Assembly (NCBI GenBank): GCA_964017185.1
Contig: OZ024875.1
Location: 46,951,986-47,015,985 of the forward strand
From: Rugalucina vietnamica
Taxonomy: Eukaryota; Mollusca; Bivalvia; Lucinida; Lucinidae
Direction of reading: 5' to 3'
DNA length: 64,000 nucleotides
The position numbers and the translations under genes are program-made. The notes below the pieces were generated by a model. That model had not been told where the DNA came from. It was given only the letters and a program-made list of their open reading frames with translations, and ran no database searches. Each line of letters begins with the position of its first letter. Position 1 is the first letter of the stretch. This document shows positions 1 to 64,000 of this stretch, in pieces.

Positions 1-235
1 TAAGGCCTCGTTTCCACAGACAGTTTTTCCTGACAAAGTAGGTTTGTCACAGAAAAATATGCTCATGTAAATTCAAATCTGTGGCAAAGTTTCATTGTCA
101 AATATCTGTGACAAAGGTGAGTAAGCTAAGTAATACAAGTGATCTTTGTTGTGTGTGAACGCAAACTCATTGCCAAAGTTTCTGTGACAAATAATCTTTG
201 TCAAAGAAAAAAATGTCCGTGGAAACTAGGCCTAA
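1..235. mobile_element. PIF/Harbinger-like MITE with TAA target duplication
   Basis: The first and last ~36 bases are imperfect inverted repeats beginning GGCCTMGTTTCCAC. TAA lies immediately outside each end (1-3 and 233-235). A 3-bp TAA/TTA duplication and GGCC-type ends are typical of PIF/Harbinger MITEs. The interior holds several copies of a TGTGACAAA-like motif in both orientations and no coding potential. Family assignment is inferred. The element abuts the window edge, so the left duplication could be coincidental. Confidence 0.6.
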
Positions 236-599
236 GGATACAGCCACCCACTTTCTGGGTATTACCCAGGACTTTGAGTGCCATGCACCCGTAATTTTTA
301 TACATGCCCACCCCCCCACCCCCACCCCCTCATCCCACCCAAGACCAAGAGGAGGGTTGGGGATAGCCATGGAAATTTGTGGGGGATCTACGTACCTTTG
401 TACATTGTATTGTCCCCACAGTGTGGGAGAACTACCCATGGTTTTCACAACATAAACTGGGGGTGGGGGTGGGGGTTAGCAGGGGTTAAACCAAATGACT
501 ATCCCTATAGTGTGGTCTGCAGAGTTTATAGCAGGGGTTTCCTGGATAAAAAGTCAAAGACCCCAATATCCCCTGACCTTTAATTGGGCTGTGGTTACA
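236..599. other. Non-coding, with C-rich and G-rich tracts
   Basis: No gene seen. A C-rich run lies at about 308-335 and a G-rich run at about 459-476. The text resembles a worn copy of the foldback family seen intact at 6838-7252 (C-rich arm, G-rich arm), but the match is too weak to delimit. Confidence 0.3.
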
Positions 600-700
600 A
601 TCGGCTAGTGCATTACTCTCGAAAAATTCAGGGTCAAATGGATTTGAACCCCCAACCTCGTGAACTGCACTCCTATGCTCAACCACTATGTGTGATAGTT
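600..700 (-). mobile_element. tRNA-derived SINE head
   Basis: On the minus strand there is a perfect B-box-like GGTTCAAATCC (complement of 640-650). About 30 bases before it is an A-box-like TAGTGGTTGAGCATAGG (complement of 672-688). This spacing is that of a tRNA promoter. The acceptor arms do not pair as in a real tRNA, so a SINE head is more likely than a tRNA gene. The body and tail are not clear. Confidence 0.5.
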
Positions 701-830
701 AGCTTTAAAAATATTGTATTGAGAAATATTGTATTGTCATTCTCACTAATGCGATGGTATTAACGATTTAATATTGCTGTTTTACTCTACCTTGACACAG
801 TCATAGTCATTAGATGTGATGGAATGATAC

Positions 831-1068
831 TAGCCATGTCATGAGAAAACTAACAGTGTGGTTTCCGAACAGGTCCGACACAAACTGGTCTATACAGTAA
901 CAGAAGAATGCAAGTTGCTTGAAATTTTGGTTATAAGTAGAAGCGGCACTGTACGATCCGTGTAGAGAAAACAAAGGCGCTGATCAGCTTCGCCGTTACC
1001 GCGAAGCTGGTCTGCGTCTTTGTTTTCGCATATTATGCAGATTGTTGGTTTTCTGATGCGGTGGCTCA
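831..1068 (+). mobile_element. Nested-hairpin MITE (TGAGCC family), copy 1
   Basis: About 238 bp, from TAGCCATGTCATGAGAAAAC to GTTTTCTGATGCGGTGGCTCA-like ends. The right half holds a second, tighter palindrome around 967-1029 (AACAAAGGCGCTGATCAGC and its complement). Short open frames in this family (peptides like ENKDADQL) are fortuitous translations of the palindrome. Confidence 0.8.
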
Positions 1069-1159
1069 TACAATAATTAGGAATGCAATACTCTTTTTCA
1101 ATGACATCAGTACAGCTGTACTGAAACTGACAAGCATAAATTATTAGTTTACAGCACAC

Positions 1160-1955
1160 TAGGGCTGCGTATTGCCACCTAGGAGGCGATACAATACAGT
1201 TCGCGATACAGGTACAGCAATACGCAATACGGTTTGCAATACGGTGAACTTTTGTAATTACCCGTAAATTAGCACTTACAAAAAATAATCCTTATACGCA
1301 TCAGTTCATATGATTATCACCAGCTGAAACGGCTGCATTATGCAGCTAAGTTTCACCTTTGACATTGTTTATTGAGGCGTGTAATATGTCAGTACACAAA
1401 TATGCACACCAAATTTCCCGCACTTTTTGTCCAGTGCCTACTTATGAATATTAATGAGCTGTGCGCACACAATTGCGCATAAAAACAATTGGCGTCCAAG
1501 GTTTTCGGGACCGATTTGGTCGGATTTTCATTATTTTCGGTTTGTATTCCGTACAGTATAGCACTCGCTATATCGGAAAAAAAATAAATCAGCCAATAAA
1601 GCATGCTTCTTTGGCGTGCTAATCCCAAGGTCGCGTCAGCTTGTCTGGTTTCCAGCTCCTCGTGATTTTACAGTGCACCGTTCAGCTGAGTAGGAATGCA
1701 TACAGTTGGATTTTCCGACATATATTTATTATTAGAATGGCTTCCTAGAAACATTGCGTAAATAATAGGACAATTATAGATGCAATTCTGCTCAAAACAT
1801 GTCAGTTTTCTTAAAAAAAAGGAGAGTTTTCTTCATGAAATCTTTTCTAAGGAGGTTCGCGAACCTTGTGTAAAAGCAGGTGGCGATACGATACGCTGGT
1901 TCGTCGGCCGTCGTACCGCAAATACTCGAGTGTTCGATATATCGCTGCAGCCCTA
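1160..1955. mobile_element. Non-autonomous hAT transposon with 8-bp TSD
   Basis: The 796-bp element starts TAGGGCTGCG and ends CTGCAGCCCTA. CAGCACAC is duplicated exactly on both sides (1152-1159 and 1956-1963). An 8-bp duplication with TAGGG-type ends is the hAT signature. Subterminal GCGATAC/GTATCGC-like motifs recur near both ends and could be transposase-binding repeats. No transposase domain is visible in any frame, so it depends on an autonomous relative. Confidence 0.85.
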
Positions 1956-1994
1956 CAGCACACTTACATGATAAATTTCAGCAGAAATTGAATT

Positions 1995-2215
1995 CATGCA
2001 CCAGTCATTTGTAACCACTGCTCCCCCACCTAAGGGGAAGGGCGGGGATTTTGACTTTTCAGCTTTCAGTGCCCTGCTATGAGCCCCACCCCCACAGGGC
2101 AAACTGCTCTTTGCCCCGCCCTTCGCAATAGAAAATCTCCCTGGGGTAAGGATCCTAATGTCAAAACCCTGTCATTTCCCCTGCACTAGCAGATTAGTAC
2201 CACTGAATACTTCTG
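1995..2215. repeat. Half copy of the 6838-7252 foldback family
   Basis: It shares the ATGCACCAGTCATTTGTAAC start, the AAGGGCGGGGATTTTGACTT segment and the AGAAAATCTCCCTGGG segment with the intact foldback element at 6838-7252, but lacks the right arm. Confidence 0.6.
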
Positions 2216-2300
2216 ATACCAACCATGCACAGTAGTTCAACTGGCAGCATGTCTGATTCCTAAAGAAGTAACCTATAATCCATCCTCACCTCCTCACATA

Positions 2301-2540
2301 TGAGCCGCGACGTGAGAAAACCGATCTCAGGGTTTCCAATCAGGTCCGACATAAATCGGTCTAAGGAGTCACAGAAGAAGGCTAGATGATTGAAATTTTG
2401 TATGCAAGTAAAAGAAGAACTGTACTATCTGTGAAGCGAAAACAAAGGCATTGATCAGCAGCTGCTGTTACTGCACAGCTGATCTGCACCTTTCTTTTCA
2501 CATTATGCAGAATTCCAGTTTTCTCATAATGCCGCTATCA
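2301..2540 (+). mobile_element. Nested-hairpin MITE (TGAGCC family), copy 2
   Basis: Starts TGAGCCGCGACGTGAGAAAAC. The right end is worn (ATAATGCCGCT). The inner stem around 2438-2500 is of the GCTGTGCAG type but one arm has decayed, so it pairs poorly. Confidence 0.7.
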
Positions 2541-2643
2541 TATTTCTTTCATGTAGATTTGGTCAAATAAAATATTTCTATGTCCATTGTTCCACTTCTG
2601 ATGACTGTCCTGACATGACATTTGCTGTTGAAGCATTACCTTC

Positions 2644-2886
2644 TGAGCCACGTCATGAGAATACAAGGTTTTGGCCTATGCGAAAACAAAGACGCAGATC
2701 AGCTGTGCAGTAACTGCACAGCTGATCAGGGCCTTTGTCTCTTGCTACACACAGAGTACAATCCCTCTTCTTGTTAAATCCGAAATTTCAAGCTTCTATA
2801 ATAGCCTGCTTCTGTGACTGTACAGGCCGATTTGTGTCGCACCTGGTCGGAAACCCTGAAGACCCATTTTCTCGCGTCGCGGCTCT
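2644..2886 (-). mobile_element. Nested-hairpin MITE (TGAGCC family), copy 3
   Basis: Opposite orientation to copies 1 and 2: the inner hairpin (AAGACGCAGATCAGCTGTGC) comes first and the TGGTCGGAAACCC segment lies near the right end at about 2848. The ends are TGAGCCACGTCATGAGAA and TTTTCTCGCGTCGCGGCTC. Confidence 0.75.
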
Positions 2887-3713
2887 TCTGATTCAAGCAT
2901 TTAGTGGTGGAACACCGGTAAAAAATATCACTCCGCCGTACCCCACGAAAATAGTGCATTTAAAAATTTTTAATAAACACATGTTTGATGCTGAATAGTG
3001 AGAAAATTTCCTACATTCTGTGTAAGATCTCGCATTTACTACAAAGTATCGCCATAATACGACATGTTAGTGCACAAACCCCCATGCCAAAACGGACTAT
3101 ATCTCATCGGAGGCTTCTGTTTGTACACTACCCCCTCTAAAATGCGGACCATTCTAGAGTGTAAAATCCACCCATAGGTATATTGCAAAATGGAATACCG
3201 GAAAATCGAGATGGTCAGCCCCCCTCGGTAGTGGCACCTTTGGATAGGGGTGTGGCTGGGATATCAAGTTAGAGAAGACCTTTTGGTCGTGCAATGTTGA
3301 GTACTAGCTGGGAGTGTCACAAAGTGAGGGAATTTGCATTGCGGCCTATGGGAGATTTTTTACTGGTGTTGGACCTAGTGGATTCTGAAGTACATAACCT
3401 ACATACCAATATTTGCAGCAGCTTCGGCCAGAGAATAGCATACCTGTAGGTGTATCTGTACAAAACATATACAAAATGATAGAATGAATGATGGCTACTT
3501 AATAACTCTGGTGTGATTGGGATCAAACTAGCTGGAACAGGCTACTTTACTGGTAATTCTGCCTTTTTAGTCATCAATTAACAGGTCATGTGCCTTTAAA
3601 TACCTGAAAAAATTTTGCCATGCATTAAAAAATTAGTCACTCTTAGACCTTGACCTTAAAGACCAAGGTCATAAAAAATTATCTCTATAATCAAGAGTGT
3701 TTCTAGTTCTATA
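2887..3713. other. No gene seen
   Basis: AT-rich sequence without a supported coding region. Near the end (3646-3680) is a back-to-back pair of GACCTTGACC/AAGGTCA motifs of the kind found in other repeats in this window. Confidence 0.4.
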
Positions 3714-3951
3714 TGAGCCTGTGCGTGAGAAAACCAACAATTTTGGTTCCGACCAGGTCCGACACAAACAGGGCTGTACAGTCACAGAAGATGGTTAGAG
3801 GCTGGAACTTTTGGATTTAGAATGTAGAGGAATTGTACTATCCGTGAAGCCAAAACAAAAGCGCTAATCAGCTTCGCAGTTGCTGCGAAGCTGATCTGCG
3901 CCTTTGTTTTCGCCTAGAGGCAGATTGTTGATTTTCCCATGCGGCGGCTCC
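3714..3951 (+). mobile_element. Nested-hairpin MITE (TGAGCC family), copy 4
   Basis: Starts TGAGCCTGTGCGTGAGAAAAC and ends CATGCGGCGGCTC. The inner hairpin around 3850-3912 is of the CTTCGCAG/CTGCGAAG loop type. Confidence 0.75.
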
Positions 3952-5309
3952 TATACAATTAACATTTTCTAGGACAAAAATTCTTCTAGATCTATGCTAA
4001 AACTCATGATATTTAAAAATCTGTAAAACTTATGCATCTGTCATTTGTAAGTTTGCCCCTCCCCCCTCCCCCACCACAATGTTGCAGCTTTCATGCAAAT
4101 AAAAATACTATTAATGCAAAGAGAATTGCATGCCCTTTGCCCAATGGAACAATTTTTTGTAAGTAAATTTGTTTGTAAACTATCATTCGTAACAGAATCA
4201 TTTTTGCTGTGCCTGAGGAAAATGTACCAATTCTGACATCTGATGCCAGGTGAGCTAAGGCCAGTGTTATTTATTTTTTCAGATTTCCGATCCGCCGACC
4301 CGAGTTTTCCATAAAATGAAAAAAAAAAAAAAATCATATATTTTTTTTTTCCCTGAATGTTCCGACTATGTGGTTTTGTCCCATGTTTTCGTTTGTTACA
4401 ACAATTAAGTCCGCCGTTTAATTTCCGATGCCCTGAAACGAGCGCATTAAAATGCTTCTGTACAGATATATATTTTGTTTTGAATATGTGCGTATTAAAA
4501 GGCCCAAGCTTCACTAGCATGTTCGTTTATAAACCATAGTTGCTATAGTATGGCAAAACAGACCACCCTCAATCTGGTCCGACAACAGTACCGCAGTTCT
4601 CTTCCCGATGTCCTGACGATGCCTTCCACGAACAAACATGGTATAAATGGTGTTGAAACTTGATAAAACGACCGTCAAGGTGCGCTGCCATTCAGCGATA
4701 CCGATATACACAATTCTTGCTACTTGGGGCGAGCCTAAGCAGGTGGGACGTGCTACTTTCTATGGTAATAATCGAAATTGGTCTTCAGCTTTGCTTTTCA
4801 ATATGGCGGAGGTAGAAAGGTTTCTGTGGTTTGGACTTCATTTAAACCAGTTTTCCTCCGTCGCCAGTAGTGAATAAATTCATTACGGCCGAGAAGAAAC
4901 AGACACTTGGCGACATTGCTGTCTCGGCAGACCATACAAATCACCATGACAACTGCACAGTCGCCATAAAAGCAAGTAAAAGTCTGTTTCCTTTTTTTTT
5001 TTTTTTCTTTTTTCCTCCTCCGACCCAATTTTTTTTTCTAAAAAAATCGGAAATCCAAAAAAAAACAAAACAAAATGGCCTAACATGACTAAAATACTGT
5101 AAAATTGATTTATTTTTTCAAGGGGTTTATTTTTCGGCAGAAAGATGAATTTACAAAAATAATTCACCATGAAAATGTTAATTTTGATAAAATGTGTATC
5201 AGCACTGCAAACCAGGGAATAAAAAATAAAATATGTTGTGAAATAAAAACGCTTGAAAATAAGTTGGGTTACAGTTTAAGTTCTTACTAAAATTTTGACA
5301 TGTAAGAGG
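3952..5309. other. AT-rich region with paired A/T tracts, no supported gene
   Basis: Holds an A-run/T-run pair near 4317-4350 and a T-run/A-run pair near 4993-5070. ATTTCCGAT followed by a CCGACCC-like motif occurs near 4285 and in inverted form near 5040, which suggests a decayed inverted-repeat element. A segment at 4560-4900 has a richer base composition and short open frames on both strands, but nothing recognisable in them. An AGGTGAGCTAAGG terminus at about 4249 belongs to the AGGTGAGCTA repeat family. Confidence 0.35.
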
Positions 5310-5430
5310 TCCAACAGCCCTGTCGATGCTCACCTGACATCAAACCTTTATAAGTCAAACTCAACACTAGCCCAGGCACCAGAAGGTACAATGTTAGCTC
5401 ACCTTGTGATCTCATGGCTCAGGTGAGCTA
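5310..5430. repeat. AGGTGAGCTA-family remnant
   Basis: Contains GCTCACCTGA near the left, then TTAGCTCACCTTGTG and CTCAGGTGAGCTAA at the right: the terminal signature of the larger copies at 30118-31640 and 32726-33310. Most of the interior is missing. Confidence 0.6.
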
Positions 5431-5454
5431 AACAAGACTTATAGTATGTGAATC

Positions 5455-5650
5455 GTGTGTTTATGGCTTAAAGTCCCAGTCAACATTTCTCTGTCATGTC
5501 AGGACAGAGCCAATACTGCTTCTTGGGTATTAACCAGTACTGTGGGAAGCTGAAAGTGTCTTGCTCAAGAATACTACACAGCAGAGGCAGACCCAGGACC
5601 TCTCCCTATGTCATATCAGGTTGGAGCTGCTGCGTTCAGTCAGTATAAAT
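5455..5650 (-). mobile_element. tRNA-derived SINE, CAGTCAAC family
   Basis: Shares with the better copy at 7720-7938 the body (CCCAGTCAACA, GGACAGAGCC, GGGTATTAACCAGTACTGTG, TGTCTTGCTCAAG) and the tRNA-like CCCAGGACCTCT segment. Read on the minus strand the tRNA-like head comes first. The head is truncated here. Confidence 0.65.
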
Positions 5651-6708
5651 CTATTGCAAGCAAGGGATTCCTCTTTTACGATAAATAATATATTACATTA
5701 AAAGTTCCACAGCAGATCAAATACACAAATCTTATAGCTTCTATGGTAATCACAGAACCTTGCTATAGAGTGCCAGCTCTTGATCAATGTGAAAATTACG
5801 GATATTGACTGAAGCTAAAGCTCATTAATGCCGTACTCACATTATCAGGAATCCTATATAAAATCTTCCGATATGATTTTCTCCAATTTTTCACAAATAA
5901 ATTCTTAAACCACTGTTCGTATTTATTTTCTTTAAATCCATCTAACCACATAAGAACAGGAAAGGTATGTATGATATGAAAATATTCCCAATTTCTCCAT
6001 AAAATCAAGCTTTCTATGTACTTATCAGAAAAGGCCTCAATGGCTGCCCATAGCTTATGTTTTTATGGAGAAATGACAATTTATCCATGAAATATCGTCA
6101 CAGTGTCACCTCACCTGTTCTTTGCCGAAGCATATGTCACCGTTTTCTACGCCTGAACATGTGAACGTTTACAGCCATTTTAAGATTCAGCTTCTCTAGA
6201 GAGTAGTCTGATCAATACGGTATAGGAGCCGCATCGCTATTAACTCTGCCCACTAAATTTCAGCCAATAACTGACACGAACCAGGCTGTGCATCTTCAGG
6301 GGACAGCTTGAGGCTTGCAATTACAAAATTTTGAGGACAATGAAGTGTGACATACTTGACAAAATCTAAAGACACAGATCAGCTACCAATTTATTGCTCC
6401 GTTGAGTGATGCTGATTTCACACTAGGCAGAAAGCAGACTTTCTCACTCCGTAAATCGTATATTGAAATAACACAGCTATAGTCTCGATATAGCCAACGC
6501 CATCACAATCTAGTTACACAGTTAGCGCAGTGATGTCATATTGAATAGATTCTCCTATCAAATGAGGTTCAGCCAAGGGAAATCTGTTGTCACTAAATAA
6601 GAGACAGGTATTTTTAATTAAAACTAATGGTTGTGTAGCAGAAGTGCAAAATGTACCAAGTTTTCGATATAAAAATACATACTTCCTTAAAGATGTACAA
6701 TTTAAAAT

Positions 6709-6835
6709 TGAGCCGTGTCATGAGGAAACTGGAAAATTGCCTATGCAAAGGCGCAGATAAGCTGTGCAGTACAGACTGGTTTATGTTGGACCTGGTCGGA
6801 AACCCTGAAAACTGGTTTTCTCGTGTTGCGTCTCA
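6709..6835 (-). mobile_element. Nested-hairpin MITE (TGAGCC family), internally deleted copy 5
   Basis: Both ends are present (TGAGCCGTGTCATGAGGAAAC and GGTTTTCTCGTGTTGCGTCTCA) but only 127 bp remain. The deletion removes half of the inner hairpin and most of the long arm. Confidence 0.65.
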
Positions 6836-6837
6836 AT

Positions 6838-7252
6838 TTCAAATGATGGGGAGCACAGTCTCTCAGGCCTCATGGTAGGTTATAATACAGTACACGTAAT
6901 GCACCGGTCATTTGTAACCACTGCTCTCCCACCTACAGGGAAGGGCGAGGATTATGACTTTTCAGCTTTCAGTGCCCTGCCATAAGATCTACCCCAGGGG
7001 GCAAACTGGAGGTCAAAACTTTGCTCTTTGCCCAGCCCTTCACAATAGAAAATCTCCATGGGATAAGGATTCTAATGTCAAAACCTTGTCATAATAAAAT
7101 TCTCCTGCACTGCGGGGACACTCAAAAAGTAATTGTCCGGCTATCCCCCACCATTCCCCATAGATGGGGGGCAGTGGTTACAAATGACTGGTGCATTAAG
7201 TGTATAGTAACCTACCATGAGGCCTGAGTGACTGTGCTCCCCATCATTTGTC
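6838..7252. mobile_element. Foldback element with ~95-bp inverted arms
   Basis: The left arm (about 6840-6935) and right arm (about 7155-7250) are near-perfect reverse complements. Landmarks are GATGGGGAGCACAGTC, GCCTCATGGTAGGTTA, AATGCACC and GTCATTTGTAACCACTGC, each seen inverted on the other side. The ~220-bp loop matches the partial copy at 1995-2215. No coding capacity. It abuts the end of the deleted MITE at 6835. Confidence 0.8.
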
Positions 7253-7370
7253 TTCTACAGTTTATAATAACTCTTTGTAAGCGAGAACTTTGAATTCTGA
7301 GGCAGCCAATTCGTGAATATTAGCAAAAAATTTCCAACCAAAATAAAAATGATTGCCCTCATGAATAAAA

Positions 7371-7700
7371 AATTCTGAATCAAGCTGAATCGGTCTGAAT
7401 TTTTCTGAAACTTGTCTGAATCAGTCTGAATGAATATTACTCCATCTGAATCTGACTGAATCAGTTTAACTGGTCTCTGAATCCATGCTGAATCCATCTG
7501 AATCTTTATGAATTGATTCAGAAGAATTCAGATGATCTGAATCTGTCTGAATCTATTCTGAATATTATTTGAGATCTGAATCGGTCTGAAACCATTTCTG
7601 AATGATTCAGACTGATATAAATGTTAAATTACTTGAAGTAATTAGTTATCTGAAGTCTGAATCTGTCTGAATCAACAATCCTGATTGATTCAGATTAATA
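7371..7700. repeat. Degenerate TCTGAATC/GATTCAGA array 1
   Basis: Dispersed copies of TCTGAATC, often as CTGAATCTGTCTGAATC, with inverted GATTCAGA copies toward the right. Spacing is irregular, so this is a cryptic simple repeat, not a clean microsatellite. Confidence 0.8.
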
Positions 7701-7719
7701 ATGGGCCTTACTGTAAATA

Positions 7720-7938
7720 ACGTTTGTTTGTTTGTTTGTTTGTGTTGAGGCTTAACGTCCCAGCCAATAATTTTTCAGTCATGTCGGGACAGAGCAAATG
7801 CTTCCTGGGTTTAACCAGTACTATAGGGAGTAAATGTGTCTTGTTCAAGGACACAACATGGTGACGCCTGTGGGAATAGAACCCAGGACCTCTCAATTCG
7901 GAGTCTGACGCTCCACCACTACGGCACCACGCTCCCTT
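7720..7938 (-). mobile_element. tRNA-derived SINE, CAGTCAAC family, full length
   Basis: Read on the minus strand the head (GGGAGCGTGGTGCCGTAGTG) holds an A-box-like stretch, followed by a B-box-like GGGTTCTATTCCC (complement of 7872-7884). The conserved body follows, with a (CAAA)n tail seen as repeated GTTT at 7724-7743. It has split the GATTCAGA array. This is the reference copy for the family in this window. Confidence 0.8.
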
Positions 7939-8043
7939 ATATAAATAATGTAACATTAATTTTAAGGTATCTTAGGTCTGAATCTTTATGAATCCTCTCA
8001 AAATTATTCAGTTTATGCATTGGGTATGAATGTGTGTTACCAG

Positions 8044-8149
8044 CCCCCCCCCCCCCCCCCTCCCCCCCTACAAACACACACCCAGACCTGGGATACCAGG
8101 GAGTTTGACTTTTCATCCAGCAAGCTTTTCACTGGGGGGGGGGGGGGGG
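8044..8149. repeat. C17-T-C7 tract facing a G16 tract
   Basis: C17 T C7 (8044-8068) and G16 (8134-8149) are separated by 65 bp. They can pair as a stem or form quadruplex/i-motif structures. Exact run lengths are assembly-sensitive. Confidence 0.85.
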
Positions 8150-8478
8150 ACAGTCATTTAATGATGACGGGTAAAAACCTTGCTAATTCCCCCCTAGTCT
8201 GTTAAGTTTTCATTACACTGCCAAATTTATATAGGCTCAAACCCTTTGGTAGGATGTCATAAAACCTCTAATCAGTTTAAAGTAAAAATGCTTTATGATA
8301 TACATGTAAGTTGTTGTCAAAGTGTGGGTAAAAGGAAATTATACAGCAGTAAAACATTTTTGACAACTGTATTCTATATTTTAAACTCTAGCCCCACCCA
8401 AGCCAAGGACACAAGGACCACATGACCACAATAGCTCTTTGCAGTGCAGTCGAGCTTATTTACACTTCTCTCTTATTT

Positions 8479-8592
8479 TCTGAATAGCTTCTGGATTCTG
8501 TCTGAATATTTCTGAATCTGTCTGAATCATCTGAATATGTCTGAATCATCTGAATCTGTCTGAATCATTCTGAATGATTCAGAAGGAAGTCA
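8479..8592. repeat. TCTGAATC array 2
   Basis: Short array of TCTGAATC/ATCTGAATNTGTC units ending in an inverted GATTCAGAAGG. Confidence 0.75.
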
Positions 8593-8884
8593 TGTGACTT
8601 TAAGGCATGCTGGGACTTGTCCTTTTCTAAATGTCTTCTGCAGAAGAGAGGTCAAACTCAACAGAAATCTCTATTTAGTAGGCTTTTACTTAATCTTAAG
8701 ATCTGACTGATGAGGGAAACTAACAGAAACATGTCAAGAACATGTTTAAGAATTAAATGGCTGCTTGAACATACCTATTATGCATGCATTGCTCTGAAAT
8801 TCATTTTTGTACCTAAATATCCTTACCCCACCCACATCAAATACATGTTATATGCTTGAATATCAGATATCTTTTGAACCAGTA

Positions 8885-9140
8885 GTTGGATTTTTACCAA
8901 ACTTTCACAAATACATGATTGAGAGAGGGGAAAGAGTTGATTAGATTTTGATGACCTTGACCTAATTTTCAAGGTCACCAGCTCATGAAAAGTATTTGAA
9001 TCAGCTTTTCTGAGCGGATATCTTCAGAATAAATGGATGGATTATGACCAAACTTGCAGAGAAACATTTTTTGAGAAGACTAGAGTAGATTAGATTAGGT
9101 AGACCTTGACCTAATTTCCAAGGTCACCAGCCCATTGAAA
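8885..9140. repeat. Duplicated GACCTTGACCT unit
   Basis: Two ~150-bp units each contain GACCTTGACCTAATTT followed by CAAGGTCACCAG (about 8950 and 9103). This is recurrent repetitive DNA, not a gene. Confidence 0.6.
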
Positions 9141-9164
9141 ATAATATGCTGATGAGGGTCAGAC

Positions 9165-9572
9165 GTCTGAATCTTGTCTGAATCTTTCTGAATTTTTCCC
9201 AATTTCAGCAAAGATTCAGATAAGCAATGATTTGATGATTCAGACAAATTCAGAATGGATTCAGACAGATTCAGAAGAAGATTCAGACAGATTCAGATGT
9301 CTGAATCTGTCTGAATCTGTCTGAATATGTCCCAATTTCAGCAAAGATTCAGACATGCAGTAATTTGATGATTCAGACAAATTCAGAATGGATTCAGACA
9401 GATTCAGAAGAAGATTCAGACAAGATTCAGACAGATTCAGATGTCTGAATCTGTCTGAATCTGTCTGAATCTGTCCCAATTTCAGCAAAGATTCAGACAT
9501 GGATTCAGACTGATTCAGAAGATGATTCAGACTGATTCAGAAGATGATTCAGACAGATTCAGACATGATTTT
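9165..9572. repeat. TCTGAATC/GATTCAGA array 3 with higher-order units
   Basis: Densest of the three arrays. A higher-order block of about 130-140 bp, running from CCCAATTTCAGCAAAGATTC through GATTCAGACAGATTCAG and back to TCTGAATCTG, repeats from 9198, 9330 and 9475. TCTGAATC blocks face GATTCAGA blocks, so each unit is itself a hairpin. Confidence 0.8.
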
Positions 9573-9738
9573 TCCATAAGGGTGTGGAAGGTTTTGAATA
9601 GGGGGCAGGTAACCAAAATAAAAATGATTGTGGAAGGTTTTGAATAGGGGTGGGTGGGGATAAGAATCTAAAAAACAAAATTCTCTGGCCTAATAATGAT
9701 TTTATCAGACTGGGCCATCCTTAAATGATTCTTTGTTT

Positions 9739-10055
9739 GCTGTGCTCCTACCCATCAATTTTAGTGTGGGTAGGTAGGTAGATTTTTTTTTTTTTTTTTT
9801 TTTGAACTAGAAAAATATCTTTATAATTTGCTATATTAGTAGATGTATATGGTTCAAAATAGGATATATTGAAGTTAAAACAGTATAATAAAACATTGTC
9901 AGAACATAAAAAAGGTTTTGGAAAGAATAATTTTGTGAAAATGAATCCTTGTTTTAGATTTTTGAAAAAAAAAATATATATATATATTTTCCTCAAAATG
10001 GCCATAAAATTTTTTTGGTAGGGCCAATTTTGGCGGGTAGGTAGGAGCATAGCAG
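9739..10055. mobile_element. Candidate MITE with T-run
   Basis: Short inverted ends (GTGCTCCTACC near 9742 and GGTAGGAGCAT near 10036) enclose GGTAGGTAGGTAG, a T23 tract at 9782-9804 and an AT-rich interior. The plan resembles the insertion at 28305-28673 (GGTCGG repeats, T-run, GGGCCAATTTT-type end), so they may be related. Confidence 0.45.
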
Positions 10056-10300
10056 CAGCTAGCATACCAACAATTTTTTATGAACGGCCCTGTGCTGGTT
10101 GTTCTCAGTCGCGTTGATTGTCTCTGCATAACCGTTGTGATCCAAACAATTATCGAACAGTCAAGACAAAATGACATGGTAATTCGAAAGACATCATACA
10201 ATGTCCAAATATTAATCAAATGTCACAGCAACAAACGCTAAGGCAAGTCAGATTTCTGCAAAACATCCCCAATTCTCTGACAACATTGTGAGAAATTAAT

Positions 10301-10507
10301 TGAGCCTCATCATGTGAAAACAAAGACGCAGATCAGCTTCGCGGTAACTGATCAGTGCCTTTGTTTTCGCTATACGGATAGTACAATGACTTTACTTTCT
10401 AAATCTAAATTTTCAAGATTCTAGCCATCTTCTCTACTTATAAGCGGCTTGGTTTGTGTCGGACCTGTTCGGAAACCACATTGTTGGTTTTCTCATGATG
10501 TGGCTCA
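10301..10507 (-). mobile_element. Nested-hairpin MITE (TGAGCC family), copy 6
   Basis: Reverse orientation. The ends are TGAGCCTCATCATG and CTCATGATGTGGCTCA. The inner hairpin has lost one side of its loop (CTTCGCGGTAACTGATCAG). Confidence 0.75.
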
Positions 10508-10550
10508 AAGTTCTGATCAAAAGCGTGGAATGGTCAGGTTCAGCTACTGG

Positions 10551-10973
10551 CCTTGTATTGTAAACAATGGGTCACAGATTTGGTCATGCATTGATTCCCT
10601 TGTATTGTAAACAATGGGTCACAGATTTGGTCATGCATTGATTCCCTTGTATTGTAAACAATGGGTCACGGATTTGGTCATGCATTGATTCCCTTGTATT
10701 GTAAACAATGGGTCACGGATTTGGTCATGCATTGATTCCCTTGTATTGTAAACAATGGGTCACAGATTTGGTCATGCATTGATTCCCTTGTATTGTAAAC
10801 AATGGGTCACAGATTTGGTCATGCATTGATTCCCTTGTATTGTAAACAATGGGTCACAGATTTGGTCATGCATTGATTCCCTTGTATTGTAAACAATGGG
10901 TCACAGATTTGGTCATGCATTGATTCCCTTGTATTGTAAACAATGGGTCACAGATTTGGTCATGCATTGATTC
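10551..10973. repeat. 47-bp minisatellite, 9 copies
   Basis: Nine consecutive 47-bp units fill exactly 423 bp. Copies are identical except that units 3 and 4 (from 10645 and 10692) share an A-to-G change (TCACGGATTT instead of TCACAGATTT). Two adjacent copies with the same variant indicate block duplication. The unit resembles the head region of the SINE-like repeat at 32050-32200. Confidence 0.95.
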
Positions 10974-11070
10974 AGGGCTTCTCCAGTCTTTCAGATGATA
11001 CTTAAAATTAAACCAAGGTCCTGTCTCCATATGACCATCACTGTTTAGTGGGACAAAAAACATAAAATCA
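10974..11070 (+). repeat. SINE-like body following the minisatellite
   Basis: CTCCAGTCTTTCAGATGATAC, AACCAAGGTCCTGTCTCCAT and the GGGACAAAAAACATAAAATC tail match 32120-32205, which is a related copy without the tandem array. Confidence 0.6.
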
Positions 11071-11793
11071 ACAATGTTTGTTATGTTAAAACAAAGGCTC
11101 TGTTTAGTCATTTGTACAGTTTTGATACCAAATAGCTGAACTTTTGCTTGGTTGCTTGATTTAGTGCTAAGTTCACATCCACTGTCAATAGTTAGGGTCA
11201 CATTAGAATGGTCACTTATCCTGGAAGCCTTCCAAGAGCAGGTTACCCATATTTGGTGCACATTTCTTTCACCAACAGCATAGCTAAAGTGCACCTCTGT
11301 TGTTATTGCTTTGTTTTGTTTTTTTCACTGAGATTATTCACTGATGAGCTCATCTTTTAACATGGCTGTGTCATGATATGTAGTTATTTTGTGTCTGCAA
11401 TTTCCGCAATTTTAGATACACCTTTTACAATACAACAACATTTTTGAGAGTAACACCAAAGCTAAACCTTGCCAAGACTGGCAATAAAAACAACTAAATC
11501 CAGACAATTCAGTTCTTATTAATAACAGCTCACAAAAAGTTGTTGGTTGGATAATTTTTTGCTTTATGACCCACTCGAAAGACAAGGTCATATGGAGACA
11601 GGGCGTCTGTTCTATAAAGTCTGTTCTATAAAGTCACCTGTAATGGGCATCATACATAGTATTTGCCGCCACTCAGATCTAAAATTTGTTTCTGCAGGGC
11701 AGTTTATCAGTACTGTATATGCACAGTCCTTCACTGCAAAGTGCTATTCTTGCATTCGCATTAAAAGAGGATTAGAAAAGGTGAAATTACATT
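11071..11793. other. No gene seen
   Basis: Contains an inverted scrap of the same SINE-like body near 11574-11605 (AAGGTCATATGGAGACAGGG) and a tandem 17-bp duplication at 11605-11640. No coding region is supported. Confidence 0.35.
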
Positions 11794-11911
11794 TGAGCCA
11801 CATCATGAGAAAACCAGATTTTTGCCTACGCAAAAACAAAGACGCAGATCAGCTGTGCAGTAACTGCACAGCTGATCAGTGTCATTGTTTACGCTTCACA
11901 GATAATATGAT
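11794..11911 (-). mobile_element. Nested-hairpin MITE (TGAGCC family), truncated copy 7
   Basis: The left end TGAGCCACATCATGAGAAAAC and a complete inner hairpin of the GCTGTGCAG/CTGCACAGC type are present. The long arm is cut off after about 11911. Confidence 0.7.
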
Positions 11912-12058
11912 CTCGTTTCAGGGCTCAACTAATATTTGCAAGAAGTTCCCCAAAATCTCAGCCATTACGCTCTTCTTTTTTTGAGTCTGGGCTATCAATG
12001 CACTTCTGGTATGGCATTGGGTACTTGCTCAACTAAATTCGAAGCTAAATACCATGAC

Positions 12059-12298
12059 CCAGTTGTTCAAAGCATCGTTAGCTTAACAATAACGTTAAGA
12101 CATAAATTTGTTAAGCAAATATCAGCTAAAGTAACAAATACACTGTTATTTTTTGTTGAAAAAATGTGAGAATCCTTTGCATTGATTGCAAAGAATTCTC
12201 ACATTTTTTCAACAAAAAATAACAGTGTATTTGTAACATTGCCATTTGAAATTTTAACGAATCGTTAACTAACGACATCGTTAATTTTGAACAACTGG
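12059..12298. mobile_element. Fully palindromic MITE (CCAGTTGTTCAAA ends)
   Basis: 240 bp, starting CCAGTTGTTCAAA and ending TTTGAACAACTGG. The centre (about 12138-12226) is a nearly perfect hairpin of two ~40-base arms around a 4-base loop. The same termini and the same TGTGAGAATCCTT segment occur at both ends of the 7-kb structure at 19653-26675, so this is its miniature relative. Confidence 0.85.
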
Positions 12299-12316
12299 CT
12301 CCAGAAGACTTCAAAC

Positions 12317-12509
12317 TACACCTCAACCTCTTTATAACACTATTGCTGGGGTTCAAGCCAATTTCCGTGTTAGCTATCCAAACCGTGTTATAACGAGAGT
12401 AAAATGTATAGACATGTAGCCAGAATAGTCCAATTGGGGTCCAACAGCGATCAGTGTTATATCCAAAACCGTGTTGTAATGAACCGTGTTATAAAGAGGT
12501 CCAGGTGTA
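12317..12509. mobile_element. Mariner-like MITE
   Basis: The 24-bp ends (12317-12340 and 12486-12509) are inverted repeats with two or three mismatches, TACACCT...TTATAACAC. If TA is the target duplication, the element is CACCT...AGGTG, which fits Tc1/mariner insertion. The interior repeats CCAAACCGTGTTATAA-type motifs. Confidence 0.65.
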
Positions 12510-13089
12510 TTAACAAGACACAACTTCATACTAAGTGTATTAATAACAATCAGAGACAAAACTTCATACCATTAACAATCAGACAGCAGCAGTCAAATTA
12601 CACAATATCAATATAAGCTAATTAATGATTCAATTTTTTCCATTTATAAAAGATGCTTTTAGATATTGTTTATACAAATAATAGCATGTAAACATAGACT
12701 TTTCCATCATTCCTCTAAATCAGTTTAGATCCAGACTTCTCCTGGAGATGTAGCCTACCGAAATGCGATATTGGTCGCCACACTCCCCATAGTTTGTTAG
12801 TGTGTGTGACTGTGTGCCTCTTTGGATGACACACATTCAGACAATGGTAGAGATGCCATGTCAACTATTAACTTCAATACAACCTGTTTTTCCTCGTACA
12901 AGCTTTATTTTAAAGATTTTTTCAGTTACAGTCGTTAATGTACGGTCAATTCCAGGAATCCGAGGCCGGCACCAAGACAGGGGTCATTTTTCATAAAATT
13001 CAATTTACTCTGTAGATCTTGCTTTGTGAGTAATGATCACAGACCGACAAACTGTCTTCCGACGTTTGTAAATGTTCGTAATTTTTGTA
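12510..13089. other. No gene seen
   Basis: AT-rich flank upstream of the Gypsy element. No repeat or coding region recognised. It ends in CAAAG, which is the left copy of the element's target duplication. Confidence 0.4.
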
Positions 13090-13094
13090 CAAAG

Positions 13095-13202
13095 TAAATA
13101 GTCATTAATATTATATAGAACCTCTTTTGTATACTTGCAGGTATCCGTCATCCTTTAGAGATCTGAATAAAGATAGATAGGAAAATAGCTGAATTCTATT
13201 TA
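13095..13202 (+). repeat. 5' LTR, 167 bp shorter than the 3' LTR
   Basis: 108 bp, TAAATAG to CTATTTA. It contains a TATA box (13112-13117), a likely start site at 13140 and an AATAAA (13166-13171). Compared with the 3' LTR it has one TCATCCTTT where the 3' LTR has two copies 167 bp apart, so a deletion between short direct repeats explains the difference (or a gain in the 3' copy). Confidence 0.92.
13112..13140 (+). promoter_or_regulatory. LTR promoter: TATA box and predicted start
   Basis: TATATA begins 28 bases before the G at 13140. That G opens GGTATCCGTCA, the 11-mer complementary to the primer-binding site. The spacing is that expected for a TATA-directed start. The start site is predicted, not observed. 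Confidence 0.6.
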
Positions 13203-13318
13203 TGACGGATACCTTTCCTATCAACCAAATATTCTTGAAAATAAACTAATCAAAAATTGCGCGAAAAAGTATTACATCGGTGATAGCGCAAATAGCTGAA
13301 TTCTATTTATGACGGATA
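13183..13318 (+). repeat. 29-bp direct repeat of the LTR end plus primer site in the leader
   Basis: 13183-13211 (last 20 LTR bases plus 9 leader bases) recurs exactly at 13290-13318, just before the ORF1 start. The second copy diverges after TGACGGATA (TT instead of CC), so only 9 of 11 primer-site bases are retained. Confidence 0.9.
13203..13213 (+). promoter_or_regulatory. Putative self-priming primer-binding site
   Basis: TGACGGATACC lies directly against the 3' end of the 5' LTR, where a primer-binding site must be. It is the exact reverse complement of LTR bases 13140-13150 (and 18521-18531), at the predicted RNA 5' end. It does not look like the TGG-initial complement of a tRNA 3' end. 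This is the Tf1-style geometry. Confidence 0.65.
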
Positions 13319-13338
13319 TTTTGGACTACTAACTCAAT

Positions 13339-16300
13339 ATGCCAACAGTAGAGTGCCCGGTCGATGGATGTGATTGGGAGTCCCAAGATTTAGGCGTAGA
13401 ATTCGCAGCCGCTCTAGCTGCCGCCTTACAAATCCACGATAAGGCAGCCCATCCTGCAGTCCATCAAGCACCGCCGAAGTTGAAATTAGAATCACCGTCC
13501 ATAGCAGCTGGTTGTGATCCTGATCAATGGTCTGCTTTTACCAGGCAATGGAACATGTATAAAGCAGGGATGTCCATAGCTGACAATGTCATTCCTACGG
13601 CTTTATTTTATTGTTGCGACGCCGACCTCCGAACAAATCTTATGCGGGACATTCAGGGTGATGTCGCTCAGATGGCTGAAGCCGATTTACTTGGTGCGAT
13701 TAAACGCTTGGCTGTCAAAGATGAAAGCACACTGGTCCATCGAATAAAACTGAATAGAATGACTCAATCGCCAGGACTAAGTATTAGGACTTTCCTCGCT
13801 AATCTCAGAGGCCAAGCAGCTCTGTGCCAGTATCAGGCTACATGTAAAGTACCATTGTGTACCCATGTGTTCGATTATAGTGACGAAATAATTATGGACA
13901 ATTTGATTAGGGGCATCGCAGATCCAGAGATTTTGTCGGACTTGCTTGGTGACCCACAGACTGATCGAACATTAGAAGAAACTGTATCATTCATCGCTCA
14001 GAAAGAGCAAAGCAAAGTTACCAGAAGTGCTGTAGGAGCTGATTCCGTTGGTGTGGTTAGTGCTACCCCTGCCCGCCCGAAGTCCAATTCTACATCTGGA
14101 TCTAAGTGCTGGGCATGTGGCGGCCCAGTGCACGCAAACAGAAATGATCGTAAAGCGAGGGCCAGACTTTGCGACGCTTGGACATTCACATGTACAAAAT
14201 GCCATGTCAAGGGACATTTCTCATCATTTTGCAGCAAATGTACCAGTTGTGGAACTTGGGGTCACCGTGATGCTACATCTAGAAACTGTCCACAGCATAC
14301 AAGTCGGAAACCAAGTGACCACAATTCTCGCTCCTCAGATAAGCGTATGGACATTAACAGTACGGGTTATGTCTACGATCAATTATGCTCAGCCTCGGAA
14401 GATAATCTGAATGCTAACATTGTTAACCATACGCTTGGGACAAAGGTCGATCATCATGTGTTTGACGGCAGATGGATTGCTAAACCCTCTAAACCTCACC
14501 CTATGTTAACTGTGACAGTCACCCCATTACATGAAGACCATAAGTTGTTAGGGCATCCTATACAGGACACATCTCGTCTGAAGTCTATTGACATTGCTAT
14601 GGTAGCAGACACCGGATGCCAGAGCAGCATCATGCCGTTACAGACAGTCTTAGGTCTTGGAATTACTAGACAAGACCTTCTGCCAGTCAAATTAGTAATG
14701 CGTGGTGCAATACAAGAAGATCTTAATGTAATTGGCGCGGTTATTGTTAGTGTTGAGACCCAAGGTTCTGGGCCACAGAAAAAGTCAACAAAACTCATGT
14801 GTTATGTCTCTGATGTTATGAGCAAAGCTTTCTTGTGCCGAGAAGCTCTAGAGTCTCTTGGAATTGTACATCCTGCATTTCCGGACTGTAATGTTGAATC
14901 GGAATTGTCTATTACTGCACCTATCGTAGACTCCATGGAGGCACAGTGTTCATGTCCGAGGCGTGTGAAAGAGCCTCCCAAGCTTCCGGCTTCTTTACCA
15001 CCTGGTCTATCTGGTACAGAGGAAAATGTGGATCGCTTGAGAGAATGGTTACTTGACTACTATGGTGCAACTGCGTTCAGTGTTTGCGAGCACCAGCAGT
15101 TACCCCTCATGACTGGTGAACCGCTCCAACTCCACATTGATCCTGACGCTACTCCTGTTGCCATCCATAGTCCAGCTTTGGTACCAATCCATTGGCAAGA
15201 GAAGGTACATGCAGACCTTGAGAGAGACGTTCGAATAGGGGTTCTGGAAAAAGTCCCCCCAAACACACCTACCACTTGGTGTTCTCGGATGGTTGTCACA
15301 AGCAAAGCTGACGGCACTCCTAGACGTACTGTAGATTTACAACCACTCAATAAGTGCTCTGTCCGCCAAACCCATCATGTCCCGAGTCCATTTCATCTTG
15401 CAGATCAAGTTCCACAGAATACCAAAAAGACTGTAACTGATGCATGGAATGGTTATCACTCAGTGCCTCTACGCGAAGAAGACAGACACTTTACTACATT
15501 CATCACCCCCTGGGGGCGTTACAGGTATAAGGTGGCCCCACAGGGATTTCTTGCCAGTGGTGATGCTTATAATCACCGGTTCGACGCAATCATATCTGAC
15601 TTTGCCAATAAAGTGAAGTGTGTAGATGACACTTGTATGTGGGAAAAATCCGTTGAAGCTGCATTCATCCAGACATGCCAATGGCTCGACCTGTGTGCAC
15701 GTAATGGTATAACATTGAATCCTCAGAAGTTCCAGTTCGCTCAGGACACCGTCGACTTTGCAGGGCTGACCATTACACCTACAAACATTTGCCCTAGTGC
15801 TAAATTCCTTGACGCCATTCGCGATTTTCCAGTTCCCACTGATATAACTGGTGCCAGAGCCTGGTTTGGACTTATAAATCAAGGGGCATATGCCTTTGCT
15901 ATGGCTAAACAGATGAAGCCTTTCAGAGCCCTCTTGAAGCCGTCAACCAAGTTCACCTGGAATGATGATCTCACCCACACATTCGAGAAATCCAAAGAGA
16001 TCATAATACAGGAAATGAGAGACGGTGTGCGTCTGTTTGACCCCGATCGCTTAACATGTTTGTCAACAGATTGGTCAGTTGAGGGCATCGGATTTTTTCT
16101 GATGCAGAAGTATTGTGACTGTCTTTTGAGAACGCCAGCATGTTGCCCTGATGGTTGGAAGTTGTGCCTTGTTGGCAGCAGATTCACACATCCTGCTGAG
16201 AGTCGTTATGCTCCGATAGAAGGCGAGGCTTTAGCGGTGGCTTATGCTCTCCATCAAACTCGCTACTACGTGCTTGGTTGTAAGGATCTACTTGTTGCTA

Positions 16301-16617
16301 CAGACCACAAGCCCCTTCTCCAAATACTCAATAACCGCTCGCTCACTGAGATTGACAACAGAAGGTTACTAAACCTAAAGGAACAAACGCTGGGTTACCG
16401 ATTCTCAATTATTCATGTCGCTGGTAAGAAGAACCTTGGACCTGACGCTGTATCGAGATACCCAGCCGGAAGCCCAGATCGTTTAACCCTGCCTGGGGAA
16501 CCATCAGAAATTGACTCTCTGGATGTTACAGCTGTGTCCTGTCGAGAGACACTGGCCAGTTTATGCCTTAGTGACACTCAGAGGATGAGGACATCGCCAA
16601 TGATACAGCGATGGTGA
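13339..16617 (+). CDS. Gypsy ORF1: Gag-protease-reverse transcriptase-RNase H
   Basis: 1,092 residues from a real ATG. Order: an N-terminal C2H2-like finger (C6, C11, H33, H38), a Gag region, cysteine-rich zinc knuckles including a canonical CX2CX4HX4C (C285, C288, H293, C298), an aspartic protease with DTG at D424, then reverse transcriptase whose catalytic box reads V-D-D (D763, D764) in place of the usual Y-x-D-D, and RNase H with D911 in STDWS and the later ATDHKPLL motif. The frame is open throughout with no obvious inactivating change. It provides particle assembly, protein maturation and cDNA synthesis. It stops inside the start of the integrase ORF (ATGGTGA overlap). The N-terminal finger ahead of Gag is seen in many invertebrate Gypsy elements. 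Confidence 0.93.
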   Translation: MPTVECPVDGCDWESQDLGVEFAAALAAALQIHDKAAHPAVHQAPPKLKLESPSIAAGCDPDQWSAFTRQWNMYKAGMSIADNVIPTALFYCCDADLRTNLMRDIQGDVAQMAEADLLGAIKRLAVKDESTLVHRIKLNRMTQSPGLSIRTFLANLRGQAALCQYQATCKVPLCTHVFDYSDEIIMDNLIRGIADPEILSDLLGDPQTDRTLEETVSFIAQKEQSKVTRSAVGADSVGVVSATPARPKSNSTSGSKCWACGGPVHANRNDRKARARLCDAWTFTCTKCHVKGHFSSFCSKCTSCGTWGHRDATSRNCPQHTSRKPSDHNSRSSDKRMDINSTGYVYDQLCSASEDNLNANIVNHTLGTKVDHHVFDGRWIAKPSKPHPMLTVTVTPLHEDHKLLGHPIQDTSRLKSIDIAMVADTGCQSSIMPLQTVLGLGITRQDLLPVKLVMRGAIQEDLNVIGAVIVSVETQGSGPQKKSTKLMCYVSDVMSKAFLCREALESLGIVHPAFPDCNVESELSITAPIVDSMEAQCSCPRRVKEPPKLPASLPPGLSGTEENVDRLREWLLDYYGATAFSVCEHQQLPLMTGEPLQLHIDPDATPVAIHSPALVPIHWQEKVHADLERDVRIGVLEKVPPNTPTTWCSRMVVTSKADGTPRRTVDLQPLNKCSVRQTHHVPSPFHLADQVPQNTKKTVTDAWNGYHSVPLREEDRHFTTFITPWGRYRYKVAPQGFLASGDAYNHRFDAIISDFANKVKCVDDTCMWEKSVEAAFIQTCQWLDLCARNGITLNPQKFQFAQDTVDFAGLTITPTNICPSAKFLDAIRDFPVPTDITGARAWFGLINQGAYAFAMAKQMKPFRALLKPSTKFTWNDDLTHTFEKSKEIIIQEMRDGVRLFDPDRLTCLSTDWSVEGIGFFLMQKYCDCLLRTPACCPDGWKLCLVGSRFTHPAESRYAPIEGEALAVAYALHQTRYYVLGCKDLLVATDHKPLLQILNNRSLTEIDNRRLLNLKEQTLGYRFSIIHVAGKKNLGPDAVSRYPAGSPDRLTLPGEPSEIDSLDVTAVSCRETLASLCLSDTQRMRTSPMIQRW

Positions 16618-18263
16618 TGGAAGCTTCACAAACCTTGTATGCTGTTTCCAATGTTGTCACATGGGACATGGTTCGTGAATCAACTGCCTCAGATCCAACG
16701 CTTGTCGAGCTTATGAATCACATCATTTCTGGGTTCCCAACCGACTGTAGGGAATTAGCGGTGGAGCACCGTCCTTATTATCGATATGCGGCCAGTCTTT
16801 GTGTCGTGGATGGTGTAGTCCTTTTGGGACAAAGAATCGTCATACCACCTGCACTGCGTGGACCTATCCTAGATGCCTTACATTCAGCCCACCAAGGTGT
16901 CAGTATTATGCGTGCAAGAGCGCATGACACGGTTTATTGGCCGGACATAAATGTTGACATAGCTAGAGTAAGAGATCAGTGTATGTCGTGCCACCAGATG
17001 GCGAAATCCAATCCCATGCAACCGCCCTCGGACATTAAAACTCCTGAATATCCATTTCAGATGATATGCGCTGACTATTTCACATTTAACAACACAGATT
17101 ATGTGGTGGTCGTAGACAGGTACTCCAACTGGCCAATGGTTTTCAAATCTGAATCTGGTGCAGATGGGCTGATACGGAGACTCCGCGAAACATTTGTGAC
17201 CTTTGGAATACCAGAAGAGTTAACTTCAGATGGAGGGCCTCAATTCACGGCTGGTAAAACACAAGAATTCCTTAGGTCTTGGGGTGTCAATCACAGACTT
17301 ACATCGGTTGCCAACCCTCATGCTAACTGCAGGGCCGAACTGGCTGTAAAGACCGTTAAACGGCTGTTAATGGACAACACAACATCTACTGGGTCACTGG
17401 ATATCGACAAGTTCCAGAGAGCGATGCTAACATACAGGAATTCGATTGACCCAGAAACTACAGCGTCTCCGGCTTTAATTCTGTTTGGTCGTCCGATACG
17501 AGATGCGATTCCTATATTGATGGGTAGATATTCACCACATGAAACATGGAAGGAATTGATGTCACATCGTGAATTGGCGCTTGCAAAAAGACACTCGCGT
17601 GAACATGAGAAGTGGAGTGAGCACACCAGAAAATTACCTCCCTTGCGGGTTGGAGATCATGTCTTTCTACAAAATCTTACCGGAAATCACCCGCGTAGAT
17701 GGGACCGCACTGGAACAGTGGTTGAAGTCAAACAGTTTCATCAGTATGTAGTGCGAGTGGATGGAACCGGTCGTGTAACGCTCCGTAATCGACAACATCT
17801 CCGCAAGTTCATACCATATAACAAGCGAGTTGATCCACTGCAGGGTCTTGATCATCATCCCTCTGCATCAACACGGGTTGATCCAGCAACAGTTACGAGA
17901 AATCCTGTTGACCATCAGAGCAACCACACCAAGGTAGCAATGCCACCCACTTCACCAACTCGGGGACCACCAATTGATTTACCGGTTACACGTCAGGACA
18001 GCCAAACCCAGATTGCAACCCCACCTACCTCACCAATTCGGGGTCCACCACCAAGTTTACCAGTATCTAACAATAATCTGGATTCGCCAGTTGACATGCC
18101 TACTCCTGCGGAAAGTGATCCACCGAATAGCCCGGTTGAAATTCATACACCAACCATACGCCTACCGCGAGCACTCCAGAGATTACAACCGTACAATAAA
18201 CCGGGGACCAAGGAATTGTCACCTCCAGCTCGTGCCATGCGAAGACCAAATATTGAACACTAA
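16611..18263 (+). CDS. Gypsy ORF2: integrase
   Basis: 550 residues in the -1 frame relative to ORF1, beginning ATGGTGATGG, where ORF1's TGA is embedded. An HHCC zinc-binding region (HSAHQ ... CMSC) precedes the DDE core: D155 (CADYF), D207 (TSDGG), E243 (RAELA), with exactly 35 residues between the second D and the E. A GPY/F-like module (LRVGDHVFLQ to RKFIPYNK) follows, then a proline-rich tail (PPTSP repeats) with no chromodomain visible. It inserts the cDNA. Having integrase in its own overlapping ORF implies coupled termination-reinitiation or frameshifting; the ORF2 frame is open upstream only to 16575 and I see no classical slippery heptamer there. Confidence 0.93.
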   Translation: MVMEASQTLYAVSNVVTWDMVRESTASDPTLVELMNHIISGFPTDCRELAVEHRPYYRYAASLCVVDGVVLLGQRIVIPPALRGPILDALHSAHQGVSIMRARAHDTVYWPDINVDIARVRDQCMSCHQMAKSNPMQPPSDIKTPEYPFQMICADYFTFNNTDYVVVVDRYSNWPMVFKSESGADGLIRRLRETFVTFGIPEELTSDGGPQFTAGKTQEFLRSWGVNHRLTSVANPHANCRAELAVKTVKRLLMDNTTSTGSLDIDKFQRAMLTYRNSIDPETTASPALILFGRPIRDAIPILMGRYSPHETWKELMSHRELALAKRHSREHEKWSEHTRKLPPLRVGDHVFLQNLTGNHPRRWDRTGTVVEVKQFHQYVVRVDGTGRVTLRNRQHLRKFIPYNKRVDPLQGLDHHPSASTRVDPATVTRNPVDHQSNHTKVAMPPTSPTRGPPIDLPVTRQDSQTQIATPPTSPIRGPPPSLPVSNNNLDSPVDMPTPAESDPPNSPVEIHTPTIRLPRALQRLQPYNKPGTKELSPPARAMRRPNIEH

Positions 18264-18461
18264 ATTTGAATACTATTCAGTATATGTGAACATATTGAAA
18301 ATTTCAAACATTAAGTTATGACTTTCAATGACTATGTCTTAGTTGCGTTCAGTTGTAATGTGTGGTCACAGTGATTTGATTTATGCCATCATTCTGGACA
18401 GTCATTCTTATTTTACATGGTGTTGATCGTTTAAGTTTTATCGTACCCTCAAAAACTTTTC

Positions 18462-18475
18462 CCCAAGGAGGGAGA
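18462..18475 (+). promoter_or_regulatory. Polypurine tract of the Gypsy element
   Basis: AAGGAGGGAGA directly precedes the 3' LTR, the expected position and composition for the plus-strand primer. Confidence 0.8.
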
Positions 18476-18750
18476 TAAATAGTCATTAATATTATATAGA
18501 ACCTCTTTTGTATACTTGCAGGTATCCGTCATCCTTTTCCATATTCATGCATAACGTTACACATTCAACTTTTCAAGCATAGGGGGGATGAGTAATATTG
18601 CACTATCATGGAAGTATTGTTTAGTACTTTATCTGCTTTTAAGCTAAATTGCTTATTGTTTTGTATTGTTATGTCATTCATGATGGAAAAGTATTTCATC
18701 CTTTAGAGATCTGAATAAAGATAGATAGGAAAATAGCTGAATTCTATTTA
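18476..18750 (+). repeat. 3' LTR, full length (275 bp)
   Basis: TAAATAG to CTATTTA, with the TATA box, GGTATCCGTCA at 18521-18531 and AATAAA at 18714-18719. TCATCCTTT occurs at 18529-18537 and again at 18696-18704; the interval is absent from the 5' LTR. Confidence 0.93.
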
Positions 18751-18755
18751 CAAAG

Positions 18756-19312
18756 GTCTGTAAATTTAAACAAAAAGATCTTTCAAGAGATTAATTTGTT
18801 AAAATTTCACAGGTGCACAAAAAAGAAATGAGACCCTGATCAGACTGCATTTTGAAAAGTATTAGATATAAATGTTCTGCAGGGTTTGTGAAAGTTTGTC
18901 TGTCTTGAAACATTAGAGCATTATAATTATCAGGAAGCATACCAGAAGAATTCACTCTGTTGAAAAAATGGGAAAATCTTGCAAAAATGCAGACTTTGAT
19001 CAAGCTGCATTGTTTGTCATGGCCTTCTTTAGCAGTAATCATATGGCCCTTTAAATTTCTTTTAATCTGAGAATGCTGAATTTGACATTCTGGGTGTGCA
19101 AAAATTATCAACATTACGGTACATGAAAATATATGACAAATATGACAATAGATGATTAAACTGAAAAGAGATCAATGTTTAATATAAGTGCTGAATAATT
19201 TCTAGTCCCATCAGACCTTTTGATTTATCTGTACCAGGAAAATCCTAAAAACAGGGGCTTGCATAAAAAATTAGTTATATCATGGACTCATATTTACAAA
19301 CAAAACAAAATT
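18756..19312. other. No gene seen
   Basis: AT-rich flank between the Gypsy target duplication and the next MITE. The open frame on the minus strand (18791-19114) resembles nothing I know. Confidence 0.35.
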
Positions 19313-19549
19313 TGAGCCGACGCAGCAGCTAGAAAACAAACAATCTACATATGCGAAAACAAAGGCGCAGATCAGCTGTGCAGTAACTGTACAGCTGATA
19401 ACCACCTTTGTTTGTGCTACACACATAGTGCAATCCATTTTCTACTTAAATCCAAAATTTCAAGCTTTCAGCCTTCTGTGACTGTAAAGGTCAGTTTGTG
19501 TTGGAATTGTTCGGAAACAAAATTGTTGGTTATCTCATGCGAAGGCTCA
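19313..19549 (-). mobile_element. Nested-hairpin MITE (TGAGCC family), copy 8
   Basis: Reverse orientation, 237 bp, flanked by TT on both sides. The inner hairpin is of the GCTGTGCAG/CTGTACAGC type with one mismatch. Confidence 0.75.
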
Positions 19550-19784
19550 TTTGTATATATTGATCTGTGCAGCCTGATTAGCACTTAAATAATTTGAAAT
19601 CCTTCCCTTCTAGTTCCATTCAATGTTTGACAGTCATGGTAAACAGCAGGTGCCAGTTGTTCAAAACTTCCTTAACTTAACATCATCGTTAAGACATCAA
19701 CTCATTAAGTAAATGCTGACTTCATAAGCAAATACACTGTTATTTTTGGTTGATAAAATGTGAGAATCCTTCCCCAGAGAAAAT

Positions 19785-20112
19785 GTAACTGAAATTTCAG
19801 TGAAATTTTAATGAATTTCAGTAAAATTTCACTGAAATCCTTATATTTTGGTAAATTTCACCAAAATGATCAAAATTTGAAAAAACTTGAGTGAAATTTT
19901 ATTGAGATTTCAATAAATTTTAATGTCACAGGAATTTCAATGAAATTTTCAATGAAATTTCATTGAGATTTCAATGTCATAGAAATTATAAATTTCAATG
20001 AAATTTCAACAGAATTTCAGTCTAGAGATTTCACTGAAATTTCAGTATAGAAATTTTATAGAAATTTTCAGCAAATAGATCTCAGTGAAATTTCAAAAAA
20101 AAAAATTGATGT
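19785..20112. repeat. GAAATTTCA array, left arm
   Basis: Degenerate run of TGAAATTTCA-like palindromic 10-mers (for example TCAGTGAAATTTTAATGAAT). Each unit is self-complementary, so the array can fold in many registers. A smaller patch lies at 20468-20550. Confidence 0.8.
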
Positions 20113-20904
20113 CAGCAGAAAAAATTCAGCAGAAAAATAAAATAGTTTTTTTTTCAGCTAAAAATTAATGACATTTTACATAACACATGGTACATGATAA
20201 TAATAACAGTAACTGGTGATTATATAATGTACTTTTTACTATCAACAAGCATGAAAAGTAAGCATTTCTGTACAGTACACAACCATAATTGCTATGACTT
20301 TAGTCTCATTTATCAGCATATTTCAGTGCTCATATCTGTATAGTTCAGCTATGCTCTACAAGATTTGGTGGTTCAGAAACGTAGGTTCTGTTTTTATTTA
20401 GGTGCATATAAACACACTTTGTTACCATTTTGTCCACAGAGATCATTTGGTATTGTTTTGATGACTTCACTGAAATTTCAGTGTAATATCAGCTTGTAAA
20501 CTTTCACCAAAATTTCACCGAAATTTCACTGCACCGAAATTTCACTGAAAAAAATCCTGAGCATGCTCATAGCAGCTCTATGACATCACTTCCTGTCTAA
20601 AATGGAGGGAAAGAAAACAGACACAATATATGTTTTTTTTTAAGTTTAAAGAGAAGGTGCTCAATAATAAGAAGTTAATTTCATTCAAGATTGATGCAGT
20701 AAGTGACATGTACAATGTTTACATGTATTTTAACTGTATATATCTTTTCCTTCAGATCATGTGACTTGTATTGATGCTTTTTCTGTTAAATTGCATCATT
20801 CCAATTCCCCACCCACACAAATCATTGTGTGAGAGTGTAGAACCATATTTTGATTCAAGAGTCATTTGGACAATCTTTACTGTCAAACCCAGTGCCTAGG
20901 TAGT

Positions 20905-20980
20905 TTGATTGTTTGAATTATGGCTTAACATCCCAGTCAACAGCGAAGGTCATATTGGGACATTGTCTCCTTTTTTATAT
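20905..20980 (-). mobile_element. CAGTCAAC SINE fragment
   Basis: TGGCTTAACATCCCAGTCAAC and a diverged body. Only the 3' part of the family (read on minus) is present. Confidence 0.5.
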
Positions 20981-21039
20981 GGGACATCCACCCAAAATTG
21001 GGATGATGTGACATTCCAAAGTGCAGCAATAAAGCACCA

Positions 21040-21800
21040 TACACTACTGTATTCATTTGTCATTAAAAAGGCATTAATTTGCCATTAAAATGTCATTAAA
21101 GTGACTAAACCCATTAATTTTTGCCATTAATCCTTGTTTAATTATTTTTAATGGGATTTTGCTACACCATTAAAATAGCATGACATTAATGTGCAGATGC
21201 CATTAAACTAACGAACAAAACTGTCCCCCAGCAATGTTGAAACTTTCATGGCCATTAAAAGTCAGTTAATTCTTGTATAGAACTGTTTTAATGGCACATT
21301 AAAGGGGGTTAATTTAATGGTGAGTACCATTAAAGTAATTGACAATACTATCCCAGACGATATTTAAACTTTCATGGCCATGAAAAACTAGTTAATACTT
21401 AAAGAAAGTTGATTTCATGGCAAATTTACGGGGATTAATTTAATGTTGAAAAAAATAATGGCATTTAAAATAATGGCCCATTTGATGCTCAAACTTTCAT
21501 GGCCATAAAAATCTAGTTAATTATTGTAGAAAGCTGTTTTCATGGCAAATTAAAGGGAATTAATTTAATGGTGAAAAAAATTAATGACGTTTAAAATAAT
21601 GGCCCAGCTGATGTTCAACTTTCATGGCCATAAAAATCTAGTTAATTGTTGTAGAAAGTTGTTTTCATGGCAAATTAAAGGGATATAATTAAATGGTGAA
21701 AACAATTAACAACATTTAAAAATAATGGCCCAGTTTATGTTCAAACTTTCATGGCAATAAAAACTAATTCATTCTTGTAGAAAGTTATTCTCATGTCTGT
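21040..21800. repeat. TTAATGG/CCATTAA array with a ~126-bp tandem period, left arm
   Basis: After an irregular CATTAAAA region, five tandem units start with AACTTTCATGGC at about 21241, 21367, 21491, 21616 and 21743. Each has AATTAATTTAATGG in its second half. It faces the array at 24905-26045 in inverted orientation. Confidence 0.8.
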
Positions 21801-22510
21801 TTCAGTAATGCCATTTCATTATGTATGTACAGCTGTGCACATAACAATTGGTTTGGTTAAGGTAGCTGAGTCTGTATCTTTAGAGAAATAGCTCCTCCCT
21901 CAGTTCACCACGTGTTCTAAGTGTACCTTGACTATTTGTTAGTTTAGTTATTTCCCCGTTTGGGTTTCAGGGATGAATGTTTGTTTATGATTGGGATCAG
22001 TTCCTCGTCATTGTTCTCATTTTGTTTACTTTTATGTGAATTTTGTTGAGATATAAATTCAGTCAATTGATAAACATGATAAACAGCAGAAATAATCATG
22101 GAAATTGTGGAAATTAAAGACAACAAAACTGATTCACGTTTCACCTCTTTTACAAACTTGTATTGGATTCAGTGTTGATCCGGACGCAAATCACCCTAAA
22201 TTATCACTGGGTTAGGTTAAATTACACTACCGGTGCTGTCAACCAAGTTAGTCATATCCCATACATGCAAAATATACTGTCAATTATATTATTGACTGCT
22301 GTATTGTGTATCGGTTGACAGCCAAATTGCTAGTATCATTTACTATACTGTTGTCAATGTATGCTGTCGACAGCAGGTTTTGCTTGTTTGGTGTACAACT
22401 GGCTAAGGGTCACTACAGATGAGGGTTCAGTACCTGAAATTGCGCAATTTGGCCCACACTCATACTTTTGAATGTTTTAACTGCTTCCAAAGGACATAAC
22501 TTTTTATAGG

Positions 22511-22562
22511 CGGCCCCCGTGGCCGAGCGGTTAAGAGCGCTGTTTCTTAATCACTGGTAACA
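22511..22562 (+). mobile_element. tRNA-like SINE head fragment
   Basis: GTGGCCGAGCGGTTAAGAGC is an A-box of tRNA-Ser/Leu type preceded by GGCGGCCCCC. No B box or acceptor pairing follows, so it is a truncated SINE head, not a functional tRNA gene. Confidence 0.5.
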
Positions 22563-22666
22563 ACTTTTATATTTTATTTGTCAGCAGCACAGGTAGTACT
22601 ATTCGATTCAGCCCTTTGCTTACCAAAAAATCACTATTTGGGAAGAATATTATGTGATATAAAAAT

Positions 22667-22900
22667 TAGCCACTGAAACAGAAAAACGACGATTTGTTTA
22701 TGTAAAAACATAAACATTGATCAGCTGCGCAATAATTGCACAGCTTATCAGCGCCTTTCTTTTCAATCCATAGACAGTACAATTTCTCCTCGTTTTAAAT
22801 CCGAAATATATATCAACCCTCTAACAATTTTTTGTGGCTGCACATACAGTTCGGTTTGTGTCAGAAACACAGATTGTTAGTTTTCTCGCGCGAAGTCTCA
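22667..22900 (-). mobile_element. Nested-hairpin MITE (TGAGCC family), diverged copy 9
   Basis: Worn left end (TAGCCACTGAAACAG), right end TTTTCTCGCGCGAAGTCTCA. The inner hairpin (TTGATCAGCTGCGCAATAATTGCACAGC) is recognisable but imperfect. Confidence 0.65.
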
Positions 22901-22909
22901 AATATATAT

Positions 22910-23100
22910 TTGATGCTTTATGTCCCGGTCAACAATTTTTCAATTATATTGGGAAGGAGCCACCGCTTCCTGGTTAGTTGACCTGAACTTTGGGAGCATA
23001 AATTGACTTGCTCAAGGACAATACATGGCGTTAGGGGGTTAGACCCCAGGACTCTTCTCCAGACTCTTATGCTCTAGCACTGAGCCTCAGCGCTCCCTAA
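22910..23100 (-). mobile_element. tRNA-derived SINE, CAGTCAAC family
   Basis: Body motifs (TCCCGGTCAACAATTTTTCA, GGAGCCACCGCTTCCTGG) followed by a B-box-like complement of GGGGTTAGACCCC near 23036 and an AGCGCTCCC head near 23090. Confidence 0.65.
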
Positions 23101-23434
23101 TACAAAACAAAAAGAAAAAAGATCAAAAATAACTGACACAGCTGTGAAGTTTCAAATTAGAATGTATACATGTACGTGTCTTTGTACAGAACACATTCAA
23201 TGTAATTCCTTTGATCATAACAAACATGTAGAAGTTCTTGATCATAGTTACATGTTACGATTAAATGGGACTTCCCCACTGTTTAGAAACCAAATTTGAT
23301 TATCCCCTGGTGAACAAAATTGATATTCCCATCCGACTTTGTCTGTTGTAAAAATTTGGACCAACTGCCTGCTATTGTAGTCAACAACTATACCATTTGC
23401 TGAATGTGTGCTGTTGTCTTATGATCGATCTGTT

Positions 23435-23585
23435 TATTTTTGCATTATCCGCTGGTTCCCAGCTTTAAAAAAAATCAATATTGGAAATACAGGTAACCAG
23501 AACCCCCCTGAGGGGGGTTCTGGTTACCTGTTTTTCCAATATTGATTGTTTGTCAGCAGGTAACCAGCCGACAATGCAAAAATGG
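23435..23585. mobile_element. Palindromic MITE
   Basis: About 150 bp. The core 23474-23549 pairs almost perfectly: AATATTGGAAATACAGG and GGTAACCAGAACCCCCC are each repeated inverted across a TGAG centre. The outer arms (TTTTTGCATTATCCGCTGGT versus ACCAGCCGACAATGCAAAAA) also pair. Confidence 0.75.
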
Positions 23586-23959
23586 TGAATACTCTACAGC
23601 TCCATGTGGTGCACCTTTGCAGGAGGAAACTAAACTTTTAAGTGTCGAAATGACAAGAAACCATTACCTGTCAAACACCAAACAAGTGCAAAAATTTTAA
23701 AATAAAGTAAATAAGAATGGATTCGCCCTTTTCAGAATTAAGCCAGTGATGTTTGTCATGTGGAAACCGTGGCTAGTTCTTTAGTTGAACAAGTAAGTGT
23801 TGGAGATATACATTATATGGTTACTGTTCAAAGGGAGATGTAGGTTTGCTCTTGCAGTATAAATATCCTTAAAATTTGAAAATGTGTTTCGGCCCAATAG
23901 AGTTTTGCCCCTTATCAGTTCGGCCTAACACTCTAAAATCTTAGTAAACATTTTTGTTG

Positions 23960-24160
23960 ATATTGTAAGGAGAGTAGATGAGGCATGGCAAAGAGCTGGG
24001 TTTTGACCAGGCGTTCCCCATGGGGCAGGGCTTTTAGCAGCGCTTTGATAGATAAAAGTATGCCCAGCTATGCCCCGTAGGTGGGGGTGGGGGCAGTGGT
24101 CAAAAATGACTGGAGGATAATGTAGGTGCATCAAGTGAGCCATTACTGGACCACTGTGCT
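23960..24160. repeat. Diverged copy of the 6838 foldback family
   Basis: Shares GGTGGGGGTGGGGGCAGTGG, TCAAAAATGACTGGAGGATA and the C-rich/G-rich plan. Worn. Confidence 0.45.
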
Positions 24161-24239
24161 GGTTTCATATGCTGTAAATATTTTGAGCGGAATCCTTAAA
24201 GTTTTTGGTTGTTTACTTCTTAAATTTATGTCCATACGA

Positions 24240-24428
24240 TCAACGTCATGAGAAAACCAATGTTGTGGTTTCAGACCAGGTCTGACTCAATACAGACTGT
24301 GCAGCGACATAACATGGCTAGAAACCGGAAATTTTGGATTTAGTTCATAGAAGAATTTATTATACCTGTAGTGAAAACAAAAGCGCTGATCTGCGAAGCT
24401 GATATGTACCTTTGTTTTTAGCTCGGCT
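24240..24428 (+). mobile_element. Nested-hairpin MITE (TGAGCC family), truncated copy 10
   Basis: Left arm ACGTCATGAGAAAACCAATG and the long arm are present. The inner hairpin is reduced (GCGCTGATCTGCGAAGCTGA) and the right end is lost. Confidence 0.6.
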
Positions 24429-24904
24429 GTACGAAAGTACAGGAACAGTTATTGCTCTCACCCGGCGTTGGCGCCCGCATTGCTCAAATGCTAAAGTTTT
24501 TGGTTAAAGTTTTGAGAAGTCTGCATCTCTCGAACATGTGGATGGACTTTGTTTATAATTTGCCTATTGTTAGTCTTGATATTGGTCTGAAGTTTTATAC
24601 TGCACCATCCTGACCTTGCGGTCAAGGCCACAGACTTAGAAATTTTATGTTCAAGTTTTTGGTTAAAGTTTTTAGAATAGAAGTCTATATCTCTTGAACT
24701 TGTGGATGGATCTATACGATGTCTGTGTAACATTTTGGTTTGAAATTTTATGCTGTACCATCCCGACCCACCTCAGTAACCTTGAGGACAAGGCCACGGA
24801 CACTATTCCTGTATTCTGTAACATTTCTACGGGCGCTGTACGGGCATCGTAAGCTAATCGCAAGCCAAATGTAACCTAAGCATAAGTCTTACTCGGCCAT
24901 TCAT

Positions 24905-26045
24905 GCAAAAGTCAATGGGTACCATTTGCTGTTGAATTGATGGTAAACAAAAAATGTTACTCAGTTAATATAAGAAGTCAAATAACACCATTAAAACTGA
25001 ACGAAGCCATTAACTTGTTAATGGTATAGTTCAACATTCAGTTAATAGGCGCTGTTTGCTGTCAAATCAAGGGCATACCAAATCACCATTAACAAAATGA
25101 GCCAGCAATTAAATAACCATTAAGTTAAAAGGCTTGATTACCTGTTAAGTTAATGGATACAAAATAAATGTTTACCATTTAAGTAAAAATGGTATTGTTC
25201 ATCAAAAATTTATGGGATCTTTGTGCCATCAAATTAATGGCATACAGAAATCAAGTTCTACCATTAACTTAAGGTGGTCATTTACCATTAAAGTATAAAT
25301 GGTGTTGCTCATTGAAAATTAATGGGCGCTTATGCTGTCAAATTAATGGGCGCTTATGCTGTCAAATTAATGGCATACAAAATCAAGTTCTACCATTAAC
25401 TTAAGGTGGCCATTAAATACAGTGTCTTTAAAATATCATTAAAAGGCTCTTAATGTATAGCATTTTAATGGGGGCCATTAAAATATTAAGGGTTAATTAA
25501 TGGTCTTTAAATTAACAAATTAACAGCATTTCAATTGTAATGAAAATACCTTTAAAATGTGTCTCCTGAAAAAGTAACAGCACCATTAAATTGGCATAAA
25601 TTTTAATGGATGATATTTAATGGATATTTAAGGCTCATTATTTTGTCATTAAAATATGAGTTTAAGTGTGTTTAATTTGCTTTTAAAATGACCTGTGAAA
25701 AATTAACGGCCCCATTAAAATGCTATACATTAAGAGTCTTTTAAGAAGTTTTTAATGCTGATGGCTACCATTAAATATTTTAAAGGTGCCTTTACTTTAA
25801 TTGGAGTGATTTTTAAGGCATGAATTTAACAGATTTTAATGGTCATAAAAGTAATGGCAATTTAACAATGCTGTTAACCTAATGGCATTTTGATGCTATT
25901 TTAATGACTCTTAATGTATAGCATTTTAATGGGGTATTTTAATGCTCTTTTAACAAGATTTTCATGGGGAGAATCTTTGAAAATGCTGTTAAATTTAATG
26001 GGTTTTTTAATGCCTTTTTAAGTGACTTTTAATGGGGATGTGTGC
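24905..26045. repeat. TTAATGG/CCATTAA array, right arm
   Basis: Irregular repeats of CCATTAA and TTAATGG with a looser ~120-130-bp period (GTTCATC/GCTCATTGA-type landmarks near 25195 and 25312), plus an exact 25-bp tandem duplication near 25322-25371. The distal part carries CATTTTAATGGGG and GACTTTTAATGGGG units that mirror the start of the left array. Confidence 0.7.
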
Positions 26046-26169
26046 AGTAGTGATAGTGCATCCAAGTAAAAAAAGGCTTATATGCATGGATGGTTTTACT
26101 TTCAACACTTCTCCTGGGCAGGCTTTAAAAGTCCTTCTAATTAAGCAGGTGACCATATTGGATATTCTC

Positions 26170-26570
26170 CAATTGTCAGTGAAAATTTCATTATTATTTC
26201 AATGAAATAACAGTGAAATTTCAGTGAAAGAATTGGTCAAAATAACACTGAAATTCAGCGAAATTTCACTCATTATTTCAATGAAGTAACACTGAAATCT
26301 CAGTGAAAGAAATGGTCAAAATAACACTGAAATTCAGTAAAATCTCGTTGAGATTTCGCTGAATTTCAGCATTATTTTGACCAATTCTTTCGCTGAGATT
26401 TCAGTGTTATTTCATTGAAATAATAACAAAATTTCAACAAAATTTCTTTGAAAATCTTAATGTTATTTCAGTGTTATTTTGACCAATTCTTTCACTGAGA
26501 TTTCACTGTTATTTCATTGAAATAACACTGAAATCTCAGTGAAATTTCAGTTGCATTTTCACTGGGGTTT
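26170..26570. repeat. GAAATTTCA array, right arm, with an internal palindrome
   Basis: Units such as AACACTGAAATTCAGCGAAA and their complements. A local dyad centred near 26350 (TCTCGTTGAGA) makes about 26250-26345 the reverse complement of about 26355-26445. Confidence 0.8.
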
Positions 26571-26800
26571 GCATTGCAATGCAAAGGATTCTCACATTTT
26601 ATCAACAAAAAATAAGTGTATTTGTAATATTCATGTACGAAGTTTTAACAAATCGTGTTAACTTTGAACAACTGGCCCCAGGGGTCATATCAAAGGGTTT
26701 TGAAGTTGTTTGGGTATGCAGTCCGGTAACAATGCGCACCTAAGGTACTTCATTACAGGCCTGACATAACATATATATAAACCCTGATTAAAAACACTTA

Positions 26801-28786
26801 AGTCCAATTCGCATGCGCCAAAAATACACACGTGTAAATATACTCCGGTGTGCAAATTTTACTCGGGGTAAGTAAATGGCGCATGCGAACGCAAATACAC
26901 ACCGGAGTATATTTACATATGGGTAAATTTACTCCTGGGTCTGACCAGATGCAAATTTTATTTTTACAAATACACACGTGTAAATTTACTATTATGTCCC
27001 ATGCGAACGCAAAGTAAAATTTACCCATGAGTATTTTTATTTCAAGTCAATATTCTGCTTTTAGATAACGAATTTTCATTTTTTTTGTTCCTAACTGATT
27101 ATATGACAGTTGCTGAAACTGTGGACATTGTTGCTAAATAAGAGTTTATTGCCATTCATCACATTTTAGATCATATGGAGTGCAAACAGCCACACTATTT
27201 CTTCATCATTCTTGGTTAGGATTCTTGGGGCATTTTAGCAGTAATTCCTTGTAAAAGGATGAAAAAAGGGAACTGTATAACTGCTAAGGTTATGCCTGAC
27301 CATTACATGATTCCCCTCTGCTGCCAAAGTCTACATGAACACCTTGAAGCAGCCTCTTCTTGTTTTGCAAATACAGAAAACTTAAATGAACAGGTTTTAA
27401 TCCAGAAATGATAAATTTACCTACAAAAATACTCCTGGCGATAAAAACCATGCGAACGCAATTTAAATTTACTCTCAGGTTGATTTGCACACCGGAGTAT
27501 AAATACACACCGGAGTATATTTACACGCGTGTATTTTTGGCGCATGCGAATTGGACTTTTAGTCCAATTCGCATGCGCAAAAAATACACGCGTGTAAATA
27601 TACTCCAGTGTGTATTTATACTCCGGTGTGCAAATCAACCTGAGAGTAAATTTAAATTGCGTTCGCATGGGTTTTATCGCCAGGAGTATTTTTGTATGTA
27701 AATTTATCATTTCTGGATTAAAACCTGTTCATTTAAGTTTTCTGTATTTGCAAAACAAGAAGAGGCTGCTTCAAGGTGTTCTTGTAGACTTTGGCAGCAG
27801 AAGAGAATCATGAAATGGTCAGGCATAACCTTAGCAGTTATACAGTTCCCTTATTTCATCCTTTTACAAGGAATTACTGTTAAAATGCCCCAAGAATCCT
27901 AACCAAGAATGAGTGTGTATTTGCAAAAATAAAATTTGCATCTGGTCAGACCCAGGAGTAAATTTACCCATATGTAAATATACTCCGGTGTGTATTTGCG
28001 TTCGCATGCGCCATTTACTTACCCCGAGTAAAATTTGCACAACGGAGTATATTTACACGTGTGTATTTTTGGCGCATGCGAATTGGACTTTACAATAAGA
28101 AGTCTAAAGTCCAATTCGCAAGCGGTATAACTGCTAAAGTTTATTATGCCTGACCATTACATGATTCTCCTCTGCTGCCAAAGTCTACATGAACACCTTG
28201 AAGCAGCCTCTTCTTGTTTTGAAAATACAGAAAACTTAAATGAACAGGTTTTATTCCAGAAATGATAAATTTACCTACAAAAATACTCCTGGAGATAAAA
28301 CCCAGGCCAACATTAGGAATACTTTTGTTTCCCCTTACCCGACCTTGTTTCTCAGGTGTGGGTCGGTCGGTCGGTAAATTATTTTTTTTTTTAGTTTCTC
28401 AGATTTTATACAGATTAAACTTTAAATTGTATTAAAGTTATAAATTGTTCTAATATATAACTTATACTTGATTGCATATATAATGTTAACCTAGAAGATA
28501 TATTTTATTTATGGAAACATTCTTCTAAAACATAAAATTTTACCTTAGAAATTCTGTGTGACAAAAAAAAATAAAAAATTTTACATGAAAAATTGAAATA
28601 AAATTTTTTGGGTCGGGGCAATTTTTTAGGGTCGGTCGGGAAAGGGGAAACAAATAAATTTTTATTTTTGGCCCCATGCGAACGCAATTTAAATTTACTC
28701 TCAGGTTGATTTGCACACCGGAGTATATAAATACACACCGGAGTATATTTACACGCGTGTATTTTTTGCGCATGCGAATTGGACTT
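26801..28786. mobile_element. Three alternating copies of a palindromic DNA element
   Basis: Copy 1 (26801-27558), copy 2 (27561-28090, inverted relative to copy 1) and copy 3 (28107-28786, same orientation as copy 1). Each ends in AGTCCAATTCGCATGCG or its complement. The subterminal zones are packed with CGCATGCG, ACACGTGT/ACGCGTGT and CACCGGAGTATATTTAC motifs in both orientations, plausible transposase-binding sites. Copy 2 lacks about 200 bp present in copy 1 (near 26990-27190). Copy 3 lacks the left third and carries a separate insertion. No transposase frame is visible. Confidence 0.85.
28305..28673. mobile_element. 369-bp MITE inserted in copy 3, CCA duplication
   Basis: The interruption is defined by comparison with copies 1 and 2. 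Ends GGCCAAC... and ...TTTTTGGCC carry inverted TTTGTTTCCCCTT and CCCGACC motifs, with CCA on both sides (28302-28304 and 28674-28676). Interior: GGTCGG repeats, a T-run and AT-rich DNA. Confidence 0.75.
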
Positions 28787-29459
28787 AAGTGACTCAATAT
28801 TTTTAAAGATCATAATATGAAATGATTCAATTTTATTCAGCTATAGAAATATTGTGGCTGAAACTTAAGAACCCCAGTGAAAAATATCGAAGACAATTTA
28901 TCCCCTAATATGGGAAAATTCAAAATAGTCACATTAAAATTTGAAATCAGGCTGACATGTGGTATGCGCAATGTTGGGGGCCACCCAATGTTAGGGGGCA
29001 CTTCTGTAATAGTATTGAGCGTACAACTTGCCAAGTTGAGAAAGATTTAAAACCCCAGTGTCTGAGTGTTTGTACCATTATGCCACAAAAAGTTATTGAG
29101 AAGTTTAGCATGAATAATAAAAATGTCTCTTGGTAAATCTATGGTGCAATTTGCAACAATCAGACAAACTGGCAATCGTTAATATTTTGGTCAGCCTTTT
29201 CAGGACTAAGTGCAAGGAAGTAAAAGAAATATAAGCCAATCAGACATTATCAGGTCCTATAAGGTTAAATTCCTTGATGTAACAAATCAAAGAACACCTG
29301 ATATTGAATAAACATCACCCTGTTGCCTTTTTCCAGATTGCCCTTTTACTTACAATTTGCATTGTCCCTTTAATTATGAAAATTGGACAAAAATTAAGAA
29401 AGTTAACAGACTTTTTAAGTTTGGGGCTGGGGTAACCAAAGGTGCAGCTCTAGTCGCAG
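28787..29459. other. No gene seen
   Basis: AT-rich, with no recognised repeat or coding region. Confidence 0.35.
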
Positions 29460-29469
29460 TGTGATTACT

Positions 29470-29625
29470 GCATGGTTGCCTGGTAACCAGTCAGCAATTT
29501 TTCAGTCATGTGAAGATAATCCAGGAGCCGCTACCTCTTGGGTACCAGTACTATGGGGGGCTAAAGTGTCTTCTCTTGCTCAAGATACCATGAATCTATC
29601 ATGTCGGAGGACGTCCCCAATGCAT
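29470..29625 (-). mobile_element. CAGTCAAC SINE fragment
   Basis: CAGTCAGCAATTTTTCAGTC, GGGTACCAGTACTATGGGGG and AAAGTGTC...TTGCTCAAG match the family body. The tRNA-like head is not recognisable. Confidence 0.55.
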
Positions 29626-29933
29626 TCCTTAAGTTATGGGTTTGCAATGTTAACGGCTGGAATCACTACAGAAGCTGGAATCCATCTTAGAAAAACATTC
29701 CAGATCCATACATACCTTGTGGAAAAGGCGCAATGAACATCATGAAAACTACGTAATCTCTTGCTCCAAATTCATGATACTTTTAGAATCACACAAAAAA
29801 AATCCATGATACATGTAATACCCATTCAAGTAATATTTGAAAGAAATGCTTAAAATGTAAAATGAATAGGTTTAACTCTGAGCAATTCTGTGGAAATTGA
29901 TCCAACTTTCTCTCCTGGGTCCAACCATCATCA

Positions 29934-29975
29934 GATGAACCACATCATGAGAAAACCCATCTTTAGGGATTGAAA
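29934..29975 (+). mobile_element. Nested-hairpin MITE end fragment
   Basis: AACCACATCATGAGAAAACC is a family end. Nothing of the interior follows. Confidence 0.45.
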
Positions 29976-30117
29976 CAACACAACATAAAATATGCTGTAG
30001 TATGCTGTAACATAGAACCACTAACGATAGCTCAAGAGATTTAGGTAGCGAAGTAGAAAACATAGGCTTTGATACATGTAATCTGTAATCCAATGTAATC
30101 GATTCCACACATACAAC

Positions 30118-31640
30118 AAGAGGACCAATGGTCCTGTAAACGCTCACCTGAGATCTGCTGCATATACCAATAAACATGTTTGAATATTATGGTATTTAAC
30201 CCCAGTGCAGGGGCAGATGAAGCCCTTGGGCCATTTTCTTCTTCTTTTTTTTTCAGAATAATCAATATTCTGTCCATTTGCCAATTTCCTGCTGCTGGCT
30301 TTTCCCTTCAAATGACATTTTAACAATTTTCCCCATTTAAATGCATGGTCAACCCATGTTGACCTTGCCATAAACTGGGTCAAGGTCATCACAGGGTCAT
30401 GATTTATGTATACATTGTACTTAAGCCATAGATGCTTCACACCAAGTTTCTTTGAAATAGGCCCACCGGTTCCGGAGAAGATTTTTGAAGGGTTTTTACT
30501 ATATATGGGCATGGCGGCCATCTTCGTCATGTGACCTTAACAATTTATATATACATTGATTCCCCCATTCTATAGATGCTTCACATGAAATTTGGCTTTG
30601 ATTGGCCAAGCGGTTTCAGAGAAGATGTTTGACTGGTATGGTAATATACATGTATAATGCCCCGGGGTTGGGGCAAATATGCCCCTGGGGTCCAATTTAT
30701 TTCAGAATCATTAAAAGTCAGTCCTACTGTCCATTTTCTGCAAGACTTTCACTTTAAATGACATTTTAAAGGTTTTCTCCATTCAAATGCATTGGCGACC
30801 TATGTTGACCTTGCCGTAAAATAGGTCAAGGTCATCCAAAGGTCATAATTTATAAATACATTGTAGTACTTCAGTCCCCAATGCTTCATGCCAAGTTTCG
30901 TTGAAATCGGTCCATTGGTTCAGGAGAAGAAGATTTTTGAAGGGTTTTTACCATATATGGGCATGGTGGCCATCTTGATCATGTGACCTGGATTATTTAT
31001 AAACACATTGATTCCCCCTTCCCATAGATGCTTCCTATAAAATTTGGCTTTGATTGGCCAAGTGGTTTCAGAGAAGAAGATCTTTGAATATTTTTGTAAT
31101 ATACATGTATATTGCCCCGGGGTGGGGGCAGACAAACCCCTGTGGTCCAATTTTTTTTTCAGAATTACCTACCTTCAGTCCATTTGCCCATTTCCTGCAA
31201 GTTTTGCCTTTCAAATAACATTTTAACAATTTTCCCCATTCAAATGCATGGGCGACCTATGTTGACCTTGCCGTAAAATAGGTCAAGGTCATCCAAAGGT
31301 CATAATTTATAAATACATTGTAGTACTCCAGTCCCCAATGCTTCATGCCAAGTTTCGTTGAAATCGGTCCAGTGGTTCCGGAGAAGAAGAATTTTGAAGG
31401 GTTTTTACCATATATGGGCATGGCGGCCATCTTGGTCATGTGACCTGGATTATTTATAAACACATTGGTTCCCCCTTCTCATAGATGCTTCATATAAAAT
31501 TTGGCTTTAATTGGCCAAGCGGTTTCAGAGAAGAAGATCTTTGAAAATGGTGGACGACGATGGATGGACGACGACGACGGACGGCGGATCATGGCCATCC
31601 TATAAGCTCACCTTGTGAGCCTAACGGCTCAGGTGAGCTA
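30118..31640. mobile_element. AGGTGAGCTA-family element with three tandem internal units
   Basis: Begins GAGGACCAATGGTCCTG...GCTCACCTGAG and ends GGCTCAGGTGAGCTA. A ~455-bp unit recurs three times: the GGGCATGG(C/T)GGCCATCTT landmark is at about 30507, 30959 and 31417, and TGCCCCGGGG at about 30658 and 31111. Each unit holds GGTCAAGGTCATC followed by AGGTCA. Near the right end is a (GACGAC)-rich patch. The short copy at 32726-33310 has a single unit. Non-coding. Confidence 0.75.
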
Positions 31641-31847
31641 ATAATTCACTGTTCATTGTTGTAATTTATTTATGAAGGATCAAAATGCAAGTGTCATATA
31701 CAGCCATGAAGAACTTTCAAAATGAGCTTCTGGAAACCAAATTTGCTATTTGAATTTTACACCAAGCAACAAACAAGTAGCATGTGATTATGTACAGCTA
31801 TGCATTAATTCTGTAGGTCCGCTTCACCACAGTCCACTGCTGATAAA

Positions 31848-32017
31848 TGAGCCACGACGTGTGAATACTGGTCTTCAGGGTTTCTGACCAGGTCCGACAC
31901 AAACCAGCCAGTACAGTTATAGAATTTGGCTAGATGCTTGAGATTTTGGATTTAGGAAGAAGAGGGATTGCACTATCCATGTAGCGAAAACAAAGGCGCA
32001 GATCCGCTGTGCAGTTG
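31848..32017 (+). mobile_element. Nested-hairpin MITE (TGAGCC family), truncated copy 11
   Basis: TGAGCCACGACGTGTGAATAC, the GACCAGGTCCGACACAAACC arm and half of the inner hairpin (GCGCAGATCCGCTGTGCAG). The right arm is lost. Confidence 0.7.
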
Positions 32018-32049
32018 CACTCTCAACGCAGCTCAAATAATAGTAATTA

Positions 32050-32205
32050 AAAATAAGTCTCCATGACACGGTGGTTATAAGCCACTCACATTGTAAACGA
32101 GGGTCGTGTGCTTAATCCTAGACTTCTACAGTCTTTCGGATAACACTTTAAACCAAGGTCCAGTCTCCATATGATCTAAGCTACTGAGTTGGACATAAAA
32201 CAAAA
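32050..32205 (+). mobile_element. SINE-like repeat related to the 10551 minisatellite region
   Basis: GACACGGTGGTTATAAGCCA is A-box-like and GGTCGTGTGCTTAATCC is a weak B-box. ACAGTCTTTCGGATAACACT and AACCAAGGTCCAGTCTCCAT match 10983-11030. This copy lacks the 47-bp tandem array. Confidence 0.5.
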
Positions 32206-32310
32206 AATCAACCAATCAACTTCTTTGAATACTCACATTACAAAAACTTGCCCAAAAGTTTTTTTGTAAAAAATTTAAAATTTTGTTTTCATATTTTTCT
32301 TATTTTTGCT

Positions 32311-32387
32311 CAAAACATGGATTGTGGGAATACGTTAGAACCGCTGCCGAGGCGGTTCTAACTAGTATTCACAACCTATGTTTTGGA
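32311..32387. mobile_element. Short hairpin MITE
   Basis: The arms CAAAACAT...GTTAGAACCGC and GCGGTTCTAAC...ATGTTTTG flank a 7-base loop. The inner 11 bp are perfect; the outer parts have a few mismatches. Confidence 0.6.
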
Positions 32388-32725
32388 GGAAAGATAAGCA
32401 TACCCCGAATACCCCAGTTCTGCTATATAAAAACGGGGTTCAAGGGGGTATATATTACACAGACATGTTTTCATGATGAATCCATCTGATTTTCAAGAAG
32501 CTTTTTCTGCTGCCCCAGACTACTTGATAGACAAATTATCAAAGAAATTTTCTCCTGCAATGTTTCAAGTTTAGCTTTCTCCTCTCATGCACAAATGTCT
32601 GTGCTTAGAATAGTGATTTACCATATGAAATCTAATATTGCCCCAGAGGGCCCTGCAATCAATTCATTAGACCTTTAAAATATCTGCCTCCACCCATCAG
32701 GGCTTGGAGAAATTGATAAAGACAG

Positions 32726-33310
32726 AAACCAGAGGACCAATGGACCTGTAAATGCTCACCTGAGATATGCTAAATACACCAATAAACATGTTTGAATATT
32801 ATTGAAAATAGCCTCAGTAAAGGGGCAGATGAAGCCCTGGGGCCATTTTTTTCTTCAGAATGATCAATATCCTGTCCATTTGCCCATTTCCTGCAAGTTT
32901 TTCCCTTCAAAAGACATTTTAACAGTTTTACCCATTCAAATGAATAGGTGCTTCATGATGACATTGCCCTAAAATAGGTCAAGGTCATCACAGGATCATG
33001 ATTTATATATACATTGTAGTACTTGAGTAATTGATGCGTCATGCCAAGTTTCGTTAAAATCGGTAAACCAGTTCCGGAGAAGATTTTTGAAGGGTTTCTA
33101 CCATATATGGGCATGGTGGCCATCTTGGTCATGTGACCTGGATTATTTATAAACACAATGGTTCCTATAGATTCTTCATATAAAAATTGGCTTTGATTGG
33201 CCAAGCGGTTTCAGAGAAGAAGATCTTTGAAAATGGTGGACACGGACGACGGACGGACGGGGGACAGGTGCCTGCCTATCCTATAAGCTCACCTGCTCAG
33301 GTGAGCTAAA
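32726..33310. mobile_element. AGGTGAGCTA-family element, single unit
   Basis: GAGGACCAATGGACCTG...GCTCACCTGAG to GCTCAGGTGAGCTA with one GGGCATGGTGGCCATCTT landmark (about 33109). Compare the three-unit copy at 30118-31640. Confidence 0.75.
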
Positions 33311-33334
33311 AATGAGTACTACTGTTTGCTTAGG

Positions 33335-33440
33335 TTTGGTCATGGCTTAACATCCCAGTCAACCTTTTTTCAGTCATGTCATACAGAGCCATTGATACCA
33401 GAGTATTAACAGGGAGTACTGTGGTGTTTTCCGCCTTTGG
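33335..33440 (-). mobile_element. CAGTCAAC SINE fragment
   Basis: ATGGCTTAACATCCCAGTCAAC with TCAGTCATGTCATACAGAGCC and GTATTAACAGGGAGTACTG. The head is missing. Confidence 0.55.
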
Positions 33441-33776
33441 GTATCGCCATGGGCTATACATGGTCAAACAATGAAAATAGCAGTGAGAGATTGTAAGCTT
33501 TTTTGAAAAGCTTCATCTTGTAGAACCGAATCTTCAAGCCACATCAGCTAAAATCATAAACAGGGTGTTTACCTAGACAAGTGATTTTTTTTTTCTCTAA
33601 ATTATTACTACACATCTACAATCAACCTAATCTTGACTTACTTTGTCTGCATCATATTGCAAACCAAGAAGTCAATTTCAGAGGGTTAAGAAGAAAATTG
33701 AAAGTCTGATGGAAATTAGCAATTCAAATATTTCTAAACTTGATATTAATCCATCAAGCATACAATATGCCACATT

Positions 33777-34013
33777 TGAGCCTGTGCGTGAGAAAACCAA
33801 CAATCTGCCTATGCGAAAACAAAGACGCAGATCAGCTTCGCGGTAACCGCGAAGCTGATCAGCGCCTTTGTTTTCGCTACACGGATAGTACAGTCCCTCT
33901 TCTTCTTAAATCCAAAATTTCAAGCCTCTAGCCGTCTTCTGTGCTTGTACAGCCCGGTTTGTGTTGGACCTGGTCAGAAACCCAAATTGTTGGTTTTCTC
34001 ACGCACAGGCTCA
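33777..34013 (-). mobile_element. Nested-hairpin MITE (TGAGCC family), best-preserved copy 12
   Basis: 237 bp with perfect 28-bp terminal inverted repeats (33777-33804 and 33986-34013), flanked by TT on both sides. Inside, 33812-33881 forms a second hairpin with few mismatches around GCTTCGCGGTAACCGCGAAGC. The family plan is an outer stem plus an inner stem off centre. Confidence 0.88.
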
Positions 34014-34100
34014 TTTCAATTGGAATTTTCTTGAAGTTTCATTGCAGTATTGTGATAGAAACTTTGCACACCGATTCTTGCAATAGACTGTACAATAAAA

Positions 34101-34328
34101 GAGCCTGTGCACGAGAAAACCAACAATTTGGGTTGCCGACCAGGTCCGACAGAAACCAGGCTGTACAGTCACAGCATAAAGCTAGAAACTTGAAACTTTG
34201 GATATAAGTAGAAGAGGAATAGTACTATCAGTGTGGCCAAAACAAAGGCTCTGATCAGCTGTGCAGTTACTGCACAGCTGATCTGCATCTTTGTTTTCTC
34301 TACGATGGTTTTCTCATGCTAAGGCTCA
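34101..34328 (+). mobile_element. Nested-hairpin MITE (TGAGCC family), copy 13
   Basis: GAGCCTGTGCACGAGAAAAC to GGTTTTCTCATGCTAAGGCTCA, opposite orientation to copy 12 and only 87 bp from it. Inner hairpin of the GCTGTGCAG/CTGCACAGC type, fully paired. Confidence 0.8.
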
Positions 34329-34394
34329 AATGTATGTTTCATGAAGTCATTATTATAATTTAGAATTACATTATACAATCTATTAAAGTTTTGT

Positions 34395-34562
34395 ATGTTG
34401 TTTTGGCTAAATGTCCCAATCAACAATTTTTCAGTTGTATCGGAATGGAGAACACTTCCTGGGTATTACCAATACTTTAGTGAGTTAAATTTGTCTTTTG
34501 ATGTGCACTGAACAAGACACAGTTCGGTGGGGTAGGTTTCATACCTAGGACCTCCTATTTCA
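34395..34562 (-). mobile_element. CAGTCAAC SINE, diverged
   Basis: GGCTAAATGTCCCAATCAACA, TTTTTCAGTTGTATCGG, CTTCCTGGGTATTACC and CCTAGGACCTCC follow the family order with many changes. Confidence 0.55.
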
Positions 34563-35197
34563 TCACAAATTTTCTCCAGCAGGGTTCCCCCCCCCCCATT
34601 TACCCCAAAAATTTGTCATGTACCCCCAAAATTTGCAAACCTTCTTATACAGGCCTATGCATTGAGGGTATGAAACTAAAAAAATTAATCCAGTATACCC
34701 TCAATTTCAAAATTCAGTTGGAACCCTGTCCAGTCTTGTAAAATTTGTATCTATTTTTTTTTTTATTTTCTCCAGTCATGTAAAATTTGTATCTCAACAC
34801 TCCATATGGCACATTTGCACACCATATTGCCGTTTTTGAGCACCAAAATATGCAAGGATGATGTGTTTCACACTTTTCTGAATGATATGCGCCTCCTCGC
34901 TTTGAAATTATGTTGAAATACCCTGCGGAAACAATTTTACGGCCATCATATTGGATCTGAGACAGTCCGAATGTAACAGTCCCACCTACGTAGCGATAAA
35001 AAACGGGATCGCAGTACCATGTTGATCATTCATATCCGTGGGAGTCAATAAAAAGTTTAACAGCACTAATTTTGATGGGTCGGTTGGGAAATCAGAAACA
35101 TGACATTTTTTAGGCCTTATTTGGATTTATCAGTATACTTGTGTGGATGATTCTTAATTTAACGCTATATCATCCAACATGTCTGCTACCATCATGC
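34563..35197. other. No gene seen
   Basis: Contains a C9 run near 34589, a T-run near 34756 and a direct duplication of the CAGTC(T/A)TGTAAAATTTGTATC segment (about 34733 and 34774). No coding region is supported. Confidence 0.35.
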
Positions 35198-35433
35198 GAG
35201 CCGCTACGCGAGAAAACCGGTCTTCGGGGTTTCCGACCAGGTGCGACACAAATCGGCCTGTACAGTCACAGAAGCATGTTAGAAGCTTGAAATTTCGGAT
35301 TTAAGAGGAAGAGAAATTGTACTTTCCGTGTAGCGAAAACAAAGGCGCTGCTCAGCTTGGCAGTTACTGCGAAGCTGATCTGGACCTTTGTTTTCGCATA
35401 GGCAAAAATCCCGTTCTCACGCGATGCGGCTCA
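35198..35433 (+). mobile_element. Nested-hairpin MITE (TGAGCC family), copy 14
   Basis: GAGCCGCTACGCGAGAAAAC to GTTCTCACGCGATGCGGCTCA. Inner hairpin GCTCAGCTTGGCAGTTACTG... with a mismatch. Confidence 0.8.
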
Positions 35434-35954
35434 TTCCAAACATAACCTACACGTTTGTAACACAGACACTTGACAACATTTTCCTCTAACAAATTGTTTG
35501 TTGATTATTCTTAAAGTTTGTTATTACATTAAAACAATATTCCCTAAAATAGAAAACTAGAAATCCATTGAGGGAACCTATTTTTACAAAGAGACAAATT
35601 GGTTTCACTATTGCAATCTTTTCATTGCTTGCACATTGTAATTTGGTCATCCAGTAAAGGGAAAAAAGTCAAGGATTTTCATCCTTTATGTAGACTATTT
35701 TTAAAACGTCCTTTACGTAGACTATTTAAACTTTAACTTTCTTTCCTGAATTCTCAAAAACCCAGGGAAAATTTCATTTGAATGAATCTGGAATTTGCCT
35801 GGCAAAACAATATTTTAAAAGCTTTTTACTTTTTGAGCCCTTTGGGATTCTGCAAATCTGATCTATTTACCAAATTTGAGAGAAGTATTATGGTATTTTT
35901 TGTTGTTTTTGATCAATAGGGCGATATGATATTGCTCCAAGTCTTAATAACATT

Positions 35955-36190
35955 TGAGCCGTGACATGAGAAAACCAACATTGTGGTTTCCGACCACGTC
36001 CGACTCAAATCAGGCTGTGCAGGTACAGGAAATGGCTAGAGGCTGAAATTTTTTATAAAGAAAGTAGAGAAATTGTACTATCCGTGTAGTGAAAACAAAT
36101 GGCGCTGATCAGCTTCTGGGCTACCGCCAAGCTGATCCGCACCTTTGTTTTCACATACACAAAACATAGCTTTTCTCAAGACGTGGCTCA
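35955..36190 (+). mobile_element. Nested-hairpin MITE (TGAGCC family), copy 15
   Basis: TGAGCCGTGACATGAGAAAAC to TTTTCTCAAGACGTGGCTCA, flanked by TT on both sides. Confidence 0.8.
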
Positions 36191-36525
36191 TTTGCTCTAC
36201 AAACGTGTCTACCAACTGACAAATTGACTTGATTTTCATCTCCAAGAATAACAAATTCAACAGAATAACAATCAGGATTCCTTAGCCTCGTCAGCAAAAA
36301 ATCAAAATTGCCGGTGCCCTCAATTAACTTGATGAAAAACCATCGGGACATTTATGGCAAAATAACAAACTACCAAAGGAATGGTAGTGATCTTACCCTA
36401 TCGGCTTCGAAAAGACATATGCAAAAGTCTTAATGGAGAGATTTTTCAATGTTCTAATTTGGAAGTAACAAACACTGCGCAAAGAATTGAACATGTATAT
36501 ACAGTACGTTAAGAGCTTAGAAAGT

Positions 36526-36740
36526 GGATGACGCATGCGAGAAAACAAGTCTTCGGGGGCTGGACCTACCAGGTCCAACACAAACCAGCCTGTGAGGTCA
36601 CAGAAGAAGGCTAGAAGCTTGAAATTTTGGATTCAAGAAGATATCCAAGAAGCAAAAACAAAGGCCCTGGCTGATTGCCTGTGCAGCTATTCTGCGTCTT
36701 TGGTTTCACATATTATACATGAAAAGGACAATGCAGCTCA
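36526..36740 (+). mobile_element. Nested-hairpin MITE (TGAGCC family), worn copy 16
   Basis: GACGCATGCGAGAAAAC, CCAGGTCCAACACAAACCAG and the AGAAGCTTGAAATTTTGGAT arm are clear. The inner hairpin is degraded. Confidence 0.65.
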
Positions 36741-36756
36741 CATACATGTGAACATA

Positions 36757-36952
36757 TGAGCCGTGTCATGAGAAAACAGAGTAACTGCACAGCTGATCAG
36801 CACCTTTGTTTTTCGACACTCGGATAGTACAATTTCTCTTCTTCCCAAATCCGAAATTTCAAGCTTCTAACCATCTTCTGAGACTGTACAGGCCGGTTTG
36901 TGTCGGACCTGGTCGGAAACCCCGAAGACCAGTTTTCTCATGTCGCGGCTCA
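36757..36952 (-). mobile_element. Nested-hairpin MITE (TGAGCC family), copy 17
   Basis: TGAGCCGTGTCATGAGAAAAC to TTTTCTCATGTCGCGGCTCA, flanked by TA on both sides. A deletion has removed the left arm of the inner hairpin. Confidence 0.75.
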
Positions 36953-37555
36953 TATGTAACAGTTGTGGGTACTCATAAGCAAGACTTGCAGGTATTAAAG
37001 AATATACTAAAAGCATCCTAAATATGCTGCTAACATGCTAAGCAGTCAAGGTTCTTGGCTTCAACACATAAGGCATAAGATTACTTCAATTATTTCCATG
37101 CCCTTGGGTCCAAACTCATAAAACATCAATCTTCTCAATCTTGGTCATAATCTATAGTGAAGCCCTAGATCTGTGTTGAGGTGTCTGACAAGGTGAGACC
37201 TGAACCAGACTGCTCAGCTAGACTGACCAGCTAGCAATTTGGACTTTGAGAGATAGAAACTTTAACCTGGGTAGCAAACAACAAGATTGCTGAATACATG
37301 GCTAAGAACTGCAGGCCCATAAATGCATCTTCACTGTTCAAATCATGCTCAAGACAGTCTTTTTCAGACAGGGCCCATGCACAAAATTGAACACTCAAAG
37401 GATTTGTATGTTTTTTCTCTTCAATTAAGAAGCTGATTATAGATGTCAGACTGATCAGTCTTCGGTTGTTTCTGACTACTGTTTGAACAGACAGTTCCAT
37501 CACGATCAACAATCAGCCAGTCAGCACGTCGTTCAAAACTCAAAGTATCGATCTA
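36953..37555. other. No gene seen
   Basis: No recognised repeat or coding region. Confidence 0.35.
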
Positions 37556-37661
37556 TGTATACGAGGAGCGAAAACAAAGGCGCTGATCAGCTGTGCAGTT
37601 ACTACACAGCTGGTCTGCGCATTTGTTTTCGCATATGCAAAAATCCTCATGATGTGGCTCA
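37556..37661 (+). mobile_element. Nested-hairpin MITE fragment, copy 18
   Basis: Right part only: inner hairpin (GCTGTGCAGTTACTACACAGC) and end CCTCATGATGTGGCTCA. Confidence 0.7.
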
Positions 37662-38059
37662 TATATAATCTGTTTATTTCTCCATAGCAGCTTAAGTTTT
37701 GAGTACTCAAAAATGGGACAGGCACAGAATTTAGGGCATCAATTTATTCAGAAAATTCAGATTATAGGCTTAATGGCTTATAGCATTCTGCATAGGACAG
37801 TATCAATTCATTTACCACAACAAGTGGCAGGTCAGACTCATAAATGGAAATCTTCAATCAGAGAAACTGTATGAAAAAAATAGTCTCGAAAATGACCATC
37901 AAAGTATCTAGACTGTGTTGCACCCCATGAAAATAAGAAAATGTTTGAGAGAAGCTAATAAAGGGAGACAATTATTTCTTCTTTACTACGTTTCTTTCAG
38001 ATTACATTCCCTCACTTGTACATCTTCCATGAAGGTGTGGATTAACAAATTTCTCTGCT

Positions 38060-38260
38060 ATCAATTTTTTATTTTTTTTTTAATTCAGTTTTACATCCCT
38101 TTCAAGATTATTTCAGATCATATGAGACAGGCCAATCAGTAGGTGGGCGAAAACGGGAGAACCCTGAGAAAAACCACCTGGCACACCCGCAAGCAAAAGT
38201 TGGCCCGTCTCACATGTCGCCAGTGCGGGGCTCGAACCCACACCAGACACAGCCTCTCTG
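38060..38260 (-). mobile_element. tRNA-derived SINE, second family
   Basis: On the minus strand TGGGTTCGAGCCCC (complement of 38227-38240) is a strong B-box. Downstream it reads GAGACGGGCCAACTTTTGCT and a conserved CGGGTGTGCCAGGTGG body. Distinct from the CAGTCAAC family. Confidence 0.55.
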
Positions 38261-38551
38261 CTATCAAGCACTGTGTTGTGGCTCTGCAGTAAAGTGTCTA
38301 ACTCAGGAACGAGACATTGGTGATTGCAAATCTAATATTCATTTATCTCTCAAAAATGAGAAAAAAAAACTGCAACCTACCTATTTCCCCATGTGTTAAC
38401 TTGTGTCATTGTCTCATCGAGCAAGACACTTTAAGCTCAAAACAAGACCCAGGGAATGGAAATCTGTCTCAATATGACTAAAAAGCTATTGACTGGGACC
38501 TTAAGTATCAAATCAAGCAGATGAACCATTTCTTCCATGAAATAGACAATA

Positions 38552-39748
38552 TCAGCCGCGTCGTAAGAAACCGGATTTTCGCCTCAGTAACTGCACAGTG
38601 AATCAGTGCCTTTGTTTTTCACTACTCTGATAGCACAATTCCTCTTCCTAAATCCAAAATTTCAAGCTTCTAGCCATCTTCTGTAGATGCACAGGCCGGT
38701 TTGTGTTAGCGTTTTCACTACTTGGATAGTACAATTCCTCCTCTTCCTAAATCCAAAATTTTAAGCTTCTAGCCATCTTCTGTAGATGCACAGGTCGGTT
38801 TGTGTCAGACCCAGTCTTCACGAAAAGTGTCGGTCTCTCAGTCATTTCCGACAAATTTTGAAACTGACCGGCGATTTCTGTCATGTTCCCGGTCGATCTG
38901 TCCGACGAGAAAAAGGCCAGTTCATAATATAAAATTGTCATCTCGCCTTTTCAGCGACGAATGATAAAATAAATCAACTTTGTTCCGATTGTTTTCTGCA
39001 GTTTGTTGAGATGCGTGAGGGCGACCATGTTGGTTTCATGTTTACAATTTTGATTGGTCAGCCAAGAATTTCAGCCAATCGAATACATTCGTACAGAAAT
39101 ATTCGGTCAGGTATGAAACCTTCGACCGCACTGCGCCTGCCATGTTGGGTATGCCGAACCTAGAATGACCATTTAAAGTGTGAAAATAATACAGGGTTAC
39201 AATATAACTAACGAGGTTTATACGAGTCTATTATTTTGAAATATTGTTACACACGGAATAATGTAAAAGCGTTTTATTTCGTGAAAATACACATGAATAG
39301 CTGGTTCGGAAGAGCAGGCACTGCGTGGTCATGGCTTTCATACCTGACCCGAAGAGAGGGGAAATAACTCTTAAAGCACTGGCCTTGACCTTCCTCCGAT
39401 CGAAGTCGCGTAATTTTGTTGTGAAATTCTTGAATAATTTGAGCGCTGTCGTAATTTCTCTAAAGGTAATTCGAATGCCCTAAAAGAGGTTCAAACAATA
39501 TTGTTCAAAGAGTAGTAAACAGGAAAACGAATAATTCTTTTGCTCATTCATGGAAAACAACGAGCTTAAGAAGCTCTATTTTTTTTTTCAAGTTTTTTTT
39601 TTTTTTGTCATTTTTTTCTGTCCGACAATTTTTTTTTCTGACCAGCAAAAATTTTCAGTCTGTCAGACAGCTGTCCAGTAGCTGTTTTTGCGAAGACTGC
39701 AGACCTGGTCTGAAACCCCAAGGATTGGTTTTCTCGCATCGGGGCTCA
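38552..39748 (-). mobile_element. Nested-hairpin MITE (copy 19) split by an 888-bp insertion
   Basis: The left part (38552-38811) and right part (39700-39748, ending CTCGCATCGGGGCTCA) belong to one copy. The left part also carries a ~95-bp tandem duplication (CACTACTCTGATAGCACAATT at 38617 and CACTACTTGGATAGTACAATT at 38713). The insertion between is annotated separately. Confidence 0.8.
38812..39699. mobile_element. 888-bp transposon with exact 6-bp target duplication
   Basis: It starts CAGTCTTCACGAAAA and ends TTTTTGCGAAGACTG. CAGACC is duplicated at 38806-38811 and 39700-39705, and deleting the insert plus one copy restores the MITE sequence. Terminal similarity continues imperfectly inward (GTCTGACAG, TGTCCGAC motifs on both sides). 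The interior has no transposase. The superfamily is uncertain; hAT would need an 8-bp duplication. Confidence 0.85.
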
Positions 39749-41873
39749 TATCTATTCCAACTTGCCTACACTTTCAGAAAGTAACTAAGAAATTAATAAA
39801 ACAAGGGTATACATTTTTTATTTAGGCCAGAAAAGAAATGATTGTTTCCGGTTACTAACTGTGTCTAATTTTTCACCCCCAACCCAAACTTTTTTGGCAG
39901 TTTATTACTTTTATTTATATTCTTGTAGTTAATTTCACAAGGATCTCGGAAGAAAGTCTATGTTTCCCGCCTAAATTTTGAGTGTTTCTGGCGGCTTCTG
40001 TGTTATTTGTATAGAATATCAGTTGCATTCTCAGTAAAATATAACATTTGATAAATGCAACAACATGGTGGAAACCACTTGATGTTACATACCGGCAACA
40101 TAAATCTGTGTCAAAGATGGAGGGGGTCAGATTTTTTGCAAAAAATATTTTGTCAGAAAAAAAATTTTTTGCCATAGATTATCAAGAAAATACAGCAATA
40201 TGCTTATTGCAACCTAAAGTTTTGGGTAGAAATGATTAATGCAGGAAAAACATGTACATATTAATGCAGGAAAAACATGTACATAATCTTTATTAGATTG
40301 ATAACTGTAAATAATACTGTCCATTACTTATGCAAATACCTGTACCTTTAATAAACTGTGCAAAATATATTAATCAACTTTTACTTTTGAACATTGACTC
40401 CATATGTTTTTAGACATATGGCAAGTTTTTCTGACAATATCTTGCATGCACCTTATTAGGGTAAAATCATTCATTGTGTGGTGCTGAAGTGACATTAGAT
40501 ATTAAGTCCACTGTGGCATATCTCAAATAAAACATAAAGCGTCAGAAATTGATAAACATATTCTGCGCAGTATATATATGCATCATAGTGTGTACACTTA
40601 AAATAGGACAGGTAGTCTGTTCATTCAGGTAGAACATACATATACAGTATATTTCCATAGCCTTGGTACATTACAAATAATTGTGCTGAGCCCATTTATG
40701 GGTTTTGTGGCTTTTTGACAGCCTTCCCCCCCTTGCCCAAACATGGCATTTTGATATGATATGTCAATTACAAAAATACAGTTACATTCAAAATATTTTG
40801 ATTGGGCAAGGGGGGGAACATGGTCTTATAAAACGTTTCCTAATTCCTTTATGAATCTATGTTAAATTGAAAGATTTTGTCCATTTTTCATAGAAGTCAC
40901 TGCTTGACTCACACACAACATTACATGTCTAAATACAACAGAAACTTATTTTTCGACTGCAATAAACTTCATTTCAGTGCCTGGAACTTGAGATTTTGAA
41001 AATTTCTTGGGCAACCTCACAATAGAATTCTTCCGAGATCCTTTGTAAACTTTCTGCCATATTTTGATATTTCCTAATTTTTAGATGCCTAGAGACACCT
41101 TAGTTAATATCTTTTTTTAGCACAATCAACATCACATGACCAAAATGCACCGTTTTTTCTACTTTCGTAAAAATGTTTCTCTAATTTAACGATCCTGAAG
41201 AAGGTCTTTAAAAAGACCGAAACGCGTCGATAGAATAAACCACAAATTAAAACTCACCGCTGTTGGTTGTTCGTTCTACTTTCACCCCCTCGGAGTTCTT
41301 TGGCAGTTTTAGAGGATTTCAAAGGGATTTTCCCAGTCAGCCATTTTGTTGTTCTATCTCCTTCATGTACAAAAAAAGTCATCAAAAAAAAAAAGTTTTC
41401 CTACCTACCAACCCTATTTTAAAATTTCAGGCAACTTGAAACACCCAAATTATTAGTCTTTAGGCCTTAGTCATTCTTTCAATGAAAAAAATAATACCTT
41501 TGGCATATATTTTCTTGGTCCTGTCTCTCTGTCAACTGTGCAGAAAATACCAGTACTCCAATAGGATAACAGATAAAATCACCAAGAGATTAGTGCATCA
41601 TCTGAAAGAAATAGGAACATTGTCATAAAGGCCGTATATCAAAAGTGCAAAAATCATACCATGACATTGTATGAAAATCAAATGCGCGAGAAAATCGGGT
41701 ATCAAAAGCGTGAGAGGCCTTTAGAGCAAACATCTGTCAATCTGATAAATGCCATTTCTTGGTTACATATTAAACGCCCTCATTTTAATCACATGTTGAA
41801 CATTTGAAACGGTTCAAGATACCTACTTGCAAAGGCACTCTTTTATAATGAAATGTTTTTATTGTGTCATATA
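39749..41873. other. No gene seen; small repeats only
   Basis: Contains a two-copy 26-bp tandem repeat (about 40230-40283), the hairpin at 40724-40818 and a CTGAAGA...GAAACG stem near 41208. No coding region is supported. Confidence 0.4.
40724..40818. mobile_element. 95-bp hairpin MITE
   Basis: The ends TTCCCCCCCTTGCCCAA (40724-40740) and TTGGGCAAGGGGGGGAA (40802-40818) are perfect 17-bp inverted repeats, with weaker pairing further in (ACATGGCATTTTGATAT versus AATATTTTGAT). Confidence 0.65.
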
Positions 41874-42094
41874 TGAGCCTGTGCATGAGAAAACCAACAA
41901 TTTGGGTTCCAACCAGGTCTCACACAAACTGGGAAGATGGTTAGATGCTGGAAATTTTGAATTTAGAAAGTAGAGAAATTGTACTATCCATGTAGCGACA
42001 ACAAAGGCGCTGATCAGCTTCGCAGTTACTGTGAAGCTGATCTGCGCCTTCGTTTTCGCCTATGCAGATTGCTGGTTTTCTATGCGGCAGCTCA
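41874..42094 (+). mobile_element. Nested-hairpin MITE (TGAGCC family), copy 20
   Basis: TGAGCCTGTGCATGAGAAAAC to GGTTTTCTATGCGGCAGCTCA, flanked by TA on both sides. Inner hairpin CTTCGCAG/CTGTGAAG nearly paired. Confidence 0.8.
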
Positions 42095-43775
42095 TATGTA
42101 TATTAACCTTAAATTGAGGAAGTTTGTTTTACTAAGAACTGGGTTTTGCATAGGTAAACTCAATGATGACAATGATGACAATCAACAATGATGTTTATAT
42201 GACAGTGATATCATGGGCTATGATTCAAGGACAAAAATGCAAAGTTCTTTTTCCTATACTCCCAGTACTCGAGGGTCTTTATGGGACACTAGATCCAGAT
42301 GTGTAATGACCATTCTTTATTGAAAAGGCTGTGAAGAGAAGTGGCATGTAGAACCATTTAACACTTCAGACAGTAAAGGAAATAAGAATCATGGATATCA
42401 TTCTAGTATCATATACAGAAAGTCTACTTTGCGAAAGGAACATTAGACAAACCTGGCAAAATTTCATTCTATCCACAGTATCCAGCATAAGAAATGTTAA
42501 GACAAGATGATACTACATGTAGTTAACAATAAGAAACTTAAGTTCTAAGCTTATGCCCTCAAAAGAGGTACCCAGGGATCTCACTAGGATTTTGAAAACA
42601 GGAGTCCGGGACTCCTCCAAAAGAAAAAGTAGGAGTCCCAGACAAAATTTAGGAGTCCCACTATAGAAACTCAATTACAATCCTTTTTTTTTTTTTTTTT
42701 CGACCAAAAAAAAATCATAATTATTTTACCTCTTTATAAACAGGGTTTGGGGCTTCTATTTCTTAAGACAATAATGTTGGCCATGGCACTTGTCAAAACC
42801 TTACACTCACCTGATGGTATAAAATGGCATGCTTTCAATTGTAGAATTGGTTGAACTAAACATTCTTAGTAGTGTGGTTACACTGGTTAGGTACGTGTAT
42901 ATGGGGGGGGGGGGGGTCTACTCTACTAGGTAAGACCAAGAAATATGTGTAATGCACTTCAAAATTAGCTCCTTTTGTAGACAAAGCCTTTCTGTGACAT
43001 CTGTCTATCATATAATGTTAGGTGTACATCATTTACTTTCGCCTGTTCAGTAATGAGTTTGGGGTCAATGAGGGGTGACCCCTTAAAGGCTGGATTTCCT
43101 ACTGTCAATTTGGTAAGAATGATAAGATTGGCTTGCATTCTTCATTACTAAAATATAGACACTAAACCTCTTTTGAACACTTAATACAAAGTTTTACCAA
43201 CAAAATATGATTAAGAGGCAACAAGAACAAACAAATAATCACGATTCTTCCATTAATTCTAAAGTCGCGAAAACTAATGACATTTCAAAAATCGGCCCAA
43301 AAGTATAATTTTTTTTCTCTTTTTCAATTGTTTATGTAATTCAGTTGATATTTAAATGAAAATCGCTAGGTTTTCGCATGCGCACGTTCGTGACGCTTCC
43401 TGTTTTCAGGAACCTATTTTGGCTTTTTTCTCTGCATTTGGGCTGAGTCATTGGACTATTTATTACTTATCCTTCTTTTCAATGTTAACCCTCTCCAACT
43501 TTAGTATCTGTCCCAATTTTTTGTTGTTTATTTAGAAGTTTCTAATTTTTATTGTCCCGGATAAATTACACCGGATAATTTAGGCCCATTCACCGGTTTC
43601 AACACTTCCGGAAGGATTGAACCTGAACACAAACATTGAAAAAACCAAATAAATGTAGGTAACCTCCCAAATTAGGATTGTACTCATTGTTGATTTAGTA
43701 AGATAGGAGAATTTCCCAGTAATCTACACCAGTCAATTGCCCCTCATATCGCAAGAGGTCACAAATAGCAAGAAG

Positions 43776-46700
43776 ATGAAGCACTTCTTATTTGACATGC
43801 TATTTTCTGTTGCTGGCTTGCTGTTGGCCATCAGATTGACACATTTTTGGAATACACAGGACAATGACATTGGGAGACTTCCAGTTAACTTGTTTCCAGT
43901 TTACTCCAGCATACACGGAACAGCAATTGACCAACAACTTATGGCTCACGTACCACACTTTTGCAGTGTTTCTATTCTAAGGGCTAGTCTCAGGTTTAAA
44001 GATCACCGCTCTGGTAAGCTCATTCATTTATACATTTTTACTCTTCTGATAAGTAACTCCTGGGACACCGAAACAAATCCTGGTCCAGAATCCCTTATTG
44101 ACAACTCTCACTTTCCGTGTGGACTGTGTGATGTCAGTGTTGGATGGGATGACCGCGGGATTTGTTGCGACTCGTGCAACATCTGGTACCATATAGACTG
44201 TCAAGGCATGACTTCAACTATGTATGGGATTTACAATAAATCACTTAGCAAAAGTATAGCATGGGAATGCATACGTTGTGGAATGCCAAACTTTTCCACT
44301 TCGTTGTTTGACACTACAGCTTCTCTTGAGATATCCAACAGATTTGAGTCCCTTTCGTCCCTGTCCGAGCCTGACAGTCCGATACCAGACAATATTGGCC
44401 CCCCCAATGCAGCTTCTTCGCCTATTGTGCAAACAAAAGAAGCAAAACCCAGGACCAAAAGGGCGGTCCTGAACCATCCCTTGAGAATTTTGATCATGAA
44501 TTGTCAGTCAATTAAAAATAAAAAGGCTGAAATTCACACTGTCATAGAATCGGCTAAACCTGACATCATATTGGGGAATGAGTCATGGTTAACCCCAGAC
44601 ATTAAAAACTCAGAGATTTTTCCAGATTCCTTTGATGCTATCCGGAAAGACAGAGCTAGTGATGCGCATGGTGGTGTTTTCATTGCTTTTAGGCGTGATC
44701 TTCTCTGTACTGAAGCTCCGGAATTGGACACCAAGTGCGAAATAATTTGGTGTAAGTTGAACATTATTGGATGTAGGACTTTGTACCTTGGATCATTCTA
44801 TCGTCCCCCTAGGTTCCCAACTCAGGAGCTTGAACTGAAATATCTTGAGGATTTTAATACTTCACTTTCTCGGATTATGTCAAATAAAAATGCCCATGTT
44901 CTTGTAGGCGGTGACTTCAATTGTGGTGATATTGAGTGGAGCACAATGCAGGTACCCGAGGGGGTCAAAAAGAGGCCAGTTCAGACTAAACTTGTGGACA
45001 TAATACAGGATCACTGCCTCTCCCAAATGGTAAATATACACACCCGAGAAGACAAGACCCTTGATTTACTCTTCACTAACTCGCCATCCCCAATTAACCG
45101 TGTTAAAGGGATGCCCCCGATCGGCAAAGCAGATCATGACATTGTCTATATTGAATATGACATAAAGGCTAAACGGATTCAGCAGGCCCCGCGTAAGATT
45201 TTCCTATATAAACGAGCGGATATGGACGGTCTCCATGACCATCTAGCGCGCTATAGGGATTCGTTCCTTTCAACTGACCATAGTCAGGTGTCAGTCAATG
45301 ACATGTGGGTCAGTTTTAAGTCGGAGGTTCTCTCGGCTATTGAAAGGTTTATTCCATCAAAAATGACCAAGACAAAATATAGCTTACCATGGATCGATAG
45401 CTCGATCAAACGCTTGATAAGGAAACGTGATAAACTTTACTTTCGTGCTCGCAAGTCAAGCAGCCCTGACATTAAGAACCATTACAAACGGTTCAGAGCA
45501 CATGTTCAAAAGAGCATTAGAGATGCATATTGGAAGCATATTACCAATATCTTCTCCTTTGAAAATGATAACCCTGATCCCGATTGTCCCCGAAAAAATG
45601 AAAAGGCAAAAAAGTTTTGGTCATTTGTCAAGTCCCTTAAGAAAGACGCGTCTGGGATCAATACTCTTAGAGAAAATGGTATCTTGAAGACTGACACTTT
45701 GGATAAGGCTAATATTTGTAATAGGCAGTTTCAGTCAGCCTTCACTCGCGAATCAGATGATGAAATCCCCTCCAAAGGCACAAGTCCTTTCACCGCTATG
45801 GGTGAAATTACAGTTGACCCCAATGGGGTCATTAAACTGTTGAATAATTTGAATATACATAAGGCGCCTGGGCCAGATGGCCTGAGTGCTAGGGTGTTGA
45901 AGGAATGTAGTTCTGAAATTGCTCCTGTACTGACCTATATCTTCAATGAGTCGCTTGCTCAGGGTGCTGTACCAGACGATTGGCGACAGGCAAATGTAGC
46001 CCCGGTATTTAAGAAAGGTGAGAAATACGATGCAGCTAATTATCGACCGGTGTCGCTTACTTGTATCTGTTGCAAAACTCTAGAGCATATAATAGTCAGC
46101 AACATAAACAAACACTTGGCTCTTGAAAACATTCTTGCTGACTGTCAGCATGGGTTCCGAAGTCAAAGGTCTTGCGAAACCCAGTTAGTTCAGTTTTATC
46201 ATGATTTGGTTAGTAATCTGGACCGAGCAGTGGGTCGTGGCCACAGGCAGACGGATGTGATTGTCATGGATTTCGCTAAGGCCTTTGACAAGGTCCCACA
46301 TAAAAGGTTATTATACAAACTTGACTTCTACGGGATTAGAGGATCTACACATAAGTGGATCGACTCGTGGCTCTCTGAGCGCTCTCAAAAAGTGGTATTA
46401 GATGGCCGTGCCTCAGACCCAGTCCCGGTTCTTTCTGGTGTCCCACAAGGATCGGTCTTAGGACCGGTCCTATTTCTTATTTTCATTAATGATCTTCCTG
46501 ACAACATCAGGTCATCTGTTCGGCTATTTGCTGATGATTGTGTTTTATACAGAAATGTCAAGTCACCATTGGATTGTCAAATTTTACAAGATGACCTGAA
46601 TAGCTTGGCCAAATGGGAAATGGATTGGCAAATGAAATTCAATGTTAGCAAATGTCATTCAATGAGGGTGACGCGGCTACATCCAAGCAGGCATATAGAT

Positions 46701-47330
46701 TTCAATTACACACTGCATCAGCAAACATTAGAACAGGTTCAGTCCGCTAAATACCTCGGTTTAACTATCACAGATGATCTTGATTGGGGTCAACACATTT
46801 CTGAAATTACATGCAAGGCAACTAAGACTTTGGGTTTTCTTCGGCGCAATTTGGCACTGGCACCTAGGCATACTAAGGAAGTTGCATACAAAACATTGGT
46901 TCGGCCTCAACTTGAGTATGCAGCTCCTATTTGGCATCCCTATCATGAAACTCAGATTGAGATGGTGGAGAAGGTGCAGAGGACTGCTGCCCGGTGGACC
47001 TGCAGGCGATGGAGGAACACCAGTAGCGTCGGTGAAATGCTAGACGAACTTGAGTGGCCATCCCTGGAGTCTCGCAGGGAGCGGTCCTCCTTAACCTTCT
47101 TCTACAAGATACACTCCGGTACAGTGTCTCTTGATAAAGACAAATACCTGACCCCGGCACCCAATCTAAGGCATACTCGGGCATCACATGAATCACAATA
47201 CACAAGACAATTTGCCTATAGTGATGCCCTGAAAAATTCCTTTTTCCCCAGAACTATTCCGGTTTGGAATAGTCTCCCTTCTTCAGTGGTCCTATCTAAG
47301 ACCATTGAGGAATTTAAGGCTTCTATTTAA
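43776..47330 (+). CDS. CR1/Jockey-like non-LTR polyprotein: leader-2A-PHD-endonuclease-RT
   Basis: 1,184 residues from the first in-frame ATG (43776); an in-frame stop at 43704 excludes an earlier ATG. A hydrophobic N-terminus (about residues 5-25) leads to a 2A-like DTETNPGP (residues 97-104), then a PHD finger (C115, C118, C131, C134, H139, C142, C165, C168). The apurinic-type endonuclease follows: N242, E269, GGDFN (D380), LDLLFTN, and ADHD with H454. The reverse transcriptase runs from about residue 695 to 930, with DFAKAFDK (D832) and catalytic FADD (918-921). The C-terminal part ends with a WNSLP motif. The enzyme nicks target DNA and copies its RNA onto it. The frame is intact, so the copy may be young. 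No separate ORF1 was found upstream. Confidence 0.93.
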   Translation: MKHFLFDMLFSVAGLLLAIRLTHFWNTQDNDIGRLPVNLFPVYSSIHGTAIDQQLMAHVPHFCSVSILRASLRFKDHRSGKLIHLYIFTLLISNSWDTETNPGPESLIDNSHFPCGLCDVSVGWDDRGICCDSCNIWYHIDCQGMTSTMYGIYNKSLSKSIAWECIRCGMPNFSTSLFDTTASLEISNRFESLSSLSEPDSPIPDNIGPPNAASSPIVQTKEAKPRTKRAVLNHPLRILIMNCQSIKNKKAEIHTVIESAKPDIILGNESWLTPDIKNSEIFPDSFDAIRKDRASDAHGGVFIAFRRDLLCTEAPELDTKCEIIWCKLNIIGCRTLYLGSFYRPPRFPTQELELKYLEDFNTSLSRIMSNKNAHVLVGGDFNCGDIEWSTMQVPEGVKKRPVQTKLVDIIQDHCLSQMVNIHTREDKTLDLLFTNSPSPINRVKGMPPIGKADHDIVYIEYDIKAKRIQQAPRKIFLYKRADMDGLHDHLARYRDSFLSTDHSQVSVNDMWVSFKSEVLSAIERFIPSKMTKTKYSLPWIDSSIKRLIRKRDKLYFRARKSSSPDIKNHYKRFRAHVQKSIRDAYWKHITNIFSFENDNPDPDCPRKNEKAKKFWSFVKSLKKDASGINTLRENGILKTDTLDKANICNRQFQSAFTRESDDEIPSKGTSPFTAMGEITVDPNGVIKLLNNLNIHKAPGPDGLSARVLKECSSEIAPVLTYIFNESLAQGAVPDDWRQANVAPVFKKGEKYDAANYRPVSLTCICCKTLEHIIVSNINKHLALENILADCQHGFRSQRSCETQLVQFYHDLVSNLDRAVGRGHRQTDVIVMDFAKAFDKVPHKRLLYKLDFYGIRGSTHKWIDSWLSERSQKVVLDGRASDPVPVLSGVPQGSVLGPVLFLIFINDLPDNIRSSVRLFADDCVLYRNVKSPLDCQILQDDLNSLAKWEMDWQMKFNVSKCHSMRVTRLHPSRHIDFNYTLHQQTLEQVQSAKYLGLTITDDLDWGQHISEITCKATKTLGFLRRNLALAPRHTKEVAYKTLVRPQLEYAAPIWHPYHETQIEMVEKVQRTAARWTCRRWRNTSSVGEMLDELEWPSLESRRERSSLTFFYKIHSGTVSLDKDKYLTPAPNLRHTRASHESQYTRQFAYSDALKNSFFPRTIPVWNSLPSSVVLSKTIEEFKASI
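44064..44087 (+). promoter_or_regulatory. 2A-like ribosome-skipping motif DTETNPGP
   Basis: Matches D-x-E-x-N-P-G-P, with the expected skip between G and the final P (residues 103/104). The canonical motif has V or I after D; here it is T, which could lower efficiency. It sits after a hydrophobic leader, as in 2A-bearing non-LTR elements described from sea urchin and mollusc genomes. Confidence 0.75.
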
Positions 47331-47516
47331 ATCATTAGCCCAGAGGCATGCGTTTTAGTATGCCTCTCATCTATATCTTGTAAATAGTTTTAATGGTCCA
47401 CCCCAAATGTTTTATTTTCCCTTGACTAAATTCTAAATTTAGCCACCCACCCCACACCTGAGGTGATGATCAGAAATTGATCGACTCAGTATCAGAAGAT
47501 AGATAGATAGATTTTA
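47331..47516 (+). other. 3' UTR and GATA-repeat tail of the non-LTR element
   Basis: A small stem (AGAGGCAT at 47342-47349 with ATGCCTCT at 47360-47367) lies just after the stop. The sequence ends in GATAGATAGATAG (about 47500-47513). CR1/Jockey-type elements often end in a short tandem repeat instead of poly(A). A decayed relative at 63.4 kb has the same tail. Confidence 0.6.
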
Positions 47517-47882
47517 TGACTGTTTAATAAGTAAATTGTTTTATTGTAGCTGACCGATCAACCGTAACATGTTTAGACAAAGACACGTGTTATGAAAGCG
47601 ACCGTCGCATTGATCAGACGCCGGAGGCGTGAAACTTTATAGCATGTCTAATTTGCATTGGGACAACACCCTTAATTTGAGTAATCCCTATCTTGATTGG
47701 AGATAATTGATTCTTGGAGCTAATTTACAACAAAGCCAAGGTAAAGATGGGAATTTTGGGACGTCTCACGGCGAAAAAATCTTGCGTCCCGGGAATCATC
47801 TCTTGGCAGAATTATGCGTCCGAGCACAAGTTTTCTCGTCCCGGGACGCCGAATCTGGCGTCCTCGAGATCTCTGGGTACCT

Positions 47883-49492
47883 AAACAGCAGAAAATTTCT
47901 TAATGTCCAAAAAATGTACAGCATCAACACAATAAATGACCAAGTCCTATCAAACAACTTTCTGTCCTGCAATCTGCCAGGCAATTGTCAGAGATGATGT
48001 TGAACAACATGCACATTCACCCCAACACATGGCTCATTATTCATGAAAAGGAAAACATTTCTTTGGAAATCTCTCCAAGCTTTCTGTTTCAAGAAACCAA
48101 TACCCAATAACGATGTCTACCCTACAATAAGTCCTTGAAGCATTTGGCAATTGCTAGTGAGTCTTCTTCTTAAGTCACAGTGTGTCTGATATGGCTGAAG
48201 CCATCACACCACTTATATAAAAAAAAAACATGATCACATAGATAAACTTCAACTGACACCATTTACTTTCACTTTAAACATTTGATATATGACAACGGAT
48301 TCAGATAACATCCTAAAAATACGCAAAATGGCTGTGCTGATACACTGCATTTAGGCACGACTGTCCGTGGATAGCCAGTGTCTAAACTGAAATAGCAGTT
48401 AGGGATTGCAAGCTTTTTTAAAAAGCTAAAACTTGATAATCAAATAATAATAATTTGTATTCCAAGATTTAATCAAATATCTTAAACATAGAAGACAAAA
48501 TCAATCTGCCGTTTGGGAAAATATAAATCACTATTTCTCTAAGTGTTGTGTATTATGCACAAGTGTAAAACCGGCGTGTAATTCAAGACACCGCAAAATT
48601 CCATTGCCTGTTTTGGCAGTCAGTCGGCGGCCATCTTCCCAATGGTGTTTACGCTGTAAGAATTTCAAATAGGAAATCCTTGCTCTGTGTCAAGCAGTGT
48701 AAGTGCAAAACGATTTCAAAGAAATGGATAAATCTTTCATTTCTCACCTCTAATCATTGAAAATTGAAAACACACAATTTCGCAAAGTTTACACAAATTA
48801 TTCACACCGACCTTGATTCATTCAGGGGTGAAGAAATTCCACAATTTTGATTGGTCGAGGATAAAGCTATAGAAACTTTGACGTCAATCCGATTTATTCA
48901 TAGGCGCGAATTTTGTAATATTACATTATTATTTTGCAAATATTTTATTTTTAAATAAATGATAAAAAGCTTATTTGTTGAAATGAAATTCCAAGAGGCA
49001 AACATTACTGATGCTTAAATCCAGCCGTTAACGGCTCACCCCCACTCAGCCGGGAACCAGTCTAGTTGATGGACGCTGATTTTAATTGCTCCGATTTCGA
49101 AGAAGAAATAAATTTTTAGATTAAGTTCCAGTTGTGGTGACAGGGTTTTTTGTTGATAATTAGACGCATTTTGTGCTAGATATTTGTTTCTACGAAGGAA
49201 TTGTGGAAAAACTTCCATTTTGTGGGAAATTGTCATTTTTAGGGGATGCCCTTTCATGGAAAATAAACATGGCTGCCGTGTAAAATTTAATGAGTGGGTG
49301 CCCAAAAAAATTGAAAAATACGGAAAGCAAGTTGTCATCGAGTGACAAATTTTTAAGAATCAAGACATTTAGATTCTAGTTTATTGATTTCTTGTAAATT
49401 TGTTTGGTTATTCGTTGAAATTACTTTGATGTTTGCGGATCAAAACTGGTAAATTTCTTTGAAAGATTTTTTGCATATCCGCTACGTTGCCC
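47883..49492. other. Upstream region of the second non-LTR element, no gene
   Basis: Contains two segments, 48171-48203 and 48755-48785, that occur as exact reverse complements next to each other at 55086-55118 and 55120-55150, downstream of the element. Otherwise non-coding. The true 5' end of the element is not visible. Confidence 0.5.
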
Positions 49493-50230
49493 ATGAATGA
49501 ATCGAAAATTGACGAGTATTTGTTGGGCACTTCTGATTTAGATAAGGACCTTCCAAGAAGGCGTTCAGTGCCAATTATTTTTGCAGACAGCAAAGGGAAA
49601 TATTTAGCAAATGAGGCTAAAAGGAGAGAAAGTAACAAAATTGAAAGAGGTATTGTTTGGAAAAATAAAGGAGGCCGTACTGCGTTAGAAGGCATTGACT
49701 GGCTAAAAAGTCAGGTAAACAATTATAAAAGGCGGTATGGTAATATTGAGCTTTTTGTATTTTTAGGCACGTGTGACTTCTGTGCAAAAGATGCAGATGG
49801 CATTCTTCACCTGCTTCCTAAAGAAGCCAAAATCCCAGAAAAACTGATTAACAAATTTCGCAGTTTTCTACATTATGCTAGCATTAAGGGAGTCCCAGTA
49901 ACCTTTTTAGAAATACCATCTATTTGCATTCAAGAATGGAACAGAAATCATGGTCATGAACATCCTGAAATTTTTGCGGAGGATGACACGATAGTCAATC
50001 GAATGATTCAAGACATTAACAAAAAAATCAGGCAAATTAATCGTGAAAATGGCCGATGTTCCCCTAATTTCAATTCAGCCCTATTAAAGACTAGGAAAAA
50101 TAAGAGCAAGAAAAAAAATAAATATAGGCCCACTTTCAGTTTATATGTGGATGGCATCCACAGTGGAAAAAAGCTGTCTCAATATTGGTTGAGAAAACTC
50201 TCTGAAATTGTGAAGAAGCAGTGCTACTGA
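49493..50230 (+). CDS. Non-LTR upstream ORF: SGNH-hydrolase/esterase-like
   Basis: 245 residues from ATG at 49493. The block pattern of SGNH esterases is recognisable: ADSKGKYL near residue 27 (GDS block, with A for G, Ser kept), a GG motif (NKGGRTALEG) near 60, LGTCDF near 90 (block III position) and DGIHSGKK near 225 (block V, D-x-x-H). A basic stretch (KTRKNKSKKKNKYR) precedes the last block. Esterase domains are known in ORF1 proteins of CR1-like elements. Here it is a separate ORF 727 bp upstream of a PHD/coiled-coil ORF1. Catalytic competence is unproven. It could alternatively be an independent domesticated or captured gene, but the context favours the retroelement. Confidence 0.65.
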   Translation: MNESKIDEYLLGTSDLDKDLPRRRSVPIIFADSKGKYLANEAKRRESNKIERGIVWKNKGGRTALEGIDWLKSQVNNYKRRYGNIELFVFLGTCDFCAKDADGILHLLPKEAKIPEKLINKFRSFLHYASIKGVPVTFLEIPSICIQEWNRNHGHEHPEIFAEDDTIVNRMIQDINKKIRQINRENGRCSPNFNSALLKTRKNKSKKKNKYRPTFSLYVDGIHSGKKLSQYWLRKLSEIVKKQCY

Positions 50231-50957
50231 GTGATCAGGGCTGGCTGGTCTCAGGCTGCAAGTTGATGTGAGCTTGTGTGAAGTTTAATTTGCCATGCTC
50301 AAACTGGAGCCCGTGACACATGTCAAGCAGTATCAGTTCATTAGCGAGCAGATTCACAGTTTCGAGCTTGATTCCACATAAGTTTGATTGGATTTGTTAT
50401 TACAGTTTGGTGGAAATCACAATGTTGGCTACAAACAATACCAAAACATTATCAAATTTATGCAAGTCAATGGAATTTGTGTGAAGAAAATTTGCCATTT
50501 TCCATTATTTGATATTTAAAGGGCCATATTTATTGAATTAAATGTTTACATTGAGATATAGACTCAGCAAATAAAAATAAAAATAAAATAAAAAATGATT
50601 GTGCGAAATTAAATAATATAAAATCAATTATATAGTTCAGAGTGAAATACTGAATGGGAAAAGACCCAGTTTATATTGAATGAATAAACCAAATGATAAT
50701 GGATGAAAATTGTGAGAATAAACTTAGTACTAGAATATTTAGTAGTTAAATTCTGACTTTAGCTGGGATCTGTGTGAAGTGGAATTTGCCTCATCCCAGT
50801 TTGCCTTTGACTTTGATTGTGAATGAGTATAAAATAACTAAATATTGTCAAAATGGTACAGCCTAAATAGAGATATTGACTCTAATGTATATATTGATCA
50901 ATCATAGAATCTGTCAGATATACTGAACAATAAAATTCATTATAGAATTCACCAATC
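50231..50957 (+). other. Spacer between the esterase-like ORF and ORF1
   Basis: AT-rich. A motif TGTGTGAAG(n)AATTTGCC occurs three times (about 50274, 50479, 50772) and GAGATATNGACTC twice (about 50554, 50870), so it is built of degenerate repeats. No ORF. Confidence 0.6.
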
Positions 50958-52058
50958 ATGGCATCTTATCTTGATTCAAATGATAGTGCAATGAAAAAAA
51001 GAGCCAGACAGGACTCTAGTGACCCTGAAACCAGTTGCCAAAAGTGTGATTCCTTAATATCAGAGAAGATAATGTGCCAGGGGTGTAAACTGGACTATTG
51101 TCTAAAATGTGCCGGCATAAGCCATGAATTATTTGTCCATCTCACCAAGGGAGAAATGGAGGACTTCCTGTGGTCCTGCAAAAGCTGTAGGGCTACCTTT
51201 CCTTCCCTAGACAACATTACAAAATATCTGAAAGAATCTTTGAGCAAAAATGATGTAAGAATGACAAAGCTGGAAAGTAGAATGAAGAAACTGGAAACTA
51301 GTAATATATTAACCAATAAAACTGTCTCAGACATGAAGGTTGAAATATGTAACAGTGTTAAAGAGGATATAAACAAGCTGGTCGATGCAAGAAATAGTGA
51401 GTTGGAAGATAGGCGTAGAAGAGAGACTAACATTACACTGTTTAACTTGCGTGAACATAATTTCCCCACAGGCCAGGACAATAAGGCAGCTGATGCTGAA
51501 GATTTTGCACAACTATGTGCATGCTTAGGTCTTGAAACCCCAAGTATGATTACTTGGTTCCGTCTGGGGAAAAAGGCTCCAAATAAAACCAGACCCTTGA
51601 AAATTGTCCTAGAATCTAAGGTGCATAAGAAAAAACTCCTTGAAAATGCCAAGTATATTGCCGAAAAGGCGCCAGAGTATCTAAAAAGAGTCATTTTAAG
51701 TAAGGATTTAACCCCGATACAGAGGCAGGAGAGGAAAAAACGCAGACAAGGAAACCAACGTAACCAGACTGATCAACAAAACAGAGAAACATCGCCATTA
51801 AGGCAATCAAGTCAAGGGGGCGAAATTAGTCGTGACCAGTCACCATTAGCAATGAATACCTCTCACGAAATTAGCCCAATCAGGGACATGCCACATCTTA
51901 ATGTATCCACATATTCAAATACAAGTAGGTCACTGGATGCATACAATAACACAACAATAGCTATGGATGAAACAGTTATAGGGGGGTTAGATTCCCAACA
52001 TGGACTGGCCAATGACAGTATTGGCCTAATACCATCTGTGGGGGATGAGACTTTATAA
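50958..52058 (+). CDS. Non-LTR ORF1: PHD-like finger, coiled coil, L1-ORF1p-like domain
   Basis: 366 residues from an ATG in good context (ATCATGG). A cysteine-rich PHD-like finger (CQKCDS, CQGCKLDYCLKC, WSCKSC, about residues 23-74) is followed by a charged, heptad-like coiled-coil region (about 85-150) and then RRRRETNITLFNLRE, a start typical of the RNA-binding domain of non-LTR ORF1 proteins (about 150-250). A basic patch (ERKKRRQGNQRN) and a low-complexity Q/N/S tail end it. It probably coats the element's RNA. It ends in TAA, after which the same frame remains open into the endonuclease-RT. Confidence 0.88.
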   Translation: MASYLDSNDSAMKKRARQDSSDPETSCQKCDSLISEKIMCQGCKLDYCLKCAGISHELFVHLTKGEMEDFLWSCKSCRATFPSLDNITKYLKESLSKNDVRMTKLESRMKKLETSNILTNKTVSDMKVEICNSVKEDINKLVDARNSELEDRRRRETNITLFNLREHNFPTGQDNKAADAEDFAQLCACLGLETPSMITWFRLGKKAPNKTRPLKIVLESKVHKKKLLENAKYIAEKAPEYLKRVILSKDLTPIQRQERKKRRQGNQRNQTDQQNRETSPLRQSSQGGEISRDQSPLAMNTSHEISPIRDMPHLNVSTYSNTSRSLDAYNNTTIAMDETVIGGLDSQHGLANDSIGLIPSVGDETL

Positions 52059-55052
52059 CAAGCAAGTTTTAATGATGTAAATAGTGCCACCCATAACAAA
52101 ATAAATGGTGGAAATTTTAAGGTTTTTAACAAGAGTTTTAATCAGTTGAAAATTTTATATACAAATGCTGATTGTTTCACTGTTACAAAACAAACTGAAC
52201 TTAAATGTTACATTGAAGACAAATCTCCAGACATAATAGCAATAACTGAAATTTTGCCGAAAAACACGAACTTCGATATAGATAGTTCGCACTATGAAAT
52301 CGAAGGTTATTCTATGTTTACTTCAGATCTAACAACTGGACGTGGATGTGCATTATATGTCAAATCTGAAATTCCTGTAACACTTACAAAACTTAACAAT
52401 GATTTCCAAGAATGTATATGGTGCAATATAAAATTGACTGGTTCTGATAACCTTATGATAGGGTGTGTATATAGGAGTCCCAGTAGCAATTCAGATAACA
52501 ATCAGAAACTCTTAGAAATGTTTTTAAATGTCAAGGACTTAAACCCCAGCCACTTGTTGATAATGGGTGATTTTAACCTGAAAGAAATTGACTGGAACAT
52601 AAATAATTCAAGATCTACTGAAGTACATATTGCATCCCAGTTCCTGGAGTGTGTCAGGGATTGTTTTTTATATCAACATGTCAAGAACTATACCAGGTAC
52701 AGATCTGGGTTTGAACCATCATTACTAGACTTAGTATTCACTAACGAGGAAAACATGATTGAATCCATAAACCACATGTCAGGGCTTGGTAAAAGTGACC
52801 ATCTTCAACTTGAGTTTATATTTAACTGTTATACTGAAATTACACAAACATTGGTTACAAAATTAAATTTTTTCAAAGGAAATTATACCAGCTTGTCTGG
52901 AGAACTTGCCCGTTTGAATTGGCTCCAAGAATTCAATGGATGTGACTTATCTGCCTCATGGGAAAAACTTACAGAGAAATTATCCAATTTAATAGAATCC
53001 CACATACCAGTGAGTAAGGTTTCCTCTGGGTCGGCTAAGAAGTCTCCATATATAACCCAAAGATGCCATGAAGCTATCCGAAAAAAGCATACCAAATGGG
53101 AAAAGTATCTCCACTGTAAAACAAATCAAAATTATGAAATTTATAAAGAATCTAGAAACATTGTAAAAGCTGAAATGCGAAGATCTAAATATGAGTATGA
53201 AAAAGACCTGACCACCAAGATAAAAACTGATTCGAAATTGTTTTGGAGTTATGTAAGATCTAAACAGAAAACCAAGGGGAAACTAGGGCAGTTAGAAACA
53301 GAAAATGGTACCCTGACCAACGATAGTCTAGTTAAAGCAGAGGTGCTGAACAGTTATTTTGCAAGTGTTTTTGAAACAGAAGATCCAGGAGCTCTCCCTG
53401 AATTTATTGATAGAGATTTTGATGAAGTTTTAAGTCATATTGAAATAACAGAAACATTAGTTGAAAAAACAATAGATCGTCTAAAACCTTCAAAATCACA
53501 AGGTCCAGACAATATTCATCCAAAATTAGTGAAAGAGTGTAAAAAATCAATAATAACACCATTAACTATGATCTTTAAAAAGTCATTACAAGAATCTGTT
53601 TTACCCAGTATTTGGAAGCAAGCAAACGTGACTGCAATTTACAAAAAGGGACTTAGAACAAAACCACAAAACTACCGCCCCATCAGTTTAACATCGGTTC
53701 CATGCAAACTTATGGAGAGAATTATAAGAGACCACATAGTTGAACATATGACAAGAAATGATTTTTTTAGTCCCTTTCAACATGGTTTCGTATCTGGTAA
53801 ATCTTGTGTAACCCAATTATTAGAATTTCTTGACAACCTAACAGAGGCACTAGATCAAGGTGATGACGTTGACATTATTTACTTAGATTTTTCCAAGGCC
53901 TTCGATAAATTACAACATAGAAGATTAATGAAAAAGTTATGGGGATATGGAATTCGTGGAAAAGTATACAAATGGATCAAAGAATTTTTGGCAAACAGAA
54001 CCCAGCAAGTCGTCGTGGATGGACAATCATCCAGTACTAAGCCAGTCACATCTGGAGTGCCTCAAGGCAGTGTCTTGGGACCCATTCTCTTTGTCATTTA
54101 CATAAATGACCTTCCAGATGTCATACAGTGCTGCATACGACTTTTTGCTGATGATTCAAAGATTTATTGGAGAGTATCAAGAATAGAACACGTTGAAATT
54201 CTGCAATCATGCTTAAACAAGGCTGTAACATGGGCCGATATCTGGGAAATGTTTTTTAACCTTCTGAAATGCCATCACCTTCATGTAGGGAAAAATTCTA
54301 TGGGACAAATTTACACAATGCAGTCACCAGATGGAGAAGTCAGGTTAGAAACGGTTGAATCAGAGAAAGACTTAGGTGTAATCATTGACAGTGCTTTATC
54401 ATTTGGAGAACACATTGGTAGTAAGATCTCAATTGCCAATAGAAACCTGGGACTAATTTTTAAAACATTCACATTTATGGATAAAGATATGTTTCTAAAT
54501 CTTTTCAAATCATTGGTGAGACCACACCTGGAGTATGCCTCCACTGTGTGGTCACCACAACACAAAAAGGATATGATTGCAATTGAAAATGTTCAACGAA
54601 GAGCAACTCGAATGTTATCATGCTTGAGAGGTAAAACATACCCAGAAAGATTGAAAATTCTAGGCTTGCCATCATTAGAATACAGAAGGGAAAGGGCTGA
54701 TATGGTTCAGGTTTATAAAATCATGAATGACATTGATATGGTAAACAAAGAGAAACTGTTCACAATGTCGCAGTATACAGGAACACGAGGTCACTCTTTC
54801 AAAATCTACAAGAAAAGGTTTAGACTGAATATCAGAGGAAATTACTTTAGCAACAGAGTTGTAGAGCAGTGGAATGAGCTCCCAGAACATACTGTTATGG
54901 CACCCACTCTCAATAGTTTTAAGAGTAGACTTAATAAGTGTTGGCATGGGCATCCCCATAAGTTCAACCCCTGGTGCTATATTCCCGGCGAAAGGACAAG
55001 ACACTGGCAAAGACATCCAAACACATCAACAGAGGTTGCAGAGCCTAATTAG
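52059..55052 (+). CDS. Non-LTR ORF2: endonuclease-reverse transcriptase with no usable ATG
   Basis: The frame is open from the codon after ORF1's TAA to 55052. The endonuclease starts at ILYTNADC (about 52149) and runs through ITEI, YRSP, GDFN, LDLVFTN and SDH. The reverse transcriptase has SGVPQGSVLGP and FADD (54144-54155), followed by the usual C-terminal thumb region. The first in-frame ATG is at 52314, inside the endonuclease and past its first two catalytic motifs, so a protein starting there would be broken. Expression therefore needs read-through of the TAA (next codons CAA GCA), non-AUG initiation, or this copy has lost its start. Otherwise intact, about 998 codons from the stop. Confidence 0.9.
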   Translation, partial: QASFNDVNSATHNKINGGNFKVFNKSFNQLKILYTNADCFTVTKQTELKCYIEDKSPDIIAITEILPKNTNFDIDSSHYEIEGYSMFTSDLTTGRGCALYVKSEIPVTLTKLNNDFQECIWCNIKLTGSDNLMIGCVYRSPSSNSDNNQKLLEMFLNVKDLNPSHLLIMGDFNLKEIDWNINNSRSTEVHIASQFLECVRDCFLYQHVKNYTRYRSGFEPSLLDLVFTNEENMIESINHMSGLGKSDHLQLEFIFNCYTEITQTLVTKLNFFKGNYTSLSGELARLNWLQEFNGCDLSASWEKLTEKLSNLIESHIPVSKVSSGSAKKSPYITQRCHEAIRKKHTKWEKYLHCKTNQNYEIYKESRNIVKAEMRRSKYEYEKDLTTKIKTDSKLFWSYVRSKQKTKGKLGQLETENGTLTNDSLVKAEVLNSYFASVFETEDPGALPEFIDRDFDEVLSHIEITETLVEKTIDRLKPSKSQGPDNIHPKLVKECKKSIITPLTMIFKKSLQESVLPSIWKQANVTAIYKKGLRTKPQNYRPISLTSVPCKLMERIIRDHIVEHMTRNDFFSPFQHGFVSGKSCVTQLLEFLDNLTEALDQGDDVDIIYLDFSKAFDKLQHRRLMKKLWGYGIRGKVYKWIKEFLANRTQQVVVDGQSSSTKPVTSGVPQGSVLGPILFVIYINDLPDVIQCCIRLFADDSKIYWRVSRIEHVEILQSCLNKAVTWADIWEMFFNLLKCHHLHVGKNSMGQIYTMQSPDGEVRLETVESEKDLGVIIDSALSFGEHIGSKISIANRNLGLIFKTFTFMDKDMFLNLFKSLVRPHLEYASTVWSPQHKKDMIAIENVQRRATRMLSCLRGKTYPERLKILGLPSLEYRRERADMVQVYKIMNDIDMVNKEKLFTMSQYTGTRGHSFKIYKKRFRLNIRGNYFSNRVVEQWNELPEHTVMAPTLNSFKSRLNKCWHGHPHKFNPWCYIPGERTRHWQRHPNTSTEVAEPN

Positions 55053-55240
55053 ATGTTGACGTCGTAAGAATCGTAAGAAAAAACGTGGCTTCAGCCATAT
55101 CAGACACACTGTGACTTAATTGCGAAATTGTGTGTTTTCAATTTTCAATGAATTGTGGAATTTCAATGAATTATGCTCGGATCCAAATTTATTGAATCCG
55201 AGGTTTATGGATCCGGTAACTTGAATCTTGAATCTTGAGT
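55053..55240 (+). other. 3' UTR and TTGAATC tail of the second non-LTR element
   Basis: Ends in ACTTGAATCTTGAATCTTGAG (about 55218-55238), a heptamer tail in place of poly(A). Contains the inverted copies of 48171-48203 and 48755-48785. Confidence 0.6.
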
Positions 55241-55445
55241 AGAAATTCTGCCAATCCTGGCACACCTCCACACGCTGGAGTAGCGAATAAAAGGATCACT
55301 TCTAAAATGGTATTCCACCACCCTATTTACAGTTTATATATGTCTCTATTTTCAGGTTATAATCAGTTCATATATGATTTCTAAAAGTTCTGGATAAAAA
55401 AACGTATAAACCCGCTAAGTTGTGTCCTGGATAACCTCCATACCC

Positions 55446-55967
55446 CTAACCACAAGTCTTTTTCTTTCTGATTCGCTGGGGGACTAAGGCAAGTCTCTTA
55501 TAGCGTTCACAATGTAACGTATAACAGAGTCTTCTACTGTGAAATTCTATTGTCTCTATTATATGATGGTTACGTTTCGGGGTAGACAAGTATAGAGCAC
55601 TACAATCTAGCACTATCTGAAGCAAGTCTCTAGGGTGGTTAGCAAGCTGAGGATCATGCAGGCTACTATATAAGCCGTTAATAATGTCCAATATAGACTG
55701 TCTAGCACTATGCAAAGCCGGACAACACAACAGAAAATGTTCAGTATTTTCGATGTCAGTCTTACACAATAGACATGTTGGTTCTATCTCGTTCTGGTTG
55801 AATGCTGATCTGTTACATTGCAGAATGTAAGTGCCTGTCACTAGTTTCAGCTTGGTAGTTATCCGTGGAATCTCTCGAGCGTTACCAATCGTACGTATAA
55901 CAGGATGTCTTCTACCATAGCGAAATTCACCAGCATGTAGATGACGCAGACTAGTATACATCTCCAC
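55446..55967 (-). pseudogene. C-terminal zinc-finger tail of a non-LTR reverse transcriptase
   Basis: An open frame of 173 codons without a convincing start. It contains KLVTGTYILQ and a C-x2-C...H-x4-C finger (CLLC, EHFLLC), the typical C-terminal tail of many non-LTR polyproteins. RT and endonuclease are absent upstream on this strand, so it is a 5'-truncated remnant. It belongs to a different family from the two intact elements, which lack this finger. Confidence 0.65.
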
Positions 55968-56205
55968 ACTACGACCGATTCTAGTCGTCCAGTAACTGTT
56001 GACTTGCTTATTGACTGTTCGTTAGCCGCCCTTGGGTAGACTTAATAAATTTTCGTTTCTTTATACCTTGCATGCCGCACTTTTGAAGTGGTGTAAGTCC
56101 TTGTCCTTCAAGCTTGAATGGGCTTGTCAACTTCTTCTTTCAAATCTACTTGGAGTTTGTTCGCTTCTGGTCGGCATTCACATCTTAAATTATAATTCCA
56201 CATTG

Positions 56206-56242
<37 letters not shown>
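56206..56242 (+). repeat. A37 tract
   Basis: Pure A run, preceded about 160 bp upstream by an AATAAA (56042-56047). It may be the poly(A) end of a retrotransposed sequence on the plus strand. Confidence 0.7.
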
Positions 56243-56244
<2 letters not shown>

Positions 56245-57140
56245 TGCAAGAGTAAAGTCATTCTTCAGAAATAACTATCCGCAACTTGAAGAGTTCTAAC
56301 AGAAAAACATGTTATCATGAAGTTCTTTATCTAAACAATCGCTAGAGTGTACTTCAATTTGCATCCGTTAATGATGAGCTAGGTCAAAACACAACTCCCA
56401 TGTAATGCATGACATGGGCAAAAATGTGACCATTGAAAACAAAATGCCTTTACCTTTTCGTAATATGCAAAAAAATGATAGGAAGCGGTGCCCTTGTATT
56501 GTACTGTCTTCGAAAACAACACCCCTATACCTCTTCATGACCATTGTCGTAATTGTCATTGGAAAGAACATGTTATGACCACGGCGACTTTCACGGTGGT
56601 ATGCAGGCAATACTCTAACCACTCCGATGAGTAACGTAGCACTGAGCCTAAACTGTGATACCAATATCTATATAGATTTTAATACACATTATTCACCCGC
56701 CCACCCCCTTCACCCCGACCAGTTTAGACTAGTTTTACAGGCGTCTAACCTCAGTTTGAAACTTTTGTCCATTTTGCTGTTCGTCTATTTAAGTTCATAT
56801 TCTACTATATCATCAATGAATTTGGTATAGAAATCAGACTCCAATCGTCAATGCAACAATAATGAATTATCAATAAGCATTAACTGTTGTTTATGTATGA
56901 ATAAACTAGTCATTGAATATCTAACCCATCAATGATACTGTCATTGTCACAAATCATCTTAGATTTATAATTTCAGTTCAGCACTTGCGAGAGCAAGGTC
57001 ATTCTTCAGAAAAAAAAAAATAAGAAAAAAACTATCCGTAACTTGAAGAGCTCTTTCTTCAAGACATGGCATTCTGTAAACAGAAGAACAACATGATATC
57101 ATGGATGTCTGTATAAACAAAAGCTAGAGTGGTACTTGTA
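56243..57140. repeat. Direct repeat pair
   Basis: 56243-56345 and about 56984-57140 share ACTTGC(A/G)AGAG, GTCATTCTTCAGAAA, AACTATCCG(C/T)AACTTGAAGAG and GCTAGAGTG(G)TACTT in the same order. Non-coding. Confidence 0.65.
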
Positions 57141-57651
57141 TAATATTTTTTTAGTTGATAGCGAAAAATGAAATAGTCACCGCCTGATTCAGATTCAGAT
57201 TCAAAGATGCCCAAAACATGAAGGATTATAACAGACATGAAATAAAAACATAAATACAACGACATCACTAAAGAACATGTATATGTACTAGTGTATCCAA
57301 CCACTCAACTTCACAACACTGTCATCATGCCATACCAATTCACAACCCTGCTTTATAATCTATGTTATACATATATGCATCCAAGGAGCACATTCAGATG
57401 CTGGACAATGTTGGTCACAGTCGGAATCAGATTGTGATTGCCTTCTCGTGGGTGGGGGTGATGGGCGGCCGAAAAAATTGTCATTAAAAATATAGATTGG
57501 TATCACATTTTAGGTGTCAGTGCCACGTTACTCACCGTAGTGGTTAGAACATTGGCTGCATACCACCGTGAAAGTTGCCGTGGTCAGTGACAATTACGAC
57601 AATGGCAATTATTTTCTAATGACAATTACGACAATGGTCATGAAGAGATGT

Positions 57652-57655
<4 letters not shown>
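56528..57655. repeat. Inverted SINE-like pair (~165-bp arms)
   Basis: 56528-56690 and 57485-57655 are reverse complements with a small indel. Landmarks: CTCTTCATGACCATTGTCGT, CTTTCACGGTGGTATGCAG, TGATACCAAT. The right copy reads GTAGTGGTTAGAACATTGGC, an A-box-like stretch, so each arm may be a SINE. The motif GACAATTACGACAATGG is duplicated in the right arm. Confidence 0.7.

Positions 57656-57702
<47 letters not shown>
57655..57702. repeat. T48 tract
   Basis: Pure T run at the end of the inverted SINE-like arm. Length is assembly-sensitive. Confidence 0.8.
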
Positions 57703-57705
<3 letters not shown>

Positions 57706-58254
57706 GTATAAGACAAATTAACTCCATGAAGCTGATGCTAAACAGTGTAAACAATAATGTAATGTCTGTTGTTGCTACATGCATTTGTCATCCTTTCAGG
57801 TCTATCTTACCAAAATGTGAATGTTTAATATGCACAGTGGAAACATACATGCCTATATAATTGAATCAGAAGTTTTGCGTCCAGCATACTTACTTCACGA
57901 CTTTAAATGCGTAGATACATGTATACGTATTGTTGTAAATAGAAAAGTGTGTCAGATTTAACTATCTATGAGTAAGTATGAAAAATATGACTTTTTTGTG
58001 TTATGACGTATGCGCGTTCTTGAGTTAATTGCAAAGCCTGTGCGTTTCCATGGAATTAAATCCACAATATCTTAATTTTAATGTGAATATTTCTGGACTA
58101 TTTTCTCTACTAGTGACAAACCCAAGTTATATCAAAATGGTTTCATAACGGCTTGTATACAGTTTCTCAAAATTTGTCTGGCACTTTAACGACTATCAAT
58201 TCTGTGGGTGTTTCACCAAAAAACGAGAGTAATTGTAAAGCATTCAACACGCAC

Positions 58255-58293
<39 letters not shown>

Positions 58294-58600
58294 CATTCAT
58301 AAATTGCAGATTGTCTAATGTTCTATTTGAAGATCACACTGCAAACAGTCACGTAAATCGCAGGGGGATTCCACCGTTTTATCATATTAAATAATACATA
58401 TATATCATAACTACAAATTGTCGTCAACTGAGACCACAACACCGTAATTGTTTTAAGGAAGATAAGAACCTTTAACCAATATTGTGTTTCACAATCATCT
58501 ACTTATAAACCACAAAGGAGGTCTATATCTCTATTTTGAATCTAAATATATAAAGTTCAGCCTATAAAAAGACAAGTGTTGTCTATTTCAGTCGTCAATG
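57703..58600. other. No gene seen; T38 tract
   Basis: AT-rich. T run at 58256-58293. No coding region is supported. Confidence 0.4.
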
Positions 58601-58629
58601 ATCTCGTGACGTATGAGTCATTTGTTGAC

Positions 58630-58898
58630 AAAGTTTTAAACGGCTACAACTACGTCATAGTATTTATCAAATATCGTAACAATGGGCGACCTTGAACGAG
58701 TCGCTGAGAAAAAAAAAATCACTTTTTGGGATCACTTTCAGCTGCAGTGGTCTGTTTTATTTTATTTCATTTTATTTTATTTTTTAATCGAAGTTTTGTT
58801 TAAATTACTTGTTTGTTTTAAACGGTTAAAACCACTTCATAGTATCGAATATCGAATATCGTAACAAGGGGCGACCTGGAACGAGACGTTGAGACATT

Positions 58899-58947
<49 letters not shown>

Positions 58948-58990
58948 GAAAAAAGCTCACTTTTAGCTGCCGCCGAGTGTTTTAAATTAC
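58630..58990. repeat. Tandem duplication of ~185 bp with an A43 tract
   Basis: AAACGG(C/T)TA(C/A)AAC, TCATAGTAT, AATATCGTAACAA(T/G)GGGCGACC, GAACGAG(T/A)CG and AGCTGC recur in both halves (about 58636 and 58817). In the second half the A-run after GAGAC has expanded to A43 (58900-58942) from about A10 in the first. Confidence 0.75.
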
Positions 58991-59284
58991 TTGTATACAT
59001 GTGCGCATGGTACTTTCTGTATATCTATAGCATCTACAAGGCTTGCCCCTGAAAAGCATGATGATAAATGATAATAAATTGACCACCTCGACGTGATCTT
59101 TTGCTGCTGACCATGTACAAAATCAACAATAATTATAATATAAACAAACCAACAAAATGATTTCATTCGCCCCCAGAAATGTTCTTACTCGCCTTGTCTC
59201 ACCGTGTGTTTAGCTCGAACATACATGTAAACGATTCGTTTTATATTTACATAGCTTAATAAAATGACGTGTTTGGACAGTGTT

Positions 59285-59436
59285 CTCGCGATAAACGCCC
59301 GATGAGGTCTCATCAACTGTATGAAGGAAAAAGAATCTGCGAATCTGAAAGAAACCACAGAGAACGCAAAGCCAATTGCAAGACCAATGGGCCCCAACAG
59401 ATTCCATGACATTGACTTGCTCTACTTGCAACTTCT
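59285..59436 (+). pseudogene. Decayed copy of the C2H2 tail at 59624-59839
   Basis: About 150 bp are nearly identical to 59635-59764 (GAGGTCTCATCAACT, AAAGAATCTGCGAA, GAAACCACAGAGAACGCAAAG, CAGATTCCATGAC), with indels that break the frame. It stops just after the first cysteine pair. Confidence 0.6.
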
Positions 59437-59623
59437 CGCATCTTGCCAGATTACTACAACATTCCTATGAGTATTAGCTAGTTTCCATAACTATCTTGGT
59501 GATGTCGTGTAGAACTCGTAGGACATGTTATTATAACTCGTAATAACTCATGCGCCAAGCTACGAGTCATGATATGCACTCGTAGTTTCAACTCCTGAGT
59601 ATGTGACAGCTTCTTAACTTTTA

Positions 59624-59839
59624 GTGATCAAAGTGGCGAGGTCTCATCAACTCAATGAAGTAAAAAGAATCTGCGAAGCTGAAAGAAACCACAGAGAACG
59701 CAAAGCCAAGCCCAATGGGCCTCCAACAGATTCCATGACAATGACTTGCTCTACTTGCAACCGACAGTTTAGAGCTAGAATTGGCCTAGTCAGCCATCAA
59801 CGAACTCATCTACACACACGAACCTTATTAATGAAATAA
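59624..59839 (+). pseudogene. C2H2 tail of a lost non-LTR protein
   Basis: 71 codons ending in CSTCNRQFRARIGLVSHQRT-H, a C-x2-C-x12-H-x3-H finger. This RIGL-SHQRTH form is typical of the extreme C-terminus of certain endonuclease-RT polyproteins, so a 5'-truncated LINE remnant is more likely than a stand-alone gene. No start or promoter is supported. Confidence 0.55.
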
Positions 59840-61527
59840 TGATGATCTTTCTCATTAGTGAGAGACGAACGACCACCTTAAAACAAAGATGAATCCATAA
59901 CAATGCTAAATCTCAGAAGAGAAATGAACTCAATAATCTGACATTTCAGCAGAGGAAACATGAGAAATAGGGAGACATTTCCATCCGTGTTATTCTTAAA
60001 AAAAATGTTATATACATGTAACTATGCACTCGGATCCAATAAATCCGAGCTATGCATTAAATTTTACAAGTACCAGCTGAGGGTATCTGTGATCAAATAG
60101 TGTACGTATTTTGCGATAACATCATCTCTTAGAATTCTGGCTTTCCTTTTCTTTTGAAAGCTATGCATGTCTTTTTCCGTCACCACCCGAGATTCTCACG
60201 CGCAGAGCGTTAGAATAGAGATTACCCGGAACCGAGCACACGATGTTTGTGTTAGTAGTCAAAATTTCTGCAAGCGCCCAAGTGACTCGGTTTAATTGTC
60301 ATTGGATTTCGCGTCTTTCCAAATAAAAAGGCGAGGAGCTACAAAACTTCAACTTAAAAGTCTTTAAAATTATCTTTTTGGTCAAATACTTAGAGGTAAC
60401 AAATGCATAATATTTAGATTTAGCCCTTACATATACATTGAAGCCCAACAAATATCCTTGAACCCCCATAAGTCGATACCATAAGAAGTTATTGCTTAGA
60501 AATAAACATGAAAATCAAATGATAAAACAACTAAACCACTCTCATCAAAGTGGATCAATGCCTTGGCAATTATTTTCCATCAAAAAACTTGAAATAACCC
60601 CATAAGACACCACAAGGTAAGCTTTTTTCTGGATGACCCCAAATTCAAAATGGCGACTTGCTATACCCCTAAAGTCGATACCTCGGTATGTCACTCATTC
60701 TCTAGGAGCCAAGGAAAATATGTTTCGTTTAAAGTGTTTAGGTGATACTTAAAAGGCACTATATTACAATATAACAAATAAAAACTGTGTCAAGAATGAA
60801 TGTGGGCAATTATTTATGCAAAAGTAGCAGACCTTTGTTAAATTTGCCTAAAATTATGTATGTTCCTCTTGAGAGTGAGCACAGTTAATAAAAAAAGCTG
60901 CAAGAGGCGTGTTATCAAGCTATAAACACGAAGTCACTTCTCTAAGTTACGAGAACAATGCAATTTATTTGGTTGCATTTAGCATTCTATTATGGGATGG
61001 ATTAAAATGTGTGGAAATTGACTTTTCTATATCCAAAATTCTTCCCCATAGCATTAAGCAGCACAAGACTGATAAATACATGTTTTTCGTCAAATGCCTA
61101 ATTTGTTTGACATGTTATGCTAGACTGTTATGACTGAAATGTAAACAAAAGCAGACGTACAGAGATCAAAATCTTTCTTTTGTTTATTACTGAAAAATTA
61201 AATGCTTAGCCTGGGACAAAAAAGGTAATAGTACAAATGCTGAATATAGGCATAGGAATAAGTTTTTGGTGTAGAACTTGCCTGTGTGAAGCAGGTTTTC
61301 TTTCATTTGGAGTTGTAAGTGAAAATACTATGACAGTAAAAAGATTCCCACAGCCACGTAACGAAAGGTGACGTTCAAACATGACATGGAACAAAACAAA
61401 TATGGTATCGACTTTAGGGGTGTATCGACTTTAAGGGGTTGAACGCTATGTTAACAGGCCACCGTCAAAAAATGGGGGTCGCATGAAAATGTGTTTGGCC
61501 TTTGGGCCAATCATTTTCCTGGCATAA
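59840..61527. other. No gene seen
   Basis: AT-rich. Contains CTCGGATCC...ATCCGAG (about 60028-60050), also present near 55177, and scattered short open frames without recognisable content. Confidence 0.35.
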
Positions 61528-62520
61528 ATGGCTTGCCTGATGGAATCATGCCTTTTTGCAGATGACACAGCTCTATATCTCACAACTAAGGGCGAGGAAG
61601 ACAGCCCCACACTTCAAAAACACCTCAATGTCAGTGTGGGAGTTGAAGTGGGGATATGCAAATGCCAGGTGGTACAGGTGACACGTTTAATCAAAATACA
61701 TTCTTCAGGGTCAGGGAAACAGTTATCAGTACCAGATACCTTGGAGTCTATATTAGAAGCCATATCTTATGGAACCCCACATTGATCAAGTTGTTGGACA
61801 TTGATCGTTTAGGCAGTTGGGCTAGGAAATGGGGAATGAGATTTCAACCCGTCAAATGCAACATGATGCACCTGACAAATAAACGGTCTAGTAAGATACA
61901 GGCTTACACCCTTGAGGGCACTGTACTGGAAAGCGTTGAAAGCATAAAATACCAGGGTGTAACTATCACAAATGATTTGCAATGGAATACTCATATTTCC
62001 AATGTTTGTACAAAGGCAAACAGAACTTTCTGATTCTTGAGGAGAAATTTGTATTCTTGTCCCCCCAGATGTGAAAGAAGCAGCTTATAAAGGACTGGTG
62101 CGGCCGGTCTTGGAGGAATATGGAAGCTCAGTTTGGGACCCTCACGCTCTTGGCCTCCAGAAAGAACGGGAAAAGGTCCAAAATCGTGCGGCAAGGTTTG
62201 TGACGGGAAATTATGTTTTTGAAACTGGGAGCATGACTGGCATTTTAGGTCAACTGAAATGGGAATCTCTTTTAAGAAAAGGAGGAAGGATCGTAGACTT
62301 GTATTGCTATCCAAAGGTCTAAAGGGTAAAGCCAGAATACCCACAGATGACCTTATCCCAAAGAATAGGCGTTGTAGAAATCAACACTCTTTGGCTTTTC
62401 AGATACCTTCAGCTAGCAAAGAAGCGTACAAAAGTAGTTTCTTTCCACTGACTATCAGGGACTGGAATGACCTCCCTGATTCTCTTATCTCCTCTGCCGG
62501 AATGTCTGATGACTGTTTGT
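61528..62520 (+). pseudogene. 3' half of a Jockey/CR1-like reverse transcriptase, frameshifted
   Basis: Homology starts just before the catalytic FADDTALY (about 61555) and continues through WARKWGMRFQPVKCN, SIKYQGVTITNDLQWNTHIS, LVRPVLEEYGSSVWDPH and IRDWNDLPDSLI. It shifts among the three plus-strand frames (breaks near 61660-61785, 62033 and 62300) and has stops, so it is dead. It resembles the 2A element at 43.8 kb (same order of motifs) but is a different copy, 5'-truncated. Confidence 0.8.
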
Positions 62521-62849
62521 CCCAAGTTCGCATCTCTTGTGAGAGCCAGGGACTAATTTCCCTCCTGGCGAGGTATTGTCAATTTGGCGTGTCACCAGTA
62601 AACCATTCAGATTCAGATGCAAACCGGTCTGTAGAATACATTCGCCACATCATTATAAGTACTTTATTACAGCAGGGTTTCCACTGATTTTTTAAATTGA
62701 GGTTACACTGGCTTAATTTTCTTAATTTTATACCCCCTAGAGGGTTTGCAAATTTTTGGGATACATGTACATGTATGACAAATTTTTGGTATAAAAAAAC
62801 AAAACCATGGTACAGGTTAAAATCAAAGTCAGGGCATCAGCCTATAACA

Positions 62850-63497
62850 CCCTCGTCAGGCCCCAGTTGTAGGCTCTCTGTGGCATGGGACCTGCATACC
62901 AAAGAGCATATCTCCAAAATGGAAATGGTCCAGCAAAAGGCTGCTCCCTGGACGTCTATCAACTTTGATAGCAGGGCATCTGTAAAGTTCTGTGATGTTA
63001 GACAAACTTGGCTGGAGAACATTTAAATCAAGATGAGTAGAGGCCGGTATTTATCTTTTTTTTTATAAGATTGTGTATGGGCTGATAGCAGTCTCTCTCT
63101 CAGATTATGTGCAGTATAACAACAGATACTGCCATTCTATGACCTTCAGGCTGGTGTCCGCATCAACAGATATTTCAAGTATTCTTTCCCCTTGCCATAG
63201 TTCAATGGAATGCCATCTTACAATCTATTGTTTGCTTACAGAGCTTGGATGCCTTCAGAGGTGCATCTGTAAGCTGCAACACTCTCGACCATAATCACCT
63301 AAAGGCTTGTTTTTAATCTGAATTTAGCTACTATAATCTACTTTAACCCATCATCTGTTTTTATCCTACACTATCACACTTCTTTCTTGGCTAAAGTTTC
63401 ATCCTTTTAAACTGTCTGGTACTAACAGACTATGCGCAACCCTGCCTAGAATGTCCACGAGGGCGTATGACAGTATATATTAATATAGATAGATAAT
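62850..63497 (+). pseudogene. Second decayed RT 3' end with GATA tail
   Basis: Starts in a LVRPQL-like region (about 62843), with MEMVQQKAA and a later FFPL-WN-like segment near 63180-63215 after frameshifts and stops. The end TAATATAGATAGATAGATAA (about 63480-63497) matches the tandem tail type of the intact element at 47.5 kb. Confidence 0.6.
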
Positions 63498-63589
63498 CAG
63501 CATGAGACAGGGGTTTTCCTGTTTTGTGTGTCAATTTGTGTGCTTCAGGCAGAACTAGTATTTTGAACACATTTCTTTTCGAGAGTGCA

Positions 63590-63680
63590 GTGGCCTAATT
63601 GTTGAGGTCCAGACATCCAAATTAAGATTTCCTGGGTTAGATTCCCCAAGGGGGCCCCCATGACAGTGTATTTGAGCAAT
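63590..63680 (+). mobile_element. tRNA-derived SINE head
   Basis: TGGCCTAATTGTTGAGG resembles an A box, and GGGTTAGATTCCCC (63634-63647) a B box at tRNA-like spacing. The acceptor stem does not pair, so it is a SINE head. Confidence 0.5.
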
Positions 63681-64000
63681 AGGCATTAACTCTGAAATGT
63701 GTTAATTAATACCTACAAAAATGTGGCTCATTGACTTAAAAATTGTTTTTTTAAATATTTCTTTGCCATGTTTCAGATTAAATGTCAACTGCTCTTGATC
63801 AGCATTTATCTTTTTGATCAAATACTTAGTGGTAACAAATACTAAATATTTAAACAATACCCATACAATGTCAGTAGTGACTTTTCTTATTTGTTTCATA
63901 CCAAAATGCAATATTTTATAAGGAGCGGTCCAGTCCAGGGGATACTCTTAAGTGATACCAGATACTCATAGGAAGAGTAGTCAGAGAAATTAGTGACGAA

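Follow-up and report, generated by a model that had tools for sequence, protein, structure and literature searches.

In Tf1, a member of the Tf1/sushi group, reverse transcription is primed by the RNA of the element itself, and the primer is an 11-nt segment cut between bases 11 and 12, as given in the available part of PMC7175516. Accessory "pretzel" duplexes of Tf1 RNA are described in the accessible text of PMC10085805, which also states that the LTRs of fission-yeast elements always end in CA. Further predictions of self-priming concern two kinds of plant element, Tcn1 chromoviruses and the Ty1/copia elements called TAR (PMC6317226, in the part available). Across the portions of the literature covered (including PMC6934838, PMC5006619, PMC6317226, PMC7175516, PMC10085805, PMC3601003 and PMC4600332), reports and predictions concern Tf1/sushi, Tcn1 and plant TAR elements, and among the gypsy elements treated there self-priming is linked to chromoviruses of the Tf1/sushi and Tcn1 kinds. 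In the accessible portions of the open-licence PMC literature, we found no case of self-priming in chromodomain-free animal gypsy elements. The gypsy diversity of molluscs and annelids has been described in terms of MolGy/PolGy and LGF Gypsy clades (PMC6238403, PMC8556966, PMC8220671); the available portions of PMC6238403 and PMC8556966 mention neither a primer-binding site (PBS) nor self-priming, and that of PMC8220671 refers to the PBS in a general description only.

Here we analysed a 64,000-nucleotide stretch of the genome of the bivalve Rugalucina vietnamica (the window), in which an LTR retrotransposon occupies positions 13095-18750, with CAAAG on either side. This element very probably represents a chromodomain-free Ty3/gypsy lineage whose reverse transcription is primed by its own RNA. 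It is laid out as follows.

13090..13094, + strand: left target-site duplication (TSD) CAAAG, an exact match to 18751-18755
13095..13202, + strand: 5′ LTR in its short form, 108 bp, TAAATAG...CTATTTA (repeats D14 and D16)
13183..13201, + strand: small U5-IR-like hairpin AAATAG/CTATTT just 5′ of the PBS, a weak candidate
13339..16617, + strand: open reading frame with reverse transcriptase (RT) and RNase H (Pfam domains)
16575..18263, + strand: open reading frame with integrase (H2C2, rve) and no chromodomain (Pfam domains)
18465..18475, + strand: polypurine tract AAGGAGGGAGA, adjoining the 3′ LTR, recognized by eye
18476..18750, + strand: 3′ LTR in its long form, 275 bp, delimited by comparison of the 5′ and 3′ repeats
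18751..18755, + strand: right TSD CAAAG, matching the left one

The first of these frames also contains, by eye, a zinc-finger-like gag region and a protease-like DTG, and the integrase frame overlaps it in a different phase. Because close relatives keep a single unbroken frame (1631-1638 aa in three family B copies, for example, and P0003, which is 99% identical), the break looks like damage to this one copy. The closest named homologue, at 73% identity, belongs to the clam Mya arenaria, and the pol order RT-RNase H-integrase, seen in the window frames and in the full-length relative P0091, is that of Ty3/gypsy elements (Metaviridae). A preliminary description of this DNA had stated that the integrase shows no chromodomain, and this holds for the window frames (E≤1e-3, with the integrase frame rechecked at E≤1). 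It extends to the relatives, as PF00385 is listed for none of the 96 best homologues (P0003-P0098, precomputed domains); an integrase core is recorded for 77 of these, which can therefore be judged. A 5-bp TSD was present in 10 of the 14 copies examined at both ends (the window copy, L014, L015, L016, L018, L021, L022, L023, L026 and L073); a matching TSD is absent from L013 and from the rearranged C1 copy, and L017 (5′ LTR truncated) and L031 (flank outside the sequence covered) did not score. The hairpin at 13183-13201 was equalled, with 6 Watson-Crick pairs, by 594 of 5000 shuffles. Elsewhere in the window lie two long, LINE-like open reading frames with endonuclease and reverse transcriptase domains (43707-47330 and 52059-55052) and a tandem array with a 47-bp period (10457-11067).

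The case for self-priming starts from two complementary arms, one inside the 5′ LTR and the other immediately behind it.

13139..13150, + strand: predicted self-primer AGGTATCCGTCA, with the A of the initiator-like TTGCAG as its first base and covarying with the PBS in six families
after 13150 (13150/13151), + strand: predicted RNase H cut, following TCA
13203..13214, + strand: PBS TGACGGATACCT, adjoining the LTR and complementary to 13139-13150

Recomputation reproduced the exact complementarity first noticed between 13203-13213 (TGACGGATACC) and 13140-13150, as well as the TATATAG at 13112-13118, whose first base is 28 bases ahead of 13140 and 27 ahead of 13139. The match is in fact longer: the 12 bases past the 5′ LTR (13203-13214) are the exact reverse complement of 13139-13150 in the LTR, and the complete Watson-Crick duplex measures 13 bp (13139-13151 with 13202-13214), its arms 50 nt apart. 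Within 13095-18475 the primer/PBS pair is the sole perfect inverted repeat of at least 11 nt with arms at most 400 nt apart, one further inverted pair being only 71% complementary, and the arm pairing was not matched once when the LTR was dinucleotide-shuffled 20,000 times. A match by chance, or a local inverted duplication in the window copy, could be argued from the 278 of 63,881 window positions (0.44%) that have the reverse complement of their 11-mer among the 108 bases before them, and from the two outermost bases of that 11-mer arm, which lie in captured DNA. At such a background frequency a single copy is no proof of function. The same layout with different sequences recurs in five further families, and their covariation refutes this explanation, to which we assign a negligible probability; it is this covariation in relatives that settles the primer/PBS pairing as real.

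Relatives were collected from the host genome (1.09 Gb, 47 contigs) by a six-frame search with P0001, which returned at least 49 matches, 30 of which became loci L012-L041; of the 2960 candidates at first look, 42 were scored. The 26 5′ ends examined fall into five families: A with 3 (C7, which is the window copy, C1 and C8), B with 6 (L013-L015, L071-L073), C with 6 (L016-L020, L024), D with 8 (L021-L023, L025, L033, L053-L055) and E with 3 (L026, L031 and, inside L037, an E-type LTR with its PBS). Left uncounted were L035 (a fragment with no arms), L027, L030 and L034 (whose 5′ ends were taken as L053-L055), L028, L029 and L036 (repeats of the C1 and C8 copies), L038-L041 (outside the lineage) and L032, which showed no arms in 5.8 kb upstream (L056, L066) and whose 5′ end was not located. 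Arm pairing is kept in 24 of the 26, the exceptions being L055, with one mismatch, and L072, whose PBS is deleted. A sixth family is represented by L001, a circular contig of 5200 bp that was binned with a tubeworm symbiont. Its arms match perfectly over 16 nt, lie 50 nt from each other and are the one inverted repeat of at least 12 nt found in it; this contig carries one LTR, whose limits were taken from the other families. No relatives were confirmed in the IMG/VR, phage and plasmid collections. The primer and PBS of each family, both written 5′ to 3′, are:

Family A: AGGTATCCGTCA and TGACGGATATTT
Family B: AGGTAGATGTCA and TGACATCTACAG
Family C: AGACCGTGTTCA and TGAACACGGTCT
Family D: AGATCTCCATCA and TGATGGAGATTC
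Family E: AGATCCACGATCA and TGATCGTGGATTT
Tubeworm family: ATTGAGTTGCGATCA and TGATCGCAACTCAAT

Each primer pairs with the PBS of its own family, forming helices of 12, 10, 12, 11, 13 and 15 pairs in families A to E and the tubeworm family (G-U counted), with two outermost primer bases unpaired in B and one in D; the 30 cross-family helices have 3-9 pairs, 3.9 on average. Among the 720 permutations of primers over PBSs, only the observed one reaches the observed pairing total. At pair positions 4-9 every family has Watson-Crick pairs, of several types, and the only constant elements are the TCA that ends the primer and the TGA that starts the PBS. The unit of this test is the family, six in all, since copies inside one family are not independent, and covariation was counted on arms lined up gap-free from TCA and TGA, a whole-leader MAFFT alignment having misplaced the arms of D and E. 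The compensatory changes that the preliminary description had proposed to look for are thus present, both arms shifting together across the six families, and the independent drift that it had set against self-priming was not seen. Mean pairing probability in seven folded leaders ranged from 0.91 to 0.98.

The position of the arms is as informative as their pairing. The predicted primer starts at the A of CAG in an initiator-like context in families A to E (TTGCAG, TTTCAG, TTCCAG, TTTCAG and TTTCAG), the D copy L054 having TTTTAG, and at CTCATT (TCAT) in the tubeworm family. Counted from this A, it is 12, 12, 12, 12 and 13 nt long in A to E and 15 nt in the tubeworm family, and in all six it ends in TCA followed by a T. 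TATA stands at -27 in families A and B only, is found elsewhere in C, D and the tubeworm family and was not found in E, so its spacing gives the start no support outside A and B. In the window copy, we infer an RNA start at 13139, the A of the initiator-like CAG. The PBS starts one base past the LTR in the window copy and in all 11 loci where comparing the 5′ and 3′ repeats fixed the LTR end.

Covariation shows pairing and not purpose, and the RNA start itself is read from sequence. The arms might therefore form a conserved RNA hairpin with another job, such as packaging, dimerisation or translation control, with a tRNA priming elsewhere. We consider this improbable. One arm begins right behind the LTR, precisely where minus-strand DNA must begin (in the window copy and those 11 loci), and the other starts at the initiator-like CAG in five of the six families.

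A tRNA primer, ending in CCA, requires TGG in the PBS, and the distribution of this triplet bears on both readings. A tRNA 3′ end complementary from 13203 onward had been named in the preliminary description as evidence against self-priming; the window PBS has no TGG in its first 30 nt, so the idea finds no support in this copy, but families D and E carry TGG 3 and 6 nt past the LTR. A tRNA site is possible in these two, which weakens the argument against a tRNA there, counts against self-priming and favours the hairpin reading. No TGG lies within 10 nt of the LTR in the window, in families A to C or in the tubeworm family, which speaks against that reading; within 5 nt, it is missing from the window and from five of the six families, D being the exception. 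ARAGORN, run with bacterial settings, found no tRNA gene within the 64-kb window. Five gypsy copies were tried as tRNA controls, and two, from the host genome but outside the lineage (33% RT identity), gave a clear LTR end: their LTRs of about 250 bp end in ACA and are followed directly by TGG, with no self-primer. Among the others, C16 gave no LTR, C5 (of a 32% group) gave repeats only, and C12 has a repeat of 171 bp, with no TGG and no self-primer behind it.

Another form of tRNA use, in which a tRNA fragment or an internal tRNA stretch pairs with the PBS in the manner of copia half-tRNA priming, has precedent in other LTR elements (PMC6317226, in the part available). It seems to us very unlikely here, as the six PBSs share TGA alone and each would need a separate tRNA stretch, and as every PBS also matches the LTR of its own family. 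Self-priming is thus the best explanation of the arm pairing, and the suggestion made from the window copy gains support from the pairing, from its position at the LTR end and from compensatory change across the lineage; the RNA start, the cut and the priming are all predicted from these patterns. Transcription would start at 13139, and the first 12 nt of the RNA would fold back onto the PBS beside the 5′ LTR. RNase H would then cut after TCA (13150/13151), and the released 12-nt RNA would prime minus-strand DNA.

The window copy differs from its sisters in the leader, where it holds 107 nt that are extra relative to C1 and C8.

13212..13289, + strand: captured segment, missing from C1 and C8
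13290..13318, + strand: second 29-nt copy of U5 tail and PBS, an exact repeat of 13183-13211

A DNA search placed the family A LTR at no fewer than three loci, those of the window copy, C1 and C8. The two sister copies, whose 5′ ends are readable, have TGACGGATATTTTGGAC directly after the LTR, with the gag ATG 29 nt past the LTR, and carry TGACGGATATT at the position of window 13203-13213; their pairing, usual for family A, comprises 9 Watson-Crick pairs, 2 G-U pairs and 1 A-T pair. The 11-mer originally reported is therefore exact in its complementarity but not typical of the family in its outer two bases, CC, which belong to captured host DNA. Positions 13209-13293 also occur alone, in an unrelated context, on contig C5 (85 bp, 99%; G000:C5:8348369-8348453), and the PBS of the second 29-nt copy sits as in the sister copies, 29 nt ahead of the gag ATG. 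The arrangement of a captured segment between two 29-nt U5-PBS blocks looks as if reverse transcriptase had switched template and returned. No 3′ LTR was found for C8. The family A copy on C1 (L010, G000:C1:16023900-16028700) is internally rearranged: one stretch inside it is deleted, another is duplicated, and a matching TSD is absent, which looks like the outcome of recombination between two elements.

The second unusual property of the lineage is the inequality of its LTRs in families A and B.

18538..18704, + strand: piece present in the 3′ LTR only, 167 nt, made up of 158 nt and a second TCATCCTTT, from LTR comparison
18529..18537 and 18696..18704, + strand: first and second copies of TCATCCTTT

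The window 3′ LTR consists of the 108 bp of the 5′ LTR split by these 167 nt. Family A (window copy and C1) thus has a 3′ LTR of 275 bp against a 5′ LTR of 108 bp, and family B one of 311 bp against 89 bp, with an extra piece of 222 nt. All nine 5′ LTRs found are short (C7, C1, C8, L013, L014, L015, L071, L072, L073) and all eight 3′ LTRs are long (C7, C1, L042, L043, L044, L069, L070, L073), a split expected by chance once in 24,310 if the LTRs are treated as independent draws. When the long LTR of family B was used as a DNA query, 19 pieces matched, every one of which was assigned. In L073 the right part of the long LTR alone remains, and L069 lacks the last bases; L072 was called a 5′ LTR from its leader, and L069 and L070 were called 3′ LTRs from the preceding polypurine tract. 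The tandem long LTRs of L015/L043 were counted once; in L043 (354-973) two long LTRs stand in tandem at the 3′ end, with two bases common at the junction and a perfect TSD, GTACT. Perfect TSDs flank four of the uneven copies (CAAAG, ACTCC, GTACT and GGGTA), which indicates that the unevenness was there at each integration or was restored after it. Seven LTR pairs of families C, D and E are even, and the eighth (L017) is truncated.

The pieces of A and B have common ends, TTTTCCAT...ATGGAAAAG (mutated at the left end in L044), and an inner purine run, which reads GGGGGGATGAG in A (window 18538-18695) and GGGGGAGGAGAG in B (L042-L044). This run could act as a second plus-strand primer. A post-integration insertion in the window 3′ LTR was rejected, as C1 and the B copies carry a similar piece that is likewise confined to the 3′ LTR; splicing was rejected as well, because no phase of the 9-nt repeat yields GT..AG (by eye).

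In standard replication both LTRs are copied off one template and are therefore equal. We tentatively propose, giving it somewhat less than an even chance, that the LTRs of A and B are unequal by design, the primer cut keeping the piece in the 3′ LTR and a second jump in R, using an uncut second RNA, rebuilding the short 5′ LTR. The first three bases of TCATCCTTT are the last three of the primer, so the 9-nt repeat spans the predicted cut. With the primer cut off the template, strong-stop DNA would end at the complement of TCCTTT and lack the primer sequence, and the second TCATCCTTT in the 3′ end of the RNA would be the sole site from which it runs on into U5. Landing there, its extension would copy the piece, and the 3′ LTR would stay long in each cycle. 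If a tRNA were the primer instead, strong-stop DNA would contain the whole R and match the first site, and the piece would disappear. A canonical, PBS-mediated plus-strand transfer would lengthen the 5′ LTR as well, so the short 5′ LTR observed calls for an unusual second strand transfer: either the transfer would take place in R after the minus strand copies an uncut second RNA, or the piece would be skipped as a hairpin between the 9-nt repeats. We know of no other LTR element with a two-RNA, R-mediated plus-strand transfer. If true, the transfer would have a natural genetic marker in the uneven LTRs; these break the one-template rule and would let strand transfers be read from genomic copies. 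They also call for caution, since requiring equal LTRs misleads the finding and dating of such elements.

Self-priming in a chromodomain-free gypsy lineage, with covariation, suggests an older mechanism or a repeated origin. It would free the element from host tRNAs, which bears on host-to-host spread and on tRNA-fragment defence. The label Tf1-like, used in the preliminary description, suits the mode of action but not the kinship, given the missing chromodomain, the separate RT clade and LTR ends of TA..TA. A 43-row tree of RT-RNase H recovers the lineage as a 20-row clade (100/100) on a long branch, apart from the Chromo/SH3_Tf2-1 proteins; this tree is midpoint-rooted, carries long-branch warnings and has as references unnamed or host-named Chromo and SH3_Tf2-1 proteins, with no named Tf1. 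A Tf1/sushi kinship is accordingly not supported by the sequences, and the lineage may lie inside the MolGy/PolGy or LGF clades.

With Tf1/sushi elements (Tf1, Tf2, Tj1 and sushi) the lineage shares an RNA 5′ end, here a predicted one, that is complementary to an LTR-adjacent PBS. It differs from them in lacking a chromodomain and in the uneven LTRs of two families, in LTR ends of TA..TA where fission-yeast elements have CA, and in a primer that we infer to be 12-13 nt long, or 15 in the tubeworm family, against 11 nt in Tf1. The central duplex of the Tf1 pretzel is present, whereas the accessory duplexes have no consistent counterpart: they beat most shuffles in some families only, and one of those in the window falls in captured DNA. 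A 9-bp GATAGGAAA/TTTCCTATC duplex by the window PBS, considered as a third Tf1 duplex, was rejected as a family feature because the sister copies lack that stretch and the other families have no consistent counterpart. As regards the inequality of LTRs, the only title on the subject in the accessible open-licence PMC literature concerns HIV-1 proviruses, whose 5′ and 3′ LTRs can likewise be unequal (PMC9278108, in the part available); in contrast to these, families A and B show the same unequal state in every copy found. The Tcn1 and TAR elements resemble the present lineage in a self-complementary PBS inferred from sequence, and differ in that they come from plants and are a chromovirus and a copia element, respectively, whereas the lineage described here is a chromodomain-free gypsy lineage with family-by-family covariation.
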